A stretch of 46,332 bases of DNA, from assembly GCA_030619865.1 (NCBI GenBank), contig JAUXAP010000006.1:1-46332 (forward strand), given 5' to 3'. Position numbers and translations under genes: made by a program. The notes beneath the pieces were generated by a model. It was not told the origin of the DNA. It searched no databases and saw nothing but the letters and a program-made list of their open reading frames with translations. The DNA comes from Dehalococcoidia bacterium (GTDB lineage Bacteria; Chloroflexota; Dehalococcoidia; Dehalococcoidales; JAUXAP01). Within the stretch, counting starts at the first letter, position 1. The number at the start of each line of letters is the position of its first letter. Shown here in pieces: positions 1 through 46,332 of the stretch.

Positions 1-1
1 G

Positions 2-745
2 GAGGAATCCCGCATCACTATCAACAACTGGGTCAGTGACCAGACGGAAGGTAAGATTGAAGACCTGATTCCGCAGGATGTCATTGACACACTCACGCGG
101 CTTGTCCTCACCAACGCCATTTACTTCAATGCGGCTTGGCAATATCTCTTCAACGAGAATATGACTGAAGATGGACCATTCTACCTGTTTGACGGAGGCA
201 AGGTCACTGTGCCGATGATGAGGCAGGTGGAGTCGTTCGGTTATGCTGAGGGTGATGGATATCAAGCGGTCGAACTGCCATACGACGGCCGTGAACTGTC
301 GATGGTTATCCTGCTTCCCCAGGCGGGCCAGTTTGACACATTTGAAGGCTCGCTGGACGCCCAGCGGGTGGATGCGATCGTGAAGGACCTAGCACTAAGA
401 CGAGTCGCCCTGACGATGCCAAAATTTGAGTTCAAATCGAGCTTCAGTCTAAAGGAGGCTCTCGCAACGATGGGTATGCCAGTTGCCTTCTCCGGAGGCG
501 CGGACTTCTCGGGCATGACGGGCAACCGCGACCTGTTCATAGCAGATGTAATCCACGAGGCGTTCGTCTCTGTAGATGAAGCAGGCACGGAAGCAGCAGC
601 CGCCACCGCAGTAGTGATGGAGATGAAGGCGCCGCCAGGGGCACCTGTCGAGGTCACCGTTGATCATCCCTTTATCTTTTTGATTCGCGACATCGAGACC
701 GGCGCCATTCTGTTTTTTGGGCGCGTCGTCAATCCGAGCGCATAA
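2..745 (+). CDS. Serpin (serine protease inhibitor), 5' end outside window
   Basis: This is the C-terminal two thirds of a serpin; the reading frame is open from base 2, so the start lies to the left of the window. Visible family signatures are INNWVSDQTEGKI and LVLTNAIYFNAAW near the start of the fragment, the hinge EAGTEAAAATA, and the C-terminal block DHPFIFLIRD...ILFFGRVVNP. The hinge has Thr at P14 and small residues from P12 to P9, as in inhibitory serpins that undergo loop insertion. Counting from the P17 Glu puts Lys at P1 and Ala at P1', which suggests a trypsin-like target. An export signal cannot be judged because the N-terminus is missing. No terminator is evident after the stop. 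Confidence 0.93.
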   Translation, partial: EESRITINNWVSDQTEGKIEDLIPQDVIDTLTRLVLTNAIYFNAAWQYLFNENMTEDGPFYLFDGGKVTVPMMRQVESFGYAEGDGYQAVELPYDGRELSMVILLPQAGQFDTFEGSLDAQRVDAIVKDLALRRVALTMPKFEFKSSFSLKEALATMGMPVAFSGGADFSGMTGNRDLFIADVIHEAFVSVDEAGTEAAAATAVVMEMKAPPGAPVEVTVDHPFIFLIRDIETGAILFFGRVVNPSA

Positions 746-1144
746 GCAGGTCTCGATTGCTATCTGCAGTCTGACCCTACTGTAGCACTCACTCCAGTGG
801 GCAACAGTAATTCTGTCATCGTTAACACCGGTTTTAATTGTTGTAGGAGATATAAATACGTGGAATGGAATTGAGGAGTCCCTTCTCTCGTTGCGGACTG
901 GTAACATACCATTAGAGAGAGATTTGTGAGAGGATTTCCATTTGTGACTGTTGACAACCACCCAATCAAAGACTAAACTGAAGTGCCAACGTGCGAAATA
1001 AGTTCAAAAAGGCATATTGGTTTAGGACTTGAGGAGATAAAAGAAGGACACTGGAACAGCCAGCTAATGTAGTATAGTGATGCACCGTGCATCTTTTATC
1101 TAGGCCAGAGCATAGCGAAGGTAACTGACAAAGGAAGCGAGGAT
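746..1144. other. Intergenic region, no gene recognised
   Basis: About 400 bases separate the serpin from the aminotransferase gene. The open frames here (for example 449-961 on the minus strand) have no recognisable protein content and no good ribosome-binding site. The only structure I see is the -10-like box and perfect palindrome at 1073-1093. Confidence 0.6.
1073..1093 (+). promoter_or_regulatory. -10-like box next to a 15-nt palindrome
   Basis: TATAGT at 1073-1078 is followed at once by GATGCAC-C-GTGCATC (1079-1093), a perfect inverted repeat with a single central base. A palindrome straddling the expected transcription start is a typical repressor position. No convincing -35 box is seen at the right distance, so the promoter call is tentative; the palindrome itself is certain. 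The next gene starts about 52-58 bases downstream. Confidence 0.45.
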
Positions 1145-2392
1145 GTGTGTATGGGGAGGCTAGCTATCACCGGTGGTGACTGCGTCAGGAAAAAGCCGTT
1201 CCCGCCATGGCCGCAGTTCGATAATAGAGAGCTAGATGCTCTAGAACAGGTGCTGAGATCAGGCAACTGGGGAGGGCAGCCATTCCCCAACACCAAAGCA
1301 ATAGAATTCGGAGAGCGCTTCGCTGCCTTCCAAGACGCGAGGTTTGGAATCTGTGTAGCGAACGGGACGGCTGCTTTAGAAGTTGCTTTGAGAGCAGCAG
1401 GCATAGAGGCTGGTGATGAGGTAGTCGTACCAGCATATACTTGGGTAGCGACCGCCCTTGCTGTCGTCTACCTTAACGCAGTGCCAGTTTTCGTCGATAT
1501 CGATCCTGATACTTACTGTATGGATCCAGATGCTCTCGCTGCTGCTATTACTGACCGCACCAAGGCCGTTATTCCAGTTCACCTAGCCATGTCTATCGCA
1601 GACATGGATCGGATTGGTCAAATCGCGGAACAGCGTGGCCTGACGGTGATCGAGGACTGTGCACACATGCATGGAGGTCGCTGGAGGGGTACGGGTGTTG
1701 GCTCAATCGGCGACTTAGGCTGCTTCAGTTTCCAGTCAACCAAGGTAATCACCTCAGGCGAGGGAGGTATTATTCTTACCAGCCAGGCAGAATTGGCCCA
1801 GCGTTGTCAGTCTCTGGTGAACATCGGTCACAAGGAGCCTGGCTATGACAGCTTTGATGGGCGGATGTTGGGATGGAACTATCGAATTACAGAATTTCAG
1901 GCGGCTATCCTCCTAGCCCAGCTAGACCGACTCGATGACCAGACACGCATACGGGAGGAGAACGCAACATATCTGTCGCAGCGGCTTGAAGAGATTGGCG
2001 GGGTCCGACCCCTCGTTCGTGACCCAAGAACGACCAGACTAGCATACTACCGCTACCTTTTCCGCTACGACTCGGAGGAGTTTAAGGGTTTGCCCCGCGA
2101 GAGATTCGTCGAGGCGCTCGAGGCTGAGGGTATTCCTTGTTGGTGGTCTTGGTACTTACCTGTATATCGGAGCCCCTTGTTCGCTTTGAAAGCCAGTGAA
2201 TATCCCGAAACGCGAAGGCGCTACGGGGAGAAATACACCCCCGAGGGGGTCTCTTGCCCAGTGACTGAGCGTGCCGCATATCGTGAGGCTGTATGCCTCC
2301 CTCACCCGATGCTGCTGGGGGAGAAGAGAGACATGGATGACATAGCTGATGCCATTATTAAGATAAAAACAAACGTTGATGAGCTGCTGTAA
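1145..2392 (+). CDS. DegT/DnrJ/EryC1/StrS family PLP aminotransferase (scyllo-inosose aminotransferase-like)
   Basis: A full-length (415 aa) sugar or cyclitol aminotransferase of the fold-type I PLP family. The N-terminal large domain has NGTAALEVAL (phosphate-binding loop) and PAYTWVATA. The PLP lysine is K200 in FQSTKVITSGEGG, with the paired Asp in VIEDCAHMHGG. The STK-x-TSGEGG context resembles StsC-type L-glutamine:scyllo-inosose aminotransferases more than ordinary sugar-nucleotide aminotransferases; this is from memory of the family. The start is GTG at 1145 or ATG at 1151, both behind AAGGAAG (1131-1137) and GAGG (1139-1142). The gene lies 6 bases before an oxidoreductase gene, so the two are probably cotranscribed and act on the same keto-cyclitol or keto-sugar. 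The substrate is not determinable here. Confidence 0.9.
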   Translation: MCMGRLAITGGDCVRKKPFPPWPQFDNRELDALEQVLRSGNWGGQPFPNTKAIEFGERFAAFQDARFGICVANGTAALEVALRAAGIEAGDEVVVPAYTWVATALAVVYLNAVPVFVDIDPDTYCMDPDALAAAITDRTKAVIPVHLAMSIADMDRIGQIAEQRGLTVIEDCAHMHGGRWRGTGVGSIGDLGCFSFQSTKVITSGEGGIILTSQAELAQRCQSLVNIGHKEPGYDSFDGRMLGWNYRITEFQAAILLAQLDRLDDQTRIREENATYLSQRLEEIGGVRPLVRDPRTTRLAYYRYLFRYDSEEFKGLPRERFVEALEAEGIPCWWSWYLPVYRSPLFALKASEYPETRRRYGEKYTPEGVSCPVTERAAYREAVCLPHPMLLGEKRDMDDIADAIIKIKTNVDELL

Positions 2393-2398
2393 GAGATT

Positions 2399-3472
2399 AT
2401 GGAGAACGAAGTGAAAGACACGTTAGGGATTGGTCTGATAGGTGCTGGTTGGGTTGCCTCTGTGCGGGCTGAATGCTTCCAGCGCTTGCCAGGCGTTGAA
2501 CTCCGTGGCGTAGCCGATATTGACCAAGACCGCCTGAGACACTTTGCTAACCGCTATGGCGTGGCGGACTGTCACCTAGACTGGCATGAGCTTATCAGCC
2601 GCGACGACATTTCAGTCGTGAATATTGCAGCGCCTAATTACCTTCATGCTGAGATGACAATGGCATCAGCCCAAGCTGGCAAGCATATAATCTGTGAAAA
2701 ACCGCTCTGCCTTAACCTAGAGGAGGCAGATTTAGTAATTGACACCTGCCACAGACAGGGCATTAAACTCTGCTATACCGAGCGACTCTGCTTCGCGCCG
2801 AAGTTCGTGCGAGCCAAAGAGCTGGTGGATGCCGGTGGCGTTGGGGAAATCTATAACATTAGGTACAGTAAAAAGGGTGGTGAACCTACCGCGATCAGTG
2901 CGTGGAATAAGGAACAGGCAGGAGGTGGCGCCTTGGTAGACATAGGATGCCACGGCATCGAGTTCTGCCGGTGGGTGATGGATAAGCAGCCAGTAAGAAG
3001 CGTTTATGCACAACTAGATACCCATCGGCATGACAACGACTCCGGGCTAGAAGATGACGCCATTGTCATCATGGAGTTTGGGCACGGCGGAACAGCACTG
3101 ATTGAGAGTAGTTTTGCGTTGAGAGGGCCAAGTCAAAGTCGAGCCGAAATCTTCGGCACTGAGGGGGTTATCTATGCTGACCTCCTTGGAGGACTGCAGT
3201 GCTTCACAGAGAAAGGGACAGGCCGAGGTAGCGAAGAATGGCTATTCTCCAGCTATAAGTCAATTTGGGAACAAGGATATCCCCAGGAAATAGCTCATTT
3301 TATCGAATGTATCCGCAAAGATGTAGAACCTCGAGAGTGTGGAGAGGATGGACGTGCAGTACTGGAAATAATGCTGGCTGCGTACCGCTCTGCTGCTACG
3401 GGCCAGAAGGTGGCACTTCCTTTCCGACCAAAAGGGATAACGCGGCCGGTAGATCTATGGTGCCAGACTTAA
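2399..3472 (+). CDS. Gfo/Idh/MocA family NAD(P)-dependent oxidoreductase
   Basis: A 357-aa dehydrogenase of the glucose-fructose oxidoreductase/inositol dehydrogenase family. The N-terminal Rossmann motif is GIGLIGAGWVA (about 10-20), followed by VVNIAAPNYLHAEM and the family hallmark CEKPLCLN with EKP at 100-102. The C-terminal alpha/beta domain includes the DIGCHGIEFCRW region that usually carries active-site Asp and His. The family oxidises or reduces a ring or chain hydroxyl of sugars and inositols using NAD(P). It sits 6 bases after the aminotransferase, and such pairs make amino-sugars or amino-cyclitols by oxidation followed by transamination. Function beyond that is inference. Confidence 0.88.
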   Translation: MENEVKDTLGIGLIGAGWVASVRAECFQRLPGVELRGVADIDQDRLRHFANRYGVADCHLDWHELISRDDISVVNIAAPNYLHAEMTMASAQAGKHIICEKPLCLNLEEADLVIDTCHRQGIKLCYTERLCFAPKFVRAKELVDAGGVGEIYNIRYSKKGGEPTAISAWNKEQAGGGALVDIGCHGIEFCRWVMDKQPVRSVYAQLDTHRHDNDSGLEDDAIVIMEFGHGGTALIESSFALRGPSQSRAEIFGTEGVIYADLLGGLQCFTEKGTGRGSEEWLFSSYKSIWEQGYPQEIAHFIECIRKDVEPRECGEDGRAVLEIMLAAYRSAATGQKVALPFRPKGITRPVDLWCQT

Positions 3473-3534
3473 ATCGAATCCAATCAGGTTAAGTAGGGCA
3501 GCTTTCTTAAGATAACTTAGCAAGGAGCATAACA

Positions 3535-4116
3535 ATGATATCGGGGAAAAAGATACGCTTACGTGCTTTAGAGAGAAGCGACTTGGCAAAAGTCTGGGAA
3601 TGGCTGAATGATGAGGAAGGGATGTGGTTTTGGGCTGAGCCAAATTATACCCCGTCGCTAGCTGAGGTTGAGCAACGGCTTGCCGGGTCGCAAGGTGTGG
3701 TTGGCCACCCTTGCAAACAGTTCATAATTGAGACGCAAGAAGGTATACCTATCGGCCGGGTCTTCTATGATCATCTGGATACAAAGCATCAAAGAACGGA
3801 GGTCGGCATCCAGATTGGCGAAAAGGAGTACTGGGGAAAAGGGTATGGCACTGATGCCATGATAGCTTTCCTAGACTACCTATTTAACGAGTTAGGTCTT
3901 CACCGGGTTTACTTGCATCTCCAAAGCTACAACACCAGAGCCTTGAAATGCTACGAGAAATGCGGCTTTGTCCAAGAGGGAATTCTCCGTCGCCACAGCT
4001 TTGCCAGAGGTGAATACCATGACGACTTGATGATGGGCATTCTACGTGATGAGTTCAATCAGCGACACAGAAGAGATATTACTGCCAGTGAAGGTGGGGG
4101 GAACTCGGCCCAGTAG
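3535..4116 (+). CDS. GNAT family N-acetyltransferase (RimJ/RimL type)
   Basis: A 193-aa acetyl-CoA-dependent acyltransferase. It begins with IRLRALERSDLAKVWEWLND, typical of the RimJ/RimL/SpeG branch, and has the acetyl-CoA pyrophosphate-binding loop GKGYGT (about 101-106) after QIGEKEYW. The segment LHLQSYNTRALKCYEKCGF is the usual C-terminal GNAT helix-strand. The start ATG follows CAAGGAG (3521-3527) at good spacing. It lies 62 bases downstream of the oxidoreductase on the same strand, so N-acylation of the amino group made by the two previous enzymes is an attractive but unproven role; protein or antibiotic acetylation is the alternative. Confidence 0.87.
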   Translation: MISGKKIRLRALERSDLAKVWEWLNDEEGMWFWAEPNYTPSLAEVEQRLAGSQGVVGHPCKQFIIETQEGIPIGRVFYDHLDTKHQRTEVGIQIGEKEYWGKGYGTDAMIAFLDYLFNELGLHRVYLHLQSYNTRALKCYEKCGFVQEGILRRHSFARGEYHDDLMMGILRDEFNQRHRRDITASEGGGNSAQ

Positions 4117-4255
4117 TAACTGATACCGGATTTCCACTAAATAGACAAGGCTGTCTGTATTTTCAGTGCACAATAGCTCGTTTGTCACCCCATTGAACGA
4201 AAGTCCGGATTGTTCAGTTCAGGTAACAAAAGCTTATATTGTGTGATTGATAACA

Positions 4256-4293
4256 AAAGGGGTGGATACCTGAAAACAGATATCCACCCCTTT
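4256..4293 (-). terminator. Intrinsic terminator for the zinc-ribbon/DUF5679 gene
   Basis: A perfect 13-bp inverted repeat (4256-4268 with 4281-4293; arm AAAGGGGTGGATA) with a 12-nt loop lies 28 bases beyond the stop of the minus-strand gene at 4321. On the minus strand the stem ends in CCTTTTGTT, a short U tract. The A-rich other side would also give some U residues on the plus strand, so it may act in both directions. Confidence 0.6.
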
Positions 4294-4320
4294 AATACCC
4301 TGGATTTCAGAATGTTAGTC

Positions 4321-4461
4321 CTAACTCTTTCCAATTCTGAACATCTTGGTGCCACATGTGGGACACGTCCCCTGAGTAGCTGGTCTCCCGTTCTTCATCA
4401 CTATGGGCTTGGGGTCCCTCATTTCCTTCTTGGCACGACATTTTACGCAATATGCTTGCAT
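4321..4461 (-). CDS. Possible internally initiated DUF5679 protein (46 aa)
   Basis: Starting at the in-frame ATG at 4461 gives a 46-residue protein that is exactly one DUF5679 domain, with CVKC and CPTC pairs. A near-perfect Shine-Dalgarno, AAAAGGAGGT at 4469-4478, is 7 bases upstream, far better than expected by chance inside a coding frame. DUF5679 proteins are usually stand-alone proteins of about this size (from memory). Either the larger ORF is translated from both starts, or the ribbon and DUF5679 parts are being read as one gene only because no stop separates them. Confidence 0.5.
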   Translation of the reverse strand: MQAYCVKCRAKKEMRDPKPIVMKNGRPATQGTCPTCGTKMFRIGKS

Positions 4462-4581
4462 TTGGTTTACCTCCTTTTCAGGTTTTTGAAGCCTTATCGG
4501 GCCACCCTTCAGTATTGGATAATTGCACCACTGGCAGTAGTCACCGCTCGTCTTCTGACCACAGTTAGGGCACCTAACCAT
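4321..4581 (-). CDS. Zinc-ribbon protein fused to a DUF5679 domain
   Basis: An 86-aa protein with two zinc-binding modules. Residues 4-19 hold CPNCG...CQWCNYP (C4, C7, C16, C19). Residues 41-86 form a DUF5679-like domain with C45xxC48 and C73xxC76 (AYCVKC, GTCPTCG). The start ATG is preceded by GGAGG (4588-4592) at 6-base spacing, and a promoter lies just upstream. Inside the frame, AAAAGGAGGT (4469-4478) sits 7 bases before Met41, so the DUF5679 part could also be made alone. The N-terminal ribbon recurs in the next two genes. Molecular function is unknown; nucleic-acid or protein binding is likely for such ribbons. Confidence 0.75.
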   Translation of the reverse strand: MVRCPNCGQKTSGDYCQWCNYPILKGGPIRLQKPEKEVNQMQAYCVKCRAKKEMRDPKPIVMKNGRPATQGTCPTCGTKMFRIGKS

Positions 4582-4611
4582 TTAGAACCTCCAATTAATG
4601 TGTTTACTAAT

Positions 4612-4640
4612 AATATAATATAGCATACTTAGCTATTCAA
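4612..4640 (-). promoter_or_regulatory. Sigma-70-type promoter for the DUF5679 gene
   Basis: On the minus strand TTGAAT (4635-4640) and TATATT (4612-4617) are separated by 17 bases. The expected start of transcription, near 4605, gives a leader of about 25 bases containing the GGAGG ribosome-binding site. Confidence 0.6.
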
Positions 4641-4879
4641 GCGACACTCCAAGCTTAGCCAACACTTTATTCTTACTGTCGTGACAAGTAAGTTCAATGG
4701 GAAAAATGACAACCTTCTACCAAGAAGTTCCAGCTAAAGGGTATTTGCTAAACAGCAGATAGAACATTTGTGGAGGAACACTGAGGTACTTGCCGAAGCA
4801 GATTGAGTGGCAACATAATACTGTTCAAAACTATTACCTACTTTCGGTAGGAGCAGAAGCTCGCCTACTAGCGGAAATC

Positions 4880-4907
4880 TTGACAAGTTACCACTGTCAT
4901 TTATAAT
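4880..4907 (+). promoter_or_regulatory. Consensus sigma-70 promoter for the OB-fold zinc-ribbon gene
   Basis: TTGACA (4880-4885) and TATAAT (4902-4907) both match the consensus in full with a 16-base spacer. The start codon is at 4926, so the leader is only about a dozen bases and just holds the AGAGGTG ribosome-binding site (4915-4921). Confidence 0.75.
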
Positions 4908-4925
4908 TATGGGAAGAGGTGTTGA

Positions 4926-5531
4926 ATGCGGAAGTGTCCTAACTGTGGTCAGGTGACCGCAAGAACCGAGGATTGGGCATGCCAGTGGTGTGCTTATCCC
5001 CTGTTATCAGGGAATTACGAAAGGATCTCCAAGACTTATAAACAACTCCAGGAAGAGAAGCTGCGTAAGCAGAAAGCCCCTCGGAGAGAGCAAACTGGGA
5101 CGTTTCCTCTACCTAATGATAGCAGTTTACCGCCAACACACACGCCGGAGTCTAAATCAGAGCCCACTTTGGATTCCGGACTTGCACCAAAGCCCAAGCG
5201 ACAACCTAAGTCAAAACGGAAGTCTGACCGTGGGCTAGTGGTAGCCCCGGTAGAGGTAACGGTTGAAGAATTGTATTCACTATTCGCGATGCAGAGTTTT
5301 AAGGTAACGGGAGTAGTGAACAAAATAGTATTAGAAGATAGTCTTAACGTTTACTATATTATTCTAGCTGGTACTAATAAAACCGTAGAACTGGACGTCC
5401 AGTGTATGTTTGACAAGAAGCACCTATCTGAACTGAACCAGTTGACAAAAGGACAAAACGTGACAGTAGAAGGCAACTATGCTGGCTACATAATAAACAT
5501 GCTTATGAGAAATTGTGTTTTAGTTCACTAA
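4926..5531 (+). CDS. Zinc-ribbon protein with C-terminal OB-fold (tRNA_anti-like) domain
   Basis: A 201-aa three-part protein. Residues 4-22 are a zinc ribbon, CPNC...CQWCAYPLL (C4, C7, C19, C22). Residues 30-105 are a basic, Pro/Ser/Lys-rich linker without obvious fold. Residues from about 108 to the end (VTVEELYSLF, FKVTGVVNKIVLED, KGQNVTVEGNYAGY) resemble the OB-fold tRNA_anti-like domain, PF12869, from memory of its 'f...k.kgk.v.V.G.v' pattern. It follows a consensus promoter. The ribbon is paralogous to those of the flanking genes. No signal peptide is seen, so it should be cytosolic; nucleic-acid or nucleotide binding is possible, the exact role unknown. Confidence 0.75.
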   Translation: MRKCPNCGQVTARTEDWACQWCAYPLLSGNYERISKTYKQLQEEKLRKQKAPRREQTGTFPLPNDSSLPPTHTPESKSEPTLDSGLAPKPKRQPKSKRKSDRGLVVAPVEVTVEELYSLFAMQSFKVTGVVNKIVLEDSLNVYYIILAGTNKTVELDVQCMFDKKHLSELNQLTKGQNVTVEGNYAGYIINMLMRNCVLVH

Positions 5532-5823
5532 AAATACCTCTAGCTGTAGTGCTACCTTCTCGCCATCTGCCATTGAACTTTATTAACATGTATTATTTTG
5601 AATGCAGAAACTGATCCACCCTTTAGGCAATACCTTCCCCTTCTCCAAAGTCGCAACTGTAGTCATCACGCACAGGAGTCAATTTGTTGCAGCAGGTTAC
5701 CTACCAGAGTGGAGGATGGTTGGTTGCGGCTTATTGTGTTACGCCACTTTATCTTTGTTGACAAAAAGGTGTATAATGAAACTGAGCATTTCGAAGCTAA
5801 GGTAGGCGTATTTAGGTGATAAA

Positions 5824-7209
5824 ATGCCAAAATGTCACAACTGTGACCGAAAAACTGGCAACGGCGACTTCTGTCAGTGGTGTCATTACCCACTGAATAG
5901 ACGCACATTTTTTCCTTTCCAAGTAAGGAGAAAGCCGCACCTTAGTAAGCTTGCTAGACAGACCGAAATGAAGGCTGAGCAGACTAAGAAACTTGCTAGA
6001 CAGGCCCAAGTGAAGGACCCGCAGATTATTAAGGTGCGCAAAGAGGCTGGGGCAGCGTGGACCATGGCTCCGTTTAGACTATCACGCGAGAACAATTCAG
6101 AGACCAAGTCTAAAGAGAAGAATTCACCAAAATCAGACAGTGTGATACAGCGTCAGGCTAAGGAATTACTTGGCAGAGAATTTCGCACAGTCAATAATGG
6201 TTTGGACCCAGAAGAAGTCATGACCTTTCTTGAGACGGCCGTCGGTTCAAGTGAAGCCACTGTCAAACGTCTGGAGCATATGGTGTCTCTTCACAGGCTT
6301 TCTCAGACGATGGAGCGAATGGTTGAGGAGACCCGCCAATTTTCCGATGACATTAAGGAAATAGCAAAACAAGAGGCTGAAGCGGAAAAGGCTGAAATAC
6401 TTGAGGAAGCTCAACGCAGAGCTGAAGAAATGGTAGCCCAAGTCAAGAAGAGTTGGAGTGCTTCTATCCAAAGCGCAAACTCCATTCTCTTAGAAGCTCA
6501 ACGCAGAGCTGAAGAAATGGTAGACCAGACCAAGACGAATTGCAGTGCTCTTATTGAAAACGCGAACTCGGCTCTCTTAGAAGCTGCCACAAAAGTGAGA
6601 GAAGTGGAGATGGCTTTCCAGAATGTTAAAGAGATGATGGATATGGGTACGGAATCGGTGCGGCAAAGTATACCTGATCTTGTGAACTCGACCCGTCGCG
6701 ACCTGAGTTTGCTGTATGAACAATATACAAAGGAGCTGTCAACTTTAGGATTTGAAAGCGTTGAAACCTCATCCTATGCTAGAGACCAAGCAACAATACA
6801 AGCAGAGGGTGTTCCTGAATCGGCAAAGGTTGACGAAAGTGAAAAGACACCTGATATCGCTCCGGAGCCCCTCCTGTTCAGTGGTAAAGTAATACTGGCA
6901 ATCCCTCAGGAAGCTGGACCATCATGGATGGAACAGCTGCGACAGCGACTACGCAACATCCGTGGTGTATCCATTTTACTGGATGTACGTACTAATGCGG
7001 GCGTAAGCATCATGCATTTGTCGTTAGACGAGCCCGTCCCTCTAGCTTCGATACTGCTAGAAATGCCAAATCTTGAAAGCGTGGTAGAAGACTACCAGAA
7101 GGTAGAAGAGTATTCGGGGGGCTTGGCAAAGATACTAAGTCAGCACGTGCTAGATGGACAGCACCCAACAATGCTTGCGGTAGTGCTCAGCGGTGGTACT
7201 ACGGAGTAA
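5824..7209 (+). CDS. Zinc-ribbon, DivIVA-like coiled-coil protein
   Basis: A 461-aa protein. Residues 4-20 are the same zinc ribbon as in the two previous genes (CHNC...CQWCHYPL). Residues about 107-155 (LLGREFRTVNNGLDPEEVMTF) resemble the DivIVA N-terminal membrane/pole-targeting motif. Residues about 155-300 are predicted coiled coil, with a 29-residue duplication (EAQRRAEEMV twice, see the repeat entry). The last 110 residues (GKVILAIPQEAGPSWMEQL onwards) form a compact alpha/beta domain that I do not recognise. The role is unknown; scaffolding at the envelope or pole is a reasonable guess from the DivIVA-like part. The start is ATG at 5824 behind AGGTGA. TATAAT at 5772-5777 is a possible -10 without a clear -35. 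Confidence 0.75.
   Translation: MPKCHNCDRKTGNGDFCQWCHYPLNRRTFFPFQVRRKPHLSKLARQTEMKAEQTKKLARQAQVKDPQIIKVRKEAGAAWTMAPFRLSRENNSETKSKEKNSPKSDSVIQRQAKELLGREFRTVNNGLDPEEVMTFLETAVGSSEATVKRLEHMVSLHRLSQTMERMVEETRQFSDDIKEIAKQEAEAEKAEILEEAQRRAEEMVAQVKKSWSASIQSANSILLEAQRRAEEMVDQTKTNCSALIENANSALLEAATKVREVEMAFQNVKEMMDMGTESVRQSIPDLVNSTRRDLSLLYEQYTKELSTLGFESVETSSYARDQATIQAEGVPESAKVDESEKTPDIAPEPLLFSGKVILAIPQEAGPSWMEQLRQRLRNIRGVSILLDVRTNAGVSIMHLSLDEPVPLASILLEMPNLESVVEDYQKVEEYSGGLAKILSQHVLDGQHPTMLAVVLSGGTTE
6406..6523 (+). repeat. Two-copy 31-nt direct repeat inside the coiled coil
   Basis: The same 31 bases occur at 6406-6436 and 6493-6523, a period of 87 bases or 29 codons, each encoding EAQRRAEEMV. Near-complete identity at the DNA level, including synonymous sites, suggests a recent in-frame duplication that lengthened the coiled coil. 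Confidence 0.8.
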
Positions 7210-7562
7210 TTGTTCAGCTCGCCCGGCCTAACGTAATTTGAGCAGGGCCCATGATTCTCCTTATGACTTCATTGAACACTGCAGTTTGTTTCTTTTTGGA
7301 ATTCAAAGAAAAAGTAGTTAGAGAGTAGCGGTATTTCAAAAGGCGACGACAATAGATAATAATTGGAGTTATGGGATGAGTAAAAGCAGTCAAGAACAGT
7401 TGAAAGCCGGGCAAAGCCTTTATTCTTGACGGCTGGTAAAGCAGGTAGATAATCAAGTACGAGGGGAGCTGGGGCACGTAGCCTCCAACACTACCGCTAA
7501 ATACAGAAAGGTCGCATGATTGGAGAAGTGAAACTTTAACTGATAGGCATAGCACTGAATCA
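7210..7562. other. Convergent intergenic region, nothing recognised
   Basis: About 350 bases between the DivIVA-like gene and the end of the HAD phosphatase gene. The minus-strand frame 7214-7678 overlaps the phosphatase and resembles no protein I know. I see no convincing terminator or repeat. Confidence 0.5.
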
Positions 7563-8192
7563 TCAAAGAAGGCAAACTTGGTGTAGTATATCGTTAAAGT
7601 TAGAAAACCCGCTGTAGACAACTGGTTCGGCGCTGAGCAATCCTGGCAGATACCCCGTGGCAAATACATGGTCAGCATGACGTGCAGCTTCCAAGTCAGA
7701 GAGCCCGTCCCCTATGTAGATGATATCCTTGTCTCTTTTCTTGAGCCAGGTCAAATGTTTTTCCTTAAACCCCTCGTTGATGATGTCACCTTCAGGATTG
7801 AAGTAAGAAACGGAAATGCCATCTTTGCTGAAGGAGGTTTGTCCACAGTACAATTCCAAATCTGGCATACCAATCTGGGCCAATACAGTCTCAATGTAAA
7901 AATCCAGCCCACTGCTAACAATGATAAATGGAATAGCACTCTCCCGGCAGTAACCAACAAATTCTAGAAAGCCTGGCCTTAACTCGATATGCTGACGAAC
8001 AAATTCTTGGAGCTTCTCCTTGGACTCTTTGATGAGCCTATACTGGAGTTTATTGCTTTGTTCAACGGTTAAAGAGCCGTCAAGGTAGTCGCTTTCAATC
8101 CTTTGCCAGTCAGCGGAGGCAAAATTTTCTCTGAGCAGAACACTGAGGTTATTTCTGGTGACGGTTCCATCAAAATCACACTGGATAATCAT
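7563..8192 (-). CDS. HAD-superfamily phosphatase (MtnX/SerB-like)
   Basis: A 209-aa HAD phosphatase of the IB type. All four motifs are present: DFDGT at 6-10 (nucleophile D6 and acid D8), IVSSG with the motif II Ser, the motif III Lys in GFKEKHL, and YIGDGLSDLEAARHAD with the metal-binding Asp pair. The overall pattern resembles MtnX, which dephosphorylates a methionine-salvage enol-phosphate. However, the gene is the last of a three-gene minus-strand cluster, 49 bases after a di-myo-inositol-phosphate synthase-type CDP-alcohol phosphotransferase and its cytidylyltransferase. Removal of the phosphate left on their product is therefore an attractive alternative role. The family call is firm; the substrate is inference. 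Confidence 0.85.
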   Translation of the reverse strand: MIIQCDFDGTVTRNNLSVLLRENFASADWQRIESDYLDGSLTVEQSNKLQYRLIKESKEKLQEFVRQHIELRPGFLEFVGYCRESAIPFIIVSSGLDFYIETVLAQIGMPDLELYCGQTSFSKDGISVSYFNPEGDIINEGFKEKHLTWLKKRDKDIIYIGDGLSDLEAARHADHVFATGYLPGLLSAEPVVYSGFSNFNDILHQVCLL

Positions 8193-8241
8193 TGCTCACA
8201 TCATATTATATCTAAATAAAAAAGCAAGGTTGCCGGTGTTT

Positions 8242-8898
8242 CTACGGAGCTTTGCTACTTTGAAAAGCAGGCTTAGATTGGCTGGCTTTTTGCCCAAGGT
8301 ATCTACGGATATAAATGAGCCTATATAAAGCCACCAGGTTGGTTAAAGCGGCTATGGCAATAAGACAGAAGTAGGCTTGCCCGGCGACTGCTCCGAGCAT
8401 TATTAAGAAAAGTCTTATATCACGTGAGGCGAGAGATTTGAGTCCTCTATCAAATAAGTGCCTGTGACTAGAGCCGATACGGGCTCTAGTATAGCTAATG
8501 CAAGTGGTACCAGCCATGGCTAGAAAGCCGACCAGCCAAATTGAAATTGCAGGATAAGTCTCATTAGATACAGACCACAAGGTAAGCCCTAGTAGTATCA
8601 AGATATCGGCATACCGGTCAAGCACGGAATCCAGGAAGCCGCCAAATGTAGAAGCCATACCTTTTAGACGGGCTAAACTGCCATCTACACCATCAACAAC
8701 AGACGATAGCTGAACCAAGAGACCCCCTATTACGTTCTGCCCAAAAATGAAGCTTATAAAGGACAAAAGCGCAATGCCGAATGCTGCCCAGGTTATTTGG
8801 TTAGGTGTTATTCTTGTCTTTGCAAACACACGTGCCACCGGCTCTGATGCCTTTCTGTTTATGTATCTGGAAATGTAGCCGTCGTACACAGCTTCCAT
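8242..8898 (-). CDS. CDP-alcohol phosphatidyltransferase family protein, DIPP synthase-like
   Basis: A 218-aa integral membrane transferase. The family motif DGxxAR(x8)GxxxDxxxD is complete: DGVDGSLAR...GFLDSVLD. Several hydrophobic helices follow. It opens with DGYISRYINRKASEP and RITPNQITW and later has SRDIRLFLIML. These closely match my memory of the membrane half of the archaeal bifunctional IPCT/DIPPS protein, which joins CDP-inositol to inositol-1-phosphate to give di-myo-inositol-1,3'-phosphate-1'-phosphate. A phospholipid head-group synthase is the alternative. Its ATG follows GGAG with 9 bases between the upstream stop and this start, so it is cotranscribed with the cytidylyltransferase. 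Confidence 0.88.
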   Translation of the reverse strand: MEAVYDGYISRYINRKASEPVARVFAKTRITPNQITWAAFGIALLSFISFIFGQNVIGGLLVQLSSVVDGVDGSLARLKGMASTFGGFLDSVLDRYADILILLGLTLWSVSNETYPAISIWLVGFLAMAGTTCISYTRARIGSSHRHLFDRGLKSLASRDIRLFLIMLGAVAGQAYFCLIAIAALTNLVALYRLIYIRRYLGQKASQSKPAFQSSKAP

Positions 8899-8907
8899 CT
8901 TTGTCTC

Positions 8908-9639
8908 CTACACCCTCACCCGGTCTAAATCTTCACCGGTATCTACATCTGCCCAAAAACAGCCGCTAACATCGCATGTATCAAAACGATATCCCTGGCC
9001 GATTAAGAAACGGATAGCATCGCTCATTTCAACATTGTTCCCAAAATGGTGAACAAGCTCTTCCAGAGCCCGAAAGAAATTCTCTGTCAGAAGAAAGGTG
9101 CCGGTATCCAGAGCGTTCCAATAAACAAGGTCCTTGCCAATGTCCGTAATACAGCCGGCAATATCAACAGTAACCTTGGTTGCCTCGGCTAGTTGATGGT
9201 GTTGTGCTGGCGTATAATCGACACAAAGTGTTTCATTAACAGCCTGTCTATCTAGAAGACTCTTGATCGCCTTCCTCTCGATTATGTGGTCTCCCATGCA
9301 AAGAACAACCGGGTCTTCTTGCACCCAATCTCTGGCCTTATATGCTGAGATAGCATTGCCTCCGAGATAGTCAGGGTTAAAAATATATTGCAGCTTGGCA
9401 CCAAAGTTGCTACCATCGCCCAGCACCTCAATAACCTTATCTCCTAAGTAACCGACTACGATCGCTATTTCATTAATGCCGGAGAATACCATTGCTTCAA
9501 TAGGATAACTTATTAGCAGCGCCTTGTCGTATACAGGCAGCAAAACCTTGGGACAGGTGCTGGTTAGGGAACCTAAGCGATCACCGTCACCAGCAGCTAG
9601 GATAACACCTTTATCAACTTTTCGTTTATACACTGTCAA
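8908..9639 (-). CDS. Nucleotidyltransferase, CTP:inositol-1-phosphate cytidylyltransferase-like
   Basis: A 243-aa sugar-phosphate nucleotidyltransferase. The N-terminal signature is GVILAAGDGDRLGSLTSTCPK with the catalytic Arg and Lys, then GGNAISAYKARDW and the metal-binding LCMGDH. The segments EATKVTVDIAGCITDIGKDL, LDTGTFLL and WADVDTGEDL match, from memory, the IPCT domain of archaeal IPCT/DIPPS proteins rather than glucose-1-phosphate transferases. The partner half is encoded by the next gene, so here the two activities are separate polypeptides. The start is a TTG at 9639: AAGGAG (9646-9651) is 6 bases upstream, and no ATG is available. A promoter and a leader inverted repeat lie upstream. 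Confidence 0.85.
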   Translation of the reverse strand: MTVYKRKVDKGVILAAGDGDRLGSLTSTCPKVLLPVYDKALLISYPIEAMVFSGINEIAIVVGYLGDKVIEVLGDGSNFGAKLQYIFNPDYLGGNAISAYKARDWVQEDPVVLCMGDHIIERKAIKSLLDRQAVNETLCVDYTPAQHHQLAEATKVTVDIAGCITDIGKDLVYWNALDTGTFLLTENFFRALEELVHHFGNNVEMSDAIRFLIGQGYRFDTCDVSGCFWADVDTGEDLDRVRV

Positions 9640-9694
9640 ATTTAACTCCTTTCGAACAAAAATTTGTAGTGTTTTTAGAGCAGCTTGGAATTCT

Positions 9695-9731
9695 CTGTAT
9701 GTGAGATTTGGTATTTCTTTGCCACATACAG
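9695..9731 (-). promoter_or_regulatory. 9-bp inverted repeat in the leader of the inositol-phosphate operon
   Basis: CTGTATGTG (9695-9703) and CACATACAG (9723-9731) are perfect complements separated by 19 bases. They lie just downstream of the predicted transcription start, in the 5' leader. They could form an RNA hairpin or be a dimeric operator. No U tract follows, so it is not an intrinsic terminator. Confidence 0.45.
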
Positions 9732-9749
9732 GCGAGTTTAGCCCCTAAC

Positions 9750-9778
9750 AGGATACTCAGAAAAAGGGGGATTGTCAA
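9750..9778 (-). promoter_or_regulatory. Promoter of the inositol-phosphate operon
   Basis: On the minus strand TTGACA (9773-9778) and TATCCT (9750-9755) are 17 bases apart. It would transcribe the cytidylyltransferase, CDP-alcohol transferase and phosphatase genes with a leader of roughly 100 bases. Confidence 0.55.
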
Positions 9779-10296
9779 CCATGTAAAGTATGAATTTTAT
9801 CGGATAATTACAATCCTATTTTCCGGGACGTCTGTGCTAACTACACAATTCATCGTAATGTAGAGAAGCTCCTCTGTTAGTGAAGGAGCACGATAACACT
9901 GCTCTTCATCTGTCCCATGTTCGCACAAGACGAAATTCGTCTGTATATATTTATTCAGTCCATCTTTATCGGAAATCTTTATTGTTGTATCTCAAACAAA
10001 TATGATTTTGAGAAAATTACAAGGGTTTGTTATCAAGGCTAGTTAGCAAAACAAAATCAAACCTAATTGACGAAAAGGAATCAAGACTGTCTATGAAAAC
10101 TATCAAACTTGGCAGTCAACAGTGATAGCCAAGAGTGATACAGAAGCACTAAAGGGGATGAGACCGAAGCGTTAAAGGCGGGACCCCATATCGACAAAAA
10201 GCTGGTACGCAAACATTCTCTAGAATTATCATCTCGCCAAGTAAGGAATATTCTCCGAGTACATTGATTTTGACAGAAGACACAAAAAGTGCTATG

Positions 10297-10328
10297 TTGA
10301 CACAGTAAGTCAATTTTTTTGGTATAAT
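10297..10328 (+). promoter_or_regulatory. Extended -10 promoter of the secreted-protein gene
   Basis: TGG-TATAAT at 10320-10328 is an extended -10 element. A TTGACA is present at 10297-10302, but the 20-base spacer is longer than usual, so the extended -10 may carry most of the recognition. The leader to the start at 10465 would be about 130 bases. Confidence 0.5.
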
Positions 10329-10464
10329 TAAATAAACTATATAATGTGCTTACATTACTACAACTGCGCATCTAAAAAACTGCTATTTTAAAGTATTTGG
10401 TCGGAAGGCATATGATAAGGCAGATAACGGTGAGCATCGTAACCACTAGGTAATGGAGTGCTTA

Positions 10465-11454
10465 ATGAAAAAGGTTATCTTTGTAACCACAATTCTTATT
10501 CTGCTTTCTGTACTTTTCGCATTTGCCATCACCGTAATTGCCGCAGCCATCATATCCGAGCCAAGCTTTGAAACAGTGAGCAACTGGACTTACTCTGAAA
10601 CCGATGCTGATTGGAGTGGAGCACAATCGGGAGTCTGGAAGACGCAGGGAAGCTACTCATACTTATTCTCATCCAGTAACGTGAATCTTGGTAATGGTAC
10701 GTATTGCCAGATTCTACAATCAGTTGATTTCACTTCCATCGACACCATTTCTTTCGATGCAAGGCTATATGTGAATAGCGGGACGAAATGTCAAGCACGA
10801 TGCGTTGTCGGTGCCGCCACCGTCTGGTCGCAAATCCTGCCGCTTACGGAAACCGATTATCTGCATCAGGAAGTAGATGTCAGCGGATACACGGGCTCTC
10901 AAGACCTTATATTCCAAGTAATCACTACCGGTACTCACCCCACTGCAACTTGCCTTTCCTATTTTGACAACATTAAGATATGGGGTTCATATAGCAATCC
11001 AGCACGGACCACTGTATCCAATGATTTTACTACCTATGGAGATATTGTCTATATGTATGGGGAGAATTTTGACACTACCGGCACTTATAAGGTGGCCTAC
11101 TATGACGGAGGTACTCTCCACGATGGCGCCGGTGGCACAAAGCTTCAAACTGACACTTACACTGACGACACCGATGGAATCTTAGACCAATGCCTGTGTC
11201 GTCCTGCCGACTACGGGGCATCCAGCTATGGGACATGGCACGCCGTTGTTTATAAAACCACAGGTACTATGCCTGCTAGTTACGACCTGGTTAGTAAAGC
11301 CGATTCTGCCTATGTTGTCACTGATAGCTTCACCGTGCAACAGGCGGCAATCCCCGAATTCCCCACGGTAATAGCCAGTATTGTGGTAGCGGGTATATGC
11401 TTTGGCATTTTTTACTGGTTTAGGAAGAGGAAACGGGAAGCTGTCAAGGCTTAG
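10465..11454 (+). CDS. Secreted, C-terminally anchored protein with PEF-type sorting signal
   Basis: A 329-aa exported protein. The first 30 residues are a signal peptide (MKKVIFVTT..., a long hydrophobic run, then AAA). About 35-180 looks like an all-beta, carbohydrate-binding-like jelly roll (SFETVSNWTYSE near its start; YFDNIKIWGSY at its end). About 185-290 is a second beta domain (YGDIVYMYGENF) of unknown family. The C-terminus is IPEFPTV, a hydrophobic helix, then FRKRKR, the layout of PEF-CTERM sorting signals known best from archaea. ATG at 10465 is preferred because GGAG (10455-10458) is 6 bases upstream and it begins the signal peptide directly; an in-frame ATG at 10453 is possible. 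No enzymatic motif is seen. Confidence 0.8.
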   Translation: MKKVIFVTTILILLSVLFAFAITVIAAAIISEPSFETVSNWTYSETDADWSGAQSGVWKTQGSYSYLFSSSNVNLGNGTYCQILQSVDFTSIDTISFDARLYVNSGTKCQARCVVGAATVWSQILPLTETDYLHQEVDVSGYTGSQDLIFQVITTGTHPTATCLSYFDNIKIWGSYSNPARTTVSNDFTTYGDIVYMYGENFDTTGTYKVAYYDGGTLHDGAGGTKLQTDTYTDDTDGILDQCLCRPADYGASSYGTWHAVVYKTTGTMPASYDLVSKADSAYVVTDSFTVQQAAIPEFPTVIASIVVAGICFGIFYWFRKRKREAVKA

Positions 11455-11602
11455 AATAATCTACATACTCTCGCTAGTGATACTTGGGGTTCTTCTCGTC
11501 TTTACCGTATTCCGCCCTATGACAACCGCTGGGGAATACAGCAACGTAGCCAGGTGGCATTTACTTGAGACAGAGAAATTAGAAAGGAAGATAAACCCCT
11601 GA
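11402..11602 (+). CDS. Possible small membrane protein overlapping the previous gene
   Basis: A 66-aa frame overlaps the end of the PEF-anchor gene in another frame. Its part beyond that gene encodes a clear hydrophobic helix (IIYILSLVILGVLLVFTVF) followed by a polar tail. The only start in the upstream part is a TTG without a good ribosome-binding site. It could be a coupled membrane peptide, or chance continuation of a hydrophobic-biased region. Confidence 0.22.
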   Translation: MAFFTGLGRGNGKLSRLRIIYILSLVILGVLLVFTVFRPMTTAGEYSNVARWHLLETEKLERKINP

Positions 11603-11993
11603 ATTGAGCGAAGCCAGTAAGCTACTGAAGAAAGCTAATTAGAAGTTATCCCTTTCATTGACTCACTCATAGCTACGAGACCTATCGAATCATCCTTTAA
11701 TGAAACGAATAGCCACAGTGTTACCCGGTTGCAGTTCCCATACTTTATTGCTACAATTAGACTCGGTGAGGGCAGTGGGGCTAAATAGTGAGACCAAAAG
11801 CCACCTCAAAAGTTCTGTCAATCGTCCAGCACCGCCCACCACTTGCAAAGGGGTAATAAAATCAGCCTTTCACCGATGTGTACTAATCACTTCAATTAAG
11901 GGTAGATTGCTGTGTCCTCTCACTACTAACCTTTTGGCTCCATTTACGTTATAATTATGTAAACAAACACATAGAAAGGTATTGGTAAAACTA
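11603..11993. other. Intergenic region upstream of the export system
   Basis: Nearly 400 bases without a convincing gene; the plus-strand frame 11700-11954 has no ribosome-binding site and no recognisable content. TATAAT at 11950-11955 is a good -10 candidate for the adaptor gene, but no matching -35 is seen. Confidence 0.5.
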
Positions 11994-13511
11994 ATGAGAT
12001 TCTCAAAGATAATGCTCATAGTCCTGGCACTGTGCTTAGCTAGCGCACTCTCGATAGGTTGCGCTTCTAAATCAGAGACAGCCGTGACCGAAGACCAGGT
12101 GGTAACCGTCCAGCGGGGCGACCTGATAATAGACGTCACCTCCAGTGGTAACCTGTCATTCTCCCACGAGGAGGAGCTAGCTTTTGAGGTGGACGGAACA
12201 GTAGGGGAAGTGCTGGTAGAGTTTGGCGACCATGTGGAAGAGAATCAGGTGCTAGCCAAACTTGATGATATATCGGAGTTGGATATCGCTGAGGCTGAGG
12301 CTGATGTGGCTAATGCCAAGGTCTCCCTAAAGGACGCCCAAGAAGCTCTGGAGGAGGCTGAGAACCCCTACACCGAAACTGACATTGCTCGAGCGGAGCT
12401 TGCTGTTCTCGATGCCGAGATAGCTCTGGATGACGCTCAAGATGAGTTCGAGAGAGCCGAGGATTTGTATAAGAGGAACCGCACTGCTCCTGGAAGAGCT
12501 GAGAATTATGAGCAAAAGCAGAGGCAGTTAGCCCTCGCTGAGATCGACCTTACTGAGGCGGAGGATGACCTGGCCGAGATGATAATCGGTGCCGACTCTC
12601 TCGAAGTGGAACAGAAGCAAAAGCAGCTAGCCGTGGCTCAAGCCAACCTGAAGGAAGTAGAGAATGACCTGGTCGAGATGCTAAGTAACGTTAATTCTCT
12701 GGTGGTGGCTCCTTTTTCAGGAATTGTCATTTCAGTTAACGCCGAGGAAGGCGAGGCGGTGAAGGCTAACCAAGTGATTATTGAGCTGGCTGACCCAGAT
12801 AAGTTTGAAGCCGAGATTCTGGTCAATGAAATGGACATATCGGGAATACAAGTGGGAGCACGAGCCAGCATACAGGTGGATGCTATGGGAGGAATAAGCC
12901 TTCCAGCCGAAGTCACTTATATTTCTCCTACTGCCGTTATTCAGGCAGGTGTGGTGAACTACGAAGTAAGCGTCGAAATACAGTCACGCGAATCAGTAAT
13001 GCAGGAACATCAGCAGGCAAGGCCAGAAGCAACGCAGGAAATTTCTCCCGGCGAACTTCCCGAGCAACTTAAACAAGCCATTAAAGAGGGCCGCATTACT
13101 CAAGAACAGGCTGAGGAAATGATAAAACAGAGACAACAGGGACAAGAAGGGTGGGAAGGACTGATGCCGGCGATAACAGCTGAAGACTTTCAACTCAGAG
13201 AAGGTCTAACCGTCATCGTCAGCATAATAATCCAGGAGAGGAATGACGTACTCCTGGTACCTAACCAGGCAATTACTCGCCAGGGAATGGTAACCTTCGT
13301 TCAGGTGCTGGAAGACCTGGAAGACGAAGAAGGCAACCCTGTTATTGAACAGCGTTTGGTACAGACGGGGCTGAGCAACTGGCAATACACTGAGATAATC
13401 GAAGGGCTCACTGAAGGTGAGAAGGTAGTCATACCGCAGTCAAGTAGTGCAACGACTACACCAGAACAAGGAAGTCGAGTGCCGTTCTTCCCAGGAGGGG
13501 GGAGGCACTGA
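11994..13511 (+). CDS. HlyD/MacA-like efflux adaptor lipoprotein
   Basis: A membrane-fusion/adaptor protein of 505 aa. Residues 1-23 form a lipoprotein signal ending in the lipobox LSIGC. A biotinyl-lipoyl half-motif follows (GTVGEVLVEFGDHVEENQ), then a long Ala/Glu-rich helical hairpin (about 95-225), the second lipoyl half (VVAPFSGIVISVNAEEGEAV) and beta-barrel domains. An unusual Gln/Glu-rich insert (about 335-385) breaks the C-terminal barrel. It is the substrate-channelling partner of the ABC transporter encoded next. The start at 11994 begins the signal peptide directly; a TTG at 11982 is in frame. The stop overlaps the next start (TGATG), implying translational coupling. The anchor suggests attachment to the outer face of the cytoplasmic membrane. 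Confidence 0.88.
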   Translation: MRFSKIMLIVLALCLASALSIGCASKSETAVTEDQVVTVQRGDLIIDVTSSGNLSFSHEEELAFEVDGTVGEVLVEFGDHVEENQVLAKLDDISELDIAEAEADVANAKVSLKDAQEALEEAENPYTETDIARAELAVLDAEIALDDAQDEFERAEDLYKRNRTAPGRAENYEQKQRQLALAEIDLTEAEDDLAEMIIGADSLEVEQKQKQLAVAQANLKEVENDLVEMLSNVNSLVVAPFSGIVISVNAEEGEAVKANQVIIELADPDKFEAEILVNEMDISGIQVGARASIQVDAMGGISLPAEVTYISPTAVIQAGVVNYEVSVEIQSRESVMQEHQQARPEATQEISPGELPEQLKQAIKEGRITQEQAEEMIKQRQQGQEGWEGLMPAITAEDFQLREGLTVIVSIIIQERNDVLLVPNQAITRQGMVTFVQVLEDLEDEEGNPVIEQRLVQTGLSNWQYTEIIEGLTEGEKVVIPQSSSATTTPEQGSRVPFFPGGGRH

Positions 13512-14179
13512 TGATTCACCTACAGGATATAACCAAGGTTTATCTTATGGGTAAGAGAGAACTGGAGGTGCTTAGAGGGATAACCCTATATATTGAGAAG
13601 GGTGAGATGGTAGCAATTATGGGTCCCTCCGGCTCAGGTAAGACGACTATACTTAACCTTGTTGGTTGCCTGGATAAACCGACATCAGGCAGTTACTACC
13701 TGGAGGATAGAGAGGTTAGTCGCCTCAGTAGCGGTGAACTGGCTGGAATCAGGGGGCAGAAGATAGGCTTTGTTTTCCAGACTTTCAACCTATTGCCCCG
13801 GCTTTCGGCACTGGCTAATGTGGAACTTGGACTGAGGTACTGTGGTGGAGGTGGCCGTGACCGTGCTATGGCAGCACTGGATAAAGTTGGACTCTCCGAC
13901 CGGGCTAACCACCGTCCTACTGAGCTTTCCGGTGGAGAGCAACAACGGGTCGCTATCGCCCGGGCTCTGGCCAAAAACCCTCCCCTTATTCTAGCAGACG
14001 AGCCTACCGGGAACTTAGATAGCCACTCCGGCGAGGAGATAATCTCCATCCTCACCTCTTTGCATGCTGAGCAGGGCATTACCCTGGTAGTGGTAACTCA
14101 TGAAGCTAACATTGCCCACCAATGTCAGCGCATCATCCATCTCAAAGATGGTCAGGTAGTGGCAGAGGAAACGGTATGA
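13511..14179 (+). CDS. ABC transporter ATP-binding protein (MacB/LolD type)
   Basis: A 222-aa nucleotide-binding subunit. It has Walker [10 protein letters not shown], the Q-loop in [10 protein letters not shown], the signature [15 protein letters not shown], Walker [13 protein letters not shown] and the H-loop VVVTHE. The GNLD Walker B and length are typical of the LolCDE/MacB/FtsE group that powers mechanotransmission-type exporters. Its start overlaps the adaptor stop by one base and its stop overlaps the permease start (ATGA), so the three proteins are translationally coupled. Confidence 0.95.
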
Positions 14180-15411
14180 AGAAGTGGTTTGAACCCTTAT
14201 CTACCGCCTGGGTGGGCGTGGCTACCCACAAGCTTCGTAGCTTTCTGACTATCCTTGGAATCGTTATTGGCGTAGGCGCCGTGATTAGCCTGATGTCCAT
14301 CGGCAAGGGTGCTTCGGCAGACATCCTCTCCCGCATCGAAGGTATGGGGTCAGACCTCATTACCATCAGCCCTGGAGCGACTGGATATGGGGGAGTCAGG
14401 AGTGCTGCCGGCAGTGTGCGCACCCTCACCCAAGAAGATGCAATCGCAATAAACGAGCAGGTTGCCTATATAAACATGGTAGCTCCTACCTACTCAACAT
14501 CACTCCAGCTGGTTGTCGGTGGCGAGAATATGAATTCTCAAGTTACCGGTGTACCCCCGGAGTATCAGGACATACAGAATTTAGAAATTGCCTATGGTTC
14601 CTTCTTCTCTGACTTCGATTATCAGCGTGGTGCCAAGGTAGTCGTGCTCGGCTCCGAGGTAAAAGAGACCCTGTTTGGAGATAATGACCCAATAGGGCAA
14701 CAGCTACGGATGGGTATTAACATTGTTCGTGTTATCGGGGTTCTAGAAAGCAAAGCAGACATGATGGGCTCCTCGCTGGATAACGCTATACTGGTTCCGT
14801 TGACGGCTATGCAGCAGATGGTTGCCCAGCCAAGAACCAGCCAGGGCGAACGCATAGTTTCATCCATAGTACTGACAGTAAGCGATGAGGAGCAGACAGA
14901 TTATGTGGTGGAGGAAATAACGAGTCTGCTTCGCGACCGACACCGCCTTGGACCTGACGTAGATGATGACTTCTATATTTTCTCCATACAGGAGATAGCC
15001 GAAGCCGTGTCGGCAGCGACAGGTACAATGACCCTTCTTCTGGGGGCTATCGCTGCCATTTCACTTTTGGTGGGGGGTATCGGCGTGATGAACATCATGC
15101 TGGTCTCGGTAGTGGAGAGGACCAGAGAGATAGGCATCCGCAAGGCGCTGGGAGCCAGGGAGCGAGATATCTGGATTCAATTTCTTGTAGAGGCAGCCTT
15201 CCTGACATTTGCTGGTGGTATTATCGGGGTTGCTGCCGGCTGGGTAGTCTCATATCTGGTCTCCAGCACGGGGCTAATCACGACCATGGTTACTGCTGAT
15301 ATAGTTATCCTTGCCGTCTCAGTGTCCGTTAGCATTGGTCTGATCTTTGGGTTCTATCCTGCCTGGCACGCCTCACGCCTCAATCCTATTGACGCACTCA
15401 GGGCTGAATAG
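14176..15411 (+). CDS. ABC transporter permease (MacB/FtsX type)
   Basis: A 411-aa permease with the MacB layout. One N-terminal membrane helix after KLRSFLTILGIVIGVGAVI is followed by a large extracytoplasmic domain (about 60-285) and three C-terminal helices starting at TMTLLLGAIAAISLLVGGIG. NIMLVSVVERTREIGIRKAL is the family's coupling-helix motif. ATG at 14176 overlaps the ATPase stop as ATGA, and is chosen over an in-frame ATG at 14122 deep inside the ATPase gene. Together with the two previous genes it would export a peptide, toxin or lipophilic compound; the substrate is unknown. It ends 17 bases from the convergent tyrA. Confidence 0.93.
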   Translation: MKKWFEPLSTAWVGVATHKLRSFLTILGIVIGVGAVISLMSIGKGASADILSRIEGMGSDLITISPGATGYGGVRSAAGSVRTLTQEDAIAINEQVAYINMVAPTYSTSLQLVVGGENMNSQVTGVPPEYQDIQNLEIAYGSFFSDFDYQRGAKVVVLGSEVKETLFGDNDPIGQQLRMGINIVRVIGVLESKADMMGSSLDNAILVPLTAMQQMVAQPRTSQGERIVSSIVLTVSDEEQTDYVVEEITSLLRDRHRLGPDVDDDFYIFSIQEIAEAVSAATGTMTLLLGAIAAISLLVGGIGVMNIMLVSVVERTREIGIRKALGARERDIWIQFLVEAAFLTFAGGIIGVAAGWVVSYLVSSTGLITTMVTADIVILAVSVSVSIGLIFGFYPAWHASRLNPIDALRAE

Positions 15412-15428
15412 CGACCACCAAACAACTT

Positions 15429-16301
15429 TCACAAGTCTTCCACGATTCGGTAAATATCTTCGTAAGCCTTGCCAAAGTCGGGGGTTTCCTTTTCCAGCTT
15501 ATTTTTCAAAGCGGTCATTCTCTTTACAAATTGTTGCCGGTCTTTATTAGCCACCAGCTCAGCCCATGCTTTAGCCTTGCTTTGGAACAGCTTTTCCACC
15601 TCTGCCATCTTGGGCAAACTCGTTTGCAGAGAGGCATAAAACTCGGCATCCTCTGAGATAACGCTCTCTACCAATGTTAGTAGCACTTTATAGGTAATCC
15701 CGCCGATGTCTTTCATCTGTTTCAGGTTATCAAAGCTCAGCAGGGTATCAGCGGAAACCAGGGCAATGAAGTGAGAAAGCCCCAGAATGATAGTCATCAT
15801 TTCATCATGTTTTTGAGGAGTCATTAAAGTAGCTCTAGCACCTCTAGCTTCTAAATACTCCCCAACTTTTTGAGCCAGGGTTTTTTCTCTCTCATTGGTA
15901 GGTGTCAGGATAAAATTCTGATTGGCAATACCCCTGGCGCCAGGACCAAACATTGGATGCACACCCAGCACTAATCCCGTTTTTATATGCTTATGCATTG
16001 TTTCAACCGGAAACGTCTTGATGGAGGTAATGTCTACAATGACTTGCTCAGGATGTGTGTAGGGGGCTATTTGTTTCACAACCTCATCAAAACTGCCTAT
16101 CGGCACTGAGATTAAAACCACATCAGCATCTTTAACCGCTTCGGCATTATTAGTGGTAACCTCAACACTTAGCTGCTGTTTAACCTCAAGCAGCTTTCCT
16201 TCGTTTCTGCCGGCGATTATGACCTCTTTACCATCCTTTAGCAGAAAGTTGGCAAACCACCGCCCCATCTTGCCGTAGCCACCAATTATGGCTATCTTCA
16301 A
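15429..16301 (-). CDS. tyrA: Prephenate dehydrogenase
   Basis: The last gene of the aro operon, 290 aa from the chosen start. It oxidatively decarboxylates prephenate to 4-hydroxyphenylpyruvate for tyrosine. The N-terminal Rossmann motif is IAIIGGYGKMGRWFANFL, followed by VVLISVPIGSFDEV and the catalytic-region LGVHPMFGPGA; the rest is the helical dimer domain. No ACT domain is present, so feedback control by tyrosine through that domain is not expected. A TTG at 16301 preceded by GGAGG fits MKIAIIGG as the true start; a TTG at 16313 with AAAGG is the alternative. It lies directly after pheA. Confidence 0.92.
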   Translation of the reverse strand: MKIAIIGGYGKMGRWFANFLLKDGKEVIIAGRNEGKLLEVKQQLSVEVTTNNAEAVKDADVVLISVPIGSFDEVVKQIAPYTHPEQVIVDITSIKTFPVETMHKHIKTGLVLGVHPMFGPGARGIANQNFILTPTNEREKTLAQKVGEYLEARGARATLMTPQKHDEMMTIILGLSHFIALVSADTLLSFDNLKQMKDIGGITYKVLLTLVESVISEDAEFYASLQTSLPKMAEVEKLFQSKAKAWAELVANKDRQQFVKRMTALKNKLEKETPDFGKAYEDIYRIVEDL

Positions 16302-16321
16302 CAAACCCTCCAAGGTTACCT

Positions 16322-17398
16322 TTACTTGGCTTTAGGATACGAACCCAAGACTTTTACAAAGATGGAGGAATCTCTCAGGTGCTCTAAAGCCCCTCGAGGT
16401 GCTTTATCCTCACGATGACCTTCAAAGTCCAAATAAAAATTATATTCCCACGGCTTTTGCCTTGTTGGCCTGGACTCAATCTTGGTCAAGTTGATATTTC
16501 TATCAGCGAGTTCTTTAAGGAATTCATGCAGTGCTCCGGGTCTATGCCTTACTGAGAACACTACGGATGTTTTGTCATCTCCTGATGGCGGAGAATCCTG
16601 TTTAGCTAAAATAAAAAATCTGGTGAAATTTATCGGATTATCCTCTATTTCTCTGGATAGAATCTCCATCCCGTAGATTTCGGCAGCTCTTGGGCTGGCA
16701 ATGGCACCACCATCTGTTATCCCCTTCTCTTTTATCATTTTCACGCTGCCAGCAGTATCATAGGTTGGGATTACTTCGCAGCCTAACTGTTTTAAAAAGG
16801 CCTTACACTGCCCCAGTGCCTGTGGATGAGAGTAAACCTTTTTTATCAAATCCAGTCTCGTCCCCGGGTTAGCTATCAGGCAGTGACCGACCCGAAGCTC
16901 TATCTCACCACTCACCATGAGAACTGAGTCCAGAAGCAGGTCATACGCCTGGCTTATACTTCCCTCCAATGAATTCTCGATAGGAATAATACCAAACTGC
17001 GTCTCGCCCTGTTCCACAGCCCTGAAGACATCCTCTAAGCTTTCACAAGGTTTGACCTGAACTGAAGATCCGAAAAAGTTAAAGGCAACCTCCTCACTAT
17101 AGGCACCAATCTCACCCTGGAAAGCGACTACTATCTCCTCTGTTTTTTGTATATCCTTACAAACTGTAATTATTTGCCGGTAGATACTAGCCATAGCTTC
17201 CTCACCTAGCTTTTCATCACGAGCAAGTCTCTTGATATTTTCCAGTATCCTCTTTTCTCTACCCAGGTCCTCAATTTGCCTCCCCTGTTTCTTTTTCTCC
17301 TCACCTACTTCTTCAGTTATTCTTATCCGCTCACCCATAAGCCTGACTATTTCGGTATCAACTTTATCTATCTTTTTCCTCAAATCTTCTAAACTCAT
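16322..17398 (-). CDS. pheA: Bifunctional chorismate mutase / prephenate dehydratase
   Basis: A 358-aa P-protein. Residues 1-90 are an AroQ-type chorismate mutase ([19 protein letters not shown]). From about 92 the prephenate dehydratase follows ([19 protein letters not shown]) with its catalytic TRF motif in NFTRFFIL. About 275-358 is an ACT domain with the phenylalanine-binding-type ESRP motif (TKIESRPTR). It converts chorismate to prephenate and then phenylpyruvate, and should be inhibited by phenylalanine through the ACT domain. The start overlaps the aroC stop by 4 bases. The mutase also supplies prephenate to TyrA, encoded next. Confidence 0.96.
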
Positions 17399-18486
17399 TT
17401 TATCACCTCCGGTATTAGTCCAGCCCTCATCGCGAAGTCGCAGAGGGTTACTGCCATCATTGATTTTACAACGACAACAGCTCTGGGCACAATACAGGTA
17501 TCGTGTCTTCCTCCGACCACCAAACTTGAGCTTTCCATGCTTTCCATATTTACTGTTTCCTGGCTTCTGGCTATAGACGACGTTGGTTTAACAGCCACCC
17601 GGACCACTATCGGCATACCATTGCTTATTCCTCCGAGTATGCCGCCAGCATTATTGGTCACAGTAACTATCTCACCATTCCTGATGGTGAACGGGTCGTT
17701 ATTCTCCGACCCCCTTTTCCCAGCGGCTGAGAAGCCTGAGCCAAACTCAATCCCTTTGATGGCTGGGATAGCAAAGAGGGCTTTGGCTAACTCTCCTTCC
17801 AAAGTATCAAAGACCGGCTCCCCCAAACCGACGGGAACATTTAGAGCTATACCTTCTATAATCCCACCAATACTATCACCTTCCTTTTTTACTTTCTCAA
17901 TTACTCTGGTCATCTCTTCAGCCGCCTTCAGGTCAGCACATCTAACCGGATTTCCCCAAACATTTTTTCTTATTTCTTCAAACCCCTTTGGCTTAGCTTT
18001 TATCCCTCCTATTTCAATAGTATGAGCCAGAACCTCAATATTTATCAGACTAAGTAATTTCTTAGCAATGGCTCCAGCCATGACAAAAGTCGCTGTGATT
18101 CTTCCCGAAAACCTACCTCCGCCCCTGAAATCATTAAAGCCCCCATGCTTCATAAAGGCGGTATAGTCAGCATGACCGGGCCGAGGCAAGAATCTAATCT
18201 TTTCATATTCACTGGAATCAACATCCTTATTCCATATCAATAAACAAATGGGCGCACCAGTAGTGTGCCCATTGAATATGCCGGAAAGAACCTCAACTTT
18301 ATCTTCTTCCACCCTCCTTGTCGTTATCGTACCTACCCCCGGTTTTCTTTTATCCACCTCTCTCTGGATATCTTCCTCAGTAATAATCAAACCGGCTGGA
18401 CAGCCATCAACGATGACGCCTACGCACCTACCGTGGCTTTCACCAAAGCTTGTTATCGTAAAAAGTCTACCAAAACTATTTTCCAT
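17395..18486 (-). CDS. aroC: Chorismate synthase
   Basis: A full-length (363 aa) FMN-dependent chorismate synthase, the seventh step of the shikimate pathway. Signatures: [18 protein letters not shown] near the N-terminus, [22 protein letters not shown] and the C-terminal [12 protein letters not shown]. It removes phosphate from EPSP to form chorismate and needs reduced FMN. It directly abuts aroA (the stop at 18487 and this start at 18486 are adjacent) and overlaps pheA by 4 bases. Confidence 0.97.
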
Positions 18487-19740
18487 CTATGCCCACCTTG
18501 CTCCTATACTTTTTAGTTTATCCCAAAACTCAGGATATGTCTTGGAGACACATTCGGCACCCTCTATTATTATGTCACCAACTGCTGAGCCAAGTACGCT
18601 GAAAGCCATGGCAATTCGGTGGTCACCTCTGCTATCTATAACTGAACCCTGTGGCTCTGAGCCAGTGATAGTTAATTTGTTTCTCCCCTCGGTGACCTTT
18701 ATACCCATTCTCAAAAGCCCCTCGTTTATAGCGGCTACCCTATCTGATTCCTTGAGTCGGGCTCTTTCTATACCGGTAAACTCACTCACTCCGTTAGCTA
18801 CTGATGCCAGAACCGCCAGGGTCGGCAGAAGGTCTATGCAGTCGGACAAGTCGGCTCGTATTGCATTTAGTTTTGACCTTTTCACTGTAACTGAATTTTT
18901 GTTTACCTTGACTAAGGCTCCCATATCTCTCAAGAAGTCAACTATTATCCTATCACCTTGCCGACTTTCCGGATTTAGGTTTTCAACTTCTATCTCTCCA
19001 GACAAGGCACCCAGAGCCAAAAAGTACGAAGCCGAAGACCAGTCCCCTTGCACCTCGTATTTAGCTGGCTTATAGGTTTGTCTGGATATGACAAATTCTG
19101 TAAGGTCTTCAGCCACGTTTATTTTTATACCAAATTTCCCCAGGCAATCTATAGTCATCAGTACGAAAGGCTTTGATTCTAAGGGTGTGGTCAGCCTGAT
19201 TGTCATCCCCTCTTCGGCAAAAGGGGATATAAATAATAAAGCTGACACAAATTGAGAGCTTACATTGCCCGGCAGCTGGGTCGCTCCACCCTTTAACCTG
19301 CCCCCACCAACAATTATCGAGGCTGCTTCACTCTGGTAGGAACAGTCAACCCCTAATTGCCTGAGGGCCTGGATTAAAGGTTTGATTGGCCTTTTCGAGA
19401 GAGAGGGGCCGGGGATTAACTTGCATTTCCCCGGGATTAATGAACCGATGGCAGTCATAAATCTTAACGTCGCCGCTGATTCGCCGCAGAATAGGTCTGT
19501 GTCCGGCTCATGGAAATTGCCTCCAATGACACGCCACAAATCCTCTTCCTGACGAACATCAACTCCAACCTTATTTAATACATTTATGGCAGCCTCGGTA
19601 TCATCGGAGCTTAAGGGGTGTATTATTTCGCTTTCACCCTTGGCCAGAGCAGCGCACATTAAGCCCCGAATAGTATAACTTTTTGAAGACGGAGCTTGAA
19701 TCTTTCCCTTTACTTCGCTTTTATAAATTGAGACCTTCAT
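18487..19740 (-). CDS. aroA: 3-phosphoshikimate 1-carboxyvinyltransferase (EPSP synthase)
   Basis: A 417-aa EPSP synthase, joining phosphoenolpyruvate to shikimate-3-phosphate. Substrate-binding residues are visible in PSSKSYTIR (K20, S21, R25) and in LKESDR and DHRIAMAF. The loop aligned to E. coli GNAGTAMRP reads GESAATLRF here. That puts Ala89 at the Gly96 position and Phe94 at the Pro101 position, changes in the region that sets glyphosate sensitivity. The start overlaps the aroK stop by 20 bases, in another frame. Confidence 0.96.
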   Translation of the reverse strand: MKVSIYKSEVKGKIQAPSSKSYTIRGLMCAALAKGESEIIHPLSSDDTEAAINVLNKVGVDVRQEEDLWRVIGGNFHEPDTDLFCGESAATLRFMTAIGSLIPGKCKLIPGPSLSKRPIKPLIQALRQLGVDCSYQSEAASIIVGGGRLKGGATQLPGNVSSQFVSALLFISPFAEEGMTIRLTTPLESKPFVLMTIDCLGKFGIKINVAEDLTEFVISRQTYKPAKYEVQGDWSSASYFLALGALSGEIEVENLNPESRQGDRIIVDFLRDMGALVKVNKNSVTVKRSKLNAIRADLSDCIDLLPTLAVLASVANGVSEFTGIERARLKESDRVAAINEGLLRMGIKVTEGRNKLTITGSEPQGSVIDSRGDHRIAMAFSVLGSAVGDIIIEGAECVSKTYPEFWDKLKSIGARWA

Positions 19741-20251
19741 CTCTTTTTATCCTGTCTATTATTTGCTCAGTAACAGAATCAATATCCAGTTTTGAGGTAT
19801 CTACGGTAATATCCGCAGCCTGCTTATAAAAAGGCTCCCGAAATCGCAAAAGCTCCCGAATTTTCACCGCTTTGTTGCCGCTAGCAAGGAGCGGTCTTTC
19901 CCCCCTCTTGCCTGATACCCGCTGGAGGATTACTGTCGGGGAAGCAGTTAGATAAACTATTGTAGACTCCCTTTTCAGCCGGTCAATATTTATTTGATTG
20001 AGAACTATCCCTCCTCCACAAGCGATAACTAAATCTTTATTCTTTGAAACCTCTTTAGTGACCTTAATCTCAAGCTCACGAAAAGCAATTTCACCATCCT
20101 GCTGGAAGATTTCAGGGATGGGTTTCCCAGCCTTCTGCTCAATTAAGGAATCCAGCTCAACAAACTTTTTATCCAGTTTTTTAGCCAGAGCTTTGCCAAC
20201 CCCAGTTTTCCCCGTCCCCATGAAACCTATTAGAGCAATATTAGTTTTCAT
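19721..20251 (-). CDS. aroK: Shikimate kinase
   Basis: A 176-aa P-loop kinase that phosphorylates shikimate at O3. Walker A is GFMGTGKTGVGKALA, the shikimate-binding Asp and Arg are in VELDSLIEQ and FRELE, and ACGGGIV is the third family motif. The lid region contains KRGERPLL. Length is standard. The start overlaps aroE by 11 bases and the end overlaps aroA by 20 bases. Confidence 0.96.
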   Translation of the reverse strand: MKTNIALIGFMGTGKTGVGKALAKKLDKKFVELDSLIEQKAGKPIPEIFQQDGEIAFRELEIKVTKEVSKNKDLVIACGGGIVLNQINIDRLKRESTIVYLTASPTVILQRVSGKRGERPLLASGNKAVKIRELLRFREPFYKQAADITVDTSKLDIDSVTEQIIDRIKRDEGLNL

Positions 20252-21113
20252 GTCCTTCTAGCACTTTAATTACTTCATTTCTCATCAGTTCAACTGGCGC
20301 CTTCAGACCAGTCCATTTCTCAAAAGCAAGAGCTCCCTGCCAAACCAGCATATCAAGTCCCCCTATAGCTCTGGCGCCAGCTGCCTCAGCTTCTTTCAGC
20401 AACTTGGTTTTGATAGGATTAGACACGATATCAACAACAATTAGAGCCGGCTTAAGCAGATTAGATGCCACCAGAGTCTCATCAATATTGGGACTCATGC
20501 CTACGCTCGTAGCATTGACCAGAATGTCGGCTTTCTCTAGAGCTTTCGTCAAGTTCTCACTATCCAATGGCAAAGCTTTTACCCTCTTCTTAAAAATCCT
20601 TGAAACACTATCGGCGCACTCCTCTGCTTTAGACAAGGTCCTATTCAGTATAGTCAAGTTAGCACCCCTCTCGGCGAGGATAAAGGAAACTCCCCTAGAA
20701 GCTCCACCGGCGCCTATAATGACTACACTTTTCCCCTCCGGCTCAACCCCCTTTTCCAGCAGAACCTGCATAAACCCGGTAGCATCGGTATTGTAGCCTC
20801 GCAAAACTCCGCCATAATTGACCACGGTATTAACAGCACCTATCTTCTCTGCCAGAGGGTCTAATTCATCCAGAAATTGGATGATAGCCACTTTGTGAGG
20901 TATGGTAACATTCAGTCCTCTTATATTCAGGGCTCTCACACCGTCGATAGCCTTAGCTAATTCTTCCCGCTTCACCTTAAAGGGAAGATACAAATAATCC
21001 AGGCCCATGTCACTAAAAGCGGCATTTTGTATTATCGGTGACATAGTATGCTCTACAGGGTCGCCGATTATCCCGCAGACCTTTGTTTTTCCTGATATGT
21101 ACCTGCCTCTCAT
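20241..21113 (-). CDS. aroE: Shikimate dehydrogenase
   Basis: A 290-aa NADP-dependent enzyme reducing 3-dehydroshikimate to shikimate. The substrate-binding segment SPIIQNAAF, the catalytic Lys in NVTIPHK, and the nucleotide-binding GAGGASRGVSF followed by NRT (the NADP-selecting region) are all present, as is GGLDMLVWQGALAFEKWTG at the C-terminus. The start overlaps the aroD stop by 4 bases. Confidence 0.96.
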   Translation of the reverse strand: MRGRYISGKTKVCGIIGDPVEHTMSPIIQNAAFSDMGLDYLYLPFKVKREELAKAIDGVRALNIRGLNVTIPHKVAIIQFLDELDPLAEKIGAVNTVVNYGGVLRGYNTDATGFMQVLLEKGVEPEGKSVVIIGAGGASRGVSFILAERGANLTILNRTLSKAEECADSVSRIFKKRVKALPLDSENLTKALEKADILVNATSVGMSPNIDETLVASNLLKPALIVVDIVSNPIKTKLLKEAEAAGARAIGGLDMLVWQGALAFEKWTGLKAPVELMRNEVIKVLEGHEN

Positions 21114-21766
21114 TCTATCACCATCCCATAGAGCTTCCTCAGTTCTCCTGCTGTTATTTGACCAGAAGCGGATTCCTTACCTTTCTCAATTGAGGCATAG
21201 ACGAAATCGCCACCAACCAGAGGGCAAAGAACCCGACTCATAAAGCCTAAAGGACCCATAGCAAACGAAACCACTCTAGTTTCAGGGAACTCTGAGATTA
21301 GCTGTAAGGCGGTTAGATTATCCCCCAATCTTTGCGCGGTGGTAACCACCTTACATATATCAGCACCAGCGTCCAGCTGTCTTTGTACTATCTCCTTCAG
21401 GCTCTCGAGAGGGGGAGTCATCTCCAGTTCATGAAAAGAAAGAAGACATTTGGCTCGCTTTTTAATCAGCTCTATAGTTTTCCCAAGGTTTACCGTCCCA
21501 AGTTCAATATCAACTATATCTGCCCCCAGTTCGCTGGCGTTAATAAGCTCCTCTATTCTTTCCACTTCGCTCTTTTTCCAATTGCCTCCCTCGCTGGCAC
21601 TTCTATTACAAGCTATCCACGGTTTCCTAAGCTGTTTAACTAATTGTTGCCAGCCGTTACCGATTAGGTCAATTCGCACCTCTAGTAAATCAACAAACGG
21701 TTCGACTTCCCTCAAGGCTTGGGGGTTGTTATCTACTATAACTGCGCAGACTCTAGGTCTCTTCAT
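21110..21766 (-). CDS. aroD: 3-dehydroquinate dehydratase, type I
   Basis: A 218-aa Schiff-base (class I) dehydroquinase. The N-terminal strand with the substrate Glu/Arg pair reads LLEVRIDLI. The catalytic His is in LLSFHELE and the Schiff-base Lys in ICKVVTTA. The C-terminal substrate loop is near SASGQIT. It dehydrates 3-dehydroquinate to 3-dehydroshikimate. The start overlaps aroB by 14 bases. The presence of type I rather than type II enzyme is consistent with the operon being a coherent biosynthetic unit. Confidence 0.95.
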   Translation of the reverse strand: MKRPRVCAVIVDNNPQALREVEPFVDLLEVRIDLIGNGWQQLVKQLRKPWIACNRSASEGGNWKKSEVERIEELINASELGADIVDIELGTVNLGKTIELIKKRAKCLLSFHELEMTPPLESLKEIVQRQLDAGADICKVVTTAQRLGDNLTALQLISEFPETRVVSFAMGPLGFMSRVLCPLVGGDFVYASIEKGKESASGQITAGELRKLYGMVIE

Positions 21767-22841
21767 TCTGACTGACCAAAACCTCCTCGACTAACGAGGG
21801 ACTTACCTCATCAGTGATAAATACTTTTCCTATAGATTTAGGCAAGATGAACCTTATCTTGCCTTTCAAAATCTTCTTGTCGTGCCGCATAGCCTGGATT
21901 ATCTTGTCTACCTCAAGCTTTGGAATCTTTATCGGCAAGTCGGCTCTCTGGATAAGGCTCCTCAACCTCGCTAACTCGTCTTTATCAAGCACTCCGAGCT
22001 TGACGGAGATTTTTCCTGCCGCTAGCATACCGAGAGCGACTGCCTCCCCATGCCATATTCTAAAATCTGAGACAGATTCAATAGCATGGCCGATGGTATG
22101 ACCGTAGTTTAAAATATTTCTCAACCCCGTGTCCTTCTCATCTTTTTCGACTACTTTGGCTTTAGTTTGAGCCGACCTAAAAACAGTTTCCTCAAGCAAA
22201 CTTTCTTCAAGTGACTTTATCCGGTCAAGATTTCTCTCAAGATAGGTGAAAAATTCTTTATCCCAGATAACCCCATATTTTATGACCTCGGCCAGTCCGT
22301 TAGCCAGGGCCCGGCTGGAAAGGGTGCTTAAGGTGGTGATATCCGTAATTACTAACCTCGGTTGGTAGAATGCCCCTATTTTATTCTTTAATTGGCCCTG
22401 GTCTACCGCTACCTTACCACCGATACTGCTATCAACCTGTGCCAGCAGGGTGGTTGGTATTTGTATAAGCGGCATCCCCCGTAAATAGGTAGCGGCAACG
22501 AATCCCGCCAAATCTCCAGTGACTCCACCACCCAGGGCTAAAATAGGGGTCATCCTTTCCGCATGGCAGTCAGCAAGTTCATCGTATAGCCGGCTGGCAG
22601 TCCCTAGTGATTTCTGCTCCTCCCCCTCAGGAATCTCCAAGGTGATTACCTGGAACCCATCACTGGTGAGATTCCGCCGCAGAGTGTTGCCATACAGTTT
22701 TTTCACTGCGGAGTCGGTAATAATGACTAGTTTATCGCTGAACCCGATTCCTTTTAACTGCTGCCCGGTCTGCGCAAGTAACCCTGAACCCACACAGACT
22801 TCATAGCTGTTGTTGCCAAGCCGAACCTTAATCTTTCTCAT
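21753..22841 (-). CDS. aroB: 3-dehydroquinate synthase
   Basis: A 362-aa NAD- and metal-dependent enzyme that cyclises DAHP to 3-dehydroquinate. Motifs: GGGVTGDLAGFVAA, PTTLLAQVDSSIGGKVAVD, GLAEVIKYG, and the metal ligands in NYGHTIGHAIE and WHGEAVALGM. Length and motif order are those of a complete enzyme. It begins 11 bases after aroF. Confidence 0.97.
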   Translation of the reverse strand: MRKIKVRLGNNSYEVCVGSGLLAQTGQQLKGIGFSDKLVIITDSAVKKLYGNTLRRNLTSDGFQVITLEIPEGEEQKSLGTASRLYDELADCHAERMTPILALGGGVTGDLAGFVAATYLRGMPLIQIPTTLLAQVDSSIGGKVAVDQGQLKNKIGAFYQPRLVITDITTLSTLSSRALANGLAEVIKYGVIWDKEFFTYLERNLDRIKSLEESLLEETVFRSAQTKAKVVEKDEKDTGLRNILNYGHTIGHAIESVSDFRIWHGEAVALGMLAAGKISVKLGVLDKDELARLRSLIQRADLPIKIPKLEVDKIIQAMRHDKKILKGKIRFILPKSIGKVFITDEVSPSLVEEVLVSQNEET

Positions 22842-22852
22842 CTGATATAACC

Positions 22853-23920
22853 TTAATCTTTATTCCTCTTGGAAGGATTCACTTTATGGATTCTCCGGCA
22901 GGCATCAATTACATCTTTAAGTTCATCAGGCGTAATTGCTTGTGGGCCATCAACCAGCGCCTCCGCCGGGTTATGGTGCGCCTCAATCATCAATCCGCTG
23001 GCTCCGGCCGCTATTGCGGCACAACTCATGCTCAAGATAAGGTCTCTACGTCCCGTGGCATGGCTGGGGTCAACAAGCACCGGCAGGTAAGTCTCCTTTT
23101 GAATCACTGGGACAGAGGCAAGGTCAAGCATATACCTTGTGTAGCTTTTACCTTTCCCTACGGGTAGTATCCCTCTTTCACATAAAATGATATCCTTATT
23201 ACCCGCAGCGGCAATATATTCAGCAAAAGACAAGAATTCCTCGATACCAGCCCCGAAATGTCTTTTTAACATAACGGGTTTACCCTTGGTTGCCGCCTTG
23301 GTGAGCAGGTCTTGGTCATACATATTCCTGGCTCCTATTTGAAGTATATCAACATACTCTGCCACCAAGTCAACCTGTGCTTCCCCTCTTATTTCGGTTA
23401 TAGTTGGTAATCCAAACTCCCTTCCAGCTTCACGCAACCAGTCTAAAGCTTCCTCTGCTTCTTCTCGTCCCCCAGCCCCCAGCCCCTGGAAGGAATGAAC
23501 TGAGCTCCTTGGCTTAAAAATACCCCCTCTCAGAATATGTCCACCAGCCCTCTTTACTCCTTCTGCAATCTTAAACAATTGCGCTTTGTTTTCCACAGCA
23601 CAAGGACCAACGATGAACACCGGCTCATCGCCGCCTATCTCAATGTCCCCCACCCTGACTACCATACGCTCACTCATTCCTTCAAAGAACTTACCATATT
23701 CCCGGCTGATTAGCTTATAAGGAATTTCAATCTTAATCACCTCTTTTACTCCGGGCAGAACGGCAAAGTGATCAAATGGTATTTTCCTTTCGTCTCCCAC
23801 TAGCCCAATCACAGTCCTATAAGCTCCTTTGGAGACATCGGCTCTTAGACCGTATTTCTTTATCTCCCTTATTACATGGGCTATTTGTTCCTTTGTAGCG
23901 TCAGTTTCCATTATTATCAT
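22853..23920 (-). CDS. aroF: 3-deoxy-7-phosphoheptulonate (DAHP) synthase, type I-beta
   Basis: The first gene of the operon and the first step of the pathway, 355 aa. Residues 1-70 (MIIMETDATKEQIAHVI onward) are the ferredoxin-like regulatory domain of Thermotoga-type DAHP synthases. The barrel then shows FIVGPCAVEN, LRGGIFKPRSS, the substrate and metal residues in VMLKRHFGAG, ILCERGI, LVDPSHATGRR and GLMIEAHHNP. The domain arrangement implies allosteric feedback by an aromatic amino acid. The ATG follows a GGGAGGTG ribosome-binding site. It is preceded by a leader peptide and an attenuator, listed separately. Confidence 0.96.
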   Translation of the reverse strand: MIIMETDATKEQIAHVIREIKKYGLRADVSKGAYRTVIGLVGDERKIPFDHFAVLPGVKEVIKIEIPYKLISREYGKFFEGMSERMVVRVGDIEIGGDEPVFIVGPCAVENKAQLFKIAEGVKRAGGHILRGGIFKPRSSVHSFQGLGAGGREEAEEALDWLREAGREFGLPTITEIRGEAQVDLVAEYVDILQIGARNMYDQDLLTKAATKGKPVMLKRHFGAGIEEFLSFAEYIAAAGNKDIILCERGILPVGKGKSYTRYMLDLASVPVIQKETYLPVLVDPSHATGRRDLILSMSCAAIAAGASGLMIEAHHNPAEALVDGPQAITPDELKDVIDACRRIHKVNPSKRNKD

Positions 23921-24004
23921 TTTTCACCTCCCGATATTTTAACTGTCATTAGAACCTGAAAGTACTCCTTTTTGATGCATGCCTTTTAGCACTCTAAAGA
24001 TAAA

Positions 24005-24028
24005 GAACCCTCCCGCTTGGGAAGGTTC
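24005..24028 (-). terminator. Attenuator terminator of the aro operon
   Basis: On the minus strand GAACCTTCCC (24028-24019) and GGGAGGGTTC (24014-24005) form a 10-bp stem with one G-U pair and an AAGC loop, followed by TTTATCTTT. It lies 43 bases after the leader-peptide stop and 84 bases before aroF. An intrinsic terminator located before the first gene implies transcription attenuation. Its 5' arm can also pair with the antiterminator segment at 24082-24092. Confidence 0.78.
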
Positions 24029-24070
24029 CTTCTAAGTTTCAAATTTGCTGCCTATTATGTACCTATATTT

Positions 24071-24160
24071 TCACACCAAAGCCTCCCAAGCGCACCGGGT
24101 ACGCCCCGGAAATGTAAAATAGGTATAATACCATCCGCGGGAGACAATATAAATTAACAT
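24071..24160 (-). CDS. Aromatic-rich leader peptide of the aro operon (29 aa)
   Basis: A 29-codon ORF whose codons 10-17 (24133-24110) read WYYTYFTF: one Trp, three Tyr and two Phe in eight residues, with a second Trp at codon 25. It is the first AUG after the predicted transcription start and precedes the terminator of an operon that makes all three aromatic amino acids' precursor. Such a run is the hallmark of a ribosome-mediated attenuation leader (as in trp, pheA and pheST leaders). The Shine-Dalgarno is weak (TATAGAA before ATG), the main reservation. The tail of the ORF overlaps the antiterminator segment, as the mechanism requires. Confidence 0.75.
   Translation of the reverse strand: MLIYIVSRGWYYTYFTFPGRTRCAWEALV
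24082..24092 (-). promoter_or_regulatory. Antiterminator segment in the aro leader
   Basis: The RNA CGCUUGGGAGG (24092-24082) can pair over 11 bp, with one G-U, with CUUCCCAAGCG (24024-24014), which comprises part of the terminator's 5' arm plus its loop. The two pairings exclude each other. A ribosome stalled on codons 10-17 leaves this segment free and would favour read-through; a ribosome reaching the stop at 24071 covers it and lets the terminator form. A small hairpin, CCGGG with CCCGG (24109-24095), lies between and may be a pause site. Confidence 0.7.
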
Positions 24161-24188
24161 TTCTATAAACTCAGTTTCTTTTGAATTT

Positions 24189-24217
24189 ACTGTATCACAA
24201 AAAATATAACCTGTCAA
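24189..24217 (-). promoter_or_regulatory. Promoter of the aro operon
   Basis: On the minus strand TTGACA (24212-24217) and TACAGT (24189-24194) have a 17-base spacer. Initiation near 24182 would put the leader-peptide AUG about 22 bases from the 5' end and give a leader of about 260 bases before aroF. Confidence 0.65.
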
Positions 24218-24245
24218 CTGACTGTGCCCATCATTTAGTCTTTGA

Positions 24246-24274
24246 TTGACTTCATTTGGTGGCACTGCTAACAT
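24246..24274 (+). promoter_or_regulatory. Promoter of lysA
   Basis: TTGACT (24246-24251) and TAACAT (24269-24274) have a 17-base spacer. Transcription would begin near 24281, so a TTG start at 24256 would be upstream of the transcript; this supports ATG 24304 for lysA. The promoter is divergent from, and close to, that of the aro operon. Confidence 0.5.
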
Positions 24275-24303
24275 TAGGGGAAGGAAAAATAGTTATCAGA
24301 GGA

Positions 24304-25611
24304 ATGGTAAATAGGCTTTCTCTGTTCCCATTAACCGCTGAGGTGAATAACCGAAGTCACCTCATAATCGGTGGCTGTGATACTGTGGAGCTAGCTGCTG
24401 AGTTTGGCACGCCACTATATGTCTTTGACGAATCTAGCTTGCGCAGTAAGTGTGCTGAGTTTAAGGCTGAATTTGGTCAGCACTACAGTGATACTACAGT
24501 TATTTATGCCTGTAAGGCTTTTATAAATAGGGCTCTAGCCCTCATATTAAAGGAAGAAGGGCTGGGCCTGGATGTAGCCTCTGCCGGAGAGCTTGGTATT
24601 GCTCAATCTGTCGATTTTCCCTTAGATACGGTTTATTTCCACGGTAATAATAAATCAGCCGAGGAAATCAGGCTGGCACTAAAATGGCATATTGGTCGTA
24701 TAGTGGTTGATAATTTCCACGAGCTCAATATGTCAGGTGAAATAGCTAAAGAGCAGAACTATACACCAAATATATTGCTTCGTCTGTCTCCCGGAGTAGA
24801 CCCTCATACCCATCAGTATATTGCCACCGGTATTGTTGATAGTAAATTTGGCTTCCCCTTAGCTAATGGGGAAGAGGCTATAGCTACCGCCATGGCAGTG
24901 CCCAACCTGAACCTTATCGGTTTGCACTTTCACATAGGCTCTCTTATCTTCGAGATTGAGCCGTATTTAAAGTCTATTGAGGTTATACTCAGCTTGGCTG
25001 CTGAAATGAAGCGAAAACATAGTTTTGAACTCAAGGAACTGAATATTGGTGGCGGATTTGCTATTCAGTACACCCTGGATACTCCAGCTCCACCCATTTC
25101 TGCCTATGCTGAGGCTATCACGTCTAAGATTATCCGTAAATGTCGTGAGCTAAAGCTGGCGCTACCCCGGCTTATCATTGAGCCGGGAAGGGCAATAGTG
25201 GGACAGGCTGCGGTAGCACTATATACAGCAGGTGTGGTCAAGGATATACCGGGGGTAAGGTGCTATGTCTCGGTAGATGGCGGTATGGTCGACAATATCC
25301 GTCCTGCCCTTTATGGGGCTAAATACGAGGCAGTGGTAGCTAATAAGATATCAGAGGAGGAAGTAAGAGAGGTTACTATTGCTGGCAAGTTCTGTGAGTC
25401 TAGCGATATATTGGTCAAAGATGTCAACCTACCCCTGGTTTCAGCCGGTGACATTATAGCTATACCAGACTGTGGCGCTTATTGCCTGCCAATGGCAAGT
25501 AATTATAACGCCTCACTTAAGCCAGCTATTGTTCTAGTCAAGGGGGGTAAAGCACGCCTTATCCGGCGCCGAGAGACCCTTGAAGACCTGACCAGGTGTG
25601 ATGTGATTTAG
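24304..25611 (+). CDS. lysA: Diaminopimelate decarboxylase
   Basis: A 435-aa fold-type III PLP decarboxylase making lysine from meso-diaminopimelate. The PLP lysine is in VIYACKAF, followed by GLDVASAGEL. LHFHIGS and NIGGGF are phosphate/PLP-binding regions, EPGRAIVG is the glycine loop, and CESSDIL carries the catalytic Cys of the DAP-specific subfamily, which argues against ornithine or carboxynorspermidine decarboxylase. ATG 24304 is chosen because it follows AGAGGA, lies downstream of the predicted promoter and gives the usual N-terminus; the frame is open upstream to a TTG at 24256. Confidence 0.92.
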   Translation: MVNRLSLFPLTAEVNNRSHLIIGGCDTVELAAEFGTPLYVFDESSLRSKCAEFKAEFGQHYSDTTVIYACKAFINRALALILKEEGLGLDVASAGELGIAQSVDFPLDTVYFHGNNKSAEEIRLALKWHIGRIVVDNFHELNMSGEIAKEQNYTPNILLRLSPGVDPHTHQYIATGIVDSKFGFPLANGEEAIATAMAVPNLNLIGLHFHIGSLIFEIEPYLKSIEVILSLAAEMKRKHSFELKELNIGGGFAIQYTLDTPAPPISAYAEAITSKIIRKCRELKLALPRLIIEPGRAIVGQAAVALYTAGVVKDIPGVRCYVSVDGGMVDNIRPALYGAKYEAVVANKISEEEVREVTIAGKFCESSDILVKDVNLPLVSAGDIIAIPDCGAYCLPMASNYNASLKPAIVLVKGGKARLIRRRETLEDLTRCDVI

Positions 25612-25691
25612 AGATTGTTTATCATCTCCACCTTCCTTATTCACCTTGATAACCAACCTCTCATCTTAGACAGTAAAAGGGAGGCTTAGAT

Positions 25692-26741
25692 ATGTGGCAG
25701 GTGATTGGGCAGACCAGGGTAGTATCTTTACTCCAGCGCAGCCTGGAGAAGGAGGTTATAGCTCACGCTTATCTACTGATTGGTCCGCCCCACGTGGGCA
25801 AGATGACACTAGCTCTAAATTTGGCTCAGGCGCTGAACTGCGAGGCAACCGAACCTCCCTGTGGTGAGTGCCCCTCTTGCCAAAAAATAGCCTTGGGTAA
25901 GCATGCTGATGTGCAAATTATAGGTTTGACCTCCAATGGGAATTCAGCTGAGACTAAGCTACGGACAGAAATCAGCATTAACCAAATTAGAGAAATGGAG
26001 CACTCAGCCAGCTTGCCACCCTTTGAAGGTAGGTGTAAAATATTCATAGTCGATAAGGCTGAGCTATTATCCATCGAAGCGGCTAACTGCTTGCTTAAGA
26101 CACTGGAAGAGCCAGTAGGCAAAGTAATCTTCATATTGCTCACCACCAACGAGAAGCTCCTACCAGCCACAGTAGTTTCTCGATGCCAGCGGCTGGAATT
26201 ATTCCCCCTGACGGTTACTGAGGTAGAGACTGCCCTTAATGACCGCTGGAGTATTGAGCCACAAAAGGCTAAGCTTTTGGCCAGACTTTGCCACGGTTGC
26301 CTGGGTTGGGCGGTATCGGCGGCTGTTAACGATAGTCTGCTTCAGCAGCGTGCCGAGAGGCTGGATGGGTTACTTGATATTATTAATGCTGATTATGAGG
26401 AGCGTTTTGCTTATGCTGCCCAGCTGGTAGCCCAGTTTAGCCAAAATAGAGAATTGGTTCAGGATGTGCTAGATTCGTGGATTGACTATTGGCGTGACTT
26501 GCTATTGGTTAAGGTAGGCTCCAGTGATATCATTACTAATGTTGACCGGTTAGCCACGCTTAGTGAAATGGCAAGCGACTATCATCTGGCTCAAATAAAG
26601 GCTTTTATTAATAGTATTCAGGCAGCTAAGGAGCAGCTGAGGCAGAATGCCAATTCACGGCTGGTGCTGGAAGTGCTAATGCTTAGCATACCTGAGAAGG
26701 AGAGGCGTAGTGGGAGAATCCCACAGCCTAATTTGAGGTAA
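25692..26741 (+). CDS. holB: DNA polymerase III subunit delta'
   Basis: A 349-aa clamp-loader subunit. It begins WQVIGQTRVVSLLQRSL and has a P-loop GPPHVGKMTLA, the four-Cys zinc module CEATEPPCGECPSC, IVDKAELLSIEAANCLLKTLEEP (Walker B/sensor region) and the SRC motif VVSRCQRLEL. Unlike classical E. coli delta', the P-loop is nearly intact, as in Gram-positive homologues. The start follows GGGAGG. It is 80 bases after lysA and 3 bases before the RicT gene, matching the common holB-ricT pairing. Confidence 0.92.
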   Translation: MWQVIGQTRVVSLLQRSLEKEVIAHAYLLIGPPHVGKMTLALNLAQALNCEATEPPCGECPSCQKIALGKHADVQIIGLTSNGNSAETKLRTEISINQIREMEHSASLPPFEGRCKIFIVDKAELLSIEAANCLLKTLEEPVGKVIFILLTTNEKLLPATVVSRCQRLELFPLTVTEVETALNDRWSIEPQKAKLLARLCHGCLGWAVSAAVNDSLLQQRAERLDGLLDIINADYEERFAYAAQLVAQFSQNRELVQDVLDSWIDYWRDLLLVKVGSSDIITNVDRLATLSEMASDYHLAQIKAFINSIQAAKEQLRQNANSRLVLEVLMLSIPEKERRSGRIPQPNLR

Positions 26742-26744
26742 ATT

Positions 26745-27575
26745 ATGGCTGAAATTGTTGGAGTCCGCTTCAAGAGAGCTGGTAGGGTATATTACTTCGA
26801 CCCGGCAGACATTGAGCTGAAGGTCAGCGACCACGTGGTGGTCAAAACAACCCGTGGTCTGGAGTTGGGACAGGTAGTCATTGCCCCCGAGCAGGTATTA
26901 GCCAGTGAAATAGAGGTGCCGTTGAAACCGGTAGTGCGTAAGGCAGAACCTGAGGATATTGAGCGTGCCCAGGAATTTAAGGAGAATGAAAGAGAGGCAC
27001 TATCCGAATGTGGCAAGCTCATTGCCAAACTAAATCTACCAATGAAACTACTATCTGCTGAATACAACTTTGATGGTAGCCGCCTCACCTTTTTCTTTAG
27101 TGCTGCTGAAAGGGTTGATTTCCGTGAGCTGCTTCGTGAACTGGCTAAGCGTTTTAAAACACGGGTGCAGCTACGGCAGGTAGGACCTAGAGATGAGACC
27201 AAGCTGATAGGTGGCTTTGGCAGGTGTGGCCGTCCACTATGTTGTATGAGTTTCCTGTCTGAGTTCGCTCCAGTTTCTATTAAAATGGCTAAGAGCCAGG
27301 ATTTGCCCCTTAACCCGATGAAGATTTCAGGTGTTTGCGGTCGCTTGCTATGTTGCTTGACCTACGAAAACGAACAATACCAAGCGATGAAGGAGAAATT
27401 ACCTAAGAAGGGTCAGCGAGTATCCACAGCTTCGGGGGTAGCCACTGTAGTTGGAGGTAACCCATTGAAAGAGACGGTATTGGTTAAGCTAGAGAGCGAG
27501 GCCACCTTAGAGTTGCCCCTCAGTGAGATTACTATTGAGAATAAACAATCACCTAAGAGAGAAAAGAAGAGTTAA
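26745..27575 (+). CDS. PSP1/RicT (YaaT) family protein
   Basis: A 276-aa cytosolic protein of the PSP1 family. It begins VGVRFKRAGRVYYFDP and has the Cys-rich core GGFGRCGRPLCCMSFL and GVCGRLLCC. In Bacillus, RicT (YaaT) forms a complex with RicA and RicF, binds Fe-S clusters through these cysteines, and promotes RNase Y-dependent RNA maturation; the same is assumed but not shown here. The position directly after holB is conserved in many bacteria. It ends 9 bases from the convergent HNH gene. Confidence 0.9.
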   Translation: MAEIVGVRFKRAGRVYYFDPADIELKVSDHVVVKTTRGLELGQVVIAPEQVLASEIEVPLKPVVRKAEPEDIERAQEFKENEREALSECGKLIAKLNLPMKLLSAEYNFDGSRLTFFFSAAERVDFRELLRELAKRFKTRVQLRQVGPRDETKLIGGFGRCGRPLCCMSFLSEFAPVSIKMAKSQDLPLNPMKISGVCGRLLCCLTYENEQYQAMKEKLPKKGQRVSTASGVATVVGGNPLKETVLVKLESEATLELPLSEITIENKQSPKREKKS

Positions 27576-27584
27576 TAAACACCC

Positions 27585-28091
27585 TCACTGGGGCAGGTAT
27601 TTTTGCCATTCATCCCGGGTTTGTAGATAATGGCCGGGAATGCTAAAAAAGTAGTTACTACGTGGTGGAGAAGGACGACGGATTAATCTCATCCTGGCCT
27701 CCTGAGGAGTCTTACCTGCCTTACGACGATTACAGGATACACAAGCGCTAACCACATTTTCCCAGATGTGCTGCCCACCTCGATACCGCGGGATGACATG
27801 GTCCAAGGTAAGTTGCCGGGTCTGCTTACCACAATATTGGCAGGTGTATTGGTCGCGGTTGAAAACCTCAAGGCGAGTCAATTTTTTCTCAGGCCAGGGA
27901 CGTTTAATCATATAATCTAACCGGATTACCGAAGGCACCGGGAAAATATGACTGGCTGAGTGGATAAAACCTGAACCATTCTCCAGCATCTCAGCCTTAC
28001 TTCGGTAAAGCAACACTACTGCCCGTCGGACTCGACATACATTAAGCGGCTGGTAATTCTGGTTCAGCACCAAGACAGGAAGATTTATCAT
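27585..28091 (-). CDS. HNH endonuclease family protein
   Basis: A 168-aa protein with an N-terminal segment LPVLVLNQNYQPLNV common to a widespread family of chromosomal HNH proteins. The nuclease core is YTCQYCG...LTLDHVIPRYRGG...NVVSACVSCNRRK: two CxxC zinc pairs and the H-N-H residues. The tail (RRPSPPRSNYFF) is basic. ATG 28091 is preferred; a GTG at 28112 would add 7 residues. It is probably a house-keeping DNA nuclease rather than part of a mobile element, since it is on the same strand and 64 bases after the primosome cassette. Confidence 0.87.
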   Translation of the reverse strand: MINLPVLVLNQNYQPLNVCRVRRAVVLLYRSKAEMLENGSGFIHSASHIFPVPSVIRLDYMIKRPWPEKKLTRLEVFNRDQYTCQYCGKQTRQLTLDHVIPRYRGGQHIWENVVSACVSCNRRKAGKTPQEARMRLIRRPSPPRSNYFFSIPGHYLQTRDEWQKYLPQ

Positions 28092-28155
28092 CACTGAAGA
28101 TTCTTTCTGCACAAAAACTTACTTATTTTACTAAATAACTTCTGGCTATGCAAAT

Positions 28156-29568
28156 TCAGCGTCCTTTCCTGCCCCGGCGAGATATCCTCTTTCGGCTAGG
28201 CCGTAAATCACCTCGATAGTCAGGAGCCATAATATTAAATGGTGTGCTGATTTTAGGATCGACTAGTCGGGAACTAATGGAGCTCTCGATTTCTTCTAAA
28301 ATCTCCTCTAATGAGTAGCGAGTAGTGATTACTGTTGCCAGTCGGGCATTATAGCGATAGTTGATAACCTGATAGAGTTTTTCCCGTGCCCAGGCTGTGG
28401 TTGACTGTTCGCCAAAGTCGTCCAGGACAAGTAGAGGAGCCGTCTTTACTTTTTCAAACAGTTGGTCATAGGAAATCTTGCTCTCCGGGCTAAAGGTAGA
28501 GCGTAGATGGTCAAGAAACTCAGGTACCACTATGAAAAGGGCTGGCTTTTTAGCCTGATAGCGATAATTAACAATAGCGGCTGCTAAGTGAGTTTTACCG
28601 CAGCCGGTAACACCCAGAAATACAAGCCAGCCATCAGGTGATTTGGCAAAGTCAAGGGCTAAGTGATATGCTTGGTCTAGGTTTTCACGTTGTTCTGGCA
28701 GTAGGTTAACCCGCCTCCAGTCAAAGTTGTCAAAGGTCATATCTTTTTGCAACTCAAACTCTGGACCCCAGCTATATTCTAATGAGGGCCGTTTTTCCTC
28801 AACTACATATATATGACACAAATCAGGGTCAGATAGGCGGGTGTGCATTCGGTCTTCGAGCTGTTCAATAGGAATGATAGTAACAATCACGGTAGGTAGT
28901 TTGCTATTAAAGCGATGCGTTAATAGTTGGTCCAGTTTTTCCTTAGCCCAGGATGTACTGGTTTGAGCTCCTAAATCGTCTAAGACCAGTAGTGGAGCAT
29001 TACGCACTTGATCAAAGAAAGCATCGTAAGGCATTTCGCTTGCTGGGCTATAGGTAGAGCGCAGATGGTCTAAAAGGTCGGAGGCGGTGATATAGAAAGC
29101 AGGATAACCTTGGCCAATATGCTCGTTGGCAATAGCCGCTGCTAAATGGGTCTTACCACAGCCGCTGGGACCGGCCAAGATTAACCACCCCTCAGGTTCG
29201 GTAGCAAATGCCCTGGCTGCCTCATAAGTGCGTTTGAATTGCTTCTGATTTTTAGGATTCCCGCTTCTCCCTTGTGGCTCTAAGTTGTCAAAGGTAAAGC
29301 GAGTTAGTGGACCCAGATTGCTATATCTCTGTAATCGACTTTGACGCTCATTCTCCAGTTCATCTTTAGTACAGCGACAGGCAACGACCCGGCTAAAATC
29401 TGGTTTTCCTGAGGGTAGAAGAGGATGGACAAACCCTGCCCCTTTACAAATAGGACAGTTTGAGCTTGGTGATGCCTTCTCTTCTTCAGCGCCGGACCAT
29501 GTGTCCGTATTTGCCTTTGATGTATTTATCCGGGTCTGTTTTTTTAGAATCTCGCCTATATGTTCCAT
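28156..29568 (-). CDS. Tandem double-AAA+ DnaC/DnaI-like helicase loader
   Basis: A 470-aa protein with two helicase-loader-type AAA+ domains in one chain. An N-terminal Cys module (CPICKG, then CRC, about 38-66) resembles the zinc domain of DnaI. Domain 1 has Walker A GPSGCGKT (about 133-140), Walker B LLVLDDLG and an Arg in HTRLSDP. Domain 2 repeats this with GVTGCGKT (about 319-326), LLVLDDFG and SSRLVDP. Both carry FLDHLRST/LLDHLRST after Walker A, so they are duplicates. Domain 2 has a normal TTRYS sensor region while domain 1 reads TIIPI. The C-terminus is very basic (KRISRRGRKGR). The ATG at 29568 follows AAGG...GGAG, overlapping the DnaD gene by 83 bases. Confidence 0.87.
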   Translation of the reverse strand: MEHIGEILKKQTRINTSKANTDTWSGAEEEKASPSSNCPICKGAGFVHPLLPSGKPDFSRVVACRCTKDELENERQSRLQRYSNLGPLTRFTFDNLEPQGRSGNPKNQKQFKRTYEAARAFATEPEGWLILAGPSGCGKTHLAAAIANEHIGQGYPAFYITASDLLDHLRSTYSPASEMPYDAFFDQVRNAPLLVLDDLGAQTSTSWAKEKLDQLLTHRFNSKLPTVIVTIIPIEQLEDRMHTRLSDPDLCHIYVVEEKRPSLEYSWGPEFELQKDMTFDNFDWRRVNLLPEQRENLDQAYHLALDFAKSPDGWLVFLGVTGCGKTHLAAAIVNYRYQAKKPALFIVVPEFLDHLRSTFSPESKISYDQLFEKVKTAPLLVLDDFGEQSTTAWAREKLYQVINYRYNARLATVITTRYSLEEILEEIESSISSRLVDPKISTPFNIMAPDYRGDLRPSRKRISRRGRKGR

Positions 29569-30205
29569 CACTCCTACCTTCTGATGACCAGCGCTCTAAA
29601 ATCGCTGAAATATAGCTCCATTTGCGTTTACTTTGGTTAACCGCCTCTTTAATGGCATCTCTAATCCAGGCTTCAGGATAGAGCTTCTCTACCTCACGCA
29701 GTTCTTCAGCAATCATCGGGGTTAGCATGCCAATGTTCTGTTCATAAAGGGTGAAGATGTTAGGTTGTTCCTCGGTCTCAACGTCAATATAAGTGTGCCC
29801 CTCAACTTTTAGCCCGGGGAGGTCAAGCTCGCCGTTTTGAATTTTAGCCACCATTTGTCTATCAGACTCAGTATTAAGAAAATAAACATCCTCTGGTGCT
29901 CCATCTCTGTCTAATACTACATGAAGGATAGTCCCTCGTTTGATAGCCATCGCCAGAGCTTTACGCAGTACCTCATCAGGTGATTTTGTCCCTTCTCTGA
30001 GGCTGTTCATCAGGCTGGCATTACTCAACAGCTCCCTATAAGTGGTAAAACGAGGATAACCCCGCTTACGGTAAAGTGACCCAAAAATGTGGAGGGTTGT
30101 CTTTAGCTCAGCAATGTCACTGATCTGTGGCAGCAGACTGCTGAAGAAAACATTGGGTATGGGCGTAAACTGCATCTTAGCCGGGAAACCACTAAACTGC
30201 TTCAT
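29486..30205 (-). CDS. DnaD-domain replication initiation protein
   Basis: A 239-aa primosome protein. The N-terminal region (PIPNVFFSSLLPQISDIAELK and LYRKRGYPRFTT) resembles the winged-helix DnaD-like N-domain. The C-terminal DnaD/DnaB2 domain (FTLYEQNIGMLTP to WSYISAILERW, about 150-207) has the typical YxxxIGxLTP start and the WxY helix. The protein should remodel DNA and help load DnaB with the loader encoded next. The start overlaps the dnaB stop by 4 bases. The last 28 codons overlap the loader gene in another frame. Confidence 0.88.
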   Translation of the reverse strand: MKQFSGFPAKMQFTPIPNVFFSSLLPQISDIAELKTTLHIFGSLYRKRGYPRFTTYRELLSNASLMNSLREGTKSPDEVLRKALAMAIKRGTILHVVLDRDGAPEDVYFLNTESDRQMVAKIQNGELDLPGLKVEGHTYIDVETEEQPNIFTLYEQNIGMLTPMIAEELREVEKLYPEAWIRDAIKEAVNQSKRKWSYISAILERWSSEGRSDGTYRRDSKKTDPDKYIKGKYGHMVRR

Positions 30206-31575
30206 AATAAGCTCGGCTCTTGGTTACTAATATCGGCAAAGCTAGCTGTCTTGGGTAAGAAATGTAACTTGATTTCACCGGTAGGGCCATTACGGTGCTT
30301 GGCAATTATGATATCAGCAATACCTTCAGGGTAGTCTTCATCTGGATGTAGCTCTTCCCATTCCCGCCGGGAATGATAGTAGTCATCCCGGTAGATAAAG
30401 ATAACCACGTCAGCATCCTGTTCAATACCACCACTTTCCCGCAGGTCTGAAAGTTGGGGCCGATGTGAAGCCCGCCACTCTGGGGCTCGGCTGAGTTGTG
30501 ATACCGCTAGCACCGGCACATCAAGCTCCCGAGCTAGCGCTTTAAGTGAACGAGATATGTAACTAACCTCCTGAACTCTGCTTTCCCCCCTTCCATCGCC
30601 CTGCATTAGTTGCATGTAGTCAGCAATAACAAGGTCGATGTTACGCTCGTAGCGGAGACGGCGGGCTTTGCTTTGCATCTCTACTACCCGGAGTTGGGGA
30701 GAATCATCGATATAGATTGGTGCTTCAGATAGCCTGCCGGTAGCCTCCATAATTCTTTTCTCTTCTTCCTCGTTTTGAAGCCCCAGGCGAACCCGCCGGG
30801 AATCAACATTAGCTTCACTGGCTAGCATTCGCAACACCAGTGGCTCCCGTGCCATCTCCAGGCTGAATAGAGCCACGCATGCCCCTTGTCTCACCGCTGC
30901 TTCCCTAGCAATACTAAGGGCAAGGCTGGTCTTGCCCATGCTGGGTCGGCCAGCAACAATAATCAGGTCGGAGCGTTGAAACCCACCTAAGAATTCATCC
31001 AAGCCAGCAAAATTTGACAACACATAGGGGATTGCCGCAACATCGCCTTTTACTGATGGAGTAGGGGGAGCCTCAAAATACTTGTCCAGCACCTGACGGA
31101 TATGGATGAAATCTCGGGGAGCCTGCCCATGACGCAGCCTGAACAGGATATCCTCCGCCTTACTTAAACTGGTATCGACATCTGGGGCGGCTTCATAGCC
31201 AATAGCCGCAATTTGACCAGCAGCGTTTATCAGATGGCGACTAACTGATAGGCGATAAACAATTTGAGCATAGTGCTCAATATCAAGAGAGGTAGGAACT
31301 ATAGATATCAGGTGGCTTAAATAGGCAGCCCCACCGCATGCCTCCAGTTTTCCCTGCCGGTCCAGTTCTTGAGCTACGGTGATTTGGTTTATAGCCTCGT
31401 TACGCTGGTAAAGTGATAGGCATGCCCCATATAGCCATTGACTTTGTTCATGGTAGAAGTCCCGCTGGTCTAGCAAGGTGGCAATTTTATAGATTGCCGC
31501 CCCATCTATCAAGAGCGACCCGATTACTGCTTCCTCAGCATCAATATCATGTGGGGGCAATTTTTCGTTATTCAC
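30202..31575 (-). CDS. dnaB: Replicative DNA helicase
   Basis: A 457-aa DnaB. The N-terminal domain begins PPHDIDAEEAVIGSLLIDG. The RecA-like C-terminal domain shows Walker A GRPSMGKTSLAL, FSLEMAREPL, Walker B VIADYMQLM, and VSQLSRAPEWR with LSDLRESGGIEQDADVV and HRNGPTGEI. No intein is present. It is cotranscribed with rplI upstream (8-base overlap) and with the DnaD and loader genes downstream, giving a Gram-positive-type helicase loading set in one operon. Confidence 0.97.
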   Translation of the reverse strand: MNNEKLPPHDIDAEEAVIGSLLIDGAAIYKIATLLDQRDFYHEQSQWLYGACLSLYQRNEAINQITVAQELDRQGKLEACGGAAYLSHLISIVPTSLDIEHYAQIVYRLSVSRHLINAAGQIAAIGYEAAPDVDTSLSKAEDILFRLRHGQAPRDFIHIRQVLDKYFEAPPTPSVKGDVAAIPYVLSNFAGLDEFLGGFQRSDLIIVAGRPSMGKTSLALSIAREAAVRQGACVALFSLEMAREPLVLRMLASEANVDSRRVRLGLQNEEEEKRIMEATGRLSEAPIYIDDSPQLRVVEMQSKARRLRYERNIDLVIADYMQLMQGDGRGESRVQEVSYISRSLKALARELDVPVLAVSQLSRAPEWRASHRPQLSDLRESGGIEQDADVVIFIYRDDYYHSRREWEELHPDEDYPEGIADIIIAKHRNGPTGEIKLHFLPKTASFADISNQEPSLL

Positions 31576-32032
31576 TCTGCTCCGTTCCCTCTTCTGTCAC
31601 CGTAACCTTGATTTTGGGGATTATATCCTTACCCAGTCTAATAGCTACCTCATAGCTACCGAGTTGATGTATTGGCTCGGCTAATTTTATCTTCCTTTTG
31701 TCAACAACTAACCCATCAGTGTTCTCTAGCTCAGCAGCAATGTCAGCACTGGTAATTGAACCATACAGGCGGTCTTTAGCTCCAGCTCGAGCCTTCAGGG
31801 TAACCTCTTTCCCTTCCAGACGGTTAGCCAGCTCAACTAGTCCACTTTCCGTTTGGGTTTGGCGTTTTGCTCTGGCTGTCAACTGGGTCTCCAAAGCACC
31901 GATGGTTGACGGGTTAGCCAGCCGGGCTAGCTTTCGGGGGATGAGAAAGTTTCGCCCATAGCCGTTAGCTACCTCTTTCATCTCGCCGGCCTGAGCCACA
32001 TTAGGCACATCCTGCAGGAAAATAACCTTCAT
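31568..32032 (-). CDS. rplI: 50S ribosomal protein L9
   Basis: A 154-aa L9. The N-terminal rRNA-binding domain reads MKVIFLQDVPNVAQAGE and VANGYGRNFLIPRKLA, followed by the long connecting helix and the C-terminal domain (LYGSITSADIA). It is the first gene of the rplI-dnaB-dnaD-loader operon. TATAAT (minus strand, 32050-32055) just upstream is a candidate -10, without an evident -35. Confidence 0.97.
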   Translation of the reverse strand: MKVIFLQDVPNVAQAGEMKEVANGYGRNFLIPRKLARLANPSTIGALETQLTARAKRQTQTESGLVELANRLEGKEVTLKARAGAKDRLYGSITSADIAAELENTDGLVVDKRKIKLAEPIHQLGSYEVAIRLGKDIIPKIKVTVTEEGTEQSE

Positions 32033-32128
32033 AACCCTCTCTGTCTATAATTATACTTCACCCGGTGGCGAAGTAAAAGCTTAATCCCAAGAAATTTTTT
32101 ATCCAAGCTCACCCTTTAAGGTATAAAT

Positions 32129-32153
32129 TTTGAAGAGACTTCACCTCTTCAAA
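32129..32153 (-). terminator. Terminator after trxB
   Basis: TTTGAAGAG (32129-32137) and CTCTTCAAA (32145-32153) form a perfect 9-bp stem with a 7-base loop, 25 bases beyond the trxB stop. On the minus strand it ends in CAAAATTTATACC, only a partial U tract, so strength is uncertain. Confidence 0.5.
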
Positions 32154-32177
32154 CTAACATTGATAAACGGTATTATC

Positions 32178-33104
32178 CTATTCGGTGAGGAACTTTTCAG
32201 CATAGATGGCAGCAGTAGCGCCATCACCGGCAGCAGTTACGAGCTGTCTCGCCGAGTTGTAGCGTATATCACCAGCAGCAAAAATACCGGGTATTTTGGT
32301 CTCCATCTTGTCATTGGTGATAACATGACCAGAGGCATCTAATGGTAAAATACTCTTGAGGTAATCGGTATTAGGCTTAAGCCCAACAGATATAAAGATT
32401 CCGGTTATATCCAAGGCTGATTTTCCCCCGGTTACTACCTGACGAAGCCTGATTCTTTTAACTACATTTTTGCCCTCGATCTCCTCAACTACGGTATCCC
32501 ACAGGAATTCTATCTTGGGTTCAGAGAAGGCCTTCTCCTGTAAAATGCGACTGGCACGGAGCTGATTACGGCGGTGTATCACTGTGACCCTGGAGGCAAA
32601 CTTGGTGAGGTGGAGAGCTTCAGTAATAGCGGCATTACCACCACCGACTACGGCTACCGGCTGGTCTCTGAAGAAGGCAGCATCACAAGTAGCGCAGTAG
32701 GATACCCCTTTACCAGTAAACTTTTCCTCTCCAGGTACACCCAATTTATATCTTTCAGAGCCACCGGCTATAATCACTGCTTTAGCTATAAAGTCGCCTT
32801 CAGTGGACTTCACTATCTTTTGCTCTCCTTGAAGCTCGATGCCAGTAACCTCGGCAGTAATAGTTTTTAGCCCATATTTTGTTGCCTGCTGGTGCATTAA
32901 TTGACCCAGCTCAACGCCACTGATACCTTCAGGAAATCCCGGGTAGTTCTCTATCAACTCAGCATTTACTATCTGGCCGCCGACCAAACCCTTTTCTAAA
33001 AGCAAGCTTTTGAGCCTAGCCCTTGAAGTATAAAGCCCGGCGGTAAGTCCAGCCGGACCGCCACCAATAATAATTACCCCATAGTTGGTGTTGTTTATCG
33101 ACAT
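32178..33104 (-). CDS. trxB: Thioredoxin-disulfide reductase
   Basis: A 308-aa flavoprotein. The FAD site is IIIGGGPAGLTAGLYTSRA, the redox-active pair is CATC (about 136-139), the NADPH site is VVGGGNAAITEAL with IHRRNQLRA, and the C-terminal FAD motif is GIFAAGDIR. It uses NADPH to reduce thioredoxin-like proteins. It overlaps by 10 bases the upstream gene for a small thioredoxin-fold protein, which may be its substrate or simply a neighbour. Confidence 0.95.
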   Translation of the reverse strand: MSINNTNYGVIIIGGGPAGLTAGLYTSRARLKSLLLEKGLVGGQIVNAELIENYPGFPEGISGVELGQLMHQQATKYGLKTITAEVTGIELQGEQKIVKSTEGDFIAKAVIIAGGSERYKLGVPGEEKFTGKGVSYCATCDAAFFRDQPVAVVGGGNAAITEALHLTKFASRVTVIHRRNQLRASRILQEKAFSEPKIEFLWDTVVEEIEGKNVVKRIRLRQVVTGGKSALDITGIFISVGLKPNTDYLKSILPLDASGHVITNDKMETKIPGIFAAGDIRYNSARQLVTAAGDGATAAIYAEKFLTE

Positions 33105-33418
33105 TGCGCCCTAATCTCCATCTCGGCATCAATAGCATCCAGCAAATGGCGAATATCAAATTGTCCTGAAATTCTAGGCTGACCATTAATGACCAGTAAT
33201 GGTAAGGGCCGATTTTCACCCTTGACTAATTGGTTCAATTCTAGAGCACGGCCAGTTCTAGGTTTAGACAGGTCAAGGTACTCTAATTTTACTCTGCCAC
33301 CGAAGCGCTCTTTAATTCGTTGATTTATCAGAGTAATAGCTTCTTTCGAAGACCAATCTATCCCGCAGTGAGCCTCACATTTCTCAGCTTTACTATCATC
33401 TATGACGGTAATTTGCAT
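33095..33418 (-). CDS. Small thioredoxin-fold protein with a CxxxC pair
   Basis: A 107-aa protein that resembles the DUF1462/YuzD-like thioredoxin fold: ITVID at the start, SSKEAITLINQRIKERF as helix, KLEYLDLSKP as strand, and LPLLVINGQPRISGQFD in the cis-Pro region. The usual CxxC is replaced by C-EAH-C near residues 14-18. The fold call is tentative. The start follows AAGGAGC and overlaps plsX by 23 bases; the end overlaps trxB by 10 bases. Coupling to thioredoxin reductase suggests a redox role, but a CxxxC motif could instead bind metal. Confidence 0.7.
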   Translation of the reverse strand: MQITVIDDSKAEKCEAHCGIDWSSKEAITLINQRIKERFGGRVKLEYLDLSKPRTGRALELNQLVKGENRPLPLLVINGQPRISGQFDIRHLLDAIDAEMEIRAQCR

Positions 33419-34403
33419 AGTTTTGCTCCTTGAGTATCTGGGAGATGCCTAAATCTACGCTCTGTTTGGCTAAACCAATAGAATTCCTTATAGCCTTGGC
33501 TTGACTACGGCCATGCGCTATGATGATATTTCCATTTACCCCCAGAAGACATGCCCCCCCGTATTCTCGATAGTCTATCCTTTTAACCAAGGAACCCAGT
33601 CCCACATCGAACAGGAAAGCTCTCCCCTGAAGATGAGATACATTGGATAATACTCGTCCCACATCTCGCAACTTCAAGAAGGTATCACCTAATCCCTCTA
33701 TGGTCTTGAGTACTATGTTACCAGTAAAGCCATCGGTAACGAGGACATCAACCGTTCCTTTTGATATATTCTGACCTTCTACGTTGCCGATAAAGTTTAG
33801 ATTGGTCTTCTTGAGGAGGTTATAACTTTCTTGGATAAGGCGGTTTCCCTTGGTTTTTTCCTCACCATTATTAAGCAGGGCGACGCGGGGAGAGGTTACA
33901 CCTAAAATCTCTTTAGTATAAATGGCGCCTAACTGAGCAAACTGAACCAAGTGGTTTGGTCGGCAATCGGCATTGGCTCCGGAATCGATAAGGAGCACGG
34001 GGGCAGCAGTATTGATATTAATGATACTACCTATAGCCGGGCGTTCGATGCCTTTTATCTTCCCCAGATTGAGAAGCGCAGAGCAGACTACGGCACCGGT
34101 GTTGCCTGCGGAGACAAAGGCTGAGGCGGCACCGTCTCTTACCAGATTAGTACCGACAACTATTGAGGATTTTGGCTTGCTACGGACTGCCTCAATAGGC
34201 GACTCGCGAGGCCCGATAACCTGACTAGCATTAACAATAGTAAGCCATGGTTTGTTTATATAGCGACCTGCCAGCACATGGAGTATCGCCCTCTTACCCA
34301 CCAGAGCAATTTCTATTTTGTACTCTTGGGCCGCTTTTATGGCTCCTTTAACTATCTGGTGAGGAGCATGTTCCCCACCGGTGGCATCAACAGCAATTAT
34401 CAT
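33396..34403 (-). CDS. plsX: Phosphate acyltransferase PlsX
   Basis: A 335-aa enzyme that converts acyl-ACP to acyl-phosphate, the acyl donor for PlsY in phospholipid synthesis. Signatures: IIAVDATGGEHAPHQIVKGA, SAGNTGAVVCSALLNLG, VLLIDSGANADCRPNHL and DVLVTDGFTGNIVLKTIEG. It is a peripheral cytosolic protein. It sits in a minus-strand run between dehydratase-activase genes and redox genes, without the fab genes that often accompany plsX. Confidence 0.95.
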   Translation of the reverse strand: MIIAVDATGGEHAPHQIVKGAIKAAQEYKIEIALVGKRAILHVLAGRYINKPWLTIVNASQVIGPRESPIEAVRSKPKSSIVVGTNLVRDGAASAFVSAGNTGAVVCSALLNLGKIKGIERPAIGSIININTAAPVLLIDSGANADCRPNHLVQFAQLGAIYTKEILGVTSPRVALLNNGEEKTKGNRLIQESYNLLKKTNLNFIGNVEGQNISKGTVDVLVTDGFTGNIVLKTIEGLGDTFLKLRDVGRVLSNVSHLQGRAFLFDVGLGSLVKRIDYREYGGACLLGVNGNIIIAHGRSQAKAIRNSIGLAKQSVDLGISQILKEQNYANYRHR

Positions 34404-34427
34404 CTACTTCTTCCCCAATTAAAATTT

Positions 34428-35393
34428 CTAACGGCTTTGACTTCTCTCCCACAGGTCACAGCGACCTCCCCACTGTGCCAGAACCTGACCGTTAATAGAA
34501 AGTTGGGCTATCTCACAGAGATTAGGGCAGGCTTTGCATTCAAATGAGGAGGTATGATACTTTATCTCACTTACTTCAAACCCCTTGAACTTGCTCCCAT
34601 TTTGGCTATTTACCATCTCTTCGTGCACCAGTAAGGCGGCTCCTATTGCCCCCATGACCTCGTGGTGTGGTGGAACGATAATTTCATTATTAAGCTCTTC
34701 TCGAAGTGCCTTCACTATAGCCTGATTAAAGGCAACACCGCCCTGAAATACTATGGGGGGTTGAATATCCTTTCCCATGCCAACATTATTAAGGTAGTTG
34801 CGCACTAATGCTTGACACAGTCCATAGAGAATATCCTCAGTTCGATGCCCCATTTGTTGTTTGTGAACCATGTCTGATTCAGCAAAAACTGTGCATCGCC
34901 CGGCAATGCGCACCGGTGTCTGACTATCCAGTGCTCGCCGGCTGAGTTCCTCAATGTTCATATTGAGGCGCAGCGCTTGGTGGTCAAGGAAGCTACCAGT
35001 GCCGGCAGCACACACAGTATTCATCCCAAAGTCAGTTACTATTCCGTCCCTAATAATGATAATTTTGCTATCTTGCCCCCCAATTTCAATAACGGTTTGC
35101 ACTTGGGGGATATACTGTAAGGCAGCCACCGCCTGGCTGGTAATCTCATTCTTAACTAAATCGGCACCGACGATAACCCCAGCCAGGTAGCGGGCGCTTC
35201 CGGTAGTAGCTACACCACAAATGTCAGCACCGTTAGACAATTGTTGCTTAATTTGTTTTAGCCCTTGCTGCACCATTTCAATAGGCTTACCTTGTGTTGG
35301 CAAGTAGATGTTGGTAACAAGCTCATTATTCTCATCCAGCACAGCGAACTTGGTAGTTACTGAGCCAACATCAATGCCTAAATAGGTCTTCAT
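34428..35393 (-). CDS. Acyl-CoA dehydratase activase (BadF/BadG/HgdC family ATPase)
   Basis: A 321-aa ASKHA-fold ATPase. It has the phosphate-binding start YLGIDVGSVTTKFAVLDE, IEIGGQDSKIIII, and two cysteines in VCAAGTGSFLDHQ and AGRCTVFAESDM, matching the dimer-bridging [4Fe-4S] ligands of HgdC. FQGGVAFNQAIVKAL is the adenosine motif. An extra C-terminal tail has a CKACPNLCEI cluster plus a Cys in GGRCDLW, suggesting a second metal site. Family members inject an electron into 2-hydroxyacyl-CoA dehydratases or benzoyl-CoA reductases. Its likely partners are the next two DUF2229-type genes upstream in the operon. Confidence 0.9.
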   Translation of the reverse strand: MKTYLGIDVGSVTTKFAVLDENNELVTNIYLPTQGKPIEMVQQGLKQIKQQLSNGADICGVATTGSARYLAGVIVGADLVKNEITSQAVAALQYIPQVQTVIEIGGQDSKIIIIRDGIVTDFGMNTVCAAGTGSFLDHQALRLNMNIEELSRRALDSQTPVRIAGRCTVFAESDMVHKQQMGHRTEDILYGLCQALVRNYLNNVGMGKDIQPPIVFQGGVAFNQAIVKALREELNNEIIVPPHHEVMGAIGAALLVHEEMVNSQNGSKFKGFEVSEIKYHTSSFECKACPNLCEIAQLSINGQVLAQWGGRCDLWERSQSR

Positions 35394-35420
35394 GAATCCC
35401 CTCTATGTTATTACTAATCA

Positions 35421-36503
35421 TCAGTGGTTCTTTTGCGCCCGTCGTTTCCACTCCATCAGGTCGACAAAAGCCTCTAGTCTGGTTAACATACCTGGCTTAG
35501 CCATTTGCTCATCACAAAGAATGGTTAGCACCGGAATATTCTCTTTGGTCGCCGGCATGATATTTTGAGCTATTATTTCAGGCATACAGGTAAAAGGTGC
35601 CAGGTGTATCAAGCCGTCATACTCTTTGGCGTAAAGCACCTTTTCCCCTACTGATTCCCAACCATCACCACCTACATCACGCTTAAGGTAGGGTAGAGCT
35701 GCCTTATGAATTCTTGCCTTCTCATTCAGACCCAGGGAATTGAGGAAAAAGCTAAACTTAGTCCACTCGGAAAGAAAGAGTGTCCTTCTTGTTTCCACCC
35801 CAAGTTTACCTAACTCACTCTCCACATCTAGATTAGAGAAGGGCTCCAGCAATACATAAATTTCTCCGGTGATACCGACTATCAGTGGTTGAGTCTGACC
35901 ATCCTTGTTTATTTGATTGATCTGGTCAATATAATCCATCCGCACTTTATTAAGGGTATTATAATCGTCGGCTTGGTCAATAGCCTTAACAGCTTTAGCC
36001 AATAACCGATTAGCCGTACCCTTTACTTGCTCTACAGCGCGCACTTTTTGCACTACTCGCTCTATCCTGTCCAGGGCATTTGATTTAGCCAGACCAAAGC
36101 GGATGGCTGGTACAATCTTAGTCCAGGGGGCATTATTTGATAGGCGTTTAATCATTTTCAGTAAGCCAAAAAACTTTCGCTCCGAAACTCCTAACTGAAT
36201 CATTTCAACGTCATATCCCAGGTCATGAAGAATTTGTTCCTGCACTTTAGCATAGTAGCCCAGGCGGCAGATACCATAGCCACCAATCATGAGCAGGGTA
36301 TCTGCCCCAAGTTCAGCGGCTTCAATCAGGTTACCCAGAGTCAGCTTGAAAGGAATGCACAATCCTTCCGGAGAGTGCTTGACACCTAGGGATAAGGTGC
36401 GCTGGTTATTGACTGGTGGCATTATATAGTCAACACCAAGCCTTTGAAACATAGCTTTAAAGGGTATAAATATGTTACCCATATGGGGCATGCCTATACG
36501 CAT
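35421..36503 (-). CDS. DUF2229/COG3581-type 2-hydroxyacyl-CoA dehydratase-related protein
   Basis: A 360-aa protein of the group found in the C-terminal part of large CoA-enzyme activase fusions. It begins MRIGMPHMGN and has VKHSPEGLCIPFKLTLGN with a conserved Cys, ADTLLMIGGYGICRLGYY with another, and LAPFTCMPEIIAQ and ILCDEQ toward the end. These resemble the Fe-S-holding HgdA/B fold. The start overlaps the upstream gene's end by 10 bases. It probably forms a complex with the activase and its upstream relative; the substrate is unknown. Confidence 0.82.
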   Translation of the reverse strand: MRIGMPHMGNIFIPFKAMFQRLGVDYIMPPVNNQRTLSLGVKHSPEGLCIPFKLTLGNLIEAAELGADTLLMIGGYGICRLGYYAKVQEQILHDLGYDVEMIQLGVSERKFFGLLKMIKRLSNNAPWTKIVPAIRFGLAKSNALDRIERVVQKVRAVEQVKGTANRLLAKAVKAIDQADDYNTLNKVRMDYIDQINQINKDGQTQPLIVGITGEIYVLLEPFSNLDVESELGKLGVETRRTLFLSEWTKFSFFLNSLGLNEKARIHKAALPYLKRDVGGDGWESVGEKVLYAKEYDGLIHLAPFTCMPEIIAQNIMPATKENIPVLTILCDEQMAKPGMLTRLEAFVDLMEWKRRAQKNH

Positions 36504-37501
36504 ACTTCTACCTGTTTCCTTTTCCTTCTGTATATCATATCAAGAAAGGCTTCCAGCCGAGTAACTACTCCGGCTTCAGCAGTGTGTTCTTCCAAGGTAA
36601 GGCTCATAAACGGAGTAGTGTTTAGTCTAGCAGCTTGCCGACGCACCACATCCATCATTAGCGAATCGGGACCACAACCAAAAGCCATTATACCAATAAC
36701 ACCACCAATTCTGCTCTCCAGGTAGTGCCCTCCAGCGCCTACCACCTCTTCCTCGTATGTCCAATAGGCTCTGCCCACCAATTTGACTATAGCTGATTCA
36801 AGCTCCTCCGTGGTGAGCATCTCTGGGGTTAATACTTTATTACCAGCCTGTTCCAGCCGATGGATAAGGCGGTGATTTATATGTTCATCATAAAGGAGAT
36901 AGGGATGACCAATGATGGCAATGGTGCCCTGTGTTGAAGTTGAGTGGCTGGAATGTGTCTTTGGCTCTACCTCGGATGAGCCAAGCATTTTTTCTATCGC
37001 CTGTGGTGGTGTTAGGCTATGACTGGACATTAGCTCGCGGTAATTCAGGTGAGCTTGCCAAGCAGCTATACTGGCTCGCCTGACCTTAAGAGGGTCCCAG
37101 GTAAAATGCCGTCCCAGTTTGTAAATAGCCTGATACAGGACACGCTTCCCTTTATTAACATCTATATCTATATCTAGAATAGGAGGCGACTCAGGGATGA
37201 CAGCTTTGGTCATGTCAGGCAAACCAAGAAACTTAGCGCAGTTGTAAACCCGCCTTTGCACACTGCGGATGGCAGGGATAAAGATATAGTCACACTCCTT
37301 TACTAAAGAAAGAACATGACCACAAAAGACCTTTACTGGCAGACAGGTATCGGCTACTACCCGAGATGCTCCTGAGGACAGCATAGTCTGAGTGGTTGGT
37401 GATGAAAGCACCACTTCTGCCCCCAGTTCCTGAAAGAAGGTCTTCCACATCGGGTAATACTGGTAGTAGAGTAAAGCTCGGGGGATGCCTATTCTAATCA
37501 T
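36494..37501 (-). CDS. DUF2229/COG3580-type acyl-CoA dehydratase-related protein
   Basis: A 335-aa protein of the DUF2229 family. The start IRIGIPRALLYYQYYPMW and the segments ADTCLPVKVFCGH, DYIFIPAIRS and VYNCAKFLGLP are characteristic, and FGCGPDSLMMD near the C-terminus carries a further Cys. It is normally the central module of large activase fusions in Firmicutes; here the modules are separate genes. The ATG overlaps the M20 peptidase stop by 4 bases. Confidence 0.82.
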   Translation of the reverse strand: MIRIGIPRALLYYQYYPMWKTFFQELGAEVVLSSPTTQTMLSSGASRVVADTCLPVKVFCGHVLSLVKECDYIFIPAIRSVQRRVYNCAKFLGLPDMTKAVIPESPPILDIDIDVNKGKRVLYQAIYKLGRHFTWDPLKVRRASIAAWQAHLNYRELMSSHSLTPPQAIEKMLGSSEVEPKTHSSHSTSTQGTIAIIGHPYLLYDEHINHRLIHRLEQAGNKVLTPEMLTTEELESAIVKLVGRAYWTYEEEVVGAGGHYLESRIGGVIGIMAFGCGPDSLMMDVVRRQAARLNTTPFMSLTLEEHTAEAGVVTRLEAFLDMIYRRKRKQVEVCV

Positions 37502-38670
37502 TTTTCTTGCTGAAATTCCTCTTTAACCTTGATAACCATTTTGGGATTAGCTACCAGGTCAACAATTGTCATCGCTAACACTTTGGCGGTATCAATAAGG
37601 GCACGGATGCCCGTCTCTGAGGCAGCCGCCGAAGCAAACTGAGGAGAATGGAGTAATACTTCTTCTGGAGCTATAGCTACGAAGGGGTGGATACTGGGTA
37701 CTAACTGGCTGACGTTGCCCATATCAGTGCTACCAAGACCTTCACCGGACTCAGGGAATTGCACCTTGCGTCCCAGAGACTGCATGTTTTGAGTAAACAA
37801 CTGAGCCAGAGTTAGGTTATTCCGCATGGGAGCATATTGTATGTCTGCCCACTTGTATTCCAGGCGAGCACCAGTGGCGGTAGCGGCGCCAGTAAAGCAA
37901 TTTAGAACCCTCTGCTTTAGTTCATCAAGATAAGCACTATCCTCGGCACGCACGAGAAAGTTCCCAGCACTATGGGCGGGGACAATATTGGCTGCTTCTC
38001 CACCATCAGTAATAATACCGTGAATGCGGGCTTTATCTTTAATGTGCTGCCTGAGGGAATTTATAGCATTGAATGACTGCAACATTGCTTCCAGGGCATT
38101 TATAGCCTCTTCCGGTCGGGCAGCAGCGTGAGCCGCTTTACCAAAGAACTCAATATCCAGGGTTTGGCAGGCAAGGCTGCGAACGGTGGCAATATCACGC
38201 ACCCCTGGATGCACCATCATAGCTATATCCAAATTATCAAAGGCTCCTCTGTTAGCCATTATTACCTTGCCCCCATATAGCTCCTCAGCCGGTGTGCCAA
38301 TAATGAGAATGCTACCCTCAAAGCGGTCAATAGCTGGCTTAGAAGCAACTCCAGCACCAACAGCATAGGTAGCTATCAGATTATGACCACAGGCATGCCC
38401 AAGGTTAGGTAGAGCATCATACTCAGCCAGAAGAGCGATAGCCGGTTTTCCCTGTCCATAGCTTGCTTTAAAAGCGGTTGGTAGCTCACAGATGCCCCGT
38501 TCTATAGAGAAACCGTTTTCCTCCAGATACTCAGTCAACCAGGCAGCTGCCTTAACCTCGTGGAAACCTAGCTCGGGGTTAGAGTGGATTTTTAGACTAA
38601 GCTCACTAAGCTGCTGGCGATGAGTATCTACCTCATCTACGACCGAAGCCTTTAATTTTTCTATATCCAT
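37498..38670 (-). CDS. M20 family metallopeptidase / amidohydrolase
   Basis: A 390-aa zinc-dependent amidohydrolase of the AbgB/IAL-ACY1 branch. Metal-binding and active-site segments are ALLAEYDALPNLGHACGHNL, GTPAEELYGGK and MVHPGVRD; a dimerisation domain is inserted around AAHAAARPEEAINALE. It should hydrolyse an N-acyl or aminobenzoyl amide bond in the cytosol (no signal peptide). It is the first gene of a run reaching trxB, although a functional link to the dehydratase genes is not obvious. Confidence 0.9.
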   Translation of the reverse strand: MDIEKLKASVVDEVDTHRQQLSELSLKIHSNPELGFHEVKAAAWLTEYLEENGFSIERGICELPTAFKASYGQGKPAIALLAEYDALPNLGHACGHNLIATYAVGAGVASKPAIDRFEGSILIIGTPAEELYGGKVIMANRGAFDNLDIAMMVHPGVRDIATVRSLACQTLDIEFFGKAAHAAARPEEAINALEAMLQSFNAINSLRQHIKDKARIHGIITDGGEAANIVPAHSAGNFLVRAEDSAYLDELKQRVLNCFTGAATATGARLEYKWADIQYAPMRNNLTLAQLFTQNMQSLGRKVQFPESGEGLGSTDMGNVSQLVPSIHPFVAIAPEEVLLHSPQFASAAASETGIRALIDTAKVLAMTIVDLVANPKMVIKVKEEFQQEK

Positions 38671-38833
38671 ACTACCCTCATTTTGAAGATGGTATTCCCG
38701 CTATCACAGTTGGTTCTTATTATAGTCTAACACGACTAGGATTTCTAGGCTTTGCCAACAGTTTGTCTATAAGAGGTCGCAGCTCAATCCAGATGGGAAT
38801 CAAGAGAGCAAGATTGTTAACAGAATATCTTCC

Positions 38834-38862
38834 TTGTCAGGTACCAGCAATATTGCTATACT
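38834..38862 (+). promoter_or_regulatory. Promoter of gatB operon
   Basis: TTGTCA (38834-38839) and TATACT (38857-38862) have a 17-base spacer, and the gatB start is 30 bases past the -10. The 10-base palindrome GCAATATTGC (38847-38856) fills the second half of the spacer and could be a regulator site. Confidence 0.6.
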
Positions 38863-38891
38863 AAATGGGCTATCGTGGGTGAGGATTAGCT

Positions 38892-40349
38892 ATGAATTTT
38901 GAGACTATTATCGGATTAGAGGTTCATGCCCAGCTACTGACTAAGAGCAAGATGTTCTGCCGCTGTAGCATTAACTATGCTAATGCACTACCAAATACCC
39001 ACGTCTGTCCAGTGTGCCTAGGAATGCCTGGGGTCCTGCCTACTATTAATCAGCAAGCAGTAGAATATACCATAATGACGGCTCTAGCCCTGCATTGCAC
39101 TATCTCCGAATACACCAAGTTTGACCGTAAGAATTACCCCTACCCTGACCTGATGAAAGGTTACCAGATTTCACAGTATGATGCTCCCTTCGGACAGGGG
39201 GGTTGGCTTAATATTGAAGTTAATGGTGAAAAGAAGAGGGTGGACATAACCCGCGTTCACCTTGAGGAAGATGTAGCCAAGCTAATACACCACGCCCCTC
39301 CACAGGGAGAACCTTACAGCCTGGTGGATGTTAATCGAGCTGGGGTGCCATTAATGGAGATTGTCGGTGAGCCTGACCTGCGCTCCCCGGAGGAAGCCAG
39401 GCAATACCTGATAAAACTGCGCAGCATACTCCAGTACCTAGGTGTATCTACGGGTAATATGGAAGAGGGAAGTTTCAGGTGTGATGCTAATATCAGTATT
39501 CGCCCTGAGAACAGTTCGGAGTCCATGGCTAAGGTCGAGGTCAAAAATATGAACAGCTTCAAGGCAGTCTACGGGGCTCTGGAGTATGAAGCCAAACGAC
39601 AACGAAAAGCCGTAGCCGAGGGCAGGAGGCTTACCCAAGAGACCAGGGGTTGGGTAGAGGGGGTAGGGAAAACAGTGTCACAACGCAGTAAAGAGTATGC
39701 TCATGACTACCGCTATTTCCCTGAGCCAGACCTTCCCCCGTTAGTATTAAATCAGGAATGGGTGGAAGAAATAAGGGCAAAACTCCCTGAGCTACCCGAA
39801 GCCAGGCGCGACCGATTTCTGGCTGAATACGGCTTACCACTGTATGATGCCAGTCTCCTTACCAGCTCCAGAGCAATGGCTGACTACTTTGAAGCCTTTC
39901 ACAGGGCTAAGGCGGACATTCCGGCTAAAGATATAAGTAACTGGCTTTTAGGCCCGGTCAGTGGCATAATGAACGCTAACAATTGTGATATAACGAAATT
40001 TAGCCAAAGAGTCAGCCCTGAACAGTTTGGCAGGTTATTAGTCTTACACTCAGAAGCTGTTGTTAATACTCCTACCGCTAAATCTATGCTTGAGGAAATG
40101 TTTAACACTGGGAAAGACCCTGATACTATTCTTAAAGAGGGAGAACGTGGACAAATCAGTGATGCCAAGGAGCTTGAGGAGACAATCAACCAGGTGATTG
40201 AAGCTAATGCTAAAGCGGTGGCTGATTTTAAGGTGGGTAAAGAGCAGGCACTAAAGTTTCTCGTCGGGCAGGTAATGAAGGCTACCCGAGGTCGTGCCAA
40301 TCCAAAGCTGGTAAACGAATTACTAAAGAAAAAGCTCAAGGAAGAATAA
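38892..40349 (+). CDS. gatB: Asp-tRNA(Asn)/Glu-tRNA(Gln) amidotransferase subunit B
   Basis: A 485-aa GatB. It begins [21 protein letters not shown], with the zinc-binding cysteines CRCS and CPVCLGMPG, the [20 protein letters not shown] signature, [15 protein letters not shown], and the C-terminal tRNA-binding tail domain ending in [11 protein letters not shown]. It phosphorylates and transamidates misacylated tRNA together with GatA and GatC, which are not in this window. The start follows GAGG. Confidence 0.97.
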
Positions 40350-40350
40350 G

Positions 40351-40569
40351 ATGCCAAACTATCTTAATATTATTCAGATTGTGCTGTCTATAGCTTTGAT
40401 ACTAGTTATTCTGTTTCAGGTTCGAGGTGGGGGGCTAGGGGGTATCTTTGGCCAGGCTGATACCGTCTACCGAACCAAACGCGGTATAGAAAAGACACTA
40501 TTTCAGTTTACCATTGTCCTAGCAGTTCTCTTCATCGTTGTCTCTATAATAACCCTCATCGTTAGCTAG
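40351..40569 (+). CDS. secG: Protein translocase subunit SecG
   Basis: A 72-aa membrane protein with two hydrophobic helices flanking GGGLGGIFGQADTVYRTKRG, the SecG hallmark. It is an accessory subunit of the SecYEG channel. It begins one base after the gatB stop, with the ribosome-binding site GGAAG inside gatB. Confidence 0.93.
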   Translation: MPNYLNIIQIVLSIALILVILFQVRGGGLGGIFGQADTVYRTKRGIEKTLFQFTIVLAVLFIVVSIITLIVS

Positions 40570-40600
40570 CACTCGGCTGTGGTAAGAGTTAGGAATAATT

Positions 40601-41422
40601 ATGGGTGCCATAATAACCTTGACCACCGACTTTGGCTTGACTGACGCCTATGTAGCAGCCATGAAAGGGGTAATACTCAGCATCAATCCTGAGGCAAAGT
40701 TGATTGATATTTGCCACACCATCAAACCCCAGAATATTCCACAAGCCGCCTTTGTCCTGGGTGCAGCCTATCAATTCTTTCCCCAGAAAACAATCCATGT
40801 GGTGGTAGTTGACCCTGGAGTTGGCACTAAGCGACGAGCTATTATCCTGAGAACACCATCGGCTGATTTTGTTGCCCCTGATAATGGTGTCCTGAGTTAT
40901 GTTATACAGCAATCTTCAGCTAAGCCCATGGAGGATAGCATCAATCGACAAAGAGAGCTACCACCAGAGGTAGAGGCAGTTGCCATCACTAAACCCCAGT
41001 TCTGGCGCTCCCCGGTTAGCCCTACCTTCCATGGCCGTGATATTTTTGCCCCGGTAGCGGCTCGTCTTTCCTTGGGCTTTCCACCGACAGACTTTGGTGA
41101 AACAATACCCTCAGTTATGGTGCTACCGCTGCCCCAGCCGTATCGAGCACCGGATGGTTCGCTTGTGGGACACATCCTCCACATTGATAGTTTTGGCAAC
41201 TTGATTACCAACATCAAGACCGCTAACCTGCCACAGACAAACCAGACAGTAACTATTGAGGTTGGCAATCAACACATTTCAGGGTTAAGTCGCACCTACG
41301 GTGAAGGTGAGGAGTTGTTAGCCCTCATCGGCAGTAGCGGATACCTGGAGGTATCTCTAAAAGGGGGCAACGCCTGTGCCTTTCTTAATGCCGGGGTAGG
41401 TGATGAGGTAAGAATAAGATAA
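40601..41422 (+). CDS. SAM hydroxide adenosyltransferase (DUF62)
   Basis: A 273-aa protein of the S-adenosyl-L-methionine hydrolase/halogenase-like family. The N-terminal ITLTTDFGLTDAYVAAMKG, VVVVDPGVGTKRRAI, APDNGVLSYV and FHGRDIFAPVAARL motifs, and the C-terminal HIDSFGNLITNI, are all present. It hydrolyses SAM to adenosine and methionine; halogenase activity is unlikely for a protein in this setting. It lies 31 bases after secG. Confidence 0.92.
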   Translation: MGAIITLTTDFGLTDAYVAAMKGVILSINPEAKLIDICHTIKPQNIPQAAFVLGAAYQFFPQKTIHVVVVDPGVGTKRRAIILRTPSADFVAPDNGVLSYVIQQSSAKPMEDSINRQRELPPEVEAVAITKPQFWRSPVSPTFHGRDIFAPVAARLSLGFPPTDFGETIPSVMVLPLPQPYRAPDGSLVGHILHIDSFGNLITNIKTANLPQTNQTVTIEVGNQHISGLSRTYGEGEELLALIGSSGYLEVSLKGGNACAFLNAGVGDEVRIR

Positions 41423-41439
41423 AAAGTAGGAGGTAGCCA

Positions 41440-41559
41440 GTGAATTGTCCTGTTTGCAGAAAGGAAGCCAGAGCCCATATCTACTACTGTGCTAAATGTG
41501 CTGTTTATGTGCACGAGAAATGCTGGCAAAAACATGTGGCTCAAGCACATAAAGAGTAA
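41440..41559 (+). CDS. 39-aa zinc-finger protein
   Basis: A short GTG-started gene (MNCPVCRKEARAHIYY... to HAQ/HVAQAHKE). It has C3, C6, C17, C20 and C28, with His at 25, 32 and 37, resembling a compact B-box or C2H2-like double zinc site. GGAGGT (41429-41434) is 5 bases upstream of the GTG, strong support for translation. It follows the SAM hydrolase gene by 17 bases on the same strand, so it may be cotranscribed. The function is unknown. Confidence 0.7.
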   Translation: MNCPVCRKEARAHIYYCAKCAVYVHEKCWQKHVAQAHKE

Positions 41560-41592
41560 CTATGGAAGAAACCAAGCAACTCGAGTTTATGA

Positions 41593-41907
41593 CTATTCCA
41601 ATACCACGCCAGTTCCGTAAGCAAGTATCTCAGAGGCATTCTGCATTATCATTGAGGTGGTAAACCTCACCCCAACTATGGCATTAGCCCCCTGCTTCTC
41701 AGCATCGGTTGTCATCCGCTGAAGAGCTTGCTCTCTGGACTCAGCCATCATCTTGGTATAGTCAGTTATTTCGCCACCTACTAGACTTCTCAGCCCAGCC
41801 ATAATGTCCCTGCCCATATGCCTGGCTCTAATAGTGCTGCCCCTCACCAGACCTATAGTTTTAACAATTTTCTTGCCTTCTACCTGATTTGAAGTAGTAA
41901 TAATCAT
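41593..41907 (-). CDS. YbjQ/UPF0145 family protein
   Basis: A 104-aa protein of the YbjQ family: an N-terminal ITTSNQVEGKKIVKTIGLVRGST, the middle helix TDYTKMMAESREQALQRM, and GANAIVGVRFTTSMI near the end. It is a homo-oligomeric cytosolic fold of uncertain, sometimes 'heavy-metal-binding', role. It overlaps the upstream small membrane protein gene by 4 bases, a pairing that suggests they act together. Confidence 0.92.
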   Translation of the reverse strand: MIITTSNQVEGKKIVKTIGLVRGSTIRARHMGRDIMAGLRSLVGGEITDYTKMMAESREQALQRMTTDAEKQGANAIVGVRFTTSMIMQNASEILAYGTGVVLE

Positions 41908-42116
41908 GAATCAACCTCCTCAAATTTATCTGTTTTAGCCTGCTCCATTCTGTCTTTAATAGCTAACCCAATAAGGATTAGCGCCCCAACTCCAACAGCG
42001 CCGACTGGTATCCTGATGTACAGCGGAATCTCAACCGCCATAAAAAAGAATCTGACACTCACGCCAATCAAGGCTAATATACCAATACCAATCAGAATAA
42101 AAGCTACTTTTTGCAT
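41904..42116 (-). CDS. Small two-helix membrane protein
   Basis: A 70-aa protein with two hydrophobic segments (VAFILIGIGILALIGVSVRF and IPVGAVGVGALILIGLAI) and a charged C-terminus rich in Asp, Glu and Lys. The start follows GGGAGGTG. It is translationally coupled to the YbjQ gene. I do not recognise a family. Confidence 0.8.
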   Translation of the reverse strand: MQKVAFILIGIGILALIGVSVRFFFMAVEIPLYIRIPVGAVGVGALILIGLAIKDRMEQAKTDKFEEVDS

Positions 42117-42178
42117 ATTTTCACCTCCCGAGAAGTCTCATTTATAACCCGTCACTGCCCCAAATCAAGAGCTATCTC

Positions 42179-43696
42179 TTATGCTTCCATACTGTCCCCT
42201 TGGGGGATATCTTGAAAGTTGATGCCAAGTTTCTTCATAAGAAGGTTAATAGCTTCTTCAGATGGAACACGTGTATACGTTATGTCTGTTTCTGTATTGG
42301 TATCTTCCAAGGTGACCCCAAGCTCAGCTAGCTTATTTCGTATTTCATCAGCCCGTTGCCAATTCTTGTATTTCCGGCAATCAGTGCGCTCCTTAATAAG
42401 GCGATTGACACGAGCATTAACCGTACCAGGTATGACTGTAGCTTTTGCGCTTAGTCTTGCTGAAATTTTGAACGAAACTTTTCCTGCAGAGATTATTCGC
42501 GTTTCCAGAAGTTTTAACCCCAACACTTCTTGTGCTAGTGATATGAGAACCTTTTTAGCATCCTGAAAGCTAACTCCAGAATCGGCTGCCTGATTTATTG
42601 CGCTCGCCAAATCGAAAAGTACAGCCAATGCCTGGGGGGTATTGAAATCATCGTCCATCGCCTCAATAAATTGATTATAATAAGGCTTAGCATCAAGAGC
42701 TTCCCCTTTGCCACCAGTTGGATCATCCCTAGAAATCACTCGCGCTAATCTCTCAGCACCACTCTCCGCCGCCCCTAACGCCTCCTCCGAATAGGTAAGA
42801 GGCCCGCGGTAATACAAGCTAAGGATGAAGATACGGATGGCATCAGCGCTGTATTTCTGTAATGCCTCCTTAATTGTTATCAGATTGCCCAGCGATTTGC
42901 TCATCTTCTCTTCACCTAACTGCACCAGCCCATTATGCAGCCAGTATTTAACAAAGGGCTTAACGCCAGTAAAGCTCTCTGACTGAGCTATCTCATTCTC
43001 GTGATGGGGAAAGACCAAGTCCTGTCCTCCACCATGAATATCAAGGGTATCGCCCAGGTACTTCAGGGACATAGCACTGCACTCAATATGCCAGCCGGGT
43101 CTGCCCTGCCCCCACGGACTTGACCACGAGGGTTCCCCCGGCTTAGCCGCCTTCCACAGGACGAAATCCATTGAGTCCTCCTTCTCCTTCCCAGCTTCAA
43201 TGCGCATTCCAGCCATCATGGATTCCAGACTGCGGTGAGACAGCTTGCCATAGTCAACCACACTCCTTACCCTGAAATAGACACTGCCTCCTGCTGGATA
43301 GGCATACCCCTTATCTATCAATCCCTGCACTACCTCAATAATCTTCGGTATCTCCTCCGTAGCCCTGGGGTAAATATCAGCCCGGCCGATATTCAGGGCA
43401 TCCATATCCTCAAAATAGCTATCACTGTATTTCTTAGCCAAGTCATGAGTGGAAATACCAAGCCTACCGGCTCGGTCTATAATCTTATCGTCAATATCAG
43501 TGATGTTCTGTACATACTTCACCTTATAGCCACGAAATTGGAGATAGCGCTTAATAACATCAAAGATGATATAGCTCATGGCGTGACCAATATGACAGTC
43601 ATCATAAGGAGTAACCCCACAGACATACATCTTAACTTCATCACTCTGGGGTAAAAACTCCTCTTTCTGCCCAGATAGGGTGTTAAATACTTTCAT
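42179..43696 (-). CDS. cysS: Cysteinyl-tRNA synthetase
   Basis: A 505-aa class I synthetase. The zinc Cys and HIGH-type motif are in [30 protein letters not shown] and [13 protein letters not shown] supply further zinc ligands, and KMSKSLGN is the KMSKS loop. The C-terminal anticodon-binding helical region follows. The start overlaps the cysE end by 14 bases, giving the cysE-cysS arrangement known from Gram-positive bacteria and linking cysteine synthesis to its charging. Confidence 0.97.
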
Positions 43697-44333
43697 CTTT
43701 GCTTTCTTCTATCCTAGCCAGACGCTTCTCCATCTCAGCTGTCCGCTGTTCCAAGTCCTCCAGCTTTTCTCCTACCGGGTCGGGTAATTTTTCTACAGTA
43801 TCGGTGTCAGGATTCCTGATCTCCACCACCCGCCCCGGTACCCCAACCACAGTAGTATTAGCCGGCACCGAATTTATCACCACTGAGCCAACACCAACCT
43901 TGGCATTATCACCGATAGTAATCGCGCCAATAAGCTGTGCTCCAGCCCCGACAACCACATTGTTGCCCAGGGTAGGGTGACGCTTTGCCCGCTGGTGACT
44001 GGTCCCGCCCAGGGTTACCCCCTGATATAGGGTAACATTGTCACCAATCTCCGAGGTTTCACCAATGACCACGCCCATACCATGGTCAATAAAAAATCCC
44101 TCCCCTATCTTAGCGCCGGGGTGGATTTCTACGCCAGTAAGAAACCGACTAATATGAGAAATAAGTCGGGGTAAGACAGGGACATGCCACCTAAATAGAG
44201 TATGAGCTAATCGATGAAACTGCCGGGCATGAAAGCCGGGATAAGCCAGCAATACCTCCACGGTGCTGATAGCTGCCGGGTCATGCTCAAAAACCGCTTT
44301 GATATCCTTTCTAATGCTTGTTATAAGTCCCAT
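43683..44333 (-). CDS. cysE: Serine O-acetyltransferase
   Basis: A 216-aa hexapeptide-repeat acetyltransferase of the short (EpsC-like) type, making O-acetylserine for cysteine synthesis. The N-terminal helical part has [19 protein letters not shown]. The left-handed beta-helix has [19 protein letters not shown] with the catalytic His-Asp, [14 protein letters not shown], and [12 protein letters not shown] Glu-rich coiled-coil tail follows. The ATG follows AAAGGAG. The structured leader upstream hints at RNA-level control. Confidence 0.95.
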
Positions 44334-44357
44334 TTTAAATTAGTCTCCTTTCCCAGA

Positions 44358-44415
44358 CTGAACTCGCTTGTCTAGTCGCCCCAGAAAACTGGGGCAGAAA
44401 ACAGACGCAGTTCAG
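44358..44415 (-). promoter_or_regulatory. Nested stem-loop in the cysE leader
   Basis: Three stacked complementarities share one axis: CTGAACT with AGTTCAG (44358-44364 / 44409-44415), GTCT with AGAC (44370-44373 / 44403-44406), and GCCCCAG with CTGGGGC (44378-44384 / 44389-44395) closing an AAAA loop (TTTT on the minus strand). It lies 25 bases upstream of the cysE start. It lacks a U tract, so a simple terminator for ispF is unlikely, and it does not contain the T-box core sequence. It may control translation or be an operator. Confidence 0.45.
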
Positions 44416-44481
44416 CATCCTCGGGAAGTAAAATATGTCGTCTATCTGGCCTACCACATATCTAAGCATTACTAAATCCAC

Positions 44482-44973
44482 CTAACTTGAAATAGCTTCT
44501 ATCAAGGCTACGGCAAAAGCGGCTATCCCTTCTCCTCGGCCTACAAACCCTAACTGAGCTGAGGTGCTAGTCTTCACGCTTACCTGACCAATGTCAATAC
44601 TCAGCGTCTGGCTGAGTTGCTGCCGCATCCGGTCAATAAAATCTCTCAGTTTTGGCTGCTCAGCTACAATAGTAGCATCAATATTGTCTACCTGCCAGCC
44701 ATGTTCCTTCAACTCATCCTTTACCTTCTCAAGTAGGGTCAGGCTAGAGATATCCTTATATTGTGGCTCGCCGGGCGGGAAATGACTACCGATATCACCC
44801 AGAGCTACTGCCCCCAGCAGAGCATCCATAACAGCATGGGTTAGTACATCGGCATCACTCCAACCGCTAAGTCCTTTATCAAATGGTATATTTAGTCCCC
44901 CCAGCACCAGCTCACGCCCCGGGGTCAGAGGATGAACATCATAGCCCACGCCAACACGTATCTTATTTCCCAT
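44482..44973 (-). CDS. ispF: 2-C-methyl-D-erythritol 2,4-cyclodiphosphate synthase
   Basis: A 163-aa MEP-pathway enzyme. The metal ligands are in GVGYDVHPL (Asp and His), the LSGWSDADVLTHAVMDALLGA motif is complete, and DIGSHFPP, IDATIVAEQPKL and VSVKTSTSAQLGFVGRGEGIAA follow. It trims CDP-ME-2-phosphate to the cyclic diphosphate in isoprenoid synthesis. It is normally a homotrimer. ispD, often its neighbour, is not seen in the window. Confidence 0.96.
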   Translation of the reverse strand: MGNKIRVGVGYDVHPLTPGRELVLGGLNIPFDKGLSGWSDADVLTHAVMDALLGAVALGDIGSHFPPGEPQYKDISSLTLLEKVKDELKEHGWQVDNIDATIVAEQPKLRDFIDRMRQQLSQTLSIDIGQVSVKTSTSAQLGFVGRGEGIAAFAVALIEAISS

Positions 44974-45064
44974 GTTTTTGCCACAGAACCTCAGCTAAAG
45001 CCAAGTGGATACAATATAACACAAGCCCTCCCCTTCAGTATACCCATTAGCAAGGGGCTTAGCA

Positions 45065-45565
45065 ATGAATAGTAAACCTACTTACTTCGATATTGAGAGA
45101 GATAAGGTTTATTCTTACTTCTGCGAGGCTTGTTTGACGGGGAAGAAGAAATCGCAAATGAGCAAAGTCGATATGAGATGCTGCTCCCAGTGCCAACCCT
45201 TTATTGAAGCAGATTCCAAGTTGCGAAGGGGAAAATATAGTCCCACTGCAGAACTTACAGATGCCCACCACAAGCCCTCAGATGTAAATTTAAGCTCTAA
45301 CAGTGTTCCTTCTATGGAGAGGTACTCGGAAAAGGGAAAAACGAAAATGTCCACTCTAAATCCACCAAGCGTCAAAGTGGACAATTTCAGACCGAGGGGT
45401 AGGCCAAAGACCTACAGGAAACTACAACTTCCTGATGACAAAATTAAGCAACTTTACCAAGAGGGATTGGGAGCCAAGGCGATTGCTAGTCAACTTGAAA
45501 GAGAACGGGGTATTGATGTTTCTTATAAGACTATACAAAGAGTATTGTCAGGTGAAAGAAGGTGA
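45065..45565 (+). CDS. Zn-finger / AT-hook / HTH DNA-binding protein
   Basis: A 166-aa protein that looks like a modular DNA-binding factor. Residues 20-43 hold CEAC...CCSQC, a likely zinc site. Residues 50-105 are a polar, low-complexity linker. RPRGRPK at about 109-115 is an AT-hook core. About 122-163 (LPDDKIKQLYQEGLGAKAI to YKTIQRVLSG) is a helix-turn-helix of the resolvase/Hin C-terminal type. No recombinase catalytic domain is present, so a regulator or nucleoid-type protein is more likely than an integrase. The ATG follows AAGGGG. AT-rich repeats immediately downstream could be binding sites. Confidence 0.72.
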   Translation: MNSKPTYFDIERDKVYSYFCEACLTGKKKSQMSKVDMRCCSQCQPFIEADSKLRRGKYSPTAELTDAHHKPSDVNLSSNSVPSMERYSEKGKTKMSTLNPPSVKVDNFRPRGRPKTYRKLQLPDDKIKQLYQEGLGAKAIASQLERERGIDVSYKTIQRVLSGERR

Positions 45566-45949
45566 GTTTTATATCTGGATTACTCATAAAATCGCCTTGT
45601 GTTTTCTCAGGTTGAAGGCTCATTTTTCCCCGCATTTTACATATAATAAAATGCCTTAAGATAATATGTTTTCCCCCCTAGTTTTAGCTATGAGAAAACA
45701 TCATATTTCCCTTATTTCCCCCACATTTTAGATATAACAAAATACCTTAAAATACCCTTTCCGGTGGGTTATAAATCCAAAATTTGACTTGTCCGTTGTA
45801 AGAGGCATCTCACTGATATCGCTTTTTTCTGCTGTAGGTGTGGTTGGGTATCGGTGTTGTTGCTACTTAATATGATTGGTAACAGTGGGCTGAATTGCTT
45901 CCTATTTTGCCTCCCCTTCTATACTGTGTAATCTAGTAGAGTTCCTTTT
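45566..45949. other. AT-rich intergenic region with repeats
   Basis: After the HTH gene the sequence becomes AT-rich and holds two 41-base direct repeats and a hairpin, entered separately. I see no gene between 45566 and 45949. Confidence 0.6.
45623..45754 (+). repeat. Two degenerate 41-nt AT-rich direct repeats
   Basis: Copies at 45623-45663 and 45714-45754, 91 bases apart start to start, agree at about 34 of 41 positions around CATTTTA-ATATAA-AAAAT-CCTTAA. The first copy contains the perfect inverted repeat GCATTTTA (45632-45639) / TAAAATGC (45647-45654), decayed in the second. They may be protein-binding sites, for example for the adjacent AT-hook protein, or remnants of a mobile element. 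Confidence 0.6.
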
Positions 45950-46075
45950 TTATAGTGTTGAAAGGTATTGGATCAGCTCCTTTTCTATATCAAGCTGGTA
46001 TGCCTCAGTGGTGCCCTGGGAGAATCCCTTCTCAACTTGAAGACAACGCAGGAATTTGTTTAACTTGCTTCTCAC
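45950..46075 (-). pseudogene. Truncated tyrosine recombinase (integrase) N-terminus
   Basis: A 41-codon GTG-started ORF reading MRSKLNKFLRCLQVEKGFSQ... then GTTEAYQLDIEKELIQYL. The pattern FLxxLxVEKGxSxxTxxAYxxDIxxxxxYL is the first half of the SAM-like core-binding domain of Xer/phage integrases. AAAGGAGG (46081-46088) is 5 bases upstream, so it may still be translated. It stops after about a seventh of a normal recombinase, and none of the following frames shows the R...HxxR...Y catalytic domain. It is best read as a remnant. Confidence 0.6.
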
Positions 46076-46110
46076 ATTTTCCTCCTTTCTGGGCACCAGC
46101 ATAGCAGTCA

Positions 46111-46180
46111 ACCAGATAACATTTTTGCACAGGGGTTGACAAAAATATTATCTGGTACTACACTACTGCGTAGTAGTACC
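46111..46180 (+). promoter_or_regulatory. Promoter inside two perfect inverted repeats
   Basis: TTGACA (46136-46141) and TACACT (46159-46164) have a 17-base spacer. ACCAGATAA (46111-46119) / TTATCTGGT (46148-46156) surround the -35, and GGTACTAC (46154-46161) / GTAGTACC (46173-46180) surround the transcription start. This is the architecture of a tightly repressed promoter, transcribing rightward through the tandem repeat and out of the window. Confidence 0.65.
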
Positions 46181-46247
46181 TATATGAGTTTTACCTATAT
46201 GAGTTTTACCTATATGAGTTTTACCTATATGAGTTTTACCTATATAA
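46178..46247 (+). repeat. 15-nt tandem repeat, 4.6 copies
   Basis: The unit ACCTATATGAGTTTT occurs four times without change (46178-46237), then a partial copy (46238-46247). It begins within the second inverted repeat, in the predicted 5' leader. As the unit is 15 bases, a frame through it encodes TYMSF repeats (ATG at 46184 to stop at 46270), but there is no ribosome-binding site. It could be an iteron or slippage-prone regulatory repeat. Confidence 0.9.
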
Positions 46248-46270
46248 ACTGTGGTAAGTCTGATGAATGA

Positions 46271-46332
46271 AAAGATTATGAGAAAGTTCGGGTAGAAGCC
46301 TTGCGTGAAAGGAAGACGTTGGGACAGTGGCT
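46271..46332 (+). CDS. Possible start of a small DNA-binding protein, runs off window
   Basis: The frame from 46271 reads KDYEKVRVEALRERKTLGQW to the window edge, reminiscent of the N-terminal strand and first helix of ribbon-helix-helix antitoxins. A stop lies directly upstream in this frame and only a TTG (46301) is available as a start, whereas ATGs at 46263 and 46278 are in another frame that ends at 46293. A frameshift or start further right would be needed, so the call is weak. Confidence 0.2.

Follow-up and report, generated by a model that had tools for sequence, protein, structure and literature searches.

The question raised by this locus is why three neighbouring genes should begin with the same small cysteine-rich segment when the parts that follow are unrelated. 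The window (the whole 46,332-nucleotide stretch that was analysed) belongs to a fragmentary MAG, G000, of 823 kb in 27 contigs which is 58% complete. The initial annotation proposed a lineage-specific N-terminal tag joined to different bodies. The features discussed here are listed below; G033 is a genome of another family in which the locus is syntenic.

4321–4581, minus strand: P0001, 86 aa; ribbon at residues 1–26 (E 1.5e-15), in frame with DUF5679 at residues 44–83
4441–4461, minus strand: DUF5679 ribosome-binding site and start inside P0001 (aaaaggaggtaaaccaaATG, Met41)
4880–4907, plus strand: promoter-like site TTGACA-16-TATAAT just upstream of P0002 (12/12; a consensus match only)
4926–5531, plus strand: P0002, 201 aa; ribbon 1–29, flexible linker about 51–112, OB fold 113–200
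5824–7209, plus strand: P0003, 461 aa; ribbon 1–27, linker 28–80, DivIVA-like coil 81 to about 340, CT domain 350–461
6060–6068, plus strand: inversion breakpoint in P0003 (Met81, ATG at 6064), where homology to G033 switches
6871–7206, plus strand: CT domain of P0003, predicted beta-alpha-beta-beta-alpha-beta (pLDDT 87, pTM 0.78)

The ribbon and its bodies in the window

Each of the three ORFs carries at its N-terminus a four-cysteine ribbon of about 27 residues with the motif C-x-N-C-x(8,9,11)-C-Q-W-C-x-Y-P. Alignment of P0001–P0003 shows invariant C4, N6, C7, C16, Q17, W18, C19 and Y21 (numbering of the first sequence), and the four cysteines, the Gln-Trp pair and the Tyr stay invariant when a fourth protein of the same genome is included. 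The ribbon profile detects each of the three with per-genome E values of 1e-14 to 1e-18, and the DNA pattern TGYCARTGGTGY occurs eight times in the 823-kb assembly compared with once for the reversed control. The profile detects only five ribbons across the entire assembly, and three of these lie within 1.4 kb of sequence; the other tagged proteins are an archaeal-type signal peptidase I (C22; TIGR02228, above cut-off) and a coil rich in Lys and Glu that carries a C-terminal domain (C7). The ORFs and their ribbon are real and the annotated coordinates are right, but the description of the N-termini as 'nearly the same' is a little strong, since they share 46–59% identity across about 28 alignment columns, and the first of the three adjacent genes lies on the minus strand, divergent from the P0002 gene.

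The C-terminal parts are mutually unrelated, as had been annotated. P0001 continues into DUF5679 (PF18930; E 2.7e-16, 59.9 bits, over the cut-off of 27) and P0002 into a tRNA_anti-like OB fold (PF12869; E 2.3e-10, 40.6 bits, over the cut-off of 23.5). The DivIVA match is weak in P0003, which scores 18.4 bits against PF05103 (cut-off 28 bits) compared with 35.8 bits for the relative of its body in G033. As in DivIVA/GpsB-type proteins (PF05103), the body of P0003 consists of an N-terminal DivIVA-like segment followed by a coil, but it ends in a ferredoxin-like CT domain that belongs to no family and, in the window, has a ribbon in front. No paper on DivIVA in Dehalococcoidia was found in the open literature.

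In the predicted structure of P0002, the ribbon and the OB fold have pLDDT values mostly above 85, while the linker is disordered (about 50). The low overall pTM of 0.47 can be attributed to the flexibility of this linker. Structure searches with the OB part gave 3f1z, a putative lipoprotein, as the best matching solved relative, and OB-containing and single-strand-binding proteins were among the matches. The PF12869 family, whose OB body is shared by P0002 and 63 ribbon ORFs, is usually ribbon-less, whereas here a ribbon and a long acidic linker precede the OB fold. The DUF35-type protein SSO2064 (PMC2954200) likewise has an OB fold behind a zinc ribbon at its N-terminus. P0002 differs from that type in its OB family (PF12869 instead of PF01796) and in the long disordered linker between the two parts; none of the matches obtained for P0002 with E values up to 1 was to PF01796.

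Distribution and partner proteins

A profile (A2) was built from 43 ribbons, in all of which the four cysteines are invariant. With this profile the ribbon is present in 78 of 156 Dehalococcoidales genomes. Outside the order, the sampled class (294 genomes) gave two weaker matches; at E ≤ 1e-5, matches beyond the order were limited to one genus within this class, plus one match of 31 bits elsewhere in the phylum, which was also surveyed as a sample (400 genomes). The ribbon is absent from the complete-chromosome family f9, which we take to be Dehalococcoidaceae. Since half of the genomes of the order, including this family, are without it, the ribbon is dispensable.

When 84,980 species were scanned for the exact DNA pattern, 32 stretches matched, and all except L056 and L064 contain real ribbon ORFs. 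These ORFs are labelled Dehalococcoidales, Dehalococcoidia or Chloroflexi/Chloroflexota, apart from two labelled Deltaproteobacteria. Both of the latter belong to the same order, as L058 corresponds to G031 by match position and L060 (G771) to G689 by coordinates. Pattern matches in Burkholderiales and Acidobacteria were dismissed as chance, with a 28-aa ORF in one case and no ribbon ORF in the other, in genomes without a profile match.

Among 297 genomes of another phylum, the highest-scoring matches (28–34 bits) were generic CPNCG...CP[HY]CGYPL ribbons located before TPR repeats. Generic ribbons elsewhere, taken together with the restricted occurrence of CxWCxYP, indicate that the fold class is general and that the CxWCxYP form, which is nearly confined to Dehalococcoidales, is a lineage mark. 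The lineage specificity that had been proposed is thus borne out. The contrary case, a generic ribbon with no lineage or domain association, describes the fold class but not this form, which is lineage-restricted and found on many bodies.

Zn_Ribbon_1 (PF13240), Zn_ribbon_3 (PF13248), DUF7575 (PF24460) and DZR (PF12773) likewise have two N-terminal CxxC knuckles and varied bodies. The second knuckle of generic zinc ribbons is C-x-x-CG, whereas that of the window-type ribbon is CxWC-x-Y-P and is found in nearly one order only. P0001–P0003 and examples of the partner types fall below the curated cut-offs of these four families, to which A2 members match weakly. The sequence contains the two CxxC knuckles of the zinc-ribbon fold class, and on this basis we regard the ribbon as a derived form of the generic N-terminal class and not as a new fold. 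The remark that the exact motif was not recognised from described families holds in that it is not named in the libraries and open papers searched; the fold itself is familiar. No paper on the ribbon was found in the open literature, although absence there does not prove that nobody has described the motif.

The partner survey comprised 103 distinct ribbon ORFs, a few of which are cut by contig ends. The ribbon is N-terminal in 101 of them and occurs with ten or more types of partner, in agreement with the annotation of one small domain on different bodies. The bodies include 63 OB folds, 19 Lys/Glu/Ala coils (some ending in CT) and eight membrane proteins, and among the remainder are response regulators, DUF5679 and long coils, some of them DivIVA-like. 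The response regulator (G033 and G747), CPBP protease, signal peptidase and OB partners are confirmed by Pfam and NCBIfam. Nearly all of the ribbons have Trp in the second knuckle. The spacer comprises 11 residues in all 63 OB proteins and eight in 16 of the 19 coil proteins, and this dependence of length on body indicates that most pairings are inherited; the C7 protein, a coil-CT protein with an 11-residue spacer, is an exception. In L010, L016, L022, L041 and L229 the ribbon is followed by Lys/Glu/Ala repeat coils of up to about 500 aa, many truncated at contig ends; the very long coils are likely to be single alpha helices or coiled coils.

The CT domain (about 85–110 aa, predicted to be ferredoxin-like; a further example is L204:4406–4660) is carried by DivIVA-like proteins and by ribbon-coil proteins encoded close to NarL regulator and type IV pilus genes. 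It has no Pfam family, and structure searches gave no significant match and no close PDB structure; a match to CheA P2 (E 0.08 over 34 residues) is a lead only. In six loci (families f32 and f37) ribbon-coil(-CT) genes diverge from a gene for a NarL response regulator, and a small HTH gene usually separates the two. The next gene recovered encodes a type IV pilus/T2SS ATPase in five of the six, followed by T2SSF and prepilin genes in the longest locus, and in most a secreted protein is encoded on the other side; the coil ORFs often run into contig ends. We note that type IV pilus/T2SS ATPases with an N-terminal Mrr-type restriction-endonuclease-like domain are present at L220:5270–7708, L204:122–2449 and L212:92–2488. 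The L220 protein matches PF04471 (E 1.9e-8) and T2SSE (E 1e-125) in Pfam, and the other two are close homologues.

A CetZ-like tubulin gene adjoins two ribbon genes, C7 in the window genome and the ribbon-regulator gene of G747. CetZ-like genes (PF00091 with CetZ_C, PF21011; for example, G000:C8:1986–2489 and L226:5355–6521) occur in 128 of the 156 genomes of the order, often in 2–5 copies, and among 14 control genomes only Haloferax volcanii matches. Being multicopy and nearly universal, they do not provide a strong link to the ribbon.

Gene fusions at the P0001 and P0003 loci

DUF5679 is a separate gene of 46–60 aa in 59 of 61 relatives, and the separate genes almost always have (A)AGGAGGT a few bases upstream of the start. 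The layout of AAGGAGGT followed by a start precedes nearly all of the separate genes compared and is matched inside P0001, in which the residues EKEVNQ are the translation of the ribosome-binding-site sequence retained at Met41. The retained start indicates that the 86-aa ORF is a ribbon start fused in frame to a self-starting gene. As the ribosome-binding site has been kept, the ORF may be two products, and P0001 may be translated mainly from the inner start. The relatives' loci examined contained no separate DUF5679 gene preceded by a ribbon-coil gene, an arrangement that would be a candidate ancestor of P0001. DUF5679 is itself a multicopy family found in nearly every genome of the order, with up to 13 copies (G006); no mention of it was found in the open literature.

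At the syntenic locus of G033, the P0002 orthologue is followed by a ribbon which, together with its upstream DNA, is orthologous to that of P0003. There the ribbon is fused to a NarL-type response regulator, and the body of P0003 is a separate gene on the opposite strand just beyond the ribbon-regulator gene. At 6060–6068 the homology to G033 changes from its ribbon gene to its opposite-strand coil gene. Met81 of P0003 corresponds to a GTG in G033 which has TTGACT-17-TATTAT upstream (consensus read by eye); there is no trace of this promoter-like sequence in P0003. In all other relatives found, the homologues of the P0003 body are without a ribbon. The arrangement in G033 and these ribbon-less homologues together indicate that an inversion changed what follows the ribbon.

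Flanking synteny between the window and G033 resumes at 7559. The inversion appears to have come with a segment carrying a regulator and a transporter that was lost on one side or gained on the other. Most simply, the coil would have gained the ribbon, although proof of this direction needs more than G033 alone. A ribbon-response regulator is one candidate for the ancestral state at this locus, the G033 regulator being no closer to the ribbon-tagged regulator of G747 (46% identity) than to untagged regulators (48–49%). Shufflons and hsdS-type inversions likewise join one N-terminal segment to different bodies, but the P0003 locus has one form per genome, and no inverted repeats of useful length were found at the P0003/G033 breakpoints; a shufflon or phase-variable inversion was rejected for the latter reason.

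Between the window and G033, dN/dS is 0.22 for the ribbon codons of P0003 and 1.1 for the linker behind them, and is 0.27 for the ribbon codons of P0002; the ribbon values derive from only 27–30 codons and one pair of genomes. Their direction is consistent with selection acting on the ribbon whichever body follows it, and the ribbon codons look constrained. The P0003 linker also contains a 42-nt tandem duplication at 5947–6028 (KLARQTEMKAEQTK / KLARQAQVKDPQII).

The fusions of the ribbon to DivIVA-like coil and to DUF5679 were found only in the window genome among the genomes searched. The three proteins do not form a designed set: among them, ribbon-OB alone is an old family with a conserved pairing, and the other two appear to be young fusions.

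Further along the window (7566–9639, minus strand), HAD phosphatase, CDP-alcohol phosphatidyltransferase and nucleotidyltransferase genes lie in a row, an order conserved in G033. The row resembles a small pathway for phospholipid or polyol-phosphate head groups, which may be based on inositol phosphate.

Possible function of the ribbon

In our view, held tentatively and as somewhat short of probable, the ribbon may be a lineage-specific zinc-stabilised protein-docking head that is reassorted through the capture of gene starts. The four cysteines would hold one metal ion, and the Trp and Tyr-Pro of the second knuckle (C-Q-W-C-x-Y-P) would make the contact on a small rigid surface. Carried on a flexible linker or a helical coil, and placed at cytoplasmic ends of regulators, scaffolds and envelope proteins, the head would bring varied bodies (response regulator, OB fold, DivIVA-like coil, CT domain and membrane proteases) to a single cytoplasmic partner or a small number of them, and the docking place is plausibly the envelope, the site of the type IV pilus and of DivIVA-type proteins. 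New pairings would arise when, via inversion or deletion, a neighbouring gene captures in frame a gene start that consists of promoter and ribbon.

Docking is supported by the restriction of the ribbon to one order, its ten or more partner kinds, its N-terminal position in 101 of 103 ORFs and the nearly constant Trp. The low dN/dS of the ribbon (0.22 and 0.27, compared with 1.1 for the linker) despite a changed body, the confident ribbon and disordered linker of the P0002 model, and the exchange of bodies by inversion at the G033 locus point the same way. The six NarL/pilus loci and two separate ribbon-regulator fusions suggest that the head is tied to one functional area. Counting against docking, the gene neighbourhoods of ribbon-OB revealed no shared function, only lineage-specific housekeeping genes. 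Furthermore, the spacer subtypes follow the body, such that most ribbons may suit their own protein and not a common hub. The lack of the ribbon in half of the order's genomes, the small number of codons (27–30) behind the dN/dS values and the possible translation of P0001 mainly from its inner start also weigh against docking. A modular targeting code of the Dehalococcoidales, in which one head present on several proteins of a cell recruits interchangeable bodies (regulators, OB folds, DivIVA-like scaffolds and membrane proteases) to a common hub linked with pilus or cytoskeletal machinery, new members joining by gene-start capture, is unlikely.

It is doubtful, but deserves the most attention among the alternatives, that the ribbons of P0001 and P0003 are passengers acquired in accidental in-frame joins and that ribbon-OB alone makes use of the ribbon. 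DUF5679 has kept a ribosome-binding site of its own and stands alone as a gene elsewhere, and the P0003 body is otherwise ribbon-less; however, the ribbon codons of P0003 appear constrained despite the changed body, the promoter-like sequence of the G033 body gene has left no trace, and ribbon-coil-CT is a recurrent design elsewhere. That the P0003 join is an assembly error between the two strands of a contig is very unlikely. The frame is open for 461 aa to a natural stop, and the resumption of synteny at 7559 means that two misjoins would be needed, although the MAG is fragmentary (27 contigs, 58% complete) and the join is seen in no second genome.

The other alternatives concern the ribbon in general. 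A small generic zinc ribbon acting as a stabilising or redox-sensitive cap, with no common partner and a spread due to shared ancestry only, seems rather unlikely: the matches below cut-off to DUF7575, Zn_ribbon_3, Zn_Ribbon_1 and DZR and the ribbons ahead of TPR repeats in other phyla are as this explanation predicts, but a form nearly limited to one order and present there on many unrelated bodies is not. Contact with nucleic acid, with ribbon-OB as a bipartite ssDNA/RNA binder and the other fusions bringing their bodies to DNA, RNA or ribosomes, is less likely still. It would account for the OB fold as the commonest partner (63 of 103), the single-strand-binding proteins among the structural matches and the ribosomal ribbon L37e among the weak profile matches, but is difficult to reconcile with membrane proteases, signal peptidase and TM proteins as partners, with a putative lipoprotein (3f1z) as the best solved OB relative or with the acidic OB linkers.

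The ribbon provides an undescribed lineage-restricted domain signature in about half of the Dehalococcoidales genomes searched, and the P0003/G033 locus is a concrete snapshot of a head changing bodies. The CT domain adds a ferredoxin-like domain without a family that is linked to loci with NarL regulators and type IV pilus genes. If the head is a docking module, it would be a first way into the organisation of regulators, scaffolds and pilus machinery in these reduced cells, which are uncultured, and a search for the hub could use the ribbon as bait.
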